A DNA stretch of 64,000 nucleotides from Bolinopsis microptera (lineage: Eukaryota > Ctenophora > Tentaculata > Lobata > Bolinopsidae). Both the position numbers and the translations under genes were made by a program. Each line of letters starts with the position of its first letter. Positions within the stretch are counted from its first letter, which is position 1. Below, piece by piece: positions 1-64,000 of this stretch. The notes under the pieces were generated by a model. That model made no database searches. It had not been told where the DNA came from and saw only the letters and a program-made list of their open reading frames with translations. The stretch spans positions 12,854,340 through 12,918,339 of the forward strand of contig NC_087081.1 of the NCBI RefSeq assembly GCF_026151205.1, given 5' to 3'.

Positions 1-590
1 CAATAAATGTTTTTGCCATGAAATGGACCAAACTGATCCTAACTCATATTTCACTCATCATAGCATATTGCTTCAGCATGTACAAACGGCATAACCTCAA
101 TCAGTTTAATGTAGTGAAATGACTGGTGTAGATGAAGTAGTGTACTAATACAAGTTGGAGAGGATCAGGTAAGCTTAGTCAGCATCCATGATGTTACAAA
201 CCCTCTGGGACATTACTGCGCCCAGTCTCCAAAGTTACAGTAAATTCCTACTACGGACAAACAAACACAGACAAAACACCAACAAGAAACTAATATACAC
301 TAGCTAGCTCAGAGAGGAAATGAGTACCGGCTCAGGAGGTATGTCAAAACAGGGCGCCCTTTTGAACACTACTCGGGCTAGAATCAGTGCAATTCGGACA
401 CTACTATGCAACTGAACCATGCAAAACTATATAAGTGCACCTATGCTGGCAAGGCAATAGGTCAGACTGCCAGTCCTGAAAACCAGTTCTATGATAAGGG
501 TCACGCAAGCCCCGAAGGGTTAATACAAAATCAATAAATGTTTTTGCCATGAAACGGACCAAACTGATCCTAAGTCATATTCCACTCCAT
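1..590. repeat. Direct repeat pair about 530 bp apart
   Basis: A stretch of about 57 bp beginning CAATAAATGTTTTTGCCATG at position 1 recurs at about 532-588 with a few substitutions. The DNA between the copies shows no credible coding frame. The pair could be the end of a repeat unit that starts left of the window or the terminal repeats of a small element. Its identity is not resolved. Confidence 0.6.
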
Positions 591-734
591 ATTATTAATT
601 ATCAGAGAATTTTAGAAGCAAAATAATCATTGCATATTGGGAAAATTTCGGTCGTTAACGCAATACAGGGCGTGGACACTGCAATACTAATAACGGAAAA
701 TTCTGTGGCACTAGTTTCATTCAGCTACCCAATT

Positions 735-990
735 TATATGTGACATGTACAATGTAATTGTATTAAATTCAGATAAATGTCAGTAATAATCGACGTTATA
801 ACATTTTGCAATTTACAATTGCACTTAAATCACATCTAGCAAGTTACTAATTCTTTGCATTATATATGTGACATGTACAATGTAATTGTATTAAATTCAG
901 ATAAATGTTAGTAATAATCGACGTTATAACATTTTGCAATTTACAATTGCACTTAAATCACATCTAGCAAGTTACTAATTCGTTGCATTA
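735..990. repeat. Two tandem copies of a 128-bp unit
   Basis: The segment starting TATATGTGACATGTACAATG at 735 is repeated almost base for base starting at 863, an offset of 128 bp. A degenerate third start is visible near 989. Nothing in the unit looks coding. Downstream, 1125-1135 and 1159-1169 form an 11-bp inverted repeat (CCAAAACAAGG). The remainder of 990-1880 holds nothing I can identify. Confidence 0.75.
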
Positions 991-1881
991 TATATGTTAC
1001 GTCACTATAGCATATGTCATTCATATTGTACGTTATATAAGATAAAAATAAACATTTTATAATTGTTTCAATGTTCAACACTGCTAAAAAACAAATACCT
1101 ACTTGCCCATCGATTAAGCAGTCGCCAAAACAAGGCTCAAAGTTAATTTACCTTCATACCTTGTTTTGGAGACTGAAGGATGTCAATAAATAAATAATGG
1201 ACAATATTAATACTGAATATGATGGATAATCAGTAATATCAATAAAATCTCTAGTACTGTAACAGTTAAGCACATGTAATTACCATTAAAGAATAGAAAC
1301 GAGTATGCTTGTCCACCTAGAACAATCCACAACCTTAAAACTAACAGTCAGTGCACTAGCTTAACCAAGGTGCAGCTGAAAATAGTTTTTCCGTACTGAT
1401 CTGTGGAGATAAGATCTTTGAATTGACCTTCCCCTTTGTGATGCTATTTCATAAGGCAGGCTTACCCTTTACAATGCCTTTGTAGGCATGTATCGAAAAT
1501 GAAGAGAAGCACAACATGAGGCTTGAAATCTTTTAATCTCAATAATGACACTGCACCTTAGCTTTGTGGCCAGTCTCTATATATTCAGTTGATTATCAGG
1601 TCTCTCTCTCTCGGTTTCGGTCAACAGATGCTGGCCTACTGCGGTAGGCCAGTGTGCTACGTTGGTAGCTGACTCTGTGATATTCCTGTGATCATTTAAT
1701 GACACAGAATCCTACTCCTGTGATACAACTAACTTTCGTGGATATTAAGTAAAACAAAATTTTATTGCCATATTACAATGAATAATAATATCATAATAAA
1801 CATAGTTAAACTTGAACATCCAATAATAAACTCATGAAAATTAGATATGCTATGTAAAATACTCTTTTTACTATATATTAA

Positions 1882-2490
1882 CGGGTGATACTCGTAAAAT
1901 ATTTGTTTCAACTCGGCGCGCGTCTTGGTAGGTTATAAACGTACAAACTGTATACTACTATTAGCTTATTAGGTTTTTGTGTTAATTTGTATTAATTTGA
2001 GTGTTAACGTATTTGGGATTTATTTTTCTAAAGTAAAGTAAAGTAAAATGTATGACATCACATCATTACACATGTCTACAAAATATCATCCCACTATGTG
2101 AAAAAGTATATAATAAATATTTCCCCACCAACATTAATTATTCATCAAATAATTAATGTTGGTGGGGAAATATTGGTGGTTAATCAAGTGCTGGAGCTGG
2201 CTACACATGTCTATGCCGGGAGCTGGATTGCATGAGATGCAGAAGCTCTGAATTGCAGAATAAGATTTTGCATCAAGAAGATTCCCAAGCAAACTGTACA
2301 AGCCGCTTTAGTGGCTGTAAGAAAGAGATTACTCTGTGCCTACCGCAAGAGGCTTCTGAGTGCTTGCCATAGGCAATTTTTGTTCAAAATTGTCCAAATT
2401 TTAACACTGTTTCATTGATTTTGACCACAAACGAATTGATCGACCTGATAAAAGGATTTGAAAAAAGCTCAATTTTTTTGTCATCACCCG
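1882..2490. mobile_element. TTAA-flanked non-autonomous DNA element (609 bp)
   Basis: The segment is bracketed by TTAA at 1878-1881 and 2491-2494 and begins and ends with the inverted octamer CGGGTGAT/ATCACCCG. TTAA target duplications are typical of piggyBac and Kolobok superfamilies. It encodes no transposase, so it would be a passenger (MITE-like) element. Inside lies a perfect 27-bp-stem hairpin (2116-2142 with 2148-2174, 5-nt loop). Related end sequences with the same terminus occur at about 33778-33864, 35448-35540 and 37150-37242, and a left-type end at 25617. Superfamily assignment is an inference from target site and termini. Confidence 0.6.
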
Positions 2491-2566
2491 TTAATCATTA
2501 ATCTAATCTCTACCATATTCTTAAATTTCATTTCTGTTTACAGCTAATAAGATGAAATGAGCACTG

Positions 2567-5500
2567 ATGTACATTCAGGGTGGAAAATCCCTTGGCAAGC
2601 CCAGTATTAACAGTAATGTTTCCAGTCCCTTAGTTCTGCAACCATTGAGGAGAAGAAAGAGCTATGCCACTGATCTCACCATCAAGAAACAGAGGTCTTT
2701 TAAGCAATCGCTTTTAGAAGTTGAAGAACCAAGGTAAAAAACATCAAGTTAAGTTTTGTTGCAGATGAAAGGTCAATTGAGAATATACTATGTATCTAGC
2801 TAAATATGACCTTATTTTAGTCTCTTTAAACAAAGGTATAATTAACACGATTAATGCTTGCTTTTTCTTAATTATAGAATGCAAGAGTGATTTGTACCAC
2901 ATTAAACCAAACATCTTGAAAAAGTTGTTTGAACAAATTTTGCAACCCAACTGTCTTTATTTAAAAAAGCAAAATATAACAGCTGGTATTCAAATTTTAA
3001 TTATAGGCTCTCTTATTTATAAGTCCCCTGGCTTCTCATTATTAATTTTCCCTTAGTTTTTTTCACGTCATAGTCCTTTTTCTTTCTCTCTCTTCCTTTA
3101 CTCGAAATCGATCAAATTGTCAACAGAAGCTTTAAAAAACCCCCATCTCTGATTAATCACGATAATTAGAATTTCAATTCAAAGAATTTTCAGACAAACT
3201 CTCTCCGAGACGAACCTAGTATCCGCATCTTTGAACAGGGAGTTGACGTCCACATTGCTACAGAATGATACTATCAATCAGAATGGCAGACAGATACTAT
3301 CTCCCATCTTACCACCCTACCTCAAGGATAACCTCGGCATAAGGTTTGTTGTTTAAATCTTGTTTCTGTTTGTGAGGAGGTGATGCACTGTTGTGACACG
3401 TGACATGTTATCATGAAACGTGGGCAACTTTTATGGGGCAATCATTTATTTGTCCTCTTTTAATATAAATAGTGAGTGACTATGTGCATCGCCTCCTTCG
3501 TAATAGCAACATGTATTGGTATATAAGAATAATATACCAGTGCAAATATCAGTGGTCTCTAAGAGTATCTGTATGTGACTTTTTGTTCATCCATCAAACT
3601 ATGTTCGATGCCTAGCACAGGTGCAGTTTGCAACTTAACTGGTACGAATACTTACGGAATCATTGGTTGTGTCCTTAGCCATTTTCTAGAAATTGTTTAG
3701 TTCGAGGATATTTCCGTGGATTAAATTTAGTTATCAGCTGAAATTGAATGACAGAAAGCATAGTATTAAAAGTGATTAACAGTTCAGCGTATCCCAAACA
3801 ATTAAAGTAACACATGCTGCCCTGATTAACTCGATTAAAGGGACCTCTGTCCTCCCGGTTCACTTTCAACAAACCTGTGTTTTGCAGTGTTCTCACTATT
3901 TGACCAATCAGAGAGCTGTATTCTAGCCACGTGACAAAAACTAACCACTCTTAGTCTAAGACTAAACAAATCCACTCATTGGTAGACTTTGTCTCAGTTT
4001 GGCAATTTATCGGTCTGACCCGAACCGTAACAAACGTATTCAATCAGCACTGCCATCTGCCTCCCGTCACTTAGTAACGGGTCTCTTTTAACGGGTATAA
4101 TTTAACCTACATGTGAGCATGCGGCCCCCACAACAAGTGCCACATATATATGCTCGATAACACTTATTTGATTATCTGCTGACGTCACAGGGGTACTATA
4201 TAGGCCCCCCTGTTGGGAGGTAGGGTTAAATTACCACTTATTGTTTTGATATAGTTCAAATTTATAGAACTCCGTTAAGTACTACAACGTTAACTTGAAA
4301 ATGTCACGTAAATTAGTGTTAATGGAATGCCTAATATGTCTGCTTGGTTGGTTGGCGTGTCGGTTAATTGTTGTGTGTAAATATGGCCCCCTGTACTGGT
4401 CAAGTTATGTCAGGAATCTTTGAAGTTTTAAGCGTTGCGTAACATGTATTGAATTCTTTGTTTAACGTAATAACCGTTACTTCTGACACTCTGACAGCTG
4501 GTTTGGCATTGTAGATTTATGCAGGTGCTAAATCGGAAGATGGTAATTAAATATTCGTTATCCTGGTTTCATACTGTGAACTTGTGAATGTTAGATAAGG
4601 TTTGATACTTGTACTTGATAATTTCTCTGATATCATGTTTCTAATTCCAGCCAACTTCCTTTCTTTATCCGCATAGCCATAGCTTCTAAGTATTCGGGTG
4701 GTATTTTTAGACGCGCATTTAAAATTCTTTATTCTTGAGTAAAATCATGAGTTTTATCAGTTTTGTACCAGCCAACAGATTGCTCATATTTGACTTCTGT
4801 ACTTGCTTGTTTCACGTGAGGTTGGTACCAAGTATGTGATAAAGTTATAGGCTATCACATAAAGATAGAGATAAGCCTACTCTTGGGTTCACATGATTGT
4901 ATTTGTTGTGAACTGTTTTTAAAGCTTATTGAACCCAAGCACATACCGCTAGTTAATGAACGAAATACGAAGGATCCATAGTCGGTATAGACCATTTTAG
5001 AACCCATATCTAAATATAACTCTTTATGGTAAGATTTAATAATTGATAGGATCTCTATGTTTCAGTCTGAGTGACTGAACTGTATATCTTGTTGTAGTCT
5101 AATTTGAAGAACTACATATTATCTTGTTTAATGACATAACAATTAACCATGTTATTAGGGGTCATTTAGTGGTACTTTGTTGACGTTCACTGACTGTGTC
5201 TGCAGTTAAACTGTTAAATACTCACTCTAATCCTCTTCATTTATTTACTAGTTTTATTTACTTCTAAGGCAAAGAAAACGGCCAAACCAAAGATTTTTTG
5301 CCATTGAGATATCTACTTTCAATGGCTATCTACTGGTTTTTCAGCTAGATAATAACCGGTAAGTATTGTGTCAGTGTTAAACATAAACAATGCCAGATCA
5401 TATAACTTTCGGGAGTCGTTATTATATTGACAGTGCAGGTTGTTTCGTTGAGATTTTTAACCTTGATACATCTTGTCCTGTTTTTATTAATTGTCAAATT

Positions 5501-8500
5501 TGGTACTTGAACAAAATAACTTTTTAAATTCAGGTTATAATGCCTCTCTTCTGATATACTCTGCTTAAGTTCTTCGGTTGTCCTAGGGACTGGGTTAGTC
5601 TAGACCTTACTATTGAGATTTTGACCTAGTGTTCTTTACCAGGGTACAATTAGTTTCCAACTTCTTTAGTTTTTCCAGGACATTTAATTGTCCTATCATC
5701 AAGTTTACTGAATTTATTGTCCTTCTTCTGTAACAGACGCCTCGCACTTGTCGTACTGCTGGCCGCTGAACCACAAATCCAATACGTGATTTACAATATC
5801 GAATTTTCTTTCTTTAGTGAACCCCATTTTTTTCAAAATTCGACTTTTTGGAAGCCACCGGCTATTTAACGGCTATAAAATTGCTATTGATTCGTTAATC
5901 GTTAGTTGTAATCTGCAATATGTTTGGTTAAGTTACATTGACTTTGAAGAAAACTACTGAAATCTAAATGTCTAAGTTGGTAAAATTGTCTTTATTTCAT
6001 CTGTCAATAGTTGGAACAACAACAACAACAAGCGGGACTATAATCGGAAAGTTTACAATTATCAAGTCATTTATCTTGTCTAAGTTTACATAAATACATA
6101 TATCTTATCCAGCCCTGCCCCTTAGTTACCCCTGGTGACAGTACTAGACATTATGATCTTTTACTTTTTATGGGGTTGTAAGTTCAGAGATAAAATTAAT
6201 GTTGTCAACTTACCTCTCGAGCCTACATATCTTTACCCTAAATTTTATGTGAATCTTGTTTCCGATATCGTAGTTCACCAACAAACTAGGACTCCCGCCC
6301 ACCGGTGCTCGCGGTGTAGCTATGCCCATATTTTGTCCATTTTTGGTCCAATCATGCCAAATCACCTCAACATGACCAAAACCCAGATTTGTTTTTATCT
6401 TACTTCATTATAGCTAGTGTTCTCCTGAACTTGTATACAAGTGTTTATCAGAATTAGACAACAAAACAAATTCATTAAGTAATTAGTTCTTTTTTCTTTT
6501 TATGTAGGATTTAGTTACTCATCCTGTCTCTCAAACCAAGTCTTAATCCAAGTAAGTTACAATGATCGAAGATAGTTTCAGGAAAGTTCAAACGAGGTCA
6601 GATTAGTTCAAATAAGTTCACTCCAGTTCAGGTCAATTCAGGTACGCGTTCAAATAAGTTCAACTCGAGATAACTTAAGATGGCACCAGGTTATCCTAAA
6701 GAAAAGTAATATAGGTAATAAGTATAACTTATTTTATATTTAATAAGAACAGTTACACTTAGTACACACCCAAGTGAGACAGGTACATACGTCAAATACA
6801 ATGTAACGGTTGATTGATTAAAAGTACATATATATTCTTTCAAACCTGCATATCCAACATGCAATAACCATTAGTTCTTATTGTGAACTAAACATTGAAA
6901 ATCGTGCTTATCCACCAGTCATGGTCAAGGAGAAAAAGGGATAGCCAATCAAGATTGGGGAGGGAGTCACGGGGCATTTAAGCTGGTTTAAGAGCATATC
7001 AAGTAAATGTAAAACTCAACGTCCGTGTGGTTCTCTATCGTTCTAGTTTGTTAGATTAGTTTTCTGTCTCTCCCTTGTGATATTACGTACAGTCGTAGAG
7101 TCAAACTTATCCCTTATCAAGTTGAGCAACAATCTTTGGAAAAATACTCTGATTGACTGTGCCCGGTAAATAAAATTTACCTTCCCTTAGAAGCCTGGTT
7201 AACCGAACTTTTACTTTATGTAAGATGTAACGAAATTTCAGTCCAGTCAAGTTTTCTAAGGTAAGAATCGTCCGGCTAAATAATTAGGTTCCTTTATCTT
7301 GAACCCCAGAACCCTGCCAACTTTTGGATTATGCGCTAAGTAAAATATTCAGTAAATCCACCTTGATTTAGCACGAATGGTTTCAATTGTATCGATCAAA
7401 TGCAGCTGTGCGTCTACCCCGCACACAATACAGCAGTAGGTAAGTCACCCCCTACCAAGCATACCTCAGTTCCTTGTCAAATCAATAATTAATATCCAAA
7501 TATACGCACTGAATTTTTAATTTCCGATACAAAACGCCACTGAAGTTCAATTAAACACCGACATAAATGTCAAAGAATACTCTGTGAGTCTGCCAAGTAT
7601 TATGTACATCCAGGTCATTTTCCTGAATATCACGTCTGTTGATTAATCAGCAGCAGCCTTGAAAGCTCAGCATCAGTAGTGTCCATTCTCTCTTGTCTGC
7701 GTTATCACCGCAGTATTTTGTGTAGTCTGTACCTCTCAACATCAGACTGAGAAGAATGAATTTAGGATTATAAAATTATACTTAATCCTCGCTGCTACAT
7801 GCCTCCATTTCACGTTGTGTTGGTGTCTCCTGGGATCAGCACAAATTGAGACTGCGCATCTTAGTTCGTTGCTTAATTTGATATTTCTGTACAAAACGTT
7901 TGCATTTTCCGAAGGCTGGCTGGTCGGGACAATTTATTTTGTCTAAGAAATGTTTCAGTCCAACGCTTGATTTTAACTAGATCTCCATTGTTGACACATC
8001 TTATAGTGTGCTCAGATTCCATGGAGAAGAGAATGATTCAAGACATCTCGACCAAAGTGGAGAGTCTAGATTACATGTGAGTACAGCTATGTAAGATTAA
8101 GTAGGGTGTTTCTCAGGGTGATTTTCCTATGAAGATCTTTCTATTTTCAGTTATATCTGAAGTAAAATAGTAAAATGGAACTATTGTCAAGGATGCTCGT
8201 TTTGAAGAATTGAGCATTCTGGGCACATTCAGAATTTGGAAGATCTATATCTCATACCTAATTTTGGCTGAAACTTTTATCCAATAAAAATCAACTGACT
8301 AGATTAGTATCGGTGATGATACGATATCATAAAGATTTGTATGATATATTCTAGTAATAAATAGCTGCAATCCAGTCTAAATATATATATACGTACAGCC
8401 TCAACATGGCCGCGGCCCTCTCAACATGACCGGCTCTCTCAACATGGCCTTTAACACGCCAAGATCGTGCTCGAGCGTGATGTCCACCGCATCAGTTCAA

Positions 8501-11500
8501 GCTCTAATCATCCAAATAAAGTTCAAATAACGTGCCATTACTATGTACACATGCTTCTTAGTAGTACAGTAAAAACCAAGGTGGACTTATTGGAGTATTG
8601 TCGGCAGATTGTAGCAAGGATACTGCTATATATCGTGTTGCTGTGTAGTGTGTATAGTCTCTCCGTGCTGTTGATTAGGTAGGATATTTTGTTTTTTAGT
8701 TGATATAGATTATAAACGCTGTTGTATCTTTTAGCAGGATTTTTGTGCAGTTTATCTTAAGGTTGCAGGTTGTTACTTATCTGAAGGTTGCAGGTTGTTA
8801 CTTATCTGAAGGTTGCAGGTTGTTAGTTATCTGAAGGTTGCAGGTTGTTAGTTATCTGAAGGTTGCAGGTTATTACTTATCTGAAGGTTGCAGGTTGTTA
8901 GTTATCTGAAGGTTGCAGGTTGTTACTTATCTGAAGGTTGCAGGTTGTTAGTTATCTGAAGGTTGCAGGTTGTTACTTATCTGAAGGTTGCAGGTTGTTA
9001 CTTATCTGAAGGTTGCAGGTTGTTACTTATCTAAAGGTTGCATGTTGTTACCTATCTGAAGGTTGCAGGTTATTAGTTATCTGAAGGTTGCAGGTTGTTA
9101 CTTATCTGAAGGTTGCAGGTTGTTAGTTATCTGAAGGTTGCAGGTTGTTAGTTATCTGAAGGTTGCAGGTTGTTACTTATCTGACGGTTGCAGGTTGTTA
9201 CTTATCTGAAGGTTGCAGGTTGTTACTTATCTAAAGGTTGCATGTTGTTACCTATCTGAAGGTTGCAGGTTATTAGTTATCTGAAGGTTGCAGGTTGTTA
9301 CTTATCTGAAGGTTGCAGGTTGTTAGTTATCTGAAGGTTGCAGGTTGTTACTTATCTGACGGTTGCAGGTTGTTACTTATCTGAAGGTTGCAGGTTGTTA
9401 CTTATCTGAACTCTGAAGGTTGCAGGTTGTTAATAATCTGAAGGTTGCAGGTTGTTACTTATCTGAACCGTTGGTTAAGTAATGGTATTTGTAGAGGTCC
9501 ATACCTGTAGTCAGTAGTGGTGTTTGCTTTATAGGTATCTGTAGAGTCGTAGACTGTAGAATTGTTCTGTGAAGGTATTTGTTATGATATCTTGATTGTT
9601 TTGCTTACGTCAATCCTTTTGATTTTTAACAAATTCTTTTATATTTTTAAACAGTATCTGGTGCCTTGTCTGAGCGAATCATCTAGTTTATAGGTGGCTA
9701 ATAATCAATAGCTGGCCGAGTTTGGGGGATTAAACAGCAACTATTAAACCTTTCCTAACAGTCTTAAGGAAACCAATACTTAACTGAGGTTTAAAATTGA
9801 TTGTCAGAAGAAAAAAACTTACTTAAAACACAGCCTGACTCAATTATCCAGTATTAAGGCGTGACGAGTCCCGTCCTCTAGTCAAGTAGTACAGACAATA
9901 TGTCACCACGTTATATTTGAAGCATGACCTGCTCTCCGCGACATGTAGTCATGGTAAGCAAGAAGCACAGCCCTAAGATACAGACTATTGTTATACGCTG
10001 AGGACGTTATCTCATTCTTATAAACTTCATGTGTGACATGTGACATGTGACATGTGATCTGCACTCTAGAGGTGATATCATTTAACCGTCCTGGTGTCTT
10101 TAGTCACTCCACCTTTCTGTTGCGGGGAAGGTTTAGTAAAGTGCTGTTTTCAGGGGAATGTTCACATTGTTGTTTTTTTGTTTCTGTTTGTTAAGTACTC
10201 AATACGTCTTTATTTTAGTATGAAGTAGGTACAATGGCTATTAGAGGGTTGTTAGTGTCTCATTAGTGTCTCATTAGTGTCTCATTAGTGTCTAATTAGT
10301 GTCTCATTAGTGTCTCATTAGTGTCCCAGTGTTTATCGAGCTGTTATTGTGTTCCAGGCTACAGTCATGTTGGTAACGAGTCTACCATAGTTATCTTTTG
10401 TATCACAACTTGATATTGTTTACTTTTAAATCTAGCTTCCAAATTTGTGTCCTTTCCTTTTTTCTAGCTCTCAGCTTAACTATTAGCAATTTGGTCAAGT
10501 CCTAAGACCACCAATGTTCGTTTATTGTTCTGAATCTGCCTCAGATTCTGTGAGCTTTTGTGATCAACACAAGATATTTGTCAATATATCCCCCACAATG
10601 TCCCCCACAATATCCCCACAATATCCCCACAATATCCCCCACAATATCCCCCACAGTATCCCCCACAATATCCCCCACAATATCCCCCACAATATCCCCC
10701 ACAATATCACCCACAATTTAATGTCCCCACAATATCCCCCACAATATTCCCCACAATCCCCGACTTTACAGCTTCGACATGACGTCAGGGTTGTCAGTAA
10801 TAGGAACACAGTTATGTGAGCCAGACAGAAGAGGATTGATCAGTGGTCCAGGGCTGAGACTAAAATCTGGTTATGCTCCAACTCCTAATAAAGAGTAAGG
10901 TTAAATGGTGAAAATTCCAGGCTTATTGTCATGTGATTCCATGCTATGTGTCACGTGATTTTGACATATATCCCGGATGAATAATCCCTTGTGGCTACAT
11001 GCTGATTACTGCCTCCAGTTATGTTTGATCTTGTGAAATGATTGCTGATGTAATGTTGAGCTACATACATTTGCAAATTGTATTGACGAATTTTTGACAT
11101 TTTTGACATTTTTCTCCATCCTTTCTTGAATGTTCGGACAAAAAGAATTGGACCAAAATTGGGCAAATATGAACTTGCCGTAAACCTGCAGAAAGTTATT
11201 AAAAGATTGATGAGTGCATAAGTTGCTTTCGATTGATTTCTACGACGATATCATTTTTGGTCGATCAAGCATCAATAGTTTTTTCGTTCTCATTATAAAT
11301 TTAACTAATAATAATTTAATATTCTTAAATCAAAAGTATTACAACAATTGCAAAAGTTTTATGATGATATGATATTTTTCTAGCTCTCTTTTTCCATGTT
11401 TTTGCCTCACAGGAGATATTTTGGTCTTTTCTACTGAATATAACTGTAATACATTGATGTAAAGTTTATTTGAATTTTGAAATAAATAAAATGACCGGCA

Positions 11501-14500
11501 GCCAATTGTATTTCATAAAATATTTTAACTTTCTTTTAAAGAATTTTACAAATCAATTATTCCACTCGCAAATCACACTGAACTAGCTCCAGCAACTTAT
11601 TGATTATTTTTAAAGCACGAAATCACAAAGTTAAAAACTGCGACAAATAGAGCTAGAGTTCGAGTAATTAGCCTCCTTTATTAATGAACGTTTGCGGAAT
11701 CAAGCAAAGTTCATCAAAGTGCAGTCCATAAAGTGCAGATAAATAATCCAGTGCCATCCAACTACATTTCCATCAATAACAGTATTCTAATATTGGAGAT
11801 CTGAAATAAAACTTCATGTCTTTTTCACCTAAATTAGAATCATATATTTTGCTATTTTCACCGGAGATGGTGTTGCATGTTACACAAATTATACGATTTA
11901 TCAGATGATTAAACTGAAATTAGAAAGTTAGATATATCAATGAATTGTAATTATTTATCAATATCTGTTCTTGTTCATAACATACATCACATGATAGCTC
12001 TGGCTGGAACATAATTTTTTCCTTTTCACCCTTTTGAAAAAAGGCAATAGTGAAAGGTTACGAATGGAGGTTTTTGCAGAAAAACGTGGATTTTGGAGAT
12101 TGCCGTAGGTGGGTCTGAATATGTCGTCAGTCCTTCCTTACTTCCGTTAGTAACCATGTCAACGGAAAAGCCGCGCGCATGCGAGAGGATTGCTTGCGGA
12201 GATGTGATGTATAGATAGCCTGTGATCTATGAATGCGCGGCGCAACTGTGTTTTAATGTAAACGATGTAATGTATAATATTAGGTTATAAGCCCAATTTG
12301 TACGTGGCACGCGTAGTGTATTGATGTGTACACGAGTATAGTTTACCTTTGCTTACAATTTAAGTTATTTGCTTTACAAGTTAAGTTCTTTGGCAATTGA
12401 ACTGAATTTCAAGTGTTTCCTGTACTTAATGCATAATTTATCAATATTATTATCATGAAGATTGAAGTGAGCTGATTGGAGCTTATACTTAAATTTATAG
12501 TAAATGTGAAATGGAAATCTAGCGTCCGCCAAAACGAAACAACGGGCGCAATTCTTGTTAGTTTCAGGGTCGTGAAATCGGCACTCGCTGTTTATTCGAG
12601 GAACGTCAGCTATAATGAGGACAACTCTTAAAATACTGTTAATTGTTTCAGGCGGATTAGTGTAAGCAAGACGAAGATATCTCCTCCGTTCATTCAGACA
12701 GCTAGTGGTATGATATCCTCCAGCAGAGTATCCTTTCAGGTAAATAGTGTATTTTTTATTGAAGTAGATAGTATCATCTATTAATGATGTAAATAATTTG
12801 TTTTTAATTTGAAATAATATGTGAAATATGTGAAATTAAATAAAGAAGAATATTTGTACGCCACCCATATCAACAATCTTTGACCAATCTTTGAGTAGAA
12901 ACTAGAAACATTCCACTGATTACAGTGCTATGTGGTTATGTGGCTGGCAGATTGTTATTGATATTCAAATATTATATTTATGTACTTATGTCTTATTATC
13001 GTTTGCTAACCCGTTGTTTGTACTTATTATCTATATATTCTGGATTTAGCGATCTGTGATATATGCAACATTATTCAGGATTTAGTGATCTGCGTACTGC
13101 ACTGTTTACAACATCTCATGGGTAATAGAGGTAAAGTCCAAGCACCAAATGATGATTTGAGTGTCAAGCAGATCTGCTACGAAATAGCTTTCAACGTTCT
13201 CAAATGTGAGTTTAAATCGTTTGCTACCGCCATATTTTCTATAGCTGTGCAGCTATGCTGCCCAAAATCTGGTGAAAACTAATTTATTCTATCTTTTAAA
13301 GCTGTGGACTGTAGAGAAACATTGCAACGTCTTATAACTCTGCAGTCTAACACTCTTTATAACCTCATCCCTAGATCTTTGCGAGATGTTCTAATGCTAT
13401 TATATTATATATATTATATACAGCCACTTTTTAAACGAAATCTTTTTATTATGATGTAAACAAAAAAAGAAGCGATTGATTTTCTTTCCGTTGAGGGTAA
13501 TTAAAGATATAAATATAACGATGTAAATAAAACAACGCTATTATAGATAGCAAAGAAAATTTCTAACACATTAAATAAAATCTGAACGGATCATTCCACA
13601 GAAACCCAACCCATCCAAGGATGGAATATAAGCTCCCCAGGAGTCATCCTATCATCCTCATCAACAATCAGCAGATCACACAAGAACTCCCGACTCTCCA
13701 CATCAAGCCGACAGTTAATAAACTTCAGATGTTCGTGTTCTGCCACTTCCTGTTTCGTCGAGAACGGACACCCGCCATTCAGGAGGACATAAGCTAAACA
13801 CCCAATACTCCAAGTCATGGCAGGGAGGGCTGAATAGGATCCAAACTTGAAGCACTCTGGTGGGAGGAAGACTTCAGTTCCTTGATAGTGAGAATAGGGG
13901 GTATCAGGGATGATGGAGGCTGAACCAAAGTCTATCAATTTAATCTGGCGAGTAGTGGGATTATAAAGAATATTCTCGTTCTTAAGGTCTCTGTGGTCTA
14001 TTCCGAGTGATATAAGATAGGAGCAGGCGTCAAGGAGCTGTGTCAGCACTTCCCTAGCATCCTCCACCGTCAGAGATCCGTTCTGAGAGATGTAGTCACA
14101 TAGGTCTAGGTCTACATAGTCAGGTATATACTCCATCACAATGATCCACGAGTTCCTCTCGAAGTATATCTCGTAGTTTTTTATTAGGTTAGGGTGGTCC
14201 AGCGACTCCGTCAAGAGGATTTCGTCAGGTATCATAGCTGATCTGTCTTCACACCAGGTCTTCCTCTTGCAATTATTGTCGTGTATTATCTTAGCAGCGT
14301 GGAGGGTTCCATCGAAGATACGCTCGACCAGCCACACAGTTCCAAATCCGCCTTTTCCAAGAACTTTGATGAATTGGTAGGTTTTCATGAAAGTTATAGG
14401 GTAAGTTTTAGTACAGTTCATCGTTGAACAGAGGAGTAGGAGAAGTTGAAGAAGTGAAATGTTCGATGGAGAACTAGCAGACAGATGTAGTATTTATAGT

Positions 14501-17500
14501 TGACTTGACAATGGTAAGTTTGAACACCTATCTATTTCTCAGATCAGATTTCAAACCTTATTCACTGACTGGATCACATGCTCACTGACTAGATCACATG
14601 TTCACTGACTGTATCACATGCTCACTGGCTGGAGCACGTGTGTTGATTAGATGGTTGTGTGATTGGATACCACAAATATTTACAAACTTTATAATACCAT
14701 TAAGCCAAGGTAGGATCAGGTGATCAACATTCAACATGCGACCTATCCCACAGAGAACAGTATGGTCTGTTGATTGGTTCTGCTCAATCGTTATAGCACT
14801 ATCAAATCTGAGGAAATGTTGACCAGAGCTACAATAATATGTTATGCAGTCCTCAATTTAACTGTAATAAGATTCTGCAGTGTAAAATATGACAAAAGAC
14901 GGCTAAACATATTTAAATTAAAGCGGAGTTATTTTAAATAGAGAATACGCACTTAAACAATAACATTTGCAAGTTGTGACAGTTCTCAAGGAAAATCTGT
15001 TAAAAATATCTCAACCTACAAAATCTTATTGGATTTTGTAATCTACTAATGGGCTAATTTATCATTTACGAAAAAAGTGGGCACGACTTATGCTTCGGTA
15101 ACTTTAGATTGCTAATTGAAAGCTAACCATTCAATCAGTTAATTATCTAATATGTCTCCAGATCGCACAGTGATAGTGGACGTTCTGAACGAATCCCATT
15201 TCTACGCTACATTCCCTAAACTACAAGATATTCATCAGCTGGTTACCATCCTCACCTTCATCCAGTATATTATTGAGCAGCCTTTACCTAAAGACAACGT
15301 CTATCACAACGAGATAAGGTGGGATATAGAATTTAGATGAAATAATTAGAGATAATTAGAGATAATTAGAGATAATTAGAGATAATTAAAGATCTTCAAG
15401 TTAATTGGATGGTTGGAGTCTTTCACGAAATCTGAGAAATAAGCTTATGAATGCTAGTACGTACGTCTGACGTCACCAACAATTCTAATTTGATCAAACT
15501 GTTTTTATACTCATTTTCACTCTCTGTCCGAAGACATTCACTTCTCAGCTGACATAAATCAACTGATATTAAAAATACCTCAAATATTTCGGCTGATATT
15601 AAAAATACATCAAATATTTCAGGACGATCCTAAGGGCTCTGTTTATGCACAAGATTCACATTGACGCCTCATTTGCACGATCACGTATCAAGGTGAGGAA
15701 GGCCCAGAAAACCGACACCTCTATTACTGCCTAGACTTTAAACGCAGTTACCCTGGCACCCTTTAATTCTGGGAACTCCTGCGTGACTGTTTAGTCCTAG
15801 CCTGAGCTGCGTGACTGTTTAATCCCGTGACTGTTATTCAGTGTTTTAGTGTTGGGTTCGAACCGGATAAGCTAGGACAAGAAGTAATTAAACTAGGAGT
15901 GGAAATATTTTGGAATAAGTAGCTGCAGTCTGATCCATGGCTGCGGAACGGTGATTATCACAGAATTACCATAACGACAAATTTGTAAATAAAATTCAGG
16001 TCATACTGCGATTATGTAAAAACTAGTATACCATAACGTCCTTTTAAAGAATTATCCTTGTGTTTCAGCTAAATGCTGCTACTGTAATACACTTATTACC
16101 TGAAGAAGACAGGGAAGAGTATGAGAAAAGTACACAGATAGATGAAAATGCGCCTCCTTATTATTCAAGAATCAACAGAGTTAAGGCAAGTCGGTATAGT
16201 CATGTGATTTTTAGAAACTCCATAAAAAAGTAAATAATGTGTGTTGTATACCAGATTGAAAAATTGTGATCCATGTTGTATCGTGAAAATATGTGATGAA
16301 ATGAACATCTATTTAAATCTTGAGAAACTGGCTGTTAAAATAGGACGAATATCAGACTATTTTTATAACTATTCTTAACATATTTTCTATCATTCGTTTT
16401 ACTTATTAATTAACAGCGACATTCCTCAGAATTCTGCAGATGACGTCATAGGATCACTTCAACAGCACTTCAAGTATTATCCCTCAACTCCTGACAACAT
16501 CACTCTTAATAAAAACCCCGGATTTTTCAGGTATTATACTGAACTAAGACCTGACTAGGTTGCATACCGAAGATTCTTCAACAATGTTAAGCCGGAAAAA
16601 TTGCATGCATCAAACAACTTACTTTATTTTGGCATCTGCAGATTCTGCATGTACAATGTAATGATATGTTATATGTGTTTTGTTATGTAATAACCATTTA
16701 CATTCCACTATTCAACAGGGATAACGAGTTTAAAGATCTCCTGGTATTTTCCCACACCCTACGGGAGGAGGTATGCACAGAATGTATTATCAACATTTAA
16801 ATAATCAAGATATCTCCAGCAGAACGTCTTAATAGAACGGAAATTATTTTTCCCAATTTTCTGAAAACCATCACATTCCAAGGTTTTAGTTTTGATTGGA
16901 CCTCCAATTAACCATTTCAGTTGACTTCATTGGCGATTGTTAAAGAATCATCGCTGGTACTACAAGAACGTGTACTGTCGTACGTCATATCATCTTTACA
17001 AGGACTGATAATTCGTGGATACGATATCATTCAGACTCATGCTGGATCAGGTACTACAAGCTGTGCATTTGTTAAATTTCATATACCTGAGAACTTGTCC
17101 CAAAACTAATTTTTGACCTAATTTATTCGAGTAAGATTCACCGTGAGATGTCAGTGAGTCAGTGAACAATGAACATATCTTACAACGCCACAATGGTAGC
17201 TTGGTTACAGGGTGATTCCTTAAATCGTCTCTAGCTCTCTGTAGTCTATTTTTTGTACAGTCACTAAGCTGTCTTTACAAAACTCGGTCTAGTTTTGAAT
17301 TGGTGATCCTAATTTCCCTTAATACTTTAGAGAGCCAAATTCACATAATTTGGGTGGGAAACGGTAAATCGTTTTTGGGAAATGGTATTGTTTTTGTACG
17401 GATATGAATATTTGTAAGCCTAGTTTACGACAACTTCTCATTGTTTAACAGGCTTATCTTCAACAGTTTCACCTCAAGGACTAATTGATTAAAATTGATG

Positions 17501-20184
17501 ATCATTCTCTTCTTTAATTAAGTTACTGCTTTACTTCAATAAGCCTTCAAATATCAGGCAATTGATAATTTGACTCTAAGTTCAAAGAGTTGGCTTGCAG
17601 CCAATTGATGCGACACTTATATTGGTATTTTATTGGTATTTTTGACGCGTGGCATCCATGCGTGTGGTATGCTGTGCTAAAATTTAAATCATACAACAGG
17701 TCTACGGAAATTATTAAGTTATAAATGAGGTGTTATTATTGTCAAATAATTATGTAATTACAACAATTAATTAATTAATCCCCAGGTTCCCTATCCAGCT
17801 ACCTAGCCTCAGTGGTTGATGGTAACAAGTGTAAATTACGAGTCTGTGGCTGTAGTCCTGGAGACATTCCTCATTTACAGAGGAATGTTTCCAGACAAGG
17901 GATTAGAAGTAAGTTATTTAAAAATCTTAACACATATCTATTAAGTTTATTAAGTTTATTATTATTTACTGTACAGTTTTATAGTTTTCTGTGAAACCAA
18001 ATATGATTTTGTTAAACATGTCTTCTCCTTTTTAATTATCCACCTTATTTCTTTAAATTCTAAACGTGATTGATTTACTGGAGTTGATAAGGAGAAATAA
18101 ACAGAAGAACGTGTTAAATCCTGACAAGGTCTTAATAGTTAATACTATTATAAATTTGAATCATGTTAGTCAACCGCCTATTTCTAGTTGTTAAATATCC
18201 TGGCCCCACCTCTCTGACCACATTGACCTGTCAATAAACGTCACCATGATTCGTTACCATGACAACTGTCCACTCACCTGGTAGTAATAAAGCACACACT
18301 ATTCACGACACTGCTCTCTGCACTTGTTTAATTACATGTACGGTGTATATGAAGCTGTCTCTACAGAGCGGGCTGTTATAAACTGCCTGGAGTAAAGGTA
18401 GTGGCTCACACTCTGTTGATATCTCTTTAGGGAGTTTTCAGGTATCCCAACCTTACTTAGTTGAGTGTGTCCCACAACCAAGCACCATGCCTAGAAGTCC
18501 GGCGTTATGTATTATAATGATCCTGACCTAAGTGGCAAGCAGCTATATATCAACAACAACAAAAAAAGGAAAAAAAAAAGGTGGAGTTAAGGTGTAAAGG
18601 TGGAACTGATAGTGGCCGGTATATTAAATAAATTATCAACCTGGCGAAGTGATAGGAAATACAGACTTAGTTAAGTAGTTAATTTGGATTGAAATGTAAA
18701 ATTTGGAATAGAGAGAAAATAAGTTACTTAGTCATAATAATCTATTTAGAGTTAACTTATGAGGATGTTTACAGTGTAGTGCGAATATACTACTAATATA
18801 AGATAATCATTAATTCATGTGCATATTAACCTCAAACTACCCCATTTACCACAAACTACATAACTCATTTTCCTCAAACTACCCTATTTGCCTTAAGGGG
18901 GCAGAGGGGGTCTTTATGAAATTTCTCTCGAAATTGATTTTATAGTTGTTTCTGATAGAAGGGAGTGATATCTGTCTGCTGCTTTTAGTCCCATGGAAAA
19001 ATATTGTTCCTAGCCGAAGTTATTGCCAGTCATAGGTCAGCGCTCATGTGTAATTGTATTGCGCGAGCGATTTTCAATCGCGCGCCCTGAAAATCGAGTC
19101 TAAAAATCTATCTTCTCCTACATTTTTTGAGCAATCACCTTGAAACTTTCAGGATACGTTTTAAGGACCATTTAGAAACTTCTGGTCGATCAGAATTTTG
19201 AGATAGGCCTTAGAAAATTTTTTATTTAATTTTGAAAATCCTGGACCTGGAAAAATCGTCAAAAAACGAGGTCCAAGATTTTCAAAATTAAACCCCCCCC
19301 TGCCCCCCCTATCTCATTTACCTCAAACTATCTCATTTACCTCACTTTACCTCGTTTACCTCACTTGTAACGAACCCCTCTCTCAGATACTGAGTTACTG
19401 TCAGCCCCATTCCTGAGCTATCAAATTCCTGAGAAACCAGCTGTTCAGGCTATAGTGTGTACTCCTCCTAATACTATGAGTGCTATTAGGGAGCCTTTTA
19501 GATATGCGCTCTATGAGGGAGGTGAGTTATCAATTAATTAATTAGATAATTAAATAGTTAATATCAGTTAAACGAATTGATTAAAATTAATTAGGAACCT
19601 TTGTTTTAGCAAATATTTTTTGGCTATTCAATTTGTTTGTGGAACGGTTAAGGTACAGGTTTAGGTTTGGGTTAAATCCTCAGTAAACCAACACACTACA
19701 AACTAGTAAGTTTTCTAGTCAGAGAGTTGTTTGTAGTTTATTCTACAGAATTCATAGATGAACATAACTGTGTCTCTGATAGAGTGAAAGGTCATCCCTC
19801 AAGATGGACACTGATTAATTAATTTATACACTAAGTAAGTACACTGGTGTGGGTGGCACCATGTGAGCGGCACTGCTTGCTTGCTTTATGAGCAGGTTTC
19901 ATCTACAAATGTTTCTTCAGTACTGAGTATTCAAGTTTCTGGGGGATCATCGCCATTTGTAATTTATCACAGAAATTTTATGACCGGGAGTGGTAGAAAC
20001 TTTGGCGGTTTTTATGTTTTCGCTAATTATTCGAGATTCCCCGAAACATGGTTGTCGAAAATGGAAATGTTCCCCCAGCCTCCTTTCAATATCAGACCTG
20101 AAATTAGGCGCCATAACACGACAGCAAGTACGTGTGTCTGAGAAATGTGTCCAACAATGTTCACTCGTGTGAAGGTGTTTTAAT

Positions 20185-20220
<36 letters not shown>

Positions 20221-22234
20221 TTCGTTATGATTTTAAAGAAGGGAGACGACACACAGATTCACAGCTAGATTGCTCGAGGTGATAATTGTAAAGTTTTAGT
20301 TGCTAGGTTATGCAATAATTTGATATACCAATTTGCACTCAGCATAATTTGGATGTTAAGAAAATTCCATTGAAAGAATTATGGATTGGGCATGATAATC
20401 TGCATATGTGAAAATAATATCAATGTCAGCATCGTTAAGATTGCAGGAAGACTTTTGAAGTAATACTGTGTTGCGTTTCGTTCTTAGCTTATGTTATAGC
20501 ATAGGCGAATCTGCAAAGAGATCTGCTTAATTATTGTGGGTGCTCAGGAGCCTTTATTTATCAGTAAATTAATGAGGGAGTGGGTTAAAATATTTCGTAA
20601 TATGTCGTAGAGGGCAGCTATATAATCTTGCTATAATAGGAGTTTTAAGTTTATAAAATTTCCTAGTAAAATACTGGATGTAATTGTGGTCTGTGAAAAC
20701 AAGTCATATTGTTGTTCTCACATGCCAAATTTACCAGTAATTCATTGGTTATGAGCTGTATTGTTTTAGAATAGAGCAAATGCTTCTTGTGTATGGTCAA
20801 ATATTTATATATTTTTAAGCTGGATATTGGTCGGGAGGTGCAGTGGCTCCACTGACCTAGCTTAGTGAAATATTTATTATTCAGATTACAGCGTGGCTGG
20901 GGAAAAAGTCAACAAAAATCAGACTTCGCTGAGGCAGTATGTCGTTCATCAAACAAAAACTCTGAGGCAGGCGCTTTCATGTAAGTTTTCAGAAATTTCA
21001 GTCGCACATTGAAAGTTTATTTTTTGTTGCGCGGGAAAACATTTGTATATAAAAGTTAAAGCGTTTTATAACTTACTGTAGCAGAAATCAACAGCGCAGC
21101 GCGCGTGATTTCAACGCGCATTGCTTGAAATGAGTTTCACAGACCCACATTTCGCCGATTTTAGTTTTTCCGTTTCAACTGGTTGAGCTGATATGAGTTC
21201 CTTTGACCTTTTCAAATCATCAATACCGACAATAAAAGGTATCCTTCATTCCAGATCCAAAAGTAACGACTGTTATTTACTTTACCCTATCATCAAACTT
21301 CCAAGAAAATGAGGGTGTCGTTAGGAACTGTTTGGAGGAGTTCAACGAAAAATGCGAAAATCCAGCTCACAGGTTTGATCTGTAGCAAAACTTAGAAAAT
21401 TGCAGCTAACCGTTTGTCTGTTTGACATATTTTAAAACTTTCCAGTACAAACATCAACATGATCTTAATCAAGTTTACCCCTCAGATTTAACCCTATACC
21501 TGTGTTACCAACGGTGCGACATAATGTGCTCAGTGACCCGACAGCAGAAAAACCCTCTCCAAAAGAGTTCTATAAATTCATCGAGCCGGATGCTGGATAT
21601 GCGGGTGGCTTTCTCACTGTTCTTTACAGGAAGGTAATGTGGCACTTTTTCAATCTCCTGGTACGGTTGCAAACCATTATCTGACTACAAAACTACTCTA
21701 CTAAAAAGCTCAACATGTTATGATTTATTTTAAATTAATTTCCGTTTTCAGATGCCCGAAGACCCCAAACCATCGCACAACCACACAGAGGAATCAGCTT
21801 CAACCACATCCATCAGAGCGAACAACCCTAGCATAACACTCAATTCCAGAGAATCAATCTCGCAAACGTCACTGCAAACCACAAACATCAAGCGGAAGAA
21901 AAAGGGACACGCTAAAGTTATTTCCATGGGAATGGGGGACGACAATATGGTGTTACTAACAGGTGACCTTAGCAAGCTGGCTCTTGTTGAGAAACAGCCT
22001 TCTATTCAATCGTTTAAAAAAGAGTTTATTCAGAGCTATGAGATGATCATGGGTCCTGGAAGTAGAGCTAAGATGACGAAGATGAAACACGTGAAACCCA
22101 AGAAAGAGCCCGAACCAGTTCTTCCTAAAGTCAGCGCTGTTATTACTAAAGCGATGGAAAGTCGGAAAAGGGAGAAATTCAAGCCTACACCCATTTATAA
22201 ACAAATAATAGAGCATCCCCATCCGTTCAAGTAG
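2567..22234 (+). CDS. NSUN7: NSUN7-like RNA methyltransferase-fold protein (16-exon model)
   Basis: Exons: 2567-2733, 3194-3343, 12652-12739, 13079-13205, 15162-15318, 15623-15692, 16069-16193, 16417-16530, 16719-16770, 16921-17050, 17786-17908, 19387-19521, 20885-20980, 21255-21372, 21486-21633, 21752-22234. All phases join, giving about 760 codons against about 718 in human NSUN7. From exon 4 onward the order of conserved blocks follows vertebrate NSUN7 (QICYEIAFNVLK; VIHLLPEED; VIYFTLSSNFQENEGVV; GGFLTVLYRK), followed by a basic tail. NSUN proteins are SAM-dependent RNA m5C methyltransferases. NSUN7 is a divergent member linked to sperm motility in mammals. Here motif IV reads AIVCTPPNTMSA and motif VI YFTLSS, so both catalytic cysteines are absent and a pseudoenzyme is likely. 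The first ATG has an upstream in-frame stop. The three N-terminal exons rest only on phase and splice consensus. A possible poly(A) signal ATTAAA lies at 22435. Confidence 0.7.
5269..5358 (+). other. Candidate in-frame cassette exon of the NSUN7-like gene
   Basis: Ninety bases lie between a pyrimidine-rich acceptor ending CTTCTAAG and a strong donor CCG|GTAAGT. They are open in the phase (2 to 2) that would let them be inserted between the exon ending at 3343 and the exon starting at 12652 without disturbing the frame. The peptide would be short and begin RQRKRPNQRFFAIEI. No known domain is recognised, and chance occurrence in a 9-kb intron is quite possible. The rest of this intron (3344-12651) has minisatellites but no other exon that fits. 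Confidence 0.25.
8757..9468. repeat. 25-bp minisatellite, about 28 copies
   Basis: The unit CTGAAGGTTGCAGGTTGTTA plus CTTAT repeats head to tail. The fifth base after GTTGTT alternates (cTTAT or gTTAT), and higher-order blocks are visible: a group with ATCTAAAGGTTGCATG recurs about 190 bp later. It lies inside the 9-kb third-exon-proximal intron of the NSUN7-like gene. It is non-coding. Confidence 0.95.
10252..10326. repeat. 11-bp tandem repeat (GTGTCTCATTA)
   Basis: About seven near-identical copies of GTGTCTCATTA lie in the NSUN7-like intron, one with TCTAATTA. A few copies of a GTGACATGT repeat lie at about 10032-10057. Neither encodes anything. Confidence 0.9.
10585..10759. repeat. 12-bp tandem repeat (ATATCCCCCACA)
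   Basis: About fourteen copies of a 12-bp C-rich unit, some 1-3 bases shorter. Because the unit length is divisible by three, both strands show spurious open frames of repetitive peptide (HNIP-type and GILW-type). These are by-products of the repeat and not genes. Confidence 0.95.
13591..14421 (-). CDS. PIM-like serine/threonine kinase, intronless
   Basis: A single exon encodes 276 aa, essentially one kinase domain. The Gly loop GKGGFG is at residues 22-27, the catalytic Lys at 44 (HAAKI), the HRDLKNEN catalytic loop at 143-150 and DFG at 164-166. A PPE motif replaces APE, and TWSIG stands where PIM kinases have VWSLG. The pattern LIDFGSA ... DTPYSHYQGTEVFLPPE is closest to PIM kinases, which are constitutively active cytosolic Ser/Thr kinases acting in growth and survival signalling. 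All catalytic residues are present, so activity is expected. The gene sits antisense inside the NSUN7-like intron 13206-15161. It has its own TATA-like box upstream and an AATAAA about 140 nt past the stop on its strand (near 13445). The lack of introns among intron-rich neighbours suggests retroposition. Confidence 0.8.
   Translation of the reverse strand: MNCTKTYPITFMKTYQFIKVLGKGGFGTVWLVERIFDGTLHAAKIIHDNNCKRKTWCEDRSAMIPDEILLTESLDHPNLIKNYEIYFERNSWIIVMEYIPDYVDLDLCDYISQNGSLTVEDAREVLTQLLDACSYLISLGIDHRDLKNENILYNPTTRQIKLIDFGSASIIPDTPYSHYQGTEVFLPPECFKFGSYSALPAMTWSIGCLAYVLLNGGCPFSTKQEVAEHEHLKFINCRLDVESREFLCDLLIVDEDDRMTPGELIFHPWMGWVSVE
14491..14499 (-). promoter_or_regulatory. TATA box of the PIM-like kinase
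   Basis: The minus strand reads CTATAAATA about 70 bp upstream of the kinase start codon, leaving room for a start site and a 40-nt leader. Upstream (plus-strand 14577-14640) are several short copies of a TCACATGCTCACTGACT-type repeat containing CACATG/CACGTG E-box-like motifs. Promoter function is inferred from position and consensus only. Confidence 0.5.
15342..15389. repeat. 10-bp tandem repeat (GATAATTAGA)
   Basis: About five copies of GATAATTAGA lie immediately downstream of the NSUN7-like exon ending at 15318. The array is short, intronic and non-coding. Confidence 0.9.
18897..19309. mobile_element. MITE-like insertion with G-rich/C-rich inverted ends
   Basis: The segment starts GGGGGCAGAGGGGGTCT and ends in the imperfect inverse ACCCCCCCCTGCCCCCCC. 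Near its right end a 20-bp-stem hairpin (about 19228-19248 with 19269-19289) pairs TTTGAAAATCCTGGACCT with its complement. The segment interrupts a local array of CTCATTTACCTCAAACT-type repeats (18829-18895 and 19310-19370), as an insertion would. It lies in the NSUN7-like intron 17909-19386 and has no coding capacity. The element class is unknown. Confidence 0.45.
20187..20217. repeat. (GT)n microsatellite
   Basis: Fifteen GT dinucleotides in a row in the NSUN7-like intron 19522-20884. Confidence 0.98.
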
Positions 22235-22952
22235 AATGATAGTGTATCTGCGCCCGCCGTGGGCTGTCGTAGATTCATCCTACAGTATCAACGATCGGTG
22301 TTCAGCTTTGATTGAAATTTGTGTCAGTGTATTTGATATTTGTGAATGGACCGATCGAGAATAGATTTTAAAATGATTAATCATAAATCTTTAACAATCT
22401 AGTTGGTGTTTCGATCACAGAAATGGTTTCTATAATTAAAGGGTTAATACATTGTAAATACATACGTACATAAGTAACATTTTCTGAAAGGCTGTTTAAC
22501 TTGCTATTCAAACATGTGTATCGAGTAAGATCCATTACACATGTTATGCCTAATCACTTAATGAAATAGCCACTGCGGTCATATTAAGAAGTTTAGAATA
22601 TCTGGTTGGGATGGCAACGTGACCAAATATGGTCAGTGCGCGCGTTGAACTGAAGACCTATTAATACAACTCTGTTTTAGCGCCCTACGTAAATCAACGA
22701 GAGCGCTTGTGACCAGTAGATGTTTTCTTCTCAAAACTGTAAAAATGTCGCTTTTCAAAACTATGATTATGCGGACAAATTTGATTCTAAATATTGCAAA
22801 AAGGTAGGTGCGTGCGCGAGTTTACATAGATAATCAATACTGTCTGGAGTAGTGAAGTCAATCAAGATGTCGATTATTATTATGGACAGGGGCGAGTTAT
22901 TTTATTATTATTTTTATTATCTTGACAGTTGCTGTGGTGGTGGTGATGGGCT

Positions 22953-23556
22953 AGGCGTCTAAGGGTCCCTCAAGCAAGGTCTTCTTAGCAAACGCCAGGA
23001 TTTCTATCGGGTTGGTGGTTAGTATGTCTAAGTTTAAGTCAGATTTTCCGAAGATTTCTTCTCTCGTCCTGATCGTTGCAGGGCACCGAATCCAGTGTGG
23101 TACTGTTTCTTCTTCTTCTCCGCAACGGGGGCAAGTTGCACTCTTTGTAGAGTCGATCCTATTTTTGTAGTGGGACAGGTGAAGGCAATGGCCTGCTCTG
23201 AGTTGTATTGTGCTAGCAGCGCTCCGTCTTTCCTGCTCTCTATTTTGCTGTCCGCTCTTTTTCTGTTGTATCCCTTGTAAGTCTGGGAGACCAGGTGGTG
23301 TTGGGGGTCGCTATCCTTGATGTGAGCCTTCGCTACTGCTCTGGCTACTCCGTATGAGATTGTAGACTGTCCTTGGCCCAGGTCCGGGAGTTGTGCTGCT
23401 TCCTTTGCTGCTTGGTCAGCGTATTCGTTCCCAGGAATGTTGGAGTGGCCGGGAATCCATTGCAGGTACGTCGTCCCATGGAGTGATTCCAGAGTTTTCC
23501 TGATATCCTGTGTGTCTGGGTTCAGGCTATCGATGCTAGTCAGTTGCTGTTGCAAT
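22953..23556 (-). pseudogene. Non-LTR retrotransposon 3' fragment: RNase H and zinc-knuckle end
   Basis: The minus strand encodes the C-terminal half of a LINE-type RNase H domain (YLQWIPGHSNIPGNEYADQA). After one frame change the conserved tail follows: a Cys-rich segment (ATCPRCGEEEETVPHW-like) and ILAFAKKTLLEGPLDA before a stop near 22953. RNase H next to the ORF2 C-terminus is typical of I/Nimbus/Ingi-like LINEs. The copy is 5'-truncated and carries at least one frameshift in the basic and Lys-rich region, so it is dead. Downstream of the stop, the minus strand soon becomes a TAA/ATA-rich run (plus-strand 22875-22922), consistent with a 3' tail. The remaining DNA of 22235-25316 shows no gene. 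Confidence 0.75.
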
Positions 23557-24120
23557 GTAACTTGAGATTTGAAATTTATATTCCTTTATTCCTTGTATTC
23601 CTTGTATGTATTTTAGCAGACACAAAAAAGTTCGACTCAAACCTTATCAAATGGTTTTAATTTTATTGAGTCGGTATATAGTTCTGTGAAATCTGGTTCA
23701 TTTATTTCCGGTGGATTGGTCTTTCTATACAGTTATTTAACTGGTTTCATGGTACACCGTCGTTATTAACTGAAAGTGATGAATCTATAAGGAATGAAGT
23801 TCCGACTTCCGAGCCAATTTCTTCATTTAAAGTTTGAAAAAGTGACCTCTTCAACTGTAGAAAGTGACTTATTAATCCTAGCAGGTAATTAACTCTGGAT
23901 CCTGATCACATTGATTCCATTCTAAATTCTAGCCATAAACAAAACAAACATTACCAGATAACTCCGTTTACCATTTGACATGTTCCAGTGTGAACGAGGC
24001 CTTCCCCGGACAAATCCTTGAAGGCAATCCTTCTCTAGCTGAAGTTCGAACAGTATAATTTATCTGATGAAGTGTATTACTAAGGTGCTCTGCTGATAAT
24101 TGTAGTAAAGCAATTAATAA

Positions 24121-24205
24121 ATGCCAAAAAAATGACCTCCGCCGAGGATCGATCCGGGGTATGCTTCTTGGAATCGGAGACTTAATCGCCGAGCTACGAA
24201 TGGCT
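24121..24205 (-). other. tRNA-like sequence (pseudo-tRNA or SINE head)
   Basis: On the minus strand TAGCTCGGCGATTAAG resembles an A box and GGATCGATCC a B box at about the right spacing. A T-run follows GGAGGTCATTTTTTT and could act as a Pol III terminator. I could not fold convincing acceptor and anticodon stems, so a working tRNA gene is not claimed. Confidence 0.3.
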
Positions 24206-25316
24206 CAGCAGATTTACAATATGTAACAATTTAGCGTTCATAAAAATACGCGCACGCACGTAACTTTTCGTTATTTATGGATCCAAATAATAGCGACATT
24301 TTTACAATTCTGAGAAATAAACCTCGCGCGACATAAAGCGACATTTTTACAATTTCGTTTACAATTTTGCTAGAACACCTCCTCCTTGTGACTGCAGAAG
24401 GACTTACTGTAGACCACAACAATAAAGCCGGCCAATAAACTTCAAGCTTTACAATGTTATCGCAATTTTATTGACGCTTTGACCATTTAGTGAGTGACCA
24501 GCTTTCATTTAAAATATGAGTTGTTCTGCCGATAGGTTGAACAAGCAATTTTACATTAGCTTTAAGTGTTTTTGTTGGAGTACTGTAATGTATTGTTGAA
24601 AGGAAAGTCTCATCTCTTAAATAGCCGAATCTTTAAAGAACTAACTTTATACAAATCAAATACATGTACGATAAATAAATCACGATCACGTTAATAAACA
24701 TGTATAAAAGTTTTTACAAAAAATAAACTGAGTCAAATGAACAAAAACATAATTTTAGATAGCCAATTTTTAACTCCAACTTGATTTGTGATTCTGAGTC
24801 ATTATTTTACAAATGGAACTATTAAGGTAAGTAAAATTCCAATCGTTAAATATTTATAAATACATTCAACCAGAGGCGACTGGTTAGGCTTTAAAATTAA
24901 GACATTCCAGTTTCCACAGACAGAAAATCACTAAAAGGTTGATTTTCAGAGGCTAAACATCAAGCAATATCCATAAAAACTGTGAACTACTAAAAACACG
25001 ATTAACAACAACTTTTAGAAGTTTCAATTACCATAATTGCTAACCAACGCTGAAAGAAAACTTCGCTAAAACTAATTTTTCTAATCTATTTCTAAACCAT
25101 ATGGCCTTTATAGTGGTCAGGGGCCCGGCCCCTAAACCCCCTAAAACCAGATATCCTAATCTACTCACACTACACTCCCTACAGTCGCCTCTTACTTCAA
25201 CAATCATCTCTTTATCCAAACATCAATAAGTTAACACAATAAGTAATCGCTAAATGTATTCAGAGTACATTCCACATAACACATCAAGTGCGGACAATGT
25301 GCACAGTGTGTGCACA

Positions 25317-25457
25317 TCAAGTGTGCACAGCAAGTGTTTTAGTTCCAGTGTTAGGTGCACCTCCACCTCGTCCTTCTATTGCTGCCATGTGCGCACGTCC
25401 TCTACACCCTGACACTCCCGCTCCTTCAGTCTCGTTACAGCAGTCCCATACGTTTAC
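25317..25457 (-). CDS. Distal alternative terminal exon without CaaX box
   Basis: Forty-six codons plus stop follow acceptor TTGTACAG in phase 0, the same phase as the proximal terminal exon. It starts VNVWDCCNETEG, reaches GCRGRAHM and ends TKTLAVHT. The opening clearly parallels VKAWDCCGATHD of the proximal exon, so one is probably a diverged duplicate of the other. It lacks the basic tail and the CaaX box. Use as a mutually exclusive last exon is inferred; it could instead be a dead copy. Confidence 0.55.
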   Translation of the reverse strand, partial: VNVWDCCNETEGAGVSGCRGRAHMAAIEGRGGGAPNTGTKTLAVHT

Positions 25458-28400
25458 CTGTACAAGAAACATTATTTGTGAATGACAGAGTTTATTTAAC
25501 ATGCTTTATTCTATATATTTTATTTAATATATTACACTATATTATACATTGAACCGCACAGATTCTTCTTTGGCATTATTATGGCCCTTATTGCTTCATG
25601 GGAGAATAATTACCTGTTAACGGGTGAAAATTGTTTGAGTTAGCTAACAAAAATCTAACTTAATATCTTTATGATGGATCAAGTTAAATATCTTAAAAAC
25701 CTTGAATTCAAATGAACTTCCTCCAATGTGTTCACGAACAACATTTTGTGGAAATAAGTAGTACGTGTAGCAATGTATAAAGTCGAGTAAAAGTTGAGCA
25801 CATTTTAAACACATATCAGTTAAATCAGCAAGCATGATCACAAGCATTACACCGATAAAGTTGTGACGTATATCTCACGAGAGAAGTCACATAAACAAAA
25901 AGACAAAACATTTCCTTGCCGACAATTACACATAACTACAATTACAACTGCAAAGTTAGAAAAATTTATACTACGTTCTGTTGTAAATTTTATACAATTT
26001 TACACAAATATCATTCAATCTGAAAAAAAGAATTGGGTCAAATATCCAGCATTACATTTTATAGGTCAGACTCCAGTTTTAGTAAAATTCACATGACAGA
26101 GCACGTTTTGGAGAACAGGCTTGAGTTTGCTTTTTCATGTTCTATGATAAACGTACTGACACTGATATTGTCTCGTTCTGGCGCAGTTTTTAGATTTCCC
26201 TGGCTTTTTCCTTCGTCAATTTTCGCTAGATTTACTTTCCTCCTTGGTTTTGCCTCAGTTTTAAAATTTAGATTTGTTTTATCGCCAGACCTTTTCCGTA
26301 AAAAGGGTTTCTTCTTGTCCAAAGATTTGTCCACCCCAATTTCTATGTAAGATGGGCTGATCTTACGATTTAGTGAGTCTTTATCATTCTCATCATCATT
26401 CTCCTCGTCGTCGGGCACTTTACAACCAGGTGTTATCACTGCTGTGTGTATTGTAAACTTGCAGCCGGCGGTGATGCGCGCTCCTTGACTGCTTTGGCGC
26501 GAGAGGTCGTGCGTTGCTCCGCAACAGTCCCACGCTTTTACCTAGGGTTGTGACATACCTATGTGATGGTTTTTAATTACATTCCGTGTATCATGGGATA
26601 CTACCATACCACTCCACTTGCTACCACTGTACGAACCATTAAAAAGTTGTACTATTTCGAGGGTTACTAATCTCAAGTGGGCTGATAAGAGACCCTAAAA
26701 AGTTTTAACAAAATGAGAGGCTTCGAATAAATTCCCAACAAAAATTAATCATCTAATACTATCATCACCACGAATTAAAGGAATTTACCGGTCTTCAAAC
26801 TTGTTTACAAAGCTAAAACCCGGGCATTTTAATCGTTATGGCATCACCCTGATCTTGCAATCGATCGCTGACTTATTCAACACAGTTTAGGTAGAACCGT
26901 TGAAATGTTTATACGACGCAGTCACGTCACACCTATAACCAAACAACATATTTTACATTCCACATGCACATTCCACAGTTCACCCCACTCACCTTCATCC
27001 AGCCCCAGTCAATAACGGTAACTTTTCCAGGATGCCACCTACAGGCTCCAACATGGTTCTCGCTCTCCTTGTACTGCTCGCTACACCTGAGTCAGACATT
27101 GGGTGATCAGAGTTCAGCCTGTTTAGCTGTTGTTTACATATTTAATGAATTGATCGGGCTGTTCATAGTCAAATTGTCTTAAAAATGTTCGTGTAGATTT
27201 GACGAGTTACGTTTAAAGTACTACTGGTAGTAAACTTAATACTGATATTTACCTGCGACATTTCACAATCGCGTTAGAAGACCGTCTTGGAGTGGTTGGA
27301 GGAAGTCCGCTTCCTGATCCGCCTGAAAAGGAAGATAAGTAGATTTTGGAGGGATTTGGGAGTTTTACACATGAATATAAAGAGATTTAAAATGATTCGA
27401 TTTAAGTTTTAGAGAGATTGATATAGAGGAACAGCTGTAAAGAAAACAAACCAGATAAGGGAGGTTGAGGTGGTCCCTCTCCAACGTTAGGGAAGAGAGC
27501 ATCTCTCTTTAGTTTAGGAGATGGAGGTTGCTGGAATATTGAATCTGATGGTAACTCCTCGTCTGCAGTGCCAGCATTACTCTGAAATAACTTTACTTTA
27601 GAATTCAGAATTACACCAGGTCCATTCTATCTATATATTTAACGATTCAACAATATGAATACGGTCTTGCCATAAAAAATACAAGTACAATACAAGTACA
27701 ATGACAGATAAAGATAAAAATTGATTACTCAACTTACCGATAGGTTTCCAGGAACCTGAGCTTTACCCCATCTTCTCCTGGATCTTCCTCCAGTGTTGGG
27801 CGTGCTGGGGGAAACTACCCCGAAATTAGCGGACACGTAACCTGCCGACAACATTTCACATTTCACATTTTATATGTCTAATCCAAATTAAATATTTCGC
27901 ATCTTATATTCCATCTCATTTTATGATTTTCCACATTTTACATATTATTATATTTCACCCCAATTTTTCAACTAATTAACGAATAAGTGTTAATTAATTG
28001 TTCATATTATTACCTGACTCCTGACCGCCCGTGCCACCAGCAGCGGTTTTGTTTTTCCTGGGAGTAGTGGCACTTTGCTCCGGTTCCCCTCTTCTACCAG
28101 GGACTGCTGTGTTGGATTTACCTAGCAGCATTATAACCAGTGAGACAATCTTATGAGACAATCAAACTAATTAGCGAACCATTAAATTAACTTATTGACA
28201 ACCAATTTATTACATATGACGCATTGTAGTGTTTAACATACCTAAACCTGGTTTATCCGGAGGCCCCGCTCCTCCCTCTTTAGACGTCCCTATAGTTGTA
28301 AACATATATAATATAAGTTTTAATTGATAATATAATCGTAATATTAGTTCGCAGACTAGAATTAGATGAGTATTAAGACTTCTTAAATGTTAAAAAGTTT

Positions 28401-31400
28401 GCCATTTAGTATGCAAATTGCAACTCCTTAGGACACACATTACACAGTACACACCAAAGGTTACTACTCACAGTCTCCTCGCTCAAGGATAATAAAATAC
28501 TTGAGAATAAGACTAACATTTGTTCACAACTGCAGACTGATTACCCACAAACAATGTGGGACTGTCACGTGATGCGCGGAGCTGATTTATCATCGTCTGC
28601 GCAACGTCCCGCTCCCTGCGCAGTGCCGTCAGCTCTCTTCTGTCCCTGGGAAATGGCATTTATGTCAGATTTCAGATATTTAATGGATAATTTTACATGC
28701 GTAAAAATGTTAGTTCGAAGTTAAACTGTGTCAAGTACTGGAAAATTTCAGTTTAATACATTACACAGTAATTACTTTATTCTGGTTCACTAAATTATGA
28801 TTAATTTATGATTATTTTATTTTGTTACCTCTCTTGTTCAAGTCTGAGTTGGGACACATTCTTGTTGGCAAGGTCATTCTCTCTCTTTAAACGTGCCAGA
28901 GAGGTATTGACCTGTTCACGTTCTCCACGCATTGTCTTCAGCTCCGCAATCAGCTGTAAATAGATACATATTTTAAACTTCTTTTGACTGGTAAATATTC
29001 CAAAAATTCTCACTGACATTGTACCCCAGCTGAAATTATCTAGTATTATATATTGCCACCTGATTTGAAGAATTCAGTCGCCGGAAATTTCTAGATCTAA
29101 CGCCCAGTTTTTCTAGGACGGGATATACTATAACGATAAAGGTATAAAATTTAACATAACATCTTAAACTTTCAAAAATCTGCATTTGTATTTTACCTCT
29201 TGGAGTTGTTTGACAGTTTCGTCCCGTTCACGGCGCGCCTCCTTGCGTTCGCGCTCGGCAGACTGGCACCTGTCTGTCAACATGGATATCTTGTTCTGAA
29301 GCTCTTGGACGTTGTACTCTGCTGGGAATGTTATTGTGTTACACTGTGCACTCACTTTTTTTATTATAGTTCAGCTAGTGAAGCTATCGATATATTTATA
29401 AAATCCTCTGTATATAAATGGCAAATGATGTAATCTGAACTGGGTGAGAACTGAGAAATCACCAAACACGACAATGCAACTTTTTCCATTCTGTCACCAT
29501 ACGTTTTGTAAACAAACAAACTGTGATAATCCATTTGATTAATCAATTAATCAGAACGATTAAATTTCTAACTACTTAGAATTTATAGCTAGACTGATGT
29601 GACCTTCTCCTTGATGACAAGAAGTAAGGATGTTAAAAGCCTCCTTAATGCTGGGTCTGGTGGTTGGCTCGTAACTCAGCAGTTGTCTTAATTAATTAAT
29701 CAGAACGATTAACTTCCTAACTACTTAGAATAATTAACTAGACTGATGTGACCTTCTCCTTGATGACAGGAGGTAAGGATGTTAAAAGCCTCCTTAATGC
29801 TGGGTCTGGTGGTTGGCTCGTAACTCAGCAGTTGTCGAACTATAAACTGGAACTCTTGTGGATAGCTGGTGGGGAGAGAGGGGATCTGTCTGTCATAATA
29901 CTGGATAGGACGGCCGTACCTGCAGGGGAAATAGGTTAAAAATAAAACAAACTTACTGTTGCTTATTTAAAATTAAATAACCCAATAACATTTAACATTT
30001 AATCACCAAATAAAATTTAAAATTGAATGAAGTAATCAATCAGCAAATTAGATTCCCCAAGGCACCTGACTGGGTATTCAGGGAAGGGGTGAACGTTGCG
30101 TATCATCTCGTGGACCATGCAGGCGTACGCCCACTCTGTCTGTCGGAAGTAGCTCACAGTTGCTGCTTCCGCGCTAGGTCCTCCCCTTTGTGCTCTGAGA
30201 AACAGGCGTAGTTTTAGTTATCTAAATATTTTATTGGTTACCGAGGATAAAATGATAGTCTTATTTAGTTTATTTAGTTATTTGGTTGATCAAGTTGAAT
30301 TGGAAGTGTACAATTAATACCTAAGTATTGCTGAATTTTACCCGATTTAAAAAATTCCTCCACTTGTCTCACCTGAAGAATTCGTTGAGAACCTCTGGTG
30401 AGAGATGAGCCGGGTTCCCACCGGGAGGTTCTCCTCTCATTAAAGTCTTCCTCATGGACTCTGTGTCAAACTGCAGCGCGCACCCAAAGTCACAGATGAT
30501 AATGTTATCTGTGTCAGAGAGAAGGATGTTGTCTGGTTTCAGGTCCAGGTGAAGCACACCCTGAAATTTTTGGAGGTTCTCTGAATCTCTACAGGTCTAC
30601 TTCTCTACTTCCTCGATGCGTAATTTTCAAAGGTTGTTTTCTCACATTTGTGAGAAAAACTAAGAACCTTTTTAGAGAAGGTAACAATTAAAATAATAGC
30701 TTAATGTCCCATACTGTGGATTAATTATTGTCTTTCCTTTTTTTCTGATGATCATTCTAAAGCAATCCCTTACGCGGCCTTACGTAGCCACATACCTGTG
30801 ATTTTAAGAAGACAAGTCCATCAGCTAACTGTACACAATACTTCATTCCCGTATTTACAGGTAACGGGGTGGGCAAAGTGGCACGCTTCCCTCCAAAGTT
30901 GTTGTGATGGAAATCCATTATCACGAACTGCGATGAGTACTAAACGATTAAAGTTAGTTTTTTAACTGGGGATAGAAAATGCTTTATAATTATAAGAATT
31001 TTGCTTGATAGAGTGTTCTTCAGGCTCATATTGTGTATTTCCCTTTGTGTCCATTATATACATTATACAACCGATTTGTGAAAGTAAAATGAGGGACTGT
31101 GAAATAAACCAACAGTAATAAATACGATAATCATGTAGATTATTTGAATATTTAACTTGACTGTGATAGGTGAGTGAGGAATTGTGATTTAGAACAGGTG
31201 TAATGTTTTGTTGATTTCGTCCAAGTGGTGGAAACAATCTTGAGTGAGTTGAAATGTGCTGAAACGAACCACAACCTAGACATTCATTATGATACAACTC
31301 ATCTCAATAATTGTTCAGGCATGTCCCAGCATTATATTGCCATGCCATGGCAATCGGCAAAGTGATAGTAAGAACATACAACAATGGAAATAATATTAGA

Positions 31401-32251
31401 TACAGCATTTTATCCCTCTAGAGAGATCATATCAATGTTATAAATGAATCAAATATAACACAATCATAGTCACTATAAACGACATGTGGCTGCACAATGC
31501 ACATTACCTGTGATTGCATGTTAGGAGTTGGATGTTTGCACTGTCTGGCAATGACTTCAGGTACAACATCTACAAACTGGGACCAATATCGTATTATGTG
31601 TGGGTGTGTTCTGAAGTGGAATATATTCATTTATTTATATTAGCCAGCTCAATATCAAACAATAATTTTTACTGTCAGGCATAATTCATTTGCAATTAAT
31701 AATTGTCATATAATAATGAAAGCAAGAAATTGATCCGTGTTTGAAATAACCTTATTCTTGAGAGGATTTCCCATTCATTTTCAAAAGCATCCCGGATATC
31801 TCGTGTGCGCAAAGCGTTATCATTAAACAAAATTTTCACAGCATACAGTTTATTTGAAAAGGGTAATCCTCGGCGAGTGCACCTGAAGTAAATATTTGTA
31901 AATTTAACCAACAATTCTATCATGATTAGAGTAAAAAATCTAAAATTAATTTTTGAATACAGTGCACATGAAAAGTATTAATTAAGGTTACTCATGAACA
32001 GAAAATAGAAACAGCATGGTTAACCATCATAGCTACTGAGAAGCTTGTCTAATTAACTTCCAATTAAACAGAAAATTACAACTAATCTCATCAGTCACTT
32101 ACTTAGCCGAAACAACGACACCATTATCTCCGTTACCAAGTACTCTTTCAAGTGCAAAGTCACCAGCTCGAGCAGCACTCAATATCCGTAGTTCTATGTC
32201 ACGCTTCTCATGTACATCATTTGACTCTCTCAGATTGTTAGCAATAACCAT
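25317..32251 (-). CDS. PINK1-like kinase with coiled coil and CHORD-like C-terminus
   Basis: Exons in transcript order: 32251-32103, 31882-31751, 31610-31508, 30927-30796, 30560-30373, 30194-30066, 29919-29753, 29318-29197, 28953-28829, 28645-28545, 28289-28242, 28121-28014, 27841-27738, 27581-27452, 27322-27253, 27086-26993, then 26541-26089 or 25457-25317. Every junction keeps frame, giving 784 or 680 aa. Residues about 36-330 are a kinase domain: GNGDNG loop, AVKI lysine near 65, HLDLKPDN loop (the HRD Arg is Leu), DFGC, and GGNPAHLSPEV, which resembles PINK1's GGN..APEV. Residues about 335-450 are a charged coiled coil. About 450-600 is Ser/Pro/Gly/Arg-rich linker. About 603-690 is a Cys/His block (ACRWHPG...WMK...WDCC...GC...H) like a CHORD zinc domain. 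PINK1 itself is a mitochondrial quality-control kinase, but no targeting sequence is seen and the extra C-terminal domains differ, so orthology is doubtful. The start ATG has an in-frame stop upstream. Confidence 0.75.
25617..25640. mobile_element. TTAA plus CGGGTGA terminus of the TTAA element family
   Basis: TTAACGGGTGAAAATTG matches the left end of the 1882-2490 element for about 11 bases and lies between the two alternative terminal exons of the kinase gene. I found no matching right end nearby, so it may be a solo or decayed end, or chance. Confidence 0.25.
26089..26541 (-). CDS. Proximal alternative terminal exon with CaaX box
   Basis: This 151-codon last exon follows acceptor CCCTAG in phase 0. 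It begins VKAWDCCGATHD, completes the CHORD-like Cys/His block with GCKFTIH, continues as a charged, Lys/Arg-rich disordered tail, and ends KTCSVM-stop. C-S-V-M fits a CaaX prenylation signal, with Met favouring farnesylation. With the polybasic stretch upstream (KKKPFLRKRSGDK) it predicts membrane anchoring of this isoform. AATAAA signals on the minus strand (near 25504-25525) lie before the distal exon and could terminate this transcript. Confidence 0.7.
   Translation of the reverse strand, partial: VKAWDCCGATHDLSRQSSQGARITAGCKFTIHTAVITPGCKVPDDEENDDENDKDSLNRKISPSYIEIGVDKSLDKKKPFLRKRSGDKTNLNFKTEAKPRRKVNLAKIDEGKSQGNLKTAPERDNISVSTFIIEHEKANSSLFSKTCSVM
29538..29836. repeat. 149-bp tandem duplication covering part of a kinase exon
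   Basis: Positions about 29538-29687 and 29688-29836 are near-identical copies with an offset of 149 bp. The second copy contains the 3' part of the functional exon 29919-29753 (subdomain XI, QLLSYEPTTRPSIKEAFNIL) and its donor. The first copy therefore places an almost intact extra piece of the same exon and donor in the following intron. Several substitutions separate the copies. Whether the extra copy is ever spliced in cannot be told. Confidence 0.85.
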
Positions 32252-32639
32252 TCCACTTATCAAACATCTGAGTTATGTGAATGAGAAATATGATAGTGGG
32301 AGTGATCATTTTCATGTGCATAAAATTCATAATAAAAACACAATAAAATCATAAGTTTTACAGGATTTTAGTGTATTTTCACATATTTACATTTTAAGTT
32401 TCCTGGCCTTCTAACACATGCTGACCTTTGACCGGCAGAAAATTTCCATGAAGACCCCCTGCCCACTTAAATCATTAGGTTCAATTGTGCTATTATAACC
32501 CAGTCTATTGTGGTAGTTGCAGAAAAGAATATTCAAGCTATTTGCAGAAAGAGGATACATTAATAGTTAATAATAGTTAATAATAGTTAATAATAGTTAA
32601 TAGTACTATGTTTACAGTATGCACTGAAGGGGTATCCTA

Positions 32640-32850
32640 GGAAGTTTCTAGAACTTTTAACAGGTACCCCTCCTCATTTAACCCTCAATTAAGTTTCCTA
32701 TCATTCGACTGAGTCGACCGAGGAGATCACATAGATCCAATACAATGGACCCTTAGCTACTCCCTAGACTTTGTGACACTGGGGTTCAAACCCTGAACCT
32801 TCTGTGCAGAAGGTAGAATATGTGAACCTGAAGTAAGGTAGAGTAAAGTA
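32640..32850. mobile_element. SINE copy related to the one at 46008-46428
   Basis: CTCATTTAACCCTCA, CATTCGACTGAGTCGACCG, and the later block ACACTGGGGTTCAAACCC match the order of motifs in the better SINE copy at 46200-46360. The copy ends near 32840 in AAGGTAGAGTAAAGTAAA, like the TAAAG tail of the family. A short 9-bp array (TAATAGTTA, about four copies, 32562-32600) lies just upstream. Confidence 0.5.
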
Positions 32851-32945
32851 AAAATTACGACACCACATCATCACACATGTCTACAAAATATCATCGCACT
32901 ATGTGAAAAAATATATAATACATGTTTCCCCACCAACATCAATTT
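32838..32945. repeat. Dispersed repeat shared with the interior of the 1882-2490 element
   Basis: About 105 bp (AAAGTAAA, then CACATGTCTACAAAATATCATC, CACTATGTGAAAAA and TTTCCCCACCAACAT) matches 2035-2140 at roughly 85-90 percent by eye. This copy lacks the second arm of the hairpin. It shows the element family is present in at least two decayed forms in the window. Confidence 0.7.
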
Positions 32946-33169
32946 TTTATCAAATACTCAAAAAATTTATCAATTAAATTATCCTATTTTAAAATGTTAC
33001 CAAACTTCACAGTGGAATAAAGATTTATAAAACGCTTCTTTGCCACATAAGGATGAAACCAGAGATAATCGTTATGTTTATCTTCATTACTGACATAACT
33101 GGCTCCCTCAAATTTTACTAAAACTTCATTTGAAACATTCCAAAAAAAAGCAATCATTTGTATTTTGTA

Positions 33170-33640
33170 ATATTTTAAGTAATCACGTCTTTTTTAAATC
33201 CTTCTAATTTACCCACCTCATCAATTAAACTGGTAAACCGCCTATGGACACTCTCCAAAACAATCCCCAAACCTCCATGAGCTGCAGGTGGATTCCACAA
33301 TTGGACACAATACTCAAAATGAGGTCTTATTAAAGCTTTATATATTATAGTAATCATAACAACTTTTTCTCTAATAACTAAATTCCTTACAATCCAACAA
33401 ATCATGCAATTTGCCTTATAGAGATACATGCTTTGATATGTTCATTCCAAAGCAGGGAGCTATGGGTAATAACCCGCAAATCTTTTTCATTTGCAGATAC
33501 TTCAAGTTTTACACCTTTTACCTTATAATTTAAATTAGGATTGTTTTAAAAATTAATATGCACTACTTTGCACTTGGCAGGATTAAATTGTTAAAGCCAA
33601 ATCACAAATACTTTCCCAAACTTCTAATTCTTCGATAACT
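33170..33640 (-). pseudogene. CR1/L2-like LINE reverse transcriptase C-terminal remnant
   Basis: The minus strand reads NPAKCKVVHINF, then YKVKGVKLEVSANEKDLRV, then after a frameshift IIYKALIRPHFEYCVQLWNP and a following VHRRFTSLI segment. This order (KCxVmHf, EKDLGV, yKaLvRPhLEYcvqvW, vqRraTklI) is the standard end of CR1/Jockey-type LINE reverse transcriptases. Stops and a frameshift make it non-functional. The remaining DNA from 32950 to 33170 is AT-rich without a gene. Confidence 0.75.
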
Positions 33641-33777
33641 TTGGCAACACACTTCAGTAACTATGCCTTATATTATTATTACTACAATTAGCTCCATTTT
33701 CTAGCTGTTATGTTCTGAATTAAGTTTATAATATACGAATAACCTTTCTTTTGAGTAAGTTCCACAACAATATAGTT

Positions 33778-33864
33778 GTAGGTTTATAACCTACCAGGAC
33801 GCGCGCCGAGTTGGACTCGTCGACGGTCCTGTATATGGAACAGATATTTTACGAGTATCACCCG
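33778..33864. mobile_element. End of a TTAA-family element
   Basis: The sequence runs GTAGGTTTATAACCTACCAG, GACGCGCGCCGAGTTGGACT, and ends ACGAGTATCACCCG followed by TTAA at 33865-33868. The same block with small changes is at 35448-35540 and 37150-37242, and in inverse at 1882-1947 and near 34170-34207. Confidence 0.6.
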
Positions 33865-34169
33865 TTAACAATATAGCTCCTTGGTACTCATATCACAAGG
33901 ACACATCAATCTAAGAAATATATTATAAGACAAAGTTCTATAGTTTGGATGCTTACTTTGACTAATATGATTGGGAAGGGTTGACATCGTCAATTAACAC
34001 AATCTCCTTGTCATACGTTGTATGACCCGCCGCGTACGAGTGTGCGGCTCCCCTGTATCGTAAGCATGATAGTGAAACGACCGTGGGGGTCACGACGTGA
34101 TACAACAATTTCCAACGTGCCTACTCAGCAATATTATTATTATTATTATATGGCTTAGGGGTTGTTTTT

Positions 34170-37100
34170 GATTTTAACTCGGCGCGCGTTCTGGTAGGTT
34201 GTAAACCTACAACAAAATTTTTGTACCATATTGTTTTCTAAAGACTGTGAGAATTTTCACAGTACCAAGTTTGTTATACCTTTTTAGAATGATCAGTGAG
34301 TTTTGCCTAGGTGCCATATTTGATTGTGCGCGGCTTTTGGAGCAAAAGTAGGTGTAAAAGTCGCGTAATTTGACGAAATTCGTTGATTTTTGTTGTATTA
34401 TTCTGTCATATCTTCGGTTTCTTAAATCATAAATGAGATCATTCTGAAAATTTGTAAACACCTTCCAATAACAAATAAGGCTTCTACAACTGTCCGAAAA
34501 ATTTGGTGGATATCAAAGTTGATGTAGTGTGTAGCCTGATGAAAATGAGGCAAAATACGCTGCTTTTAGCTGTAACACAATGTTTGATGGTTGGCGGATA
34601 TACTTTAAATTTGTCGGACAGCTTCTAATTTGTAAGTCTATGAGTAAGCTGACGCTGACCAATTTTTGTTAAAATTGGATCATGAAGGGAAGGTTACTTA
34701 ATTCGTTTTTGTTCCAAGAATTTTGTACTGGCCGAAATTAGCGCTAAAAAACCATCCTACAGTCGGCACGCGCGGCTCACTGTCGATGGCGCACTACCTA
34801 GAGTGCGCACTACTTTAATTCACGATGTCAATCCTTTGCAGCTTGGCGAGGCCTAGTCTAGTCACAAAAGGGGCTAAGTGCAAAGAAACTGTTGCTAACT
34901 GCCATGCTCACTGCTGCTCACTGCTAATCACTGCTGCTCAGTGCTCACTGCTACTTGTAGGTTTGGAGCAGCAGTGAGTAGCAGTGAGCAGCAGTGAGCA
35001 GCAGTGAGCATGGCAGTTTTTTTTAAAATTAAATACTTTTCAAATTTTACAGAGTACAGCAATAGATGAATATAAAATAGAATCGTTCAAAATATCGCCC
35101 CCATCTGTAAAATATGATGGGCACCCAAATGCCAAACACGGTAAACACATAGTGAACTATGTCCGCAGTAACTTGGACCCATAAACGGCCCAGTAGTGCA
35201 TACATCGCGCTACAACCTAGAATTATAAAACATAATTTATCTCACGTCGCCTTTAAGACATCGTGACTTTCATTACTTATATCGCGTCCGGCGTCATTTC
35301 ATTCAGTATCGGAGCGAAAGCCACGATACAGCTGCGCACTGATTTTTCACGTCGACGCGAGCTCAGCCAACGATATGAGTCAACTAGCTTGACACACGCA
35401 CACATTGTATACCCTTTTTCATTACTAAATCAACTCCGATATCCTTGTAGGTTTAAGTTTACAACCTACCAGGACGCGCGCCGAGATGGACTTGTCGACG
35501 GTCCTAATATATGGAACAAATGTTTTACGAGTATCACCCGTTAACGATATCCACAAAGTTTTTTCCAAGTTTCTAAAGTCTAATTGGATCAAGGTCGTGA
35601 CTGAATAAGATTAGGTCGGTCGTGACTTTAAGTTGTGACTTTAGGTCGTAACTTGCTCTATCCAGAGCCCTTGCGCTTGCAGTAGCGCGCGCCCGCCTCA
35701 CGGCGGTAAAAATGGCTCTAGACATGAACCCACCCAACGATTTTGGCACCACTCTACAGTGGTGCCAAAATTACCCGCGCTTTTGTCCTCATATGCGACG
35801 TGTGTAGCCTTTCAGACATTGATTGCGTGAACGAGGTGTCGACCATGCCCAAACCTAATTGATCATTGATTGGGTCTGAGGTCACGTGATTATTATATGA
35901 GCCTATGAGGTCACGTGACTATGACGTCACCAGACCTTGTCCTCCGTTTCCCAGACATGCGCTACATAGACGCTGTTGTCAGCACTGCGCACGTGCGCAC
36001 GAACCTTCCCATCGGGGTTCGTGGATAGGTGCTTTTCTTGACTTGTGAAACGAGCGCGCCCGAAGTGGCGCGAAAGCACATGGTTAGGTGAAGGTCGTAA
36101 CTTTAGGTCGTGCCCAGAAAACCTTACCGCCTGAGGTGATCATTTTTCAACAGCACGTTTGTCCTCGCGCGTGACGTCAAGTTCGCTTTTTGCACGCTTG
36201 ATTGAGCCTAGTATATAGTAGTAGGGGGCCGTGCACGGTAAAATAAACTTCCAATCATACTTAACTACCGAGCCTAATTTAGTTTTGAGAGATTGGCTTT
36301 GATTAAAAGGTCTAAAAATGACAAAATATGTATAAATTCGTTGATAACTCAAATTCTGACCATCGAAATTGCTCAAACTAATATATATTAGGTAGGTATT
36401 GCGCCATCGACAGTGAGCCGCGCGTGCCGACTACTAGGATGGTTTTTAGCGCTTATTTCGGCCAGCAAAATTTTCTCCAAACAAATAGATCATAGATATT
36501 GAGTATCCTTCCCAACCTCCGATTGCAACAAAAATTGTTACCTGGGGAACTCCGGCTATCATGTTCATAAACGAATAGAGATTAGGTTCACATAGCCATG
36601 TGTATACGCGTACTGCGTGACGCGCTTGTTTCACAAGTTGAATATATATCTTTTGCCGCCTACGGCGGTCGCGCGCTACTGCAAGCGAGAGGGCTCTGGT
36701 TAGAGCAAGAGATTAGGCGGAATGACAGGCTGAGCGCGGCCCAGTAACAAAAATTGGTAAGCTTACTCATAGACTTAAGACTTACACATTACAAAAAAAG
36801 TGTCCGAAAAATTTAAAGCATATCCAACCATCAAACATTATGTTACGGCTAAAAGCAACGTATTTTGCCCCATTTTGATCACTATATCAACTCCGATATC
36901 CACCAAATTTTTCGGACAGTTGTGAAAGCCCTATTAGAAGGTCGTCGCCAATTTTCAGAATGATCTCATTCAAAGAACCGAAGATATATCCAAATAATAC
37001 GACAAAAATCAACGAATTTGGTCAAATTACGCAACTTTTACAACTAATTTTGCTCCAAAAGCCGCGCACCATCAAATATGGCACCTAGTTGAAACTCACT

Positions 37101-37242
37101 GATCATCCCAAAAAATATGACAAATTTGGTACTGTGAAAATCCTCACAGTCTCTATTGTAGGTTTACAACCTACCAGGACGCGCGCCGAGTTGGACTCGT
37201 CGACGCGGTCCTGGAACAAACATTTTACAAGCTTATCACCCG
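34170..37242. mobile_element. 3-kb foldback structure with about 650-850 bp inverted arms
   Basis: The left arm (about 34170-34810) and right arm (about 36385-37200) are inverted copies at roughly 80 percent identity by eye. Examples are GTGCCATATTTGAT, CGCGGCTTTTGGAGCAAAA, TTTGATGGTTGG, and CTGGCCGAAATTAGCGCTAA. The right end finishes CACCCG-TTAA (37242), identical to the family terminus. A third, direct copy of part of the arm is at 37425-37500. Inside, 35640-35720 is inverted at 36650-36725 (CGCGCGC...GCCGCC), and another family end lies at 35448-35540. No transposase is encoded. It looks like nested or recombined passenger elements of the TTAA family. No host gene is seen between 32252 and 38712. 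Confidence 0.55.
34899..35016. repeat. Hairpin of CACTGCTGCT / AGCAGCAGTG repeats
   Basis: GCCATGCTCACTGCTGCTCA and further CTGCTCACTGCTA units (34899-34960) are answered by AGCAGTGAGCAGCAGTGAGC units ending CATGGC (about 34970-35016). The arms are made of a 10-bp unit, so pairing can slide. A smaller perfect hairpin (TTTTGGCACCACT, loop CTAC) is at 35742-35771. Confidence 0.8.
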
Positions 37243-37749
37243 TTAAACTTAAAGTCTCTAAAAAATAATGGTACAAAAATTTTGAAAATCCGAGCAAGTT
37301 TATTTTTATCGTGCACCCCCTAATTTAAGTTCAGTAGAACATAAGTGTTTACGTACGCTGACAAAATTTCAACAAAATTGTTATATGGGAAGTATTATAA
37401 CTTTTTGAATGTTTACGAAATAATGTGCTGGCCGAAATAAAAGCTAAAAAACCATTCAATGGTCAGCGCGCGCCTCTTACGGTCGATCGCGATGGCGCAC
37501 TTGGACTGCCTACTAGTACTACTAGTAGTCATGTCGACCACATTAATTTGCAAAGTTAAAAAGCTGCGATCTTTTATTTGGCACAAAATAATATTTTTCG
37601 GTTTAATTCTGAATCTAGGTTGTCCCAAATTTTGCTCCTGGGGAACTAACTTGAGATTTACGAGACGAAAATATTGTTGAAAACCGGAAGGTTCTCTTTA
37701 TTTTACTTTTGGAGATATACCCCACTACCCCAGCCGATAGGGTTTGCTG

Positions 37750-37999
37750 GGTGAAGCTCTAGGTCGTGACTCTAGATTGTGACTTTAGGTTGTAACTCTA
37801 GGTTGTAACTTTAGGTCGTGACTCTAGATCGTGACTCTAGGTCGTGACTTTAGATCGTAACTCTAGGTCGTGACTTGAGGTCGTGACTTGAGGTCATGAC
37901 TCTAGGTCGTGACTCTAGGTCATGACTCTAGTGCGTGACTTTAGGTCGTGACTCTAGGTCGTGACTCTAAGTCTAGGTCGTGACTCTAGGTCGTGACCA
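37750..37999. repeat. 13-bp tandem repeat (AGGTCGTGACTCT)
   Basis: About eighteen copies of a 13-bp unit with CTTT/CTCT and GTGA/GTAA variants. Isolated copies (TAGGTCGTGACT) also occur at 35590-35650 and 36090-36115. Non-coding. Confidence 0.92.
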
Positions 38000-38712
38000 A
38001 AATTTAGCTGGATTATTACCGAGCCTTCAATATGACCTTCGACTGACTTCACTTTAAAAGGGTACCGATTTATAATTAAATTATCTTTATTTGTGCAGAA
38101 TGCAGATTCACATCGATGCGTTTTATATCACATCATGTTAAATGGAGGGTAATAAAAATGATAAGAAATTTTACTGTAATTAGATCCAAGATTGAGACTT
38201 AATAGATCGGTTTTTATGTCTTTAGGAATAAATATTGATGGCTGAGCGTTTTGTTATATTCATCTAATCTCTCCTGGATTCTAAAATAAGCTTTCGCAAT
38301 AATAATGACCAACGTTTTAATTTTAATATTATCAATTTTAAAATATCAATTAGTTAATAATTGTTCTCTTTGCGACATTAGCATTGCGGTGTTTCATTAC
38401 ACTGTTTTCATCACACTGTCTGGAGTCCTAGACAACGAACCCAATTATTGGTAAAATTGCTAGTCTAGTTTTTTTCTGCTGATGCGGTGTATCACCTAAC
38501 ATTTGATTTTGTGTGTTTTGTGTTTTATTTCCAGTGTGTGATAAAATTAATAACACAAAATTTTAACAATTTGAATTATTTCAAGTTGTTTACATCGTAT
38601 AATGTAAAATGTGTTATCGCAAAATCGTCCAAATCTAAGAAATAAACACCTTCGGATTTTGCTAAATTAGAGGTAGACTAACTTTAGTAGTAATCTACCG
38701 ATCATCTTCAGG

Positions 38713-41700
38713 ATGAAAAACTCTATAACCTTGTTACAATTACTTCTCATGGCGCTCTGCTTTAATGTGTCTCAATCTCAGTCGGGTTGGTATCATTGTT
38801 AATTATTTTCGATTGATTGAAATGATTATTGATATTGTCTTCATTGATAAATTCGATTGTCAGGGAGGAGCCTTTTCTGACGCAAAAACTAACGAACAGT
38901 AACAAGTACAGGAACATGCAAGAACCAGAAAATAATGCTGTCTTGAATTACAGCGTTCAGAGAAAGACTTGATGGAGAGATAATATTAACTGATGCTGTT
39001 GGATCCAAGAGTGACAACGCCGAGGCAGCTATTGATATGAACTTCAACACTACAACTGTAACGTACCGTGATACATACGGAGAACTATGGCTGAAGCTGT
39101 ATTTTGAAGAGGTGTCTTGTGTGCAAAATATATACGTGTATTGGGATGGAAAAGCAAATGTGATCTTAAGTTGTCCAGCTGATTCAACTTTATGTCAATG
39201 TGATACCAATAAACGTATCTGCGATGAGTACCAGTTTTCTGTGATTTTTGAGAGAAATGTGAATCCAGACGACCAAACTGAGCGCAATTGTACATACGGG
39301 GACACTCTTAAGGTGGAAAGTATTGACGAAGCATATTTTAATTTAGAAGCTGAAGAGATTGCTGTTATTAGATATGAAGGTGAGGAAAACTTAATGATAT
39401 AAATTTTAAAGTGCACTCAATTTTTGCTCTTAGAGATTTCTTACCTCTGGCTACCTGACAGGGTGGAACTGATAAGGGTGATATTCAGTTGCATGACATC
39501 CTACTGTAAGCCAATTGTACTGGCATATCATATTAGAGCTTTTAATGTACACCTTTATCTTTAAGCTGCTAAAAAATGTTGATTCATTCTCATTTGATAC
39601 CAAACTGAACCAACAGTTAGAGATTCTGTGCCGACAGTGCCCAGTAGTATTAAATGGATTCCGTTCACTGCTAAGAACCAAGCTATGGTCTCCACTGACT
39701 TCTCCAGCAAAGACGTGGAGCAGTTCTACGTCAGGCTCCCTTGTGAGGAATCTGTTTGGTTTAAACTCTTCCTTAATAGTGACGATGGTCAAAATTCCCA
39801 CGTTGAGATAAAAAGCAAGGTTTTACCAACTCGTTGTTCATTATTTCTGTTGATAACATTGATTTTATTAAGTTTCGTTTAGCCAGCTGTGTTTGTTTTT
39901 TCAACATTGGTTTGGCTCTAATTTGGATCATTTTCCAAGAGTGCTAGTAAATGGGTAAGATTAGTTGCAATCTTCTGCTTTTACAAACCTTACTTCTCTG
40001 CAAGGTGGAAGGAAACATTTACTGTAACGGTGCTGGGGATATGAGTTGGTGGGGAGGTGAGATCAATGAGTTCTATATCGACCAACGTGCTATGAAATGT
40101 GATTCTACTGAAACCCACATAATCCTTTTGTGAGTAAAAAACCACTCTAACCAATCAGTAATGTACATTTTAAATTTCCATTGTTGATCTAACTCCAAGA
40201 GGAATTCAGGAATGAACATAAATGATTTTAACACTTTATAAAACATTTCATTTAGTAAATATGTACATGTTTCGTTTACTTTCCGTATCATTAAATAATC
40301 ACCGACAAACAGTATGATTATAAATATGTCGCGATATTCTCAGGGTGGAGAAGTCAGTTGACAGAGTTACCATCAAGAGCAAGGGACAGGTTTTGTACCA
40401 CCAAGCTTTCACTGACAACGACGCGAACTGTCGAGCACCTACAAAAATTGTAAAAACACAAGTTTTCAACTACGAAGGATGGCTGGACCTTGGATTACCC
40501 GACACTTCTTCTCCACGTAAGTTTTAGGACATCTGGATTCTGGAGGCGGCAGGAAGGGGTAGGGTGCAATGAGGGGCAGGGAGGGGCAGAGAGGGGTAGG
40601 AGGGCAAGGAGGGGTAGGGGCGTTAGGGAGAAGAGGGAGTCGGTGTTACGGATATTTTTAAACAGCTTTCAAAACTTTCAGGATATAACACTCTCCCAGT
40701 CCAAACAACTGAAACTGCTAATCCGCCAACTGAAACTGCTAAACCGACAACTGAACCTGCAACAACGACACTGTCAAAAACGACAACACTGCCACCACAA
40801 ACTACACATACATCACCATGTTGGTATCTTTTTTAATTGTTTGATGTTCCATTTTTAAAGGATGAGGGGACCTTAGAAAAAGTTTTTTTCTCGTGCAAAT
40901 CCTTTTATTACATTAATCGTATAAACCACTTTAGTAAAATCCGCAAAGTTGTATTTCATTCGCGCGCCGAGATATCCAGCCAAAACAATTTGAACCTGTG
41001 ACGTCAATTATGTGAGTTGCTCTGATCCGCGCATATAGAAATACAGGTAAAATGAGCGTGCGGGCCGACTAAATTACTAATTAAGAATAAATTAACAATC
41101 TACGATACTAACGAGCCTATAACCAATGGAGAGGAGACTTTATATGACCGGTTGAAAAAAGAATTATCACCCTACGATAACCATGAGCCGAGATACACCT
41201 GGAATAAGATTGAAGTCACACAGAAAGGCATGTAAATTATGTATATTTATAGCTCCTAACGCGACGTAACACCTAGCAACTCCCTGTTTCGTACCACAGT
41301 TGATATATCAACATGTCATATCAACACAACACGGTCCTAATAAAAATGGATCGGGTAGGTATGAAATGCATGTCTTCATTCCAGTTGGACAAGCACCAAG
41401 CACCAAGCTTTTAAGTTCTAACTCACTATGTGACACTACTTATAACGTAAGCAAGATTTGCAACTATTACACCAAGCAATATTATACCAAGCATAGCAGA
41501 CGAACACATCCACATTCGTTACGCTTTACACTCAAGTCACAGCAAACTAAAACGGTAAATTATAAATGAGTGTACAACTAAAGGCCGGTACATGCGCAGT
41601 GTCAAACCGCACGTGTGTACTCAGATAGGACTAGAGGCGCCAAGGGCCAGCTAGTAAAATGTCTTCTACTACATCATACATTCTTTTTAATTGTGTCCAT

Positions 41701-42970
41701 ATCGGGTTTCAAACAAGTCAAAACAAAATAGCAGTTTGTGGTTTAGTTAGCGGATGCTACTTATCTTTGCTATTTATAAATAGAAATACCTACTACAACT
41801 ACAAGAAAGCCTTTCTGAGTTACATTTAACTATTATTATTAAAGAGAATTATTCGTAACTTAGACTAATTCAGTGCAACCAAAGATACCGCTCTCGCAAA
41901 CGCCAAAGGTAACACGACGTAATTAAAACAGAACAGAACAAAATGTTTGTTGACACGAGCAAAAGGTGCGCGCGCACGTTGGTCTTAACACATAAGTGAC
42001 GTCACAGCCCAAAATTGCTACCAGCCAATAGGAGCGCGGCGTGATATTGCACGAATTATCGATTTCACAGTCCGGCGTATTTTTTGATTCTACACACTTT
42101 CACAGGACTTAAACGCGAATATTTGGAAGTAAATTCTAAGGTCCCCTCATCCTTTAAGGGGTTCTTTGTTCTTAAACATGTGTGATCACACACACAGTTA
42201 TCTCTGAGATAAAAGGGACATTTTGTTATCATGAGTTACCATTTCAGCCCACACAACTGAAGAGCCCACACAACTGAAGAACGGACGAAAGTTTAGACAG
42301 CAAGAAAAGCCGGGTGAGTCGGGTGAGCCGGGAGAGGTGGGTGAGCCGGGAGCTCCTGGAGACCAAGGAACGAAGGGAAACCGTGGAGATCAAGGTGACG
42401 GAATGTATTGCGATGAATACTGTTTTGAAGGAGAAGCCGGAGAAAGAGGAGAGCCAGGATCTGATGGAGCACAGGGAGAGGAAGGGGATATGGGACCTCC
42501 GGGATTAAAAGGGGATGATGGTTTTCCAGGAAATGACGGGGAAAATGGACCTGAAGGTGAATTAGTGAATAAGTGATTTGATTAGTTCAGTTTAATCTAC
42601 GTAAGCAAATATACAGCTAATTTATCAATATACAACATACGTGTATGGAATTATAAAAGATTGCAATAAAATTGAGTTTGTAAATATGAATGTTAATATC
42701 TGTGCAGGTGCCATGGGGGACCCTGGAGACCCAGGAATGCCAGGAACGGACGGAACACCAGGACTCCCAGGGAGCTGTGAAGCAGGAACAAATTCCTGCT
42801 ATCTTAAGTTAGGACATTGTTATGCAAAGAGCAGCTTTAAGTTGACAGCACAGTGTCGACTAGGGTACGCCGCTACGTCAATCTGGAGAAATTCAAAATT
42901 TTGGGGACTGAGATGTTGTAAGATTATTGGGGTTGTTGAGGGTGAAGTGGTTAAAACAGACTGGATGTGA
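38713..42970 (+). CDS. Secreted collagen-like protein with lectin-like N-terminal region
   Basis: Exons: 38713-38785, 38954-39379, 39617-39819, 40005-40129, 40344-40516, 40682-40819, 42248-42556, 42708-42970. Phases agree throughout and give 569 aa. Residues 1-24 are a signal peptide ([20 protein letters not shown]). Exons 2-5 form a Cys-containing beta-rich extracellular region. Its start ([16 protein letters not shown]...[20 protein letters not shown]) resembles a galactose-binding-like (discoidin/fucolectin) fold, and the second half (GWLDLGLPD) may be a repeat of it. Exon 6 is a Thr/Pro mucin-like linker. Exons 7-8 encode Gly-X-Y collagen repeats with one interruption ([16 protein letters not shown]), then a Cys-rich C-terminal knob ending RCCKIIG. 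The protein probably trimerises in the extracellular matrix or mesoglea. It is not a fibrillar collagen because the triple helix is far too short. Confidence 0.8.
40859..42153. mobile_element. 1295-bp DNA transposon with TTAA target duplication
   Basis: Perfect 20-bp inverted ends AGGATGAGGGGACCTTAGAA lie at 40859-40878 and 42134-42153, flanked directly by TTAA at 40855-40858 and 42154-42157. This is the signature of a TTAA-targeting cut-and-paste element (Kolobok or piggyBac type). No transposase frame is present. It fills most of the intron between exons 6 and 7 of the collagen-like gene. The ends differ from the CGGGTGAT family, so a second TTAA family is present. Confidence 0.85.
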
Positions 42971-43050
42971 AGCTGCTTTTGAAGTGAAACTTGTGGTGAA
43001 ACAGACTCTATTACACTCTGAGTTTAAGGCTGTATTTTTACAATTTATAA

Positions 43051-44975
43051 CAAATAGATCTTAAGGCTGAGCGTGAGTTTGAGACGAATTTAGCTTTCAT
43101 TTTAGACTTCACGTCTCCCGAAATAAAACTGCGAACAAAGTGAAACAAGGAACTAAGTAAACTGTAAAACCAAATTTTCGTCACGCATTGGACTTTATCA
43201 AGGTTACACTGAAAAGGGGAGGTTTGATCTCTGAACCAGAGAGTGTGGTAATTGGGTTAGGAAAGTAAACATACATGCGACAAAGATCAGGGTTACCATT
43301 TTCAGCAAAATTTATAGAAAAGAGTGTACACATACATGCGAGAGAAATCGGGTTACCAATAAGAAAAATCACAATGTAGAAAAGTTTACAACCCTCAGAT
43401 CAGCGTAGTAAAAGTGTACTAGAAATTAGTCTGTAAAACCGTTTCCGCACATGTTATTGATTTTCGGTTTAGTGCGTTCTATTGCTAAGCCTTCTCTTAT
43501 AAAGGTATCTAGGGTATCCTTACATTGTTCTGATATGCTAAATTCGAAGTTTTCGAAGAATTTTGCTAAGTCTCTTTTTCCCGATATGGGAGTGTAGTGT
43601 GGGTCGTCTGCTCTGCGGTGTTCAGCAGCGTGGTATCCTAGTGTGGTCCTGCTGTTGTTGAGTCGGAAGCTAGACTCGTGTTCGTAGATTCGACCTCTAA
43701 TAGGTCGTCTTGAAGCTCCTATGTACAGATCTCCGCATTTCTTACATTTTGCTTTGTACACGTAGTGTCGGGTGGTACAGTTGAGATCTGCCTTGCAGAG
43801 TTCGCACTCGCATATCTCGTCTTTAGATGGTGTGCTGATGATGCTCCTGACAGCTTTCCCCGCCTGTGTCACTACTCTGGCGTTTATTCCCAGTTGCTTG
43901 ATCGATGAGTTGACTCTCCTGGTAAAGCTCTCGTTAATGTACGGTATCTTCAGGATAAGGTCGGGTTCTGGCCGGGGTTCTCGTGGGGTCGAGCTTGTTA
44001 GTACTTCTAGTCTCTCTAGAGCTTGTAACATGTGTTTTGTCACGACTTCTTTGGGGTATCCGGAGTTTACGATCAGGTGAGTTTTCAGTTTTTCGAGGTA
44101 TGCCCAGCTGTCATCCTTGTATTTGCAGTTGTGAACTATCCGCCTAGTCTCCGACCTGATGATGTTTGTTTTGGTGACTAGACTACAGTGTGAGTCGTAA
44201 TGCAAATATCTTCCAGAAGCCGTAGGTTTTTGGTAGTGAGTGAAGGATATTTCATTGTTCTCTTTTAGCTCAATGGTGAGATCAAGGAAAATGAGCTTTC
44301 TATCTTCTTGAAGTTCGCTGGTGAAGTTTACATAGGCCCAAACAGAGTTCAGATTGGCTTTGAATTCCTCGAAGTTTTCGGCGCTTGACTTCCAGAGTAA
44401 CCAGGCGTCGTCAACGTACGTGGAAAGGCACTCCGGTTTGTGGGAACTCTTTTCTGCTGCTATATTGTAGGTGTAGTCGACGATGATTTCTGCGTATGCG
44501 CCTGAACTATTCGAATTTAGCATATCAGAACAATGTAAGGATACCCTAGATACCTTTATAAGAGAAGGCTTAGCAATAGAACGCACTAAACCGAAAATCA
44601 ATAACATGTGCGGAAACGGTTTTACAGACTAATTTCTAGTACACTTTTACTACGCTGATCTGAGGGTTGTAAACTTTTCTACATTGTGATTTTTCTTATT
44701 GGTAACCCGATTTCTCTCGCATGTATGTGTACACTCTTTTCTATAAATTTTGCTGAAAATGGTAACCCTGATCTTTGTCGCATGTATGTTTACTTTCCTA
44801 ACCCAATTACCACACTCTCTGGTTCAGAGATCAAACCTCCCCTTTTCAGTGTAACCTTGATAAAGTCCAATGCGTGACGAAAATTTGGTTTTACAGTTTA
44901 CTTAGTTCCTTGTTTCACTTTGTTCGCAGTTTTATTTCGGGAGACGTGAAGTCTAAAATGAAAGCTAAATTCGTA
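43051..44975 (-). mobile_element. Penelope-like retroelement with about 465-bp inverted arms
   Basis: Arms 43082-43548 and 44510-44974 are inverted copies. A 63-codon stretch translates identically in both (43372-43181 and 44686-44877), so the arms are nearly perfect and the insertion is recent. The core encodes reverse transcriptase and a GIY-YIG nuclease. Inverted partial copies flanking a 5'-truncated core are a known insertion form of Penelope-like elements. ACAATTTATAAC is found just left (43039-43050) and just right (44976-44987) and is a candidate target-site duplication. Confidence 0.85.
43426..44607 (-). pseudogene. 5'-truncated Penelope reverse transcriptase with GIY-YIG endonuclease
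   Basis: The uninterrupted frame has 393 codons. The first 30 or so come from the inverted arm and are not part of the original protein. Next come RT motif C (STYVDDAWLLW), the thumb-like region (FLDLTIELKENNEISF, HYDSHCSLVTKTNIIRSETR), a CxC zinc-knuckle-like stretch (ICECELCKADLNC) and the GIY-YIG core (YVYKAKCKKCGDLYIGASRR, RIYEHE). It ends KINNMCGNGFTD. RT motifs A and B are missing, so it cannot retrotranspose by itself. The reading frame is otherwise intact, consistent with young age. Confidence 0.85.
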
Positions 44976-45331
44976 CAATTTATAACGCAAAACAAATTGC
45001 GTAAAATTTATCTAAAACTGAGAACATGAGCCCCTTTTTTCTTGATCATTGACAAAGGTTTACATTTATTATTTATTAATTGGATATTACAATGGCTCAG
45101 ACAGACCTTGATATATGTACCGAGCACTTTACAATTGTTATCAAATTTAATCATATTTGTTTATAACTGAGCTCCTTATACAAAGCTTACTAAGTTTTCA
45201 TTGTGTAGTGTCTACTTTACGTCAGTCTAAGCTAAGTTTTACCATATAATTATATCGAAGTTGCTCATTATGCAGTCATTATAATTTGAATTACGTGTTT
45301 CGATAAGAATGAAGTTTCAACGAAAAAGCTT

Positions 45332-45417
45332 ACAGTTCTTTTATAAAAGAACTGTGGATTAGATAATAACCATATAAAATAAAATAAATTTTATTTTATA
45401 TGGTGATTATCTAATCC
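45332..45417. repeat. 24-bp perfect palindrome adjoining a 62-nt hairpin
   Basis: ACAGTTCTTTTATAAAAGAA plus CTGT (45332-45355) is a perfect palindrome. It directly abuts GGATTAGATAATAACCATAT...ATATGGTGATTATCTAATCC (45356-45417), a hairpin with one mismatch and almost no loop. The surrounding 44976-46000 shows no gene. Confidence 0.9.
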
Positions 45418-46007
45418 ATTTTAAATCAAAAGAGTGGAATTTGGCAGGAACATTTAACAGGTAAAGGTTTAAACCCCCTTCTTTATGTTAAGAGACCATA
45501 TCTACCCTTACAAATATCATTTTATTATCACTAATCCAAACAATGGCTGGCAAGCAACCCTATTAAAATTTCACTAAGATTAGACCCCTACACCACTCTT
45601 AGTCTTATATGGCGAGACCACCAAAAAAGTTGATAGCTGTGAAGATGGCCTATACCTTGTATCTCCTCATATTGACAAATCCTGATCCGCCCCTGACCGT
45701 CGAAGTGGAAGTGGAACTTCCACCCAAATGATTCCCAGACACTTTAATTAACAGGAGTCCTAGAGACCGCATTCCCCAATGGCCTAATTAAAGCCACCTC
45801 CTTATATGGACTTGGAACGTCATTTTGATCGATTTTGTTGATAAATATTTTTTGATGCGATCATAAAAACTGACCATCAAAAACTCAAAAAATCATTATT
45901 ATCTTCCTCCCTGTGACCAATGACAATGGTCCATGAGCCTTTTTATTAATTGTATATTATAAAACATTTAATGACAGCTGAAACCGTCCTCAATGGGTGC
46001 TGAAAGA

Positions 46008-46428
46008 AATACTTTACTTACTTTACTTTACGTTGTTTAGCTGCAAGGCAGCAGGGTCATCTATGAAAACCACCCTTTTTCTTTAACTTCGGACAACCAT
46101 GGCCGGCACCAGCACTTACAGGAAACCGAAGGATCGATAACTAAGGCCAGCAACGGTTAAGGTATTATACCACACTTTCTTCGCCCGTGGCTCCGCTGTA
46201 TTGATCATGTACAGCTCTCCTCATTTAACCCTCACACACGATTTCTCGAGCATTCGGCTGAGTAGACCGGGGGGCTGCATAGTTCAATCGGAACCCTAAG
46301 CAGAACGGGAAAGCCGCTCACCCCATGGCTAGTGACACAGGCGAGGAACGAACCCGCAACCTCGTGATTGAGCAGCATATCACGAGTAAGGCAGGTCGAC
46401 TAACGAACTGCGCCACTATAAGCCATTA
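46008..46428 (-). mobile_element. tRNA-derived SINE
   Basis: On the minus strand the head (46428-46341) reads AGTGGCGCAGTTCGTTAGTC (A-box-like) and GCGGGTTCGTTCC (B box) about 45 bp later, i.e. a degenerate tRNA promoter. A 300-bp body follows and ends in a TAAAGTAAAGTAAGTAAAGT tail (about 46032-46008). A second, more decayed copy is at 32640-32850. The rest of 46429-47309 holds no gene. Confidence 0.65.
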
Positions 46429-47309
46429 TAATGTTGACCTACAAGTAGTATTTTCATTTCTCTCTGATAAACAAAAAAGCACACGAACTGGTATATTAAG
46501 TGAGACAGTGACAATAGTAAAAGTATGGAATGGAACTGGGAGAGCCTTGCTCACGAGATTTACCGAATTGCTGCTGTTCTATTTGTATTCCTTTCCTTGT
46601 AGCGCTTGTTGTTTACCCATTGTTTTATGGAGGATTATGTGATTAAAAGGGGGAAGGAGAAAATCTTTGTGTGTGCGAGTACTTTTCAAGGTGTATAATG
46701 ACATTGCAACTATATACTATATAGTTGTTTTGTTGTTAGAGGGCGAATACGTAACTGAATGTTGGACTCGATGAAAGCTGTAAAGTATTATGTGCTGCAA
46801 GGTATAATAAGTGATAACCATGTTAATCCACTAAGAGAAACCCAGGTTTGAAGGTACTAACGTACTACGAGTATAATTTCACCAATTATAGGGACTGTCA
46901 GCTAAAAATGCTATATTAATTATTATCCATGATGCTCCCTCTTAAACGGTAATATTGTCTCTGACAGGCTACTGCTCAATTTATGCGTCTTTAGAGAGGT
47001 CTTACCAGTTTACTGCAGTGGTGGTTAGGGGTGAATTTTAGGTTTATAACCGGCTAATAATGGGTTGACAGCCAGATAATAGCAATGTTTTCCCTTAATT
47101 ACCAGTCTTTAGCTCGATAACACCAATTCAACACTGACACAGCAAGGAGAATAAGTAATGTTATGAAATATAGTAGTAAGAACATTGCTGTAATGGCCTC
47201 AATTTACAGCTGAAAATGTTTCTCAAAACAAACATACTTTCTATTGAGCTGTACAAGTGAGCTTTAGTGAAACTTACAAGTTTAAGTAAGTTTAAGTTTG
47301 CTTATAATA

Positions 47310-50300
47310 ATGCTCGCTTTATCCGCAATCCAAAATTTTCCGACCAAGCTAATCAACCCTTTCAAATCCGTGGTTCTAGACGACGGGTTTTCAAGGTTTA
47401 ATCGAATTTATTTGTTTTTCATCTGCCTTCTTGCTGGTGCGTTCATCAACCTTGCTGATTATTCAGGTTTGTTCATTTGTCTCTTTGAAGCAATGACACA
47501 TAGCACCATGACGTACACAACTATTTAATACCTGCAAATAACTTGGTAGTATTTGTGATATAGTTGTATATTACTTAAGTAAATACACCAATTATAACTG
47601 TAATTGTAATTCGGCAGTGGAATAACGGACTTAACTTGGATGGACCAGACTTTATTTGAACGGACATTAAGATAAACGTTAGGGCCTCCAGCGTTCAATC
47701 AATGTTCTTTCGCAAATAAAGTCCGATATAAAGTATAACTCAGCCAGTAAAATATACACTAACAGTTTAATAGTAATAGCTACTGAATCATTGATATAAC
47801 CTACCCGCAGGTCACAAGGTAAAGTGCCACGGTTTTCAAATCTTCCCAGAGAACTTTGCTGACGAGTACTGCTGGGTACAGGTAATCACACGTTTTATAT
47901 CGAAACCACTATATATTATATTTATCGCCATTCGATTAGATTTTTGACCGGGGAAATCCTGAAATAATAGCAAAATATTGATTTTTTTGGACCGAAAATC
48001 GGGTTTTCGTGATTTCAGCCGGGGTAACTTAGTCAATAATTTCAGGGTATGTACGTGATAAAGAATGCCGGGGTAACTTAGTCAATAATTTCAGGGTATG
48101 TACGTGATAAAGGAAGCCGGGGTAACTTAGTCAATAATTTCAGGGTATGTACGTGATAAAGGAAGCCGGGGTAACTTAGTCAATAATTTCAGGGTATGTA
48201 CGTGATAAAGGAAGCCGGGGTAACTTAGTCAATAATTTCAGGGTATGTACGTGATAAAGGAAGCCGGGGTAACTTAGTCAATAATTTCAGGGTATGTACG
48301 TGATAAAGGAAGCCGGGGTAACTTAGTCAATAATTTCAGGGTATGTACGTGATAAAGAAAGCCGGGGTAACTTAGTCAATAATTTCAGGGTATGTACGTG
48401 ATAAAGAAAGCCGGGGTAACTTAGTCAATAATTTCAGGGTATGTACGTGATAAAGAATGCCGGGGTAACTTAGTCAATAATTTCAGGGTATGTACGTGAT
48501 AAAGGAAGCCGGGGTAACTTAGTCAATAATTTCAGGGTATGTACGTGATAAAGGAAGCCGGGGTAACTTAGTCAATAATTTCAGGGTATGTACGTGATAA
48601 AGGAAGCCGGGGTAACTTAGTCAATAATTTCAGGGTATGTACGTGATAAAGAAAGCCGGGGTAACTTAGTCAATAATTTCAGGGTATGTACGTGATAAAG
48701 GAAGCCGGGGTAACTTAGTCAATAATTTCAGGGTATGTACGTGATAAAGGATAACTTAGTCAATAATTTCAGGGTATGTACGTGATAAAGGAAGCGTTTG
48801 ATCTCCCTCAAGATATACCGTATCCTGGGGTTGTACCAGAGAACCTCCCTTGTCTTGATTTCTTGTGAGTTTGTTCAAGTTTAAAATGTCCATATGCGTG
48901 ATTTGTTGTTTGATAATTCATGAGTTCACGTTTGGATTAAGTGTATTCAGAATAAAATGTTCTTGAAAGAATTATCAAATGAGACTAAATAACAGTAAAG
49001 AAGACTGAGTAACAGTACACCACTAAGTAACCAAGTTATCCTCCAATAAAATCATCACTCCCCCAGAAGAACGGACAATACTGCGTACAAATGTCCAGAG
49101 GGGGGATCTAAACCTTTAACCAAGGTTAAGTTGCTCTGGTACCAGGTTTGTGAGTTTGTTTGTTTGTTTGTTTGCTTGTATCTTTGTCATTTTCGTTGTC
49201 TACTTGTTTGTTTGTTGATTTGTCTGTTTTTCTGTAAAACAATACTACAATATGAAATAATCGGTTTATTATTTTCCTGATGCTGCCCCATATTTTTACC
49301 TTACCATAATCTTTCAGTGGATCCCCCTCTACTTCTTCTTGTGCGCAGCCGTGTTTGTTCTACCTTACATCATCTACCAACAATCTGAAATAGGAGCCAT
49401 CAAACCGATATGTGAGCAACCTATTGTATTACATTTATCGAGTTATAGTTTCAAAATTTAACGTAAACTCTGCATTTTTAATTCAAATTGATGGAGTACA
49501 GGTGAGCAGGTGATTGTAGCAAACAATCGATTTATGTGATTTCTCTTGGAGAATTTCTCTTTAGACTCTTAACTTGCGAACAAATTGAAGCAGCAAACTT
49601 CAGGCTAGAAACTTTATTGAATTGAAATAATCATTCCACGTAACAACGTCTTCTTCAGTTCTGTAACAAAATTGTTAAACATGTGTAAAAATTAACGACG
49701 GAAAGAAATTTAAAATAACATTAAAACAAAAACAGAGAAATAAAATTTACGAAATATGACCCAAAAATGTAATTGCAAAAAATGTCAAAACAACAAAAAA
49801 TACGACAAGAAGAAATGTAAGCTAATATAACTAAATACTGTACTACTCATGTTACTAAACTAATTAGTAAACGTAAAACTGGTTGTTCAGAATTCACAGT
49901 TCATGTGTAAAAACTAATGATAAAATCAGCACTTAAGCAACGATAACTCGGTTGTCATGGTTACTATCCAAGATCCTATCAATACATTATTTACTAGTTA
50001 AACATCGACTAAATATTTGTACAAATAACTCAACTCAGAACGATCATTCATTTCAGGACTTAATCTCAATATATACATCGCTTCTACAATCTTTCTACGA
50101 ACAGTTTTACTCTGTAAATCAAGTAACTTAAAAGATAAAACTGGGGTTCGGTTAGGATGTAGAGATGCGTAGTGCTGTCCAACCCCATTCTCTGGATGTG
50201 CTCTAGGATTCCTAGCAGCCTGTCTGTGCTCCATCAGACGAGCATGGAGGCTTCTCTCAGTTTCCCCACAGTGTCTCTTACCACATAACTCGCAAGTAAC

Positions 50301-53300
50301 TAAGTAAATAGCTCCTTTTGTTGAGCATGTTGTTCCTGTGAGTCTAGGGCAGATCTCACAATTGTTAGGGTTACCAAGGTCACAAGTCTTCTTATCCAGT
50401 GGACGAGAGCGGCAGAAGATGTCCTGTAACTTCTTACCAGGTGTAAAAATAACTCTGATGGGGAGTTTGTTAGATTTGATGTAGTTGCGAATCTTATTAC
50501 AAACTGTTCCAGAGATGAATGGTAAGGTGAGTGGGACAGAGTCAGGTGTGGTTTGACGTCTTCTCCTAGTCCTCCTGTTCCTTGCGTTATGACTCAGAGG
50601 TTGGTGTCCATGTTTCTTTAAGAGATCATCGATGATCTTAACTGAATGATCGAGTTCCTGGGGTCCTGAGGAAGCAATGGTGGCATTACGGTAGAAGTTC
50701 TTCTTACACTCCTCCTTCACTGAGTCCGGGTGGTGTGACTTCTGGTGTAATGTTATCCCCTTGTTCTGGGTTTTCCTGTAGAATCTGTGGTGCACTTTTC
50801 CTTCCTCATCGATCCGGATTTCCGTACTCAGGAACGGGACAAAATCCGCAGGGGTAGACGGGAACTCGATCTCCCACTTGATTCTGTTATCGGGATCCTG
50901 GTCGGCTATGCGTTGTAACATATCCAGTGCTTCTTCTCTGGATTTGGCTAAGGAACCAGCATCATCTACATACCGTTTGTATAAGAACCGAACAGGGTTA
51001 CTGATGTAATAACTGTCTAAATATATACTATTACGCTCGAATTTCCACATTCTAATAATCGCTACAGGAGGGGATGGTCTACAACCCATGAATAAACCTA
51101 AAAGTTGTTTATAAAGTCTCCCATTAAATGTAAAATAAGAATTCGTCAAAACTACTGTAAAGATACCTCTAATTTCTGATAAACTTAAACAATACGTACT
51201 TAACTTACTCCAATGTTCTTCTGCAAATTCAATAACTGTCTCAATACACTCATTGATATTCAAATTCGTATACAAAGCTGATACATCCGCTGTAAAGAAC
51301 TGTAAACCTTTAAGTTCACTCTCTGGTAGCCTTCTTGTCGTATTTTTTGTTGTTTTGACATTTTTTGCAATTACATTTTTGGGTCATATTTCGTAAATTT
51401 TATTTCTCTGTTTTTGTTTTAATGTTATTTTAAATTTCTTTCCGTCGTTAATTTTTACACATGTTTAACAATTTTATTACAGAACTGAAGAAGACGTTGT
51501 TACGTGGAATGATTAATGATTATTTCAATTCAATAAAGTTTCTAGCCTAAAGTTTGCTGCTTCAATTTGTTCGCAAGTTAAGAGTCTAAAGAGAAATTCT
51601 CCAAGAGAAATCAAGTTCAAATGCGACTCATAAATATAGCCCCCTTGAACTAATCGATTTATGTATTACGAGATATTAATTATTATAATAATTAATTATA
51701 ATAATTCAGGTAAATTATTAGCAAGCTCCATGGATGATGATGAGGAAGAGAAGATAAAAATTGACAGAGCTAGTTTGTGGCTTTCAAAGAGGATGACGGG
51801 ATATATCAAAGCTAAAGGTCCTATAGAGTTTTTATTCGTGAAACACAGGTATAAATCGCCCTCACACTTTCAAGATCGCCGAATATAATGTTTCCTTTGA
51901 TGTTTTTCCTCTCCCGAATTCCAGCAGACGTGGTATTGAAACAATAAAAAGATAAGGTGGCCGAAAAAATTTCAGTATGGAAACTGGATGATTGGATGAC
52001 ATGTATAATGATCGGAGACTACCTATACCTTATCGGACTTTATTTGAACGGACATTATGATTAATTGGACGCTGGCATTGTAATGTCCGTTTAAATAAAG
52101 TCTGACAAGGTAGTTAAATTAAACATATTGAATGAATAGAATGCCTTCGAGCGATTATTCAAATATCCGCTCAAAACCATTTCCGTTCACGCAATGTCCG
52201 GTAAAATAACGTCCGATAAGGTATGTTGAAGATCGATAACAAATTGATTCATTCAATCTAACAGCAGTTAAAATGTCCAGGATGTTTGCTGAGGTGGTGT
52301 TTAACAAAGTCTTAAACTTGGTGGTAGTCATTCTGGTCCTGTACGGAACAAACAAGGTTTTCAGAAAATAATAATTTCTAAGTTGATATATATCAATTAA
52401 TCATCACATTTCGTCGATCGTGATTATCATAATTAAGTAATCATATCTTTATATTATTATCTTTACCTCATTTTATATTGTTTCCTCACACATGCACGCA
52501 AACACACCTATAATTATATAAAATCTATTTCTCTCTCAGATATTCCAGGTGTCCTCCTTTGCTTCATACGGGGTTGACTGGATAAGGTACATGTCATCAA
52601 CTGATAACACAGGTCAGGATATATTATTGGTATCTTTTTAAACCTATTTTCACCTTATTATCCTTGCATTTTGGGTGCCAGGCTATCCTGAAAATGCCCG
52701 TAAGAGCTTCGATCTACTATAAACCTTATCGGACGTTATTTGACCGGACATTTTGTGAACGGACATAATTTTGAACGGACATTATAATGAACACTCAAAG
52801 GCATTCATTTAATATATTTAATTTAACTGCCTTGTCGGACTTTATTTGAACGGACATTAAAATGAACGCTAGGGCCTCCAGCGTCCAATTAATGTCCGTT
52901 CAAATAAAGTCCAATAAGGTGTTCATAATTTGATCTACTTGATTTTGATTTGATTTAAAACTTTTACAAATAGTACATATACAATACAGCAAAGAGAATT
53001 TAAAATAAACGACGTCATGGGGTATTATGCTGTGTAAAAGTCGTAGACCATATTGTAGAAATACTAAAAGCATGGGTAAGTGGTACAAGTTCTGGGGATA
53101 TACGTATTACAGGTAATATTTCTACCCCCAGACTCACTAACACCACCTCCATCTAAACACACAAAATTAATCTAGAACACACAAAAATAGAATTGTCAAA
53201 ATAAATAATATAATGATAGACAATGTCACCACGATGCGACCAGAGATATGGCAGCAATGAGAAATAATGCATAATTGCACTTCGTATGGTAATACTTCTA

Positions 53301-56300
53301 AAGTTAATTTAAATAAACAACTTATAGGGTGGTTCAAAACTTAACCCAAAGTTGCTCAAATCTTTCTGAATCAAAGCTTTAAAACTAGTTTATCCATATA
53401 ATATATATAACACAGGTGTGGATAGTCCGCAAGATAAGCTGTTTCCTAAAATGGCGTCCTGCGAGGTGGAGGTCTGGGGAACTACTGGCATTGTCAACGA
53501 AGCAGGTTTACGTAAATCCGGATTGGAATATTGTTTATGAGTCGCATGGTTACAATATATTCTTGTGTAAATTTGTATTGATCCCGTTTGATGCGGTAAG
53601 GAAAAATGCTCTTATCAGGAAACGTTGAGTAATTCCTTTCCTGATAAGAGCATTTTTCCTTGTCGAATCAAACGGTATCAATACAAATTTACACAAGAAT
53701 ACGAATCAGGTTTACTTTTAGTAGTAAGCGGAGACAATACATGAAATCGAGTCCTGATTGTATGTATTTAGGCAGAGAAAAATCAATCATTACTCAATAC
53801 AAAATATATCCTTGTGTTTAAACATACTCACTATACCAGGGATGTGTGTGCTGGCCCCGAATGTAATAATCTCCTACTTCTTTCTGATATTCTGGTTCCT
53901 CCTCTACATCTCCCTCATTGGAAACGCTGTATCCCTCTTTTTCTCTACCTCCACTTACTTCTTTACTGCCGGTCTGTGAAAATCAGCTATATTTTTAATT
54001 GTTATGGTCACAAAGCAAATGTTTGGTGATGATCTATTGGTTTGTCCAAACAATTTCTTTGTTGAACGAATTCGCCGATAATATTTTCCCCAAAACTGTA
54101 ATCTATCTGCACCCCGGTAACGATATGATTGTCACCGTGGTCTCCAGATATAGAAAACCGAGTTTCTGGTATTTAGTGTATGCTAGTCAAGCTCTAGTCA
54201 GGTAACACGAACGGCAGGGCGTACCGTATGGTAGAAATGAAACGAATAAATTGAAATGGAGAAATAATTAAAAAGATAAGTAATACAAAGTGAACGTCAA
54301 CATATAAAGCTTCTAATCCAAACGATTGACGTGAATATAGATCACTCGACGTGTCTAATCACAAAAGATAGTGCTCAGTCAGACTGGCTATCGTCAATTC
54401 GAATCCCTTAAAATGATTAAGGGGCAACATAGAAGTGAGCTCTCCACTTCCGGCTCTCCGGGTATACTCTCAAAACTCCTCACGCCATACTGCGTGACGG
54501 CACAACGCATCTGCTTGCACCACGTGACACGCTGTCTCGCCAATGTGCACTCCACTAGCAGTCACCCTGCGGCCGCGAGGACCAACCACAGGCTTGGCTA
54601 TAGATATCTGTAATAGAACATACCACTATTTCCAAAAATTGAAACGCTGTACCGTAGCACACAACACAAAAAGTAAAACTACTGGTAAAGCGTCCTCAGA
54701 AAAAGAAAACCCTATATTTACCTAGCCTTGATGAGGCCTGCTTCGCGATTGCTATTCAGCGATGTGTGCTCCACAAGTCAACACATACCTGAGTTACAAT
54801 CACGGTTGCAGTTTTATAACTCACAATTAAAATTTCCTCGTTATCGGCCGAAATCAACAAATACACGCATCAGCTATAAATATGATCCATACACACATTT
54901 AAATCAAAGTAATTATATAGATATAAAAAACACTGGATGTTACACCTTAATCTTATCTGCACTGAAAATCTTGCCGTCTCTAATATAATGATACTTTGTT
55001 GGCTGAGCAATGATCATTTCCTTTACTTTGACAACAAGTTTCTGATGAGCTGCTCTCTCCTCCTTGTTTCTGTCAGGTGTGATGTACCATGTGTGGTACG
55101 CTGTACATTTAGATTTCTTCAGATTTCTTGCTCGACCAAGAACCATTTTTACTGATTCCGCACAAGCCAATGTCACTTTTATCGGTCTCGGTTTACCACT
55201 GCCTGAAGTTTTTTTAGTCCCGATCGAATTTGCTGCCACAACTTTAGGATCACATCCTGATAATTCCCAAATCAATTCAATCACTTCTTCTGCCACTAAG
55301 TGTGTATCAGGGGAGTAATTCTCCGGTTATACACCGTAGATAATGAAATTCTTACTACGGATGACATCTTACAGCTGTCTTTATACTGTTGATCGACGGA
55401 GTACTTGTAGATGTCTCGCAGTTCTTCTTCACGATGTCGCTCCACGCTGTTTTCATCTCGGTATGAACAGTTGTTTTAAAAGAGTCGAGTTGCTCCTGTT
55501 GCTGTTTGATCTGGTCTTTCTAATAGTTAAGCTGATCTGATTTAAGTTTGTCTATCGTACTGGCCGTACTTTTACATAATTCAAGATTACTAATCATCAG
55601 CTTAGAAAGATTCTCAACTGCAGTAGCCAACGGATCTTTATTTACGGCCATTAATCTCGAATGGTTCAGTTCTGTAACGCTTTGTGCTTTTGACATCTTC
55701 AAAATCTCATTCATCGCTGACGATAACTCATTTTCAAATCTGTTCAGATGTTCGACGGAAAAATCCATTTTACAAAAGGTAAGGCGTACAGCACGACGTG
55801 TCGGTGTAACAGCAAGTTGAGATAACACTACCGATAACAGAGCAATTAAAGTGTTGCAATAGCTAGAATAAAAGATTGTAACTGAGAATAAAAGATTGTA
55901 ACTCTCGTCGGAAACACATACTAAATTCTATGTCCCTTAAAGGACTAAAGGTGCACACCGCGAATTTTGCAACTTTGGCTAAAATAGTAATAGGGCGTGA
56001 AACAGAAACATTGTGATTTGTTTCGCAGCGTTGGTCTAATTACATCACCCTCAAATTAGCGATCAAAGTTTTCGCTTCCTAGAGAGATGCAGCGTCTTAG
56101 GAAATCAAGGAATGTAAACAGTGTGGATTGTGGCTTGAACATTGCTAATTTTCTGAATTGTTTTGTGACCTGCTGGTTTCCGATCTTATCGGCCAAAACA
56201 AAGGCTGTGTTTCTTCGATATTTTAATAGATGGAATAAATTTGTACACAAATTCTACGCGTTTTATGTGCAAAACTACCCTGACTGTAAAATCATTATAT

Positions 56301-59300
56301 ATTATCCATTGAATTACTAAATCCAGCGTATTTTCCACTAGAGGTCACTCTAACAAATAAAACAAAACTATTCCAATCAAAATCTAGATCGGTCAAGCAA
56401 GGTTGACTTTTTTGGAATTTTTAGTCCCGTGATATTCTTAGGAATTGTTCTTTTCACGTACTGACTTTCCTTGAGCATGGTGGCTATACTGCGGGGCTCT
56501 TTTCCCTCTCCAACATAGTCCCACATTCCTTGCAAGATATCCTTTCTGTAAGAGTAGTCCTTGTTGATGACTCTGCTTTTGCTTACATATTTCTTTTGGC
56601 TCTTAGAATAGGACCAAAATTCTTTTCTGTTGCTGGTTAAGTTCTTATTGATTTCTATAGCAATAACCATAGAGCCCACTACTATTCTGTTTAGGGAATA
56701 GGGAGTCCGTTTAGGCAAGAGCTTTAGTCTCACATTGTGATAAACTTCCAAAGCCCCTGTGTGTAGAAAGTTACAACACAACTGGATGGAACTTATGAAG
56801 CGGGTGCTGGTGAAGTACTTGAATAAAGAGGTGAATCCTTCACTTTCTATTTCAAACCACTTTAGCCCCTTTAGCGTCCTGTGTTTTACCCTTGAAGAGT
56901 GATCGCAGTGCTTCACTTTATGAAAGTAAGGATATAGCTTTTCAGAGGTCAAAACAATTTGCTTCTTTCTTTTTTCATTCCGTTCTTTCTGCAGTTGTAG
57001 TTTTAGAGGCTCGAAGGGATCGGCTGTCCAGGCGTGATGGTTATGTGCAGTAAAGTCGAATGAACCCTTTCCACTAACTCTTTCGGGTCCCCTGCACATT
57101 TCTTACAGCTATACCAGAAATGATTGACGATAGGGGCAACAAACTCCGACAGCTTCGGTAGTTTTTTAGACATTTCCATGAGCTTTCTTTTCACCAGCCT
57201 CGCTTTGTGCCAAATATCATAGTTGTGAGTAATACTGGTAAAGAAGGTCCTCATCAGCTTTGCAATCCTCGTATTCTCATCGGTCACGAAGTGTCGGACT
57301 TTCAGCCCTTGGCTAACAAGGTTGAGTAGGACTTCCTTGCACGCAAACGTTTCCAGGTCGCCTCTGTACATTCCCTTTTGGGCGACGAAAAGGTCAAGAA
57401 TTGCACCTGTCTTGATATCTAGAATGCTATAAGTGCAAAACTTCGCACACCAACCGGGCGAGTCGAAGTGCCCATCTCCTGCGATGTCAACGTGTTCCAA
57501 CCCACTGCGACTCTCTAGCAAAGCTGTCCTCATAGACGTCCATTGGTCGACGATTATAGGGTATAGATTGGTCGTGTTGTTTTTATAGAAACTTGAGCAT
57601 GTTATGTATGGAACAGATAAACAAGTCATGAACGATTCTAAAACACTATAACTCATCCCGCACAAAAAAGCTGCAGCAGAAACTACAAGGTTGCACTCAT
57701 ACTTTTTCTGTCTCAGGCGTGAGCTTCTCCAGACTCCTTCGTGAGGCAGAATACCATAACACCTGTAATTGACCACTATGCCAAATCCAGCACAGTTTAT
57801 CCTCTTGATGACTGACCGGGCTCCGCATTCGGGACAGAATTTAAATAGGGATAGTAGTTAGGGCACGCTTATAATGGCCCAACAAGCGTTTGTTGTGAAT
57901 GATTCTACGCTTTCATCAATAACTGGCTCATCATCGTCCGTGAGGTCATCCAGTTCAAGATCATCCAGCTCTATAAAGTCACCTTCTTCGGAAAATGAAG
58001 AGTTGATATCTTCATTATGTAAACCCGTGTCAAAGTCATCATCATCATCTTCATCAGTAGGTTGGCTATCTTCACTGTCAGTTTCTGAGAAGTAAAGCTC
58101 GTCGATCTCCCAAAAAGAATCAGGTTCAATGTTAGAACAGGATTCGTTGGTTGTATCCTGCGCAATATCTATGCCATCAGTTGACCCTGCCGGTTGCATT
58201 TCAACTAATCTTTCTTTAGGGGGTGGTCGTTTTGACATTGTTTTGACTAGGGGGTTGGCGAAACTACCAGTTCTTCGATCTGTATTTGGTACACTATCGA
58301 CTTTCAAGCGAATCAATGTGCGAGTTTCAGGATTGGCTCGAGCATGATATCGTTCCAAATCACCCTCTTGAAAGTCATCCAGGAAAAAGTGATCAGTACA
58401 AACTCTTGTACTAAGGCTGGGTTGCCATGATCGTGAATCTCTATTCATCCTCACAACCCATTTTTGCTTTAAAGCTTGATTTGTGGGTAGTCTGATGTAT
58501 CTTAGAAATCCTCTTCCACTGTGATCACTTACTTTCTTTCGGCTACTACGATTCGAGCAAGCACCCACAGCACAAAATGATCCTCCTGGTTTCCGCTTCT
58601 TCGAAGGTGGTTGTTCAGCCATTCAGCTACTTTATTTCTGTAACATCGTTCGAGTATTGAAGAATGTATTGAAGAATGTGACTAAGAACACTAAAATAAC
58701 TCGTGATATTATAACTTGTAACTAGTGATAAGAGATGGCAAAGTTAAATAACTAATCGTGTTAACAATAACAAACTACTAGTGCTCAGTATTACCGGTTA
58801 AAACGAATGTGTCATGATTGCGTGTAAGAGACAAACGTGGCATTGCAAATGTAAACAACGTAATAGTGAGAGGAGAGTAAAGAGAGAGAGTGATAGTACG
58901 CTGCATCTCTCGAGCGACCCTAATTTTGGTGGCCAATTTAGAGGACGACACCCTAACTTGTGTGTCCCTAAATTTTGCGGAAGTTAATATATTCGCTTGA
59001 CTATCAGATTGAGTTGAAAAACAAAAATGTTAAAATTTTTTCCCTATCTCGGTGTGCACGTTATAGTTATAGTAAACTAAGATATCCTAAAAGATATCTC
59101 TAAATACCATATTACAACATCTCTACCCAAAAATTTTTCGAATATTTTAAAACAATAAAATAATCGCCCTTTTCAAAATTTAAATTTCAATGCTTCCACG
59201 CATCAAAAGTCCAAAACTTAAAAATAGTCAAGCCTCAAAGACAAAATATAATACACGGCCCTAACCCTGTGCATTAAATTTAAATCCTCAAAATACTAAA

Positions 59301-60413
59301 ATTATGAATTAAAACTAAAATTGACTTCCACAAATCTTTCAAAACTTTCCAATACTTCCTTTTCGCACCAAGTTGAAAAGTCTTTGGTTTTGAGTCTTCA
59401 TCATTAGATAGAGATGTATTTGAATCTCTAAATCGCCCTTGACAAGCAACCAAAGAAGTCAAACTAAATACGAAAGTTTCTAAGTTTCCGTCACTAAAGG
59501 CGTAAAGCAGCCCTGAGCGAGTCGTGTTACGTGACTAGAGCTTTGACTAGCATACACTAAATACCAGAAACTCGGTTTTCTATATCTGGAAGCCACGATG
59601 GCAAAACTAATACTTCAAATTAAGAAATTAGAAATAAGAAATCGTGCCACTGATTATCATTCAATCAATCTCGAGTACTCGAGTAATAATACGTCTTATC
59701 GCTCCCCAGCACGATGGAGAGCATTTGTAACCTCAACGTTTATGGTCACAACTAATGAGGGGAAATGGCTCTTCATGAACTCAGGTATTTTATTTTAATT
59801 TTACTTGAGAAAAGACAATTTTTGTTGAGAAAAGACAATTTTATTATTTATCACCAATTCATTACACGGTCAATCAATAAATATGTATTCGAATAAATAA
59901 TAACCAACTAAATTTTAACGCTAGATGGTAACATCAAACATACAGTTATAAATGTACTTGAGTGCAAAGTAAATGAGAAACTTGTTATTCACATTCCTTT
60001 TTAGACTAGAGAGTTTCTCTGACAGGGTGCCGCGTTTTATTATAGTTTTAATTCTCCTTCCATGCTGCATGATTTACAACTTTAAACTATTAATTTTAGA
60101 ATAACAATAATTATTAAAATTATTGTTTCATTAAAATAATTGTTTTATTAAATTAACTGTTCTATCAAAATAATAGTTCTATTAAACAAATTGATTCATT
60201 AAATTAATAGTTTAATCATTGTACTCCCCTGCAGGTATGAGCGGACAGATAACATTAGAACTGCTTGCTAGTAACATTCCCCACCACACATTTGAGAATC
60301 TGTTTAAAAGGGTTTGTGAGACAGTGGTGTTGGTACAAAACCAGGAGGTACTGGACCAAGTCTACAAAAGAAAAAGTTACAAGAAGAGTGAGAAGGCAAC
60401 CTTTAGAGCTTGA
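47310..60413 (+). CDS. Innexin (gap-junction channel subunit)
   Basis: Exons: 47310-47466, 47811-47881, 48773-48864, 49067-49145, 49318-49411, 51710-51848, 52281-52356, 52540-52612, 53416-53505, 53840-53975, 59568-59784, 60235-60413. All junctions keep phase except 53975 to 59568 (phase 2 to 0), where a small exon or another splice site is still missing. The product is about 465 aa. Features in order: N-terminal cytosolic helix, TM1 (RIYLFFICLLAGAFI), first loop with two cysteines (KCHGFQ...EYCWVQ), the YQW motif and TM2 (LLWYQWIPLYFFLCAAVFVL), TM3 (VLNLVVVILVLYG), second loop with two cysteines (MASCEVEV...MCVLAP), TM4 (ISYFFLIFWFLLYISLIG), and a cytosolic tail. Innexins form hexa- or octameric hemichannels joining adjacent cells. 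Start codon: ATG after upstream TTG, matching the family's short N-terminus. Confidence 0.85.
47646..47728. mobile_element. MITE module (GGACTTTATTTGAACGGACATT family)
   Basis: GACTTTATTTGAACGGACAT at the left and CAAATAAAGTCCGATA at the right form a roughly palindromic 80-bp element around AGGGCCTCCAGCG. It matches the 52028-52221 and 52724-52919 elements and lies in innexin intron 1 (47467-47810). Confidence 0.7.
48018..48793 (+). repeat. 49-bp minisatellite that contains an innexin 3' splice site
   Basis: Fifteen complete units plus a shortened last one. Each unit holds GCCGGGGTAACTTAGTCAAT, then AATTTCAG and GGTATGTACGTGATAAAG. The last 18 bases are the first six codons (GMYVIK) of the innexin exon that starts at 48773, and TTTCAG is its acceptor. 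Thus 15 upstream copies (AG at 48045 through 48731, every 49 bp) precede the genuine acceptor at 48771-48772. Units differ only in AAAGGAAG/AAAGAAAG/AAAGAATG. From any decoy acceptor the frame meets a stop (ACT TAG) within about 12 codons, so only the last site yields innexin. Confidence 0.95.
49538..51651 (-). mobile_element. Penelope-like retroelement in an innexin intron, with 13-bp TSD
   Basis: AATCGATTTATGT occurs at 49525-49537 and again at 51652-51664 as a target-site duplication. Inverted arms lie at about 49538-49813 and 51341-51613 (for example TTCTCTTGGAGAATTTCTCT and its complement). A further 38 bp at the right end closes with AAGTTCAA...TTGAACT, a small hairpin. The element sits antisense in the intron 49412-51709. 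It belongs to a different subfamily from the 43051-44975 copy. Confidence 0.85.
49998..51335 (-). pseudogene. Penelope-like reverse transcriptase plus GIY-YIG nuclease, 5'-truncated
   Basis: The frame is open from about 51335, where it leaves the inverted arm, to the stop at 49998. It contains RT motif A (FFTADVSALYTNL), motif B region (QLLGLFMGCRPSPPVA), motif C (RYVDDAGSLAK), thumb region with VPFLSTEIRIDEEGKVHH, a basic linker (RNRRTRRRRQ), a CxxC-rich knuckle (NNCEICPRLTGTTC) and GIY-YIG (GAIYLVTCELCGKRHCGET, RLMEHR). The N-terminal region before motif A is missing, so it is probably immobile. The nuclease half is complete and intact. Confidence 0.85.
52028..52221. mobile_element. Two-module MITE, copy 1 (TA-flanked)
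   Basis: The element starts CCTTATCGGACTTTATTTGA and ends AATAACGTCCGATAAGG, with TA on both sides (52026-52027 and 52222-52223). It has two palindromic modules joined by an AT-rich spacer, and TA duplications suggest Tc1/mariner mobilisation. It lies in the innexin intron 51849-52280 and is inverted relative to copy 2. Confidence 0.75.
52724..52919. mobile_element. Two-module MITE, copy 2 (inverted to copy 1)
   Basis: CCTTATCGGACGTTATTTGA ... CAAATAAAGTCCAATAAGG. The reverse complement of 52028-52221 aligns along the whole length, including the spacer (AAAGGCATTC...TTTAATTTAACT). It lies in the innexin intron 52613-53415. The two copies enclose the exons 52281-52356 and 52540-52612. Confidence 0.75.
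53558..53701. repeat. Foldback with about 65-bp arms and short loop
   Basis: TATTCTTGTGTAAATTTGTA ... CTCTTATCAGGAAA (53558-53625) is inverted at 53636-53701 with only a few mismatches (for example GATCCCG/GATACCG). It lies in the innexin intron 53506-53839, just after an exon. Its origin is unknown; it may be a small foldback MITE. Confidence 0.85.
54130..54210. repeat. Inverted partial copy of the innexin exon-11 acceptor region
   Basis: Read on the minus strand, this segment matches 59523-59600. It covers GTTACcTGACTAGAGCTTGA, CTAGCATACACTAAATACCAGAAACTCGG and TTTTCTATATCTGGA with a handful of differences, and similarity fades on both sides. It therefore copies the last intron bases, acceptor and first codons of the innexin exon 59568-59784 in inverse orientation, 5.4 kb upstream in the same intron. 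Confidence 0.75.
54421..55936. mobile_element. TTAA-flanked element with short ends, carrying ORF1-like remnants
   Basis: TTAA at 54417-54420 is followed by GGGGCAACATAGAAG. The other end reads TTCTATGTCCC before TTAA at 55937-55940, an imperfect inverse with a 3-base indel. Inside are two minus-strand coding remnants. Because the inverted ends are short and imperfect this is a tentative boundary call. Confidence 0.35.
54940..55828 (-). pseudogene. Broken retroelement ORF1-like protein (coiled coil plus RRM-like part)
   Basis: The first part (55828-55520) is a coiled-coil-like segment starting near MDFSVEHLNRFENELSSAMN. After a stop and degraded sequence (55519-55300) the second part (55296-54940) reads VIELIWELSGCDPKV ... 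KPRPIKVTLACAESVKMVLG ... WYITPDRNKEERAAHQKL ... HYIRDGKIFSADKIKV. The pattern 'PRPIKVTL, vL..A..Lk, isPDrt.eER.. .kL, iRnGKI' is common in ORF1 proteins of animal LINEs. Coverage and exact clade cannot be settled. Stops separate the parts, so it is inactive. Confidence 0.55.
55941..59061 (-). mobile_element. THAP/Kolobok-type DNA transposon in innexin intron 10
   Basis: The coding core is 58622-56377. Imperfect inverted ends bracket it: GTGCACACCG near 55950 against CGGTGTGCAC near 59060, and GAGAGATGCAGCGT at 56083 against ACGCTGCATCTCTC at about 58898-58911, at similar distances from the core. TTAA occurs at the left edge (55937-55940), but I do not see a clean TTAA on the right, so the right boundary is approximate. 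The element fills much of the large innexin intron. The region 59062-59520 has no gene. Confidence 0.6.
56377..58622 (-). pseudogene. Kolobok-like transposase with N-terminal THAP zinc finger, inactivated
   Basis: From 58622 the frame starts MAEQPPSKKRKPGG and gives a THAP domain (CAVGACSNRS ... FLRYIRLP ... KWVVRMNR ... CTDHFFLDDF), followed by a very acidic region (SETDSEDSQPTDEDDDDDFD). A single in-frame TAA at 57858-57860 interrupts it. The same frame then continues with CPECGARSVIKRI and the transposase core (GDGHFDSPGWCAKFCTYSIL, VRHFVTDENTRIAKLMR, THNYDIWHKARLVKRKL, NHFWYSCKKC). A frameshift near 57060-57090 leads into the last part (HTGALEVYHNVRLKLLPKRT, PYSLNRIVVGSMVIAIEINK). The core motifs match the Kolobok-type proteins known from many animals. 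Only one nonsense change and one frameshift are seen, so decay is recent. Confidence 0.75.
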
Positions 60414-61950
60414 CCCAGGACTGCTTCTTGAAGGCAACCTCTAGAGCTTGACCCAGGACTGCTTTTTGAAGGCAACCTCTAGAGCTTGACCCAGGACTGC
60501 TTCTTGAAGGCAACCTCTAGAGCTTGACCCAGGACTGCTTCTTGAAGGCAACCTCTAGAGCTTGACCCAGGACTGCTTCTTGAAGGCAACCTCTAGAGCT
60601 TGACCCAGGACTGCTTCTTGAAGGCAACCTCTAGAGCTTGACCCAGGACTGCTTCTTGAAGGCAACCTCTAGAGCTTGACCCAGGACTGCTTCTTGAAGG
60701 CAACCTCTAGAGCTTGACCCAGGACTGCTTCTTGAAGGCAACCTCTAGAGCTTGACCCAGGACTGCTTCTTGAAGGCAACCTCTAGAGCTTGACCCAGGA
60801 CTGCTTCTTGAAGGCAACCTCTAGAGCTTGACCCAGGACTGCTTCTTGAAGGCAACCTCTAGAGCTTGACCCAGGACTGCTTCTTGAAGGCAACCTCTAG
60901 AGCTTGACCCAGGACTGCTTCTTGAGGGCAACCTCTAGAGCTTGACCCAGGACTGCTTCTTGAAGGCAACCTCTAGAGCTTGACCCAGGACTGCTGCTTG
61001 AAGGCAACCTCTAGAGCTTAACCCAGGACTGCTTCTTGAAGGCAACCTCTAGAGCTTAACCCAGGACTGCTTCTTGAAGGCAACCTCTAGAGCTTGACCC
61101 AGGACTGCTCCTTGAAGGCAACCTCTAGAGCTTGACCCAGGACTGCTTCTTGAAGACAACCTCTAGAGCTTGACCCAGGACTGCTTCTTGAAGGCAACCT
61201 CTAGAGCTTAACCCAGGACTGCTTCTTGAAGGCAACCTCTAGAGCTTGACCCAGGACTGCTTCTTGAAGGCAACCTCTAGAGCTTGACCCAGGACTGCTT
61301 CTTGAAGGCAACCTCTAGAGCTTAACCCAGGACTGCTTCTTGAAGGCAACCTCTAGAGCTTGACCCAGGACTGCTTCTTGAAGGCAACCTCTAGAGCTTG
61401 ACCCAGGACTGCTTCTTGAAGGCAACCTCTAGAGCTTAACCCAGGACTGCTTCTTGAAGGCAACCTCTAGAGCTTGACCCAGGACTGCTTCTTGAAGGCA
61501 ACCTCTAGAGCTTGACCCAGGACTGCTTCTTGAAGGCAACCTCTAGAGCTTGACCCAGGACTGCTTCTTGAAGGCAACCTCTAGAGCTTGACCCAGGACT
61601 GCTTCTTGAAGGCAACCTCTAGAGCTTCACCCAGGACTGCTTCTTGAAAGCAACCTCTAGAGCTTGACCCAGGACTGCTTCTTGAAGGCAACCTCTAGAG
61701 CTTCACCCAGGACTGCTGCTTGAAGGCAACCTCTAGAGCTTGACCCAGGACTGCTGCTTGAAGGCAACCTCTAGAGCTTAACCCAGGACTGCTGCTTGAA
61801 GGCAACCTCTAGAGCTTGACCCAGGACTGCTGCTTGAAGGCAACCTCTAGAGCTTGACCCAGGACTGCTGCTTGAAGGCAACCTCTAGAGCTTGACCCAG
61901 GACTGCTTCTTGAAGGCAATCTCTAGAGCTTGACCCAGGACTGCTTCTTG
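60393..61950. repeat. 38-bp minisatellite, about 41 copies, starting inside the innexin last exon
   Basis: The unit GAAGGCAACCTCTAGAGCTT plus GACCCAGGACTGCTTCTT is repeated with few variants (CTTAACCC, CTTCACCC, CTGCTGCTT). The first copy includes the final innexin codons GCA ACC TTT AGA GCT and the stop TGA (60411-60413), so the array forms the whole proximal 3' untranslated region. Variants cluster in the second half, suggesting directional expansion. Confidence 0.97.
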
Positions 61951-63449
61951 ATGTTGTCTAGTGTGGGTTTCTTTTTTGTTTTAGGACACTTTGTAACATT
62001 GTGAGAAATAACATTAGGTACTCATATTCAAAGCTTGTGTTTTTTCCGTAAATTGGGCTGATATCATCATAAATACATCAAAACCTGTTGAAGTACAAAT
62101 ATTAAAAATATTCTCGATTATTTATTGTTTTATGTGATCTGCAGATTATGGTATTTAAAAATCTTTTCTTCTTGTCCCGAGTTTTGTTAATTGTTTGCTT
62201 CGTACCAAAACAGAACACAACGAAAATATAATCTTTCAGCACTCAGCGAATTCATCAATTACTGACCTGCTCAAAAACCGTGTTCTCTTATTAAAACTTG
62301 GTTTCTCGTTAACTAATGAAGCCACATGTATGCTTGCTCTGCAGTGTTTAGCTGATTTGATTTAAGAACAATTCGTGTTAGCATTAGAAATGTCCAATTA
62401 GCTCTATCACTTGTAAAGTTGAAAGATTGTACTGTAGACTGTGGAAAACGACTTTACACTAGACTAGTTTTTCGTTGTTTAACAGTAGTGGTTAACTGCA
62501 CTGTAGTGGTTTGTTGCACTGGTGACGAAGCGTGAGCTTTATAATCAACTGCCGAGAAGTTGTCTACCACAGATCCAAATAGAAATAGGGCAGACAGCTC
62601 CTCTACTAATACTGTGTTAATTAAATTTTAATGAGCAAAGGAATTTGTTGGAATCGTTACCTACTACACATAACTACAAAACTAAACACCCTTACAGTGT
62701 GCAGACGATGTAAGCAGCTGTTTTCTACAAATACTGCGTTAATTCTACGTTTTTTAAATAAAGTGAGTGTTTTTCAGTTTTTGTGATTTATTCATGTGTT
62801 CACATTTTCAGAAGTGCAGGTATTTCAAGGTAAGAAGGTAATAGATTCATGAATAAATTGTGGAAATCTCTGACATCCAACATCACACATTTATGATTTT
62901 AGCAAAGAAATGAAATCATAAATATGTTTTGTCAATTATCACTTAATTAAACTAAAACATTCGGAGGCGTCCAAAAATAATTAGTGACCATAAATAATCC
63001 TTAAAATAAATAAAATGGAAATTATACGAATTTCATGGGTCGTTTATTTAACCACCCTATGGGGTACCTACAGCCGCAGGTTCAAAATCTTAATTATTCA
63101 AATTATTCCGTACACTGCACCGAAAGGGGGATTTATTTTAATTTTATCACATCAGGTGTTATTAGGTTTTCATGTATATTTCTTAGAACCGCATCTGAGT
63201 CATCAAGTTATACGCATTGTCAATGTTTAGTATCCTTGTAAACCTCTTTTAGGCGTTCCTGACTTGTTTTTGACGAAATGTTCGATTACATACTGTCATC
63301 TTAATAATTAAAACCTTATTAATTAAAATTTGTGATGATGTTTGGATCACTTGTCTAAATTAAACTATGTGTAAAAATAGAAATTACGAATTCTCTCAAT
63401 CTACAACTAATTTCGTAACTTTAAACTTTCATAATCATCTATAGATGCA
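61951..63449. other. AT-rich DNA without recognisable genes
   Basis: I see no coding exon with splice sites or family motifs, no RNA gene and no clear element ends. Short open frames at 63015-63241 lack homology and codon structure. The innexin polyadenylation site presumably lies at or beyond the end of the minisatellite. Confidence 0.6.
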
Positions 63450-63733
63450 GTATGGTAGGTGCAGTATGGTAATTGGTAGCTGCAGTATGGTAGCTGCAGT
63501 ATGGTAGCTGCAGTATGGTAGCTGCAGTATGGTAGCTGCAGTATGGTAGCTGCAGTATGGTAGCTGCAGTATGGTAGCTGCAGTAAGTATAGCTGCAGTA
63601 AGTATAGCTGCAGTATGGTAGCTGCAGTATGGTAGCTGCAGTATGGTAGCTGCAGTATGGTAGCTGCAGTATGGTAGCTGCAGTATGGTAGCTGCAGTAT
63701 GGTAGCTGCAGTATGGTAGCTGCAGTATGGTAC
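63450..63733. repeat. 14-bp tandem repeat (TGCAGTATGGTAGC), about 20 copies
   Basis: Head-to-tail copies with two variant units (TGCAGTAAGTATAGC) in the middle. The long YHTAATILQLPYCS-type frame on the minus strand is a by-product. The last 270 bases of the window contain short CAACATGCCCTCA repeats (63910-63950) and nothing coding. Confidence 0.95.
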
Positions 63734-64000
63734 ATCGATTTTAGGAGTCAGTAACCAGGAAAAGGTTATTCAACTTCATACGACACTTATACACACACAC
63801 ACACTCTCTGACAATCAAATCAAATCACAACCAAAACAACACATTTGTTGATGAAGGAGCAAAACAATTTGCTTGTTGCTCCCAACCTCTCCATTAATAC
63901 CATTATACAGCAACATGCCCTCACCAACATGCCTTCAACAACATGCCCTCAGTTTATTATATTAAACTGCTTGATATCTGGTGTTAGTCTGTACCAGCCG

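Follow-up and report, generated by a model that had tools for sequence, protein, structure and literature searches.

How is one 3′ splice site chosen when sixteen, sharing the same core, stand in a row in front of a single exon? Engineered duplications are the usual means of studying how competing 3′ splice sites are told apart. A 64-kb stretch of DNA from the comb jelly Bolinopsis microptera (C10:12854340–12918339, in an assembly of 264.65 Mb and 232 contigs), here termed the window, presents the problem in a natural setting, where a minisatellite repeats the junction between an intron and the following exon.

The host gene of the array is probably an innexin, a gap-junction gene. Four innexin exons are readable at 47310–49411 (Table 1), and the joined exons match Pfam Innexin (PF00876) with an E-value of 5.3e-10, the query having carried two mistyped residues. 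Further exon-like pieces with approximate boundaries lie downstream; the last three were located by tblastn with paralogues and the first two by eye only. Intron 2, which contains the decoys, would be 164 nt long if the extra repeat units were removed.

Table 1 Features of the innexin locus, in window coordinates.
Feature	Position	Strand	Remarks
Innexin exon 1	47310–47466	+	First in-frame Met at 47310; ends ...FINLADYS + G
Innexin exon 2	47811–47881	+	GHKVKCHGFQIFPENFADEYCWVQ; CAG at end; ends set by eye and acceptor-context analysis
MITE-like repeat, left part	47881–47982	+	First base (GGTAATCACAC) at exon 2/intron 2 joint
Intron 2	47882–48772	+	891 nt, GTAATC...TTTCAG, phase 0
MITE-like repeat, collinear interior part	47984–48046	+	Reaches internal CAG; 9-nt insertion; includes TTTCAG 48013–48018
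49-bp minisatellite	48017–48795	+	Acceptor spacing 14 × 49 nt and one of 41 nt; AGC at both borders
15 decoy acceptors TTTCAG	48040–48731	+	AG ends: 48045, 48094, 48143, 48192, 48241, 48290, 48339, 48388, 48437, 48486, 48535, 48584, 48633, 48682, 48731
Last unit	48732–48772	+	41 nt; AGCCGGGG missing
Innexin exon 3	48773–48864	+	92 nt; GMYVIKEAFDLPQDIPYPGVVPENLPCLDF + TT; donor GTGAGT
Innexin exon 4	49318–49411	+	WIPLYFFLCAAVFVLPYIIYQQSEIGAIKPI; ends by eye
Further innexin exon-like pieces	51700–53975	+	About 51.7–51.87, 52.27–52.35, 52.53–52.6, 53.39–53.51 and 53.83–53.98 kb

The array, to which TRF assigns a period of 49, 16.1 copies and 97% matches, is far beyond chance. It holds 16 TTTCAG/GGTATG joints (48045–48772) between exons 2 and 3, with the first exon bases at 48046, 48095 and onwards to 48732 in 14 steps of 49, and then at 48773 after a step of 41. 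Each repeat unit combines 26 nt of intron end with 23 nt of exon start, the latter amounting to seven codons plus 2 nt, with six codons invariant. The tandem repeat spans the intron–exon boundary, which we place from the reading frame and the paralogues, and in this it has the anatomy of a mirage. The first-pass annotation had counted 15 decoys, with AG ends from 48045 to 48731, before a real site at 48772, and had these coordinates right; its unit of TTTCAG plus the first six codons of the exon stands for the motif and the invariant codons, and the exonic part extends to 23 nt.

Only two positions vary among the 14 complete units, in uneven order along the array, which suggests homogenisation that is recent or still under way. 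An 8-bp deletion is private to the last unit; because AGCCGGGG is absent from that unit, the real acceptor is without both the G-run and the donor-like stretch GGGTAACT. AGC flanks the array on either side (TTTCAGCCGGGG and GGAAGCGTTT), an arrangement compatible with a first duplication through 3-base microhomology. An additional TTTCAG at 48013–48018 is followed by CCG GGG TAA (continuation by eye). Elsewhere in the 264.65-Mb assembly the unit was not found: a two-unit query returned eight matches and a 23-nt unit pattern with at most two mismatches returned 16 forward and no reverse matches, all of them at the locus (control pattern, none), the DNA search used for unit copies being one that may miss repeats. 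The locus is present as one copy in the assembly, and the copy number of the array rests on that copy.

Only the 16th acceptor preserves the innexin frame. The product spliced through 48773 has two residues between YCW and GMY, matching the paralogues, and 16 uninterrupted paralogues likewise have two residues between a YCW-like triplet and G. Entry through decoys 1–14 meets a stop after 11 codons, and through decoy 15 after 17; productive use of the 15 decoys was considered and rejected, as there is a stop in every frame. Leakage to the decoys would lead to early stops and then, probably, to nonsense-mediated decay. These results bear out the earlier placement of an innexin exon junction at the array, with the two residues kept as in the paralogues, and the claim that the upstream acceptors carry stops and leave the 16th as the sole productive site, its use being read from the frames. 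The stop had been put about 12 codons in, which is correct in that all 15 decoys stop early, the actual distances being 11 and 17 codons.

The acceptors had also been described as identical, and they are so from −21 to +18; agreement among the 16 is limited to this span. GGGG beginning at −25 precedes all 15 decoys and is absent from the real site, for which 45 nt upstream were searched. The exon would be 92 nt long if spliced from the real site versus 133 to 819 nt from the decoys. Exon 3 holds its own GGGG further downstream (by eye), so that the real exon is not free of G-runs. RNA structure that might mask the decoys was sought in three folded stretches, whose z-scores (−0.89, 0.54 and 0.59) were nothing unusual, and Rfam gave no matches across the window at gathering scores. 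We propose that splicing would occur mostly at the last acceptor, which lies nearest the exon 3 donor and gives the shortest exon, and which alone is free, through the 8-bp deletion, of the G-run upstream of each decoy. As a counterpoint, the decoys are transcribed first and could be favoured.

Two known systems bear on this choice. In lancelet mirages, splice sites are duplicated and splicing is reported to be regular (PMC3087553, PMC3902484); according to the former report, mirage sites could act as cryptic splice sites (PMC3087553). In human CBS 844ins68, an acceptor is duplicated together with the exon start (52 intron and 16 exon nt; PMC2630376, PMC7490669), the duplicated sites being termed ‘donor’ in PMC2630376 versus 3′ splice site in PMC7490669, and the more distal of the two sites is described as strongly favoured (PMC2630376). 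To go by its title alone, a 2010 paper cited in PMC7490669 concerns G runs as silencers of pathogenic 3′ splice sites in CBS 844ins68. CBS 844ins68 is a human polymorphism with one extra copy, in contrast to 15 here. To our knowledge, no transposon is involved in it. By analogy with both precedents, mostly normal splicing with some leakage would be expected at the comb jelly locus.

Other accounts of the array seem less likely to us. The acceptor core common from −21 to +18 and the early stops from all 15 decoys would also suit a rheostat, with the spliceosome picking among 16 acceptors by kinetics or chance, most transcripts stopping early and copy number setting channel output, a tuning role that the first-pass annotation had proposed and that gained no support here; lancelet mirages reportedly leave splicing intact (PMC3087553, PMC3902484), CBS 844ins68 is reported to favour the downstream site (PMC2630376), and the real site is set apart by its G-run context and donor distance, and we consider such a rheostat very unlikely. 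We give hardly any credence to nested splicing, in which mini-introns of 48 nt (GTATGT...TTTCAG), one per unit, would be removed stepwise to trim the array before the outer splice: every unit does contain G/GTATGT and TTTCAG, but such an intron would be very short, an extra G would remain after each step, and the donor-like GTATGT also occurs inside exon 3. The array length might itself be an artefact, one or a few real copies having been expanded or miscounted. Polishing can homogenise tandem copies. For the published B. microptera assembly, wtdbg is given as the assembler and pilon as the polishing program; against an artefact stand the two variable positions in uneven order, the deletion private to the last unit and a length of 0.8 kb, short relative to long reads, which make this explanation, in our estimation, distinctly unlikely.

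Where, then, did the intronic half of the unit come from? The array had been held to be built from an innexin splice site; the joint is indeed that of the innexin, but its intronic half resembles a MITE-like sequence. A genome search with 47800–48060 found 23 dispersed places besides the locus that match the left part of the intron at 76–95% identity, and in six of them the match starts precisely on the final base of exon 2. We fetched 20 of the 23 places, plus 14 stretches (one from the remaining three) through a 23-nt left-end pattern that, with at most two mismatches, gave 29 matches (control, none). A typical copy of the element is about 390–430 nt long, starts with GGTAATCACAC and ends with GTGTGCAAATC, and the family has subterminal inverted repeats, as judged by eye. 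Because a search with one element copy yielded 530 candidates, 40 of which were scored, the family may be large.

Several copies carry signs of transposition. Among nine copies of 329–430 nt, target duplications are perfect in three (9, 9 and 10 nt) and reach 8/10, 9/10 and 10/11, then 6/9, 6/9 and 7/10, in the remaining six; the offsets are the best of several, so the weak ones mean little. Four of the 13 copies with paired ends (L028, L029, L031 and L034; pairs 93–305 nt apart, with doubtful right ends) were excluded from this set, although the shorter pairs at L028 (93 nt, best 9/10) and L034 (98 nt, best 7/8) may represent genuine copies with an internal deletion. When the empty sites of 13 paired-end copies were rejoined, open reading frames of at least 60 aa ran across seven, none of them convincing as a spliced gene. 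The L034 element was considered as an intron and rejected: its 141-aa frame depended on a misplaced right end, and that frame reaches its stop codon before the element starts. Only intron 2 appears, from its sequence, to be an intron among the element copies.

Six of the nine both-ended copies were aligned with intron 2, and all six match it collinearly from element base 1, with approximately 80–110 nt of the element middle missing from the intron. The intron TTTCAG aligns with a CAG inside the element (CTCAGG in four copies, CCCAGG in one and CGCAGA in one), the stop of the alignment at that point being partly by construction, as the query ended at TTTCAG. The element letters after the internal CAG (ACCACTTTT or similar) are unlike exon 3. 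In 8 of the 20 fetched loci, none of 500 letter shuffles reached the score of the likeness between element interior and repeat unit; at the remaining 12 the anchor motif had hit a different place and scores did not exceed those of shuffles, so those loci say little. Intron 2 is thus like dispersed elements and has an element boundary at its splice site, as introners do. Intron 3 of this gene served as a control: its matches were confined to GTTT-rich sequence and one small internal segment, and neither end matched a repeat. At intron 2, where the element lacks its right end, no flanking target duplication was found; by the account of PMC9860276, some introner families do not show such duplication.

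The paralogues point in the same direction. Sixteen of 17 fetched copies are uninterrupted at the position of intron 2, in a single frame, and the matches of three near-duplicates left unfetched likewise span the joint. Homologous genes that have no copy of the element there thus also have no intron 2, the homologues compared being paralogues of one genome. One of them, L042, with about 50% identity both in exon 1 and in exons 2–3, has introns 1 and 3 in common in position and phase, with intron 2 absent; L043 is as close over exons 2–3, closeness being taken from identity, without a tree. The exception among the 17 (L052) has an intron 1 nt away from the intron 2 position, in phase 1 (L052:370–551), which is possibly a second gain at the same CAG/G. 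That this intron is another transposon copy was rejected, as a search with it matched only itself.

The L052 intron can be turned into an argument for an old intron unrelated to the MITE, inside which the element landed and which most paralogues then lost. We think this unlikely: with element base 1 at the donor and the internal CAG at the acceptor there is little room for an older intron, and 16 of the 17 fetched paralogues are uninterrupted, L042 having kept the neighbouring introns and not intron 2. Absence from the paralogues and the match of the element boundary together favour gain by insertion as most likely; gain at CAG/G through some other route, or repeated loss of an old intron, is possible.

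Under gain by insertion, a MITE-like DNA transposon (GGTAATCACAC...) would have inserted at ...TGGGTACA/GGG within a coding exon, its first bases supplying the donor (CAG/GTAATC). A later deletion between two CAG stretches would have joined the internal CAG of the element to the exon, creating the acceptor, and the MITE/exon joint, bounded by AGC, would then have been amplified in tandem into the 49-bp minisatellite, which would make it a mirage as the term is used for lancelets. The locus has neither the right half of the element nor a second target copy; we infer the deletion from this loss, which leaves the insertion itself a putative event. The whole scheme, from MITE-born intron 2 through tandem amplification of the joint to splicing mostly at the last acceptor, is in our judgement somewhat probable. 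We put forward as a tentative possibility the more specific proposal that a borrowed acceptor was amplified to 16 and the productive site marked by an 8-bp deletion of a silencing G-run, within a transposon-born comb jelly intron; if true, the locus would offer 15 natural internal controls for 3′ splice-site marks beyond the 39-nt core.

By anatomy the array is a mirage, situated inside an intron of probable transposon birth. As described for lancelets, its tandem units join intron end to exon start and carry AG acceptors, and it shares with lancelet BflGb6 the geometry on the acceptor side, inner copies that are almost identical and a boundary copy that deviates from them; BflGb6 has six and three units of 150–160 bp in two haplotypes, against 15 extra copies of 49 bp here. 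Unlike the lancelet mirages, the present one resides in a comb jelly, has a transposon-like intronic half and is known from genome sequence alone. Minisatellites at exon–intron boundaries of human duplicated genes are described as a potential source of novel introns (PMC2812944); these average about four units of 30 bp, in recent paralogues, and are likened here by description. With introners as described in PMC9860276 the intron shares DNA-transposon features of its repeat family, an element boundary at the splice site, a kept frame and a donor from the element, whereas the acceptor would here derive from the element interior after loss of its right half. Ctenophores are unmentioned in the main text of that report, a slender basis for claiming that introners or mirages have never been described in comb jellies.

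Mirages and transposon-born introns are each known; the present locus stands out in bringing the two together, in its 15 decoys and in having a single site free of the G-run. The locus offers a natural test of splice-site choice, in which 16 acceptors share one core (−21 to +18), a single site is productive and the transposon origin is traceable. Should RNA reveal that the last site is used cleanly, context (G-run and donor distance) can be separated from the core signal, and mirages as reported from lancelets (PMC3087553, PMC3902484) would be extended to another animal lineage and linked to intron gain from transposons.

Minisatellites also occur in introns of other innexins. In three paralogues (L047:299–501, L050:327–501 and L054:258–492), the intron following ...PYPG opens with a minisatellite about 4–12 nt inside the donor, made of 22-bp, mixed 15–35-bp and 28-bp units, respectively, and containing no exon letters (donors by eye). 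A 22-bp array recurs in L003, from the same C10 stretch as L047, and ends about 90 nt before the next exon. Two pairs of innexin matches have identical scores (C1:4254005 and C1:4378223; C7:6754013 and C7:6935049) and may be recent duplicates or unpurged haplotypes.

The window contains further repeats and mobile elements. TRF lists long minisatellites at 8752–9467 (28 × 25 bp), 60392–61951 (41 × 38 bp, 98% matches), 63442–63732 (21 × 14 bp) and 37757–37997 (18 × 13 bp). Long open frames on the minus strand at 49998–51383, between innexin exon 4 and the next innexin-like piece, and at 43426–44628 look by eye like pieces of Penelope-like retroelements; in Pfam, 43426–44628 matched GIY-YIG and 49998–51383 had no match. 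Two adjacent minus-strand frames, 57003–57857 and 57858–58622, match a Mutator-like transposase (PF20700, 1e-10) and a THAP domain (3.3e-10), respectively.
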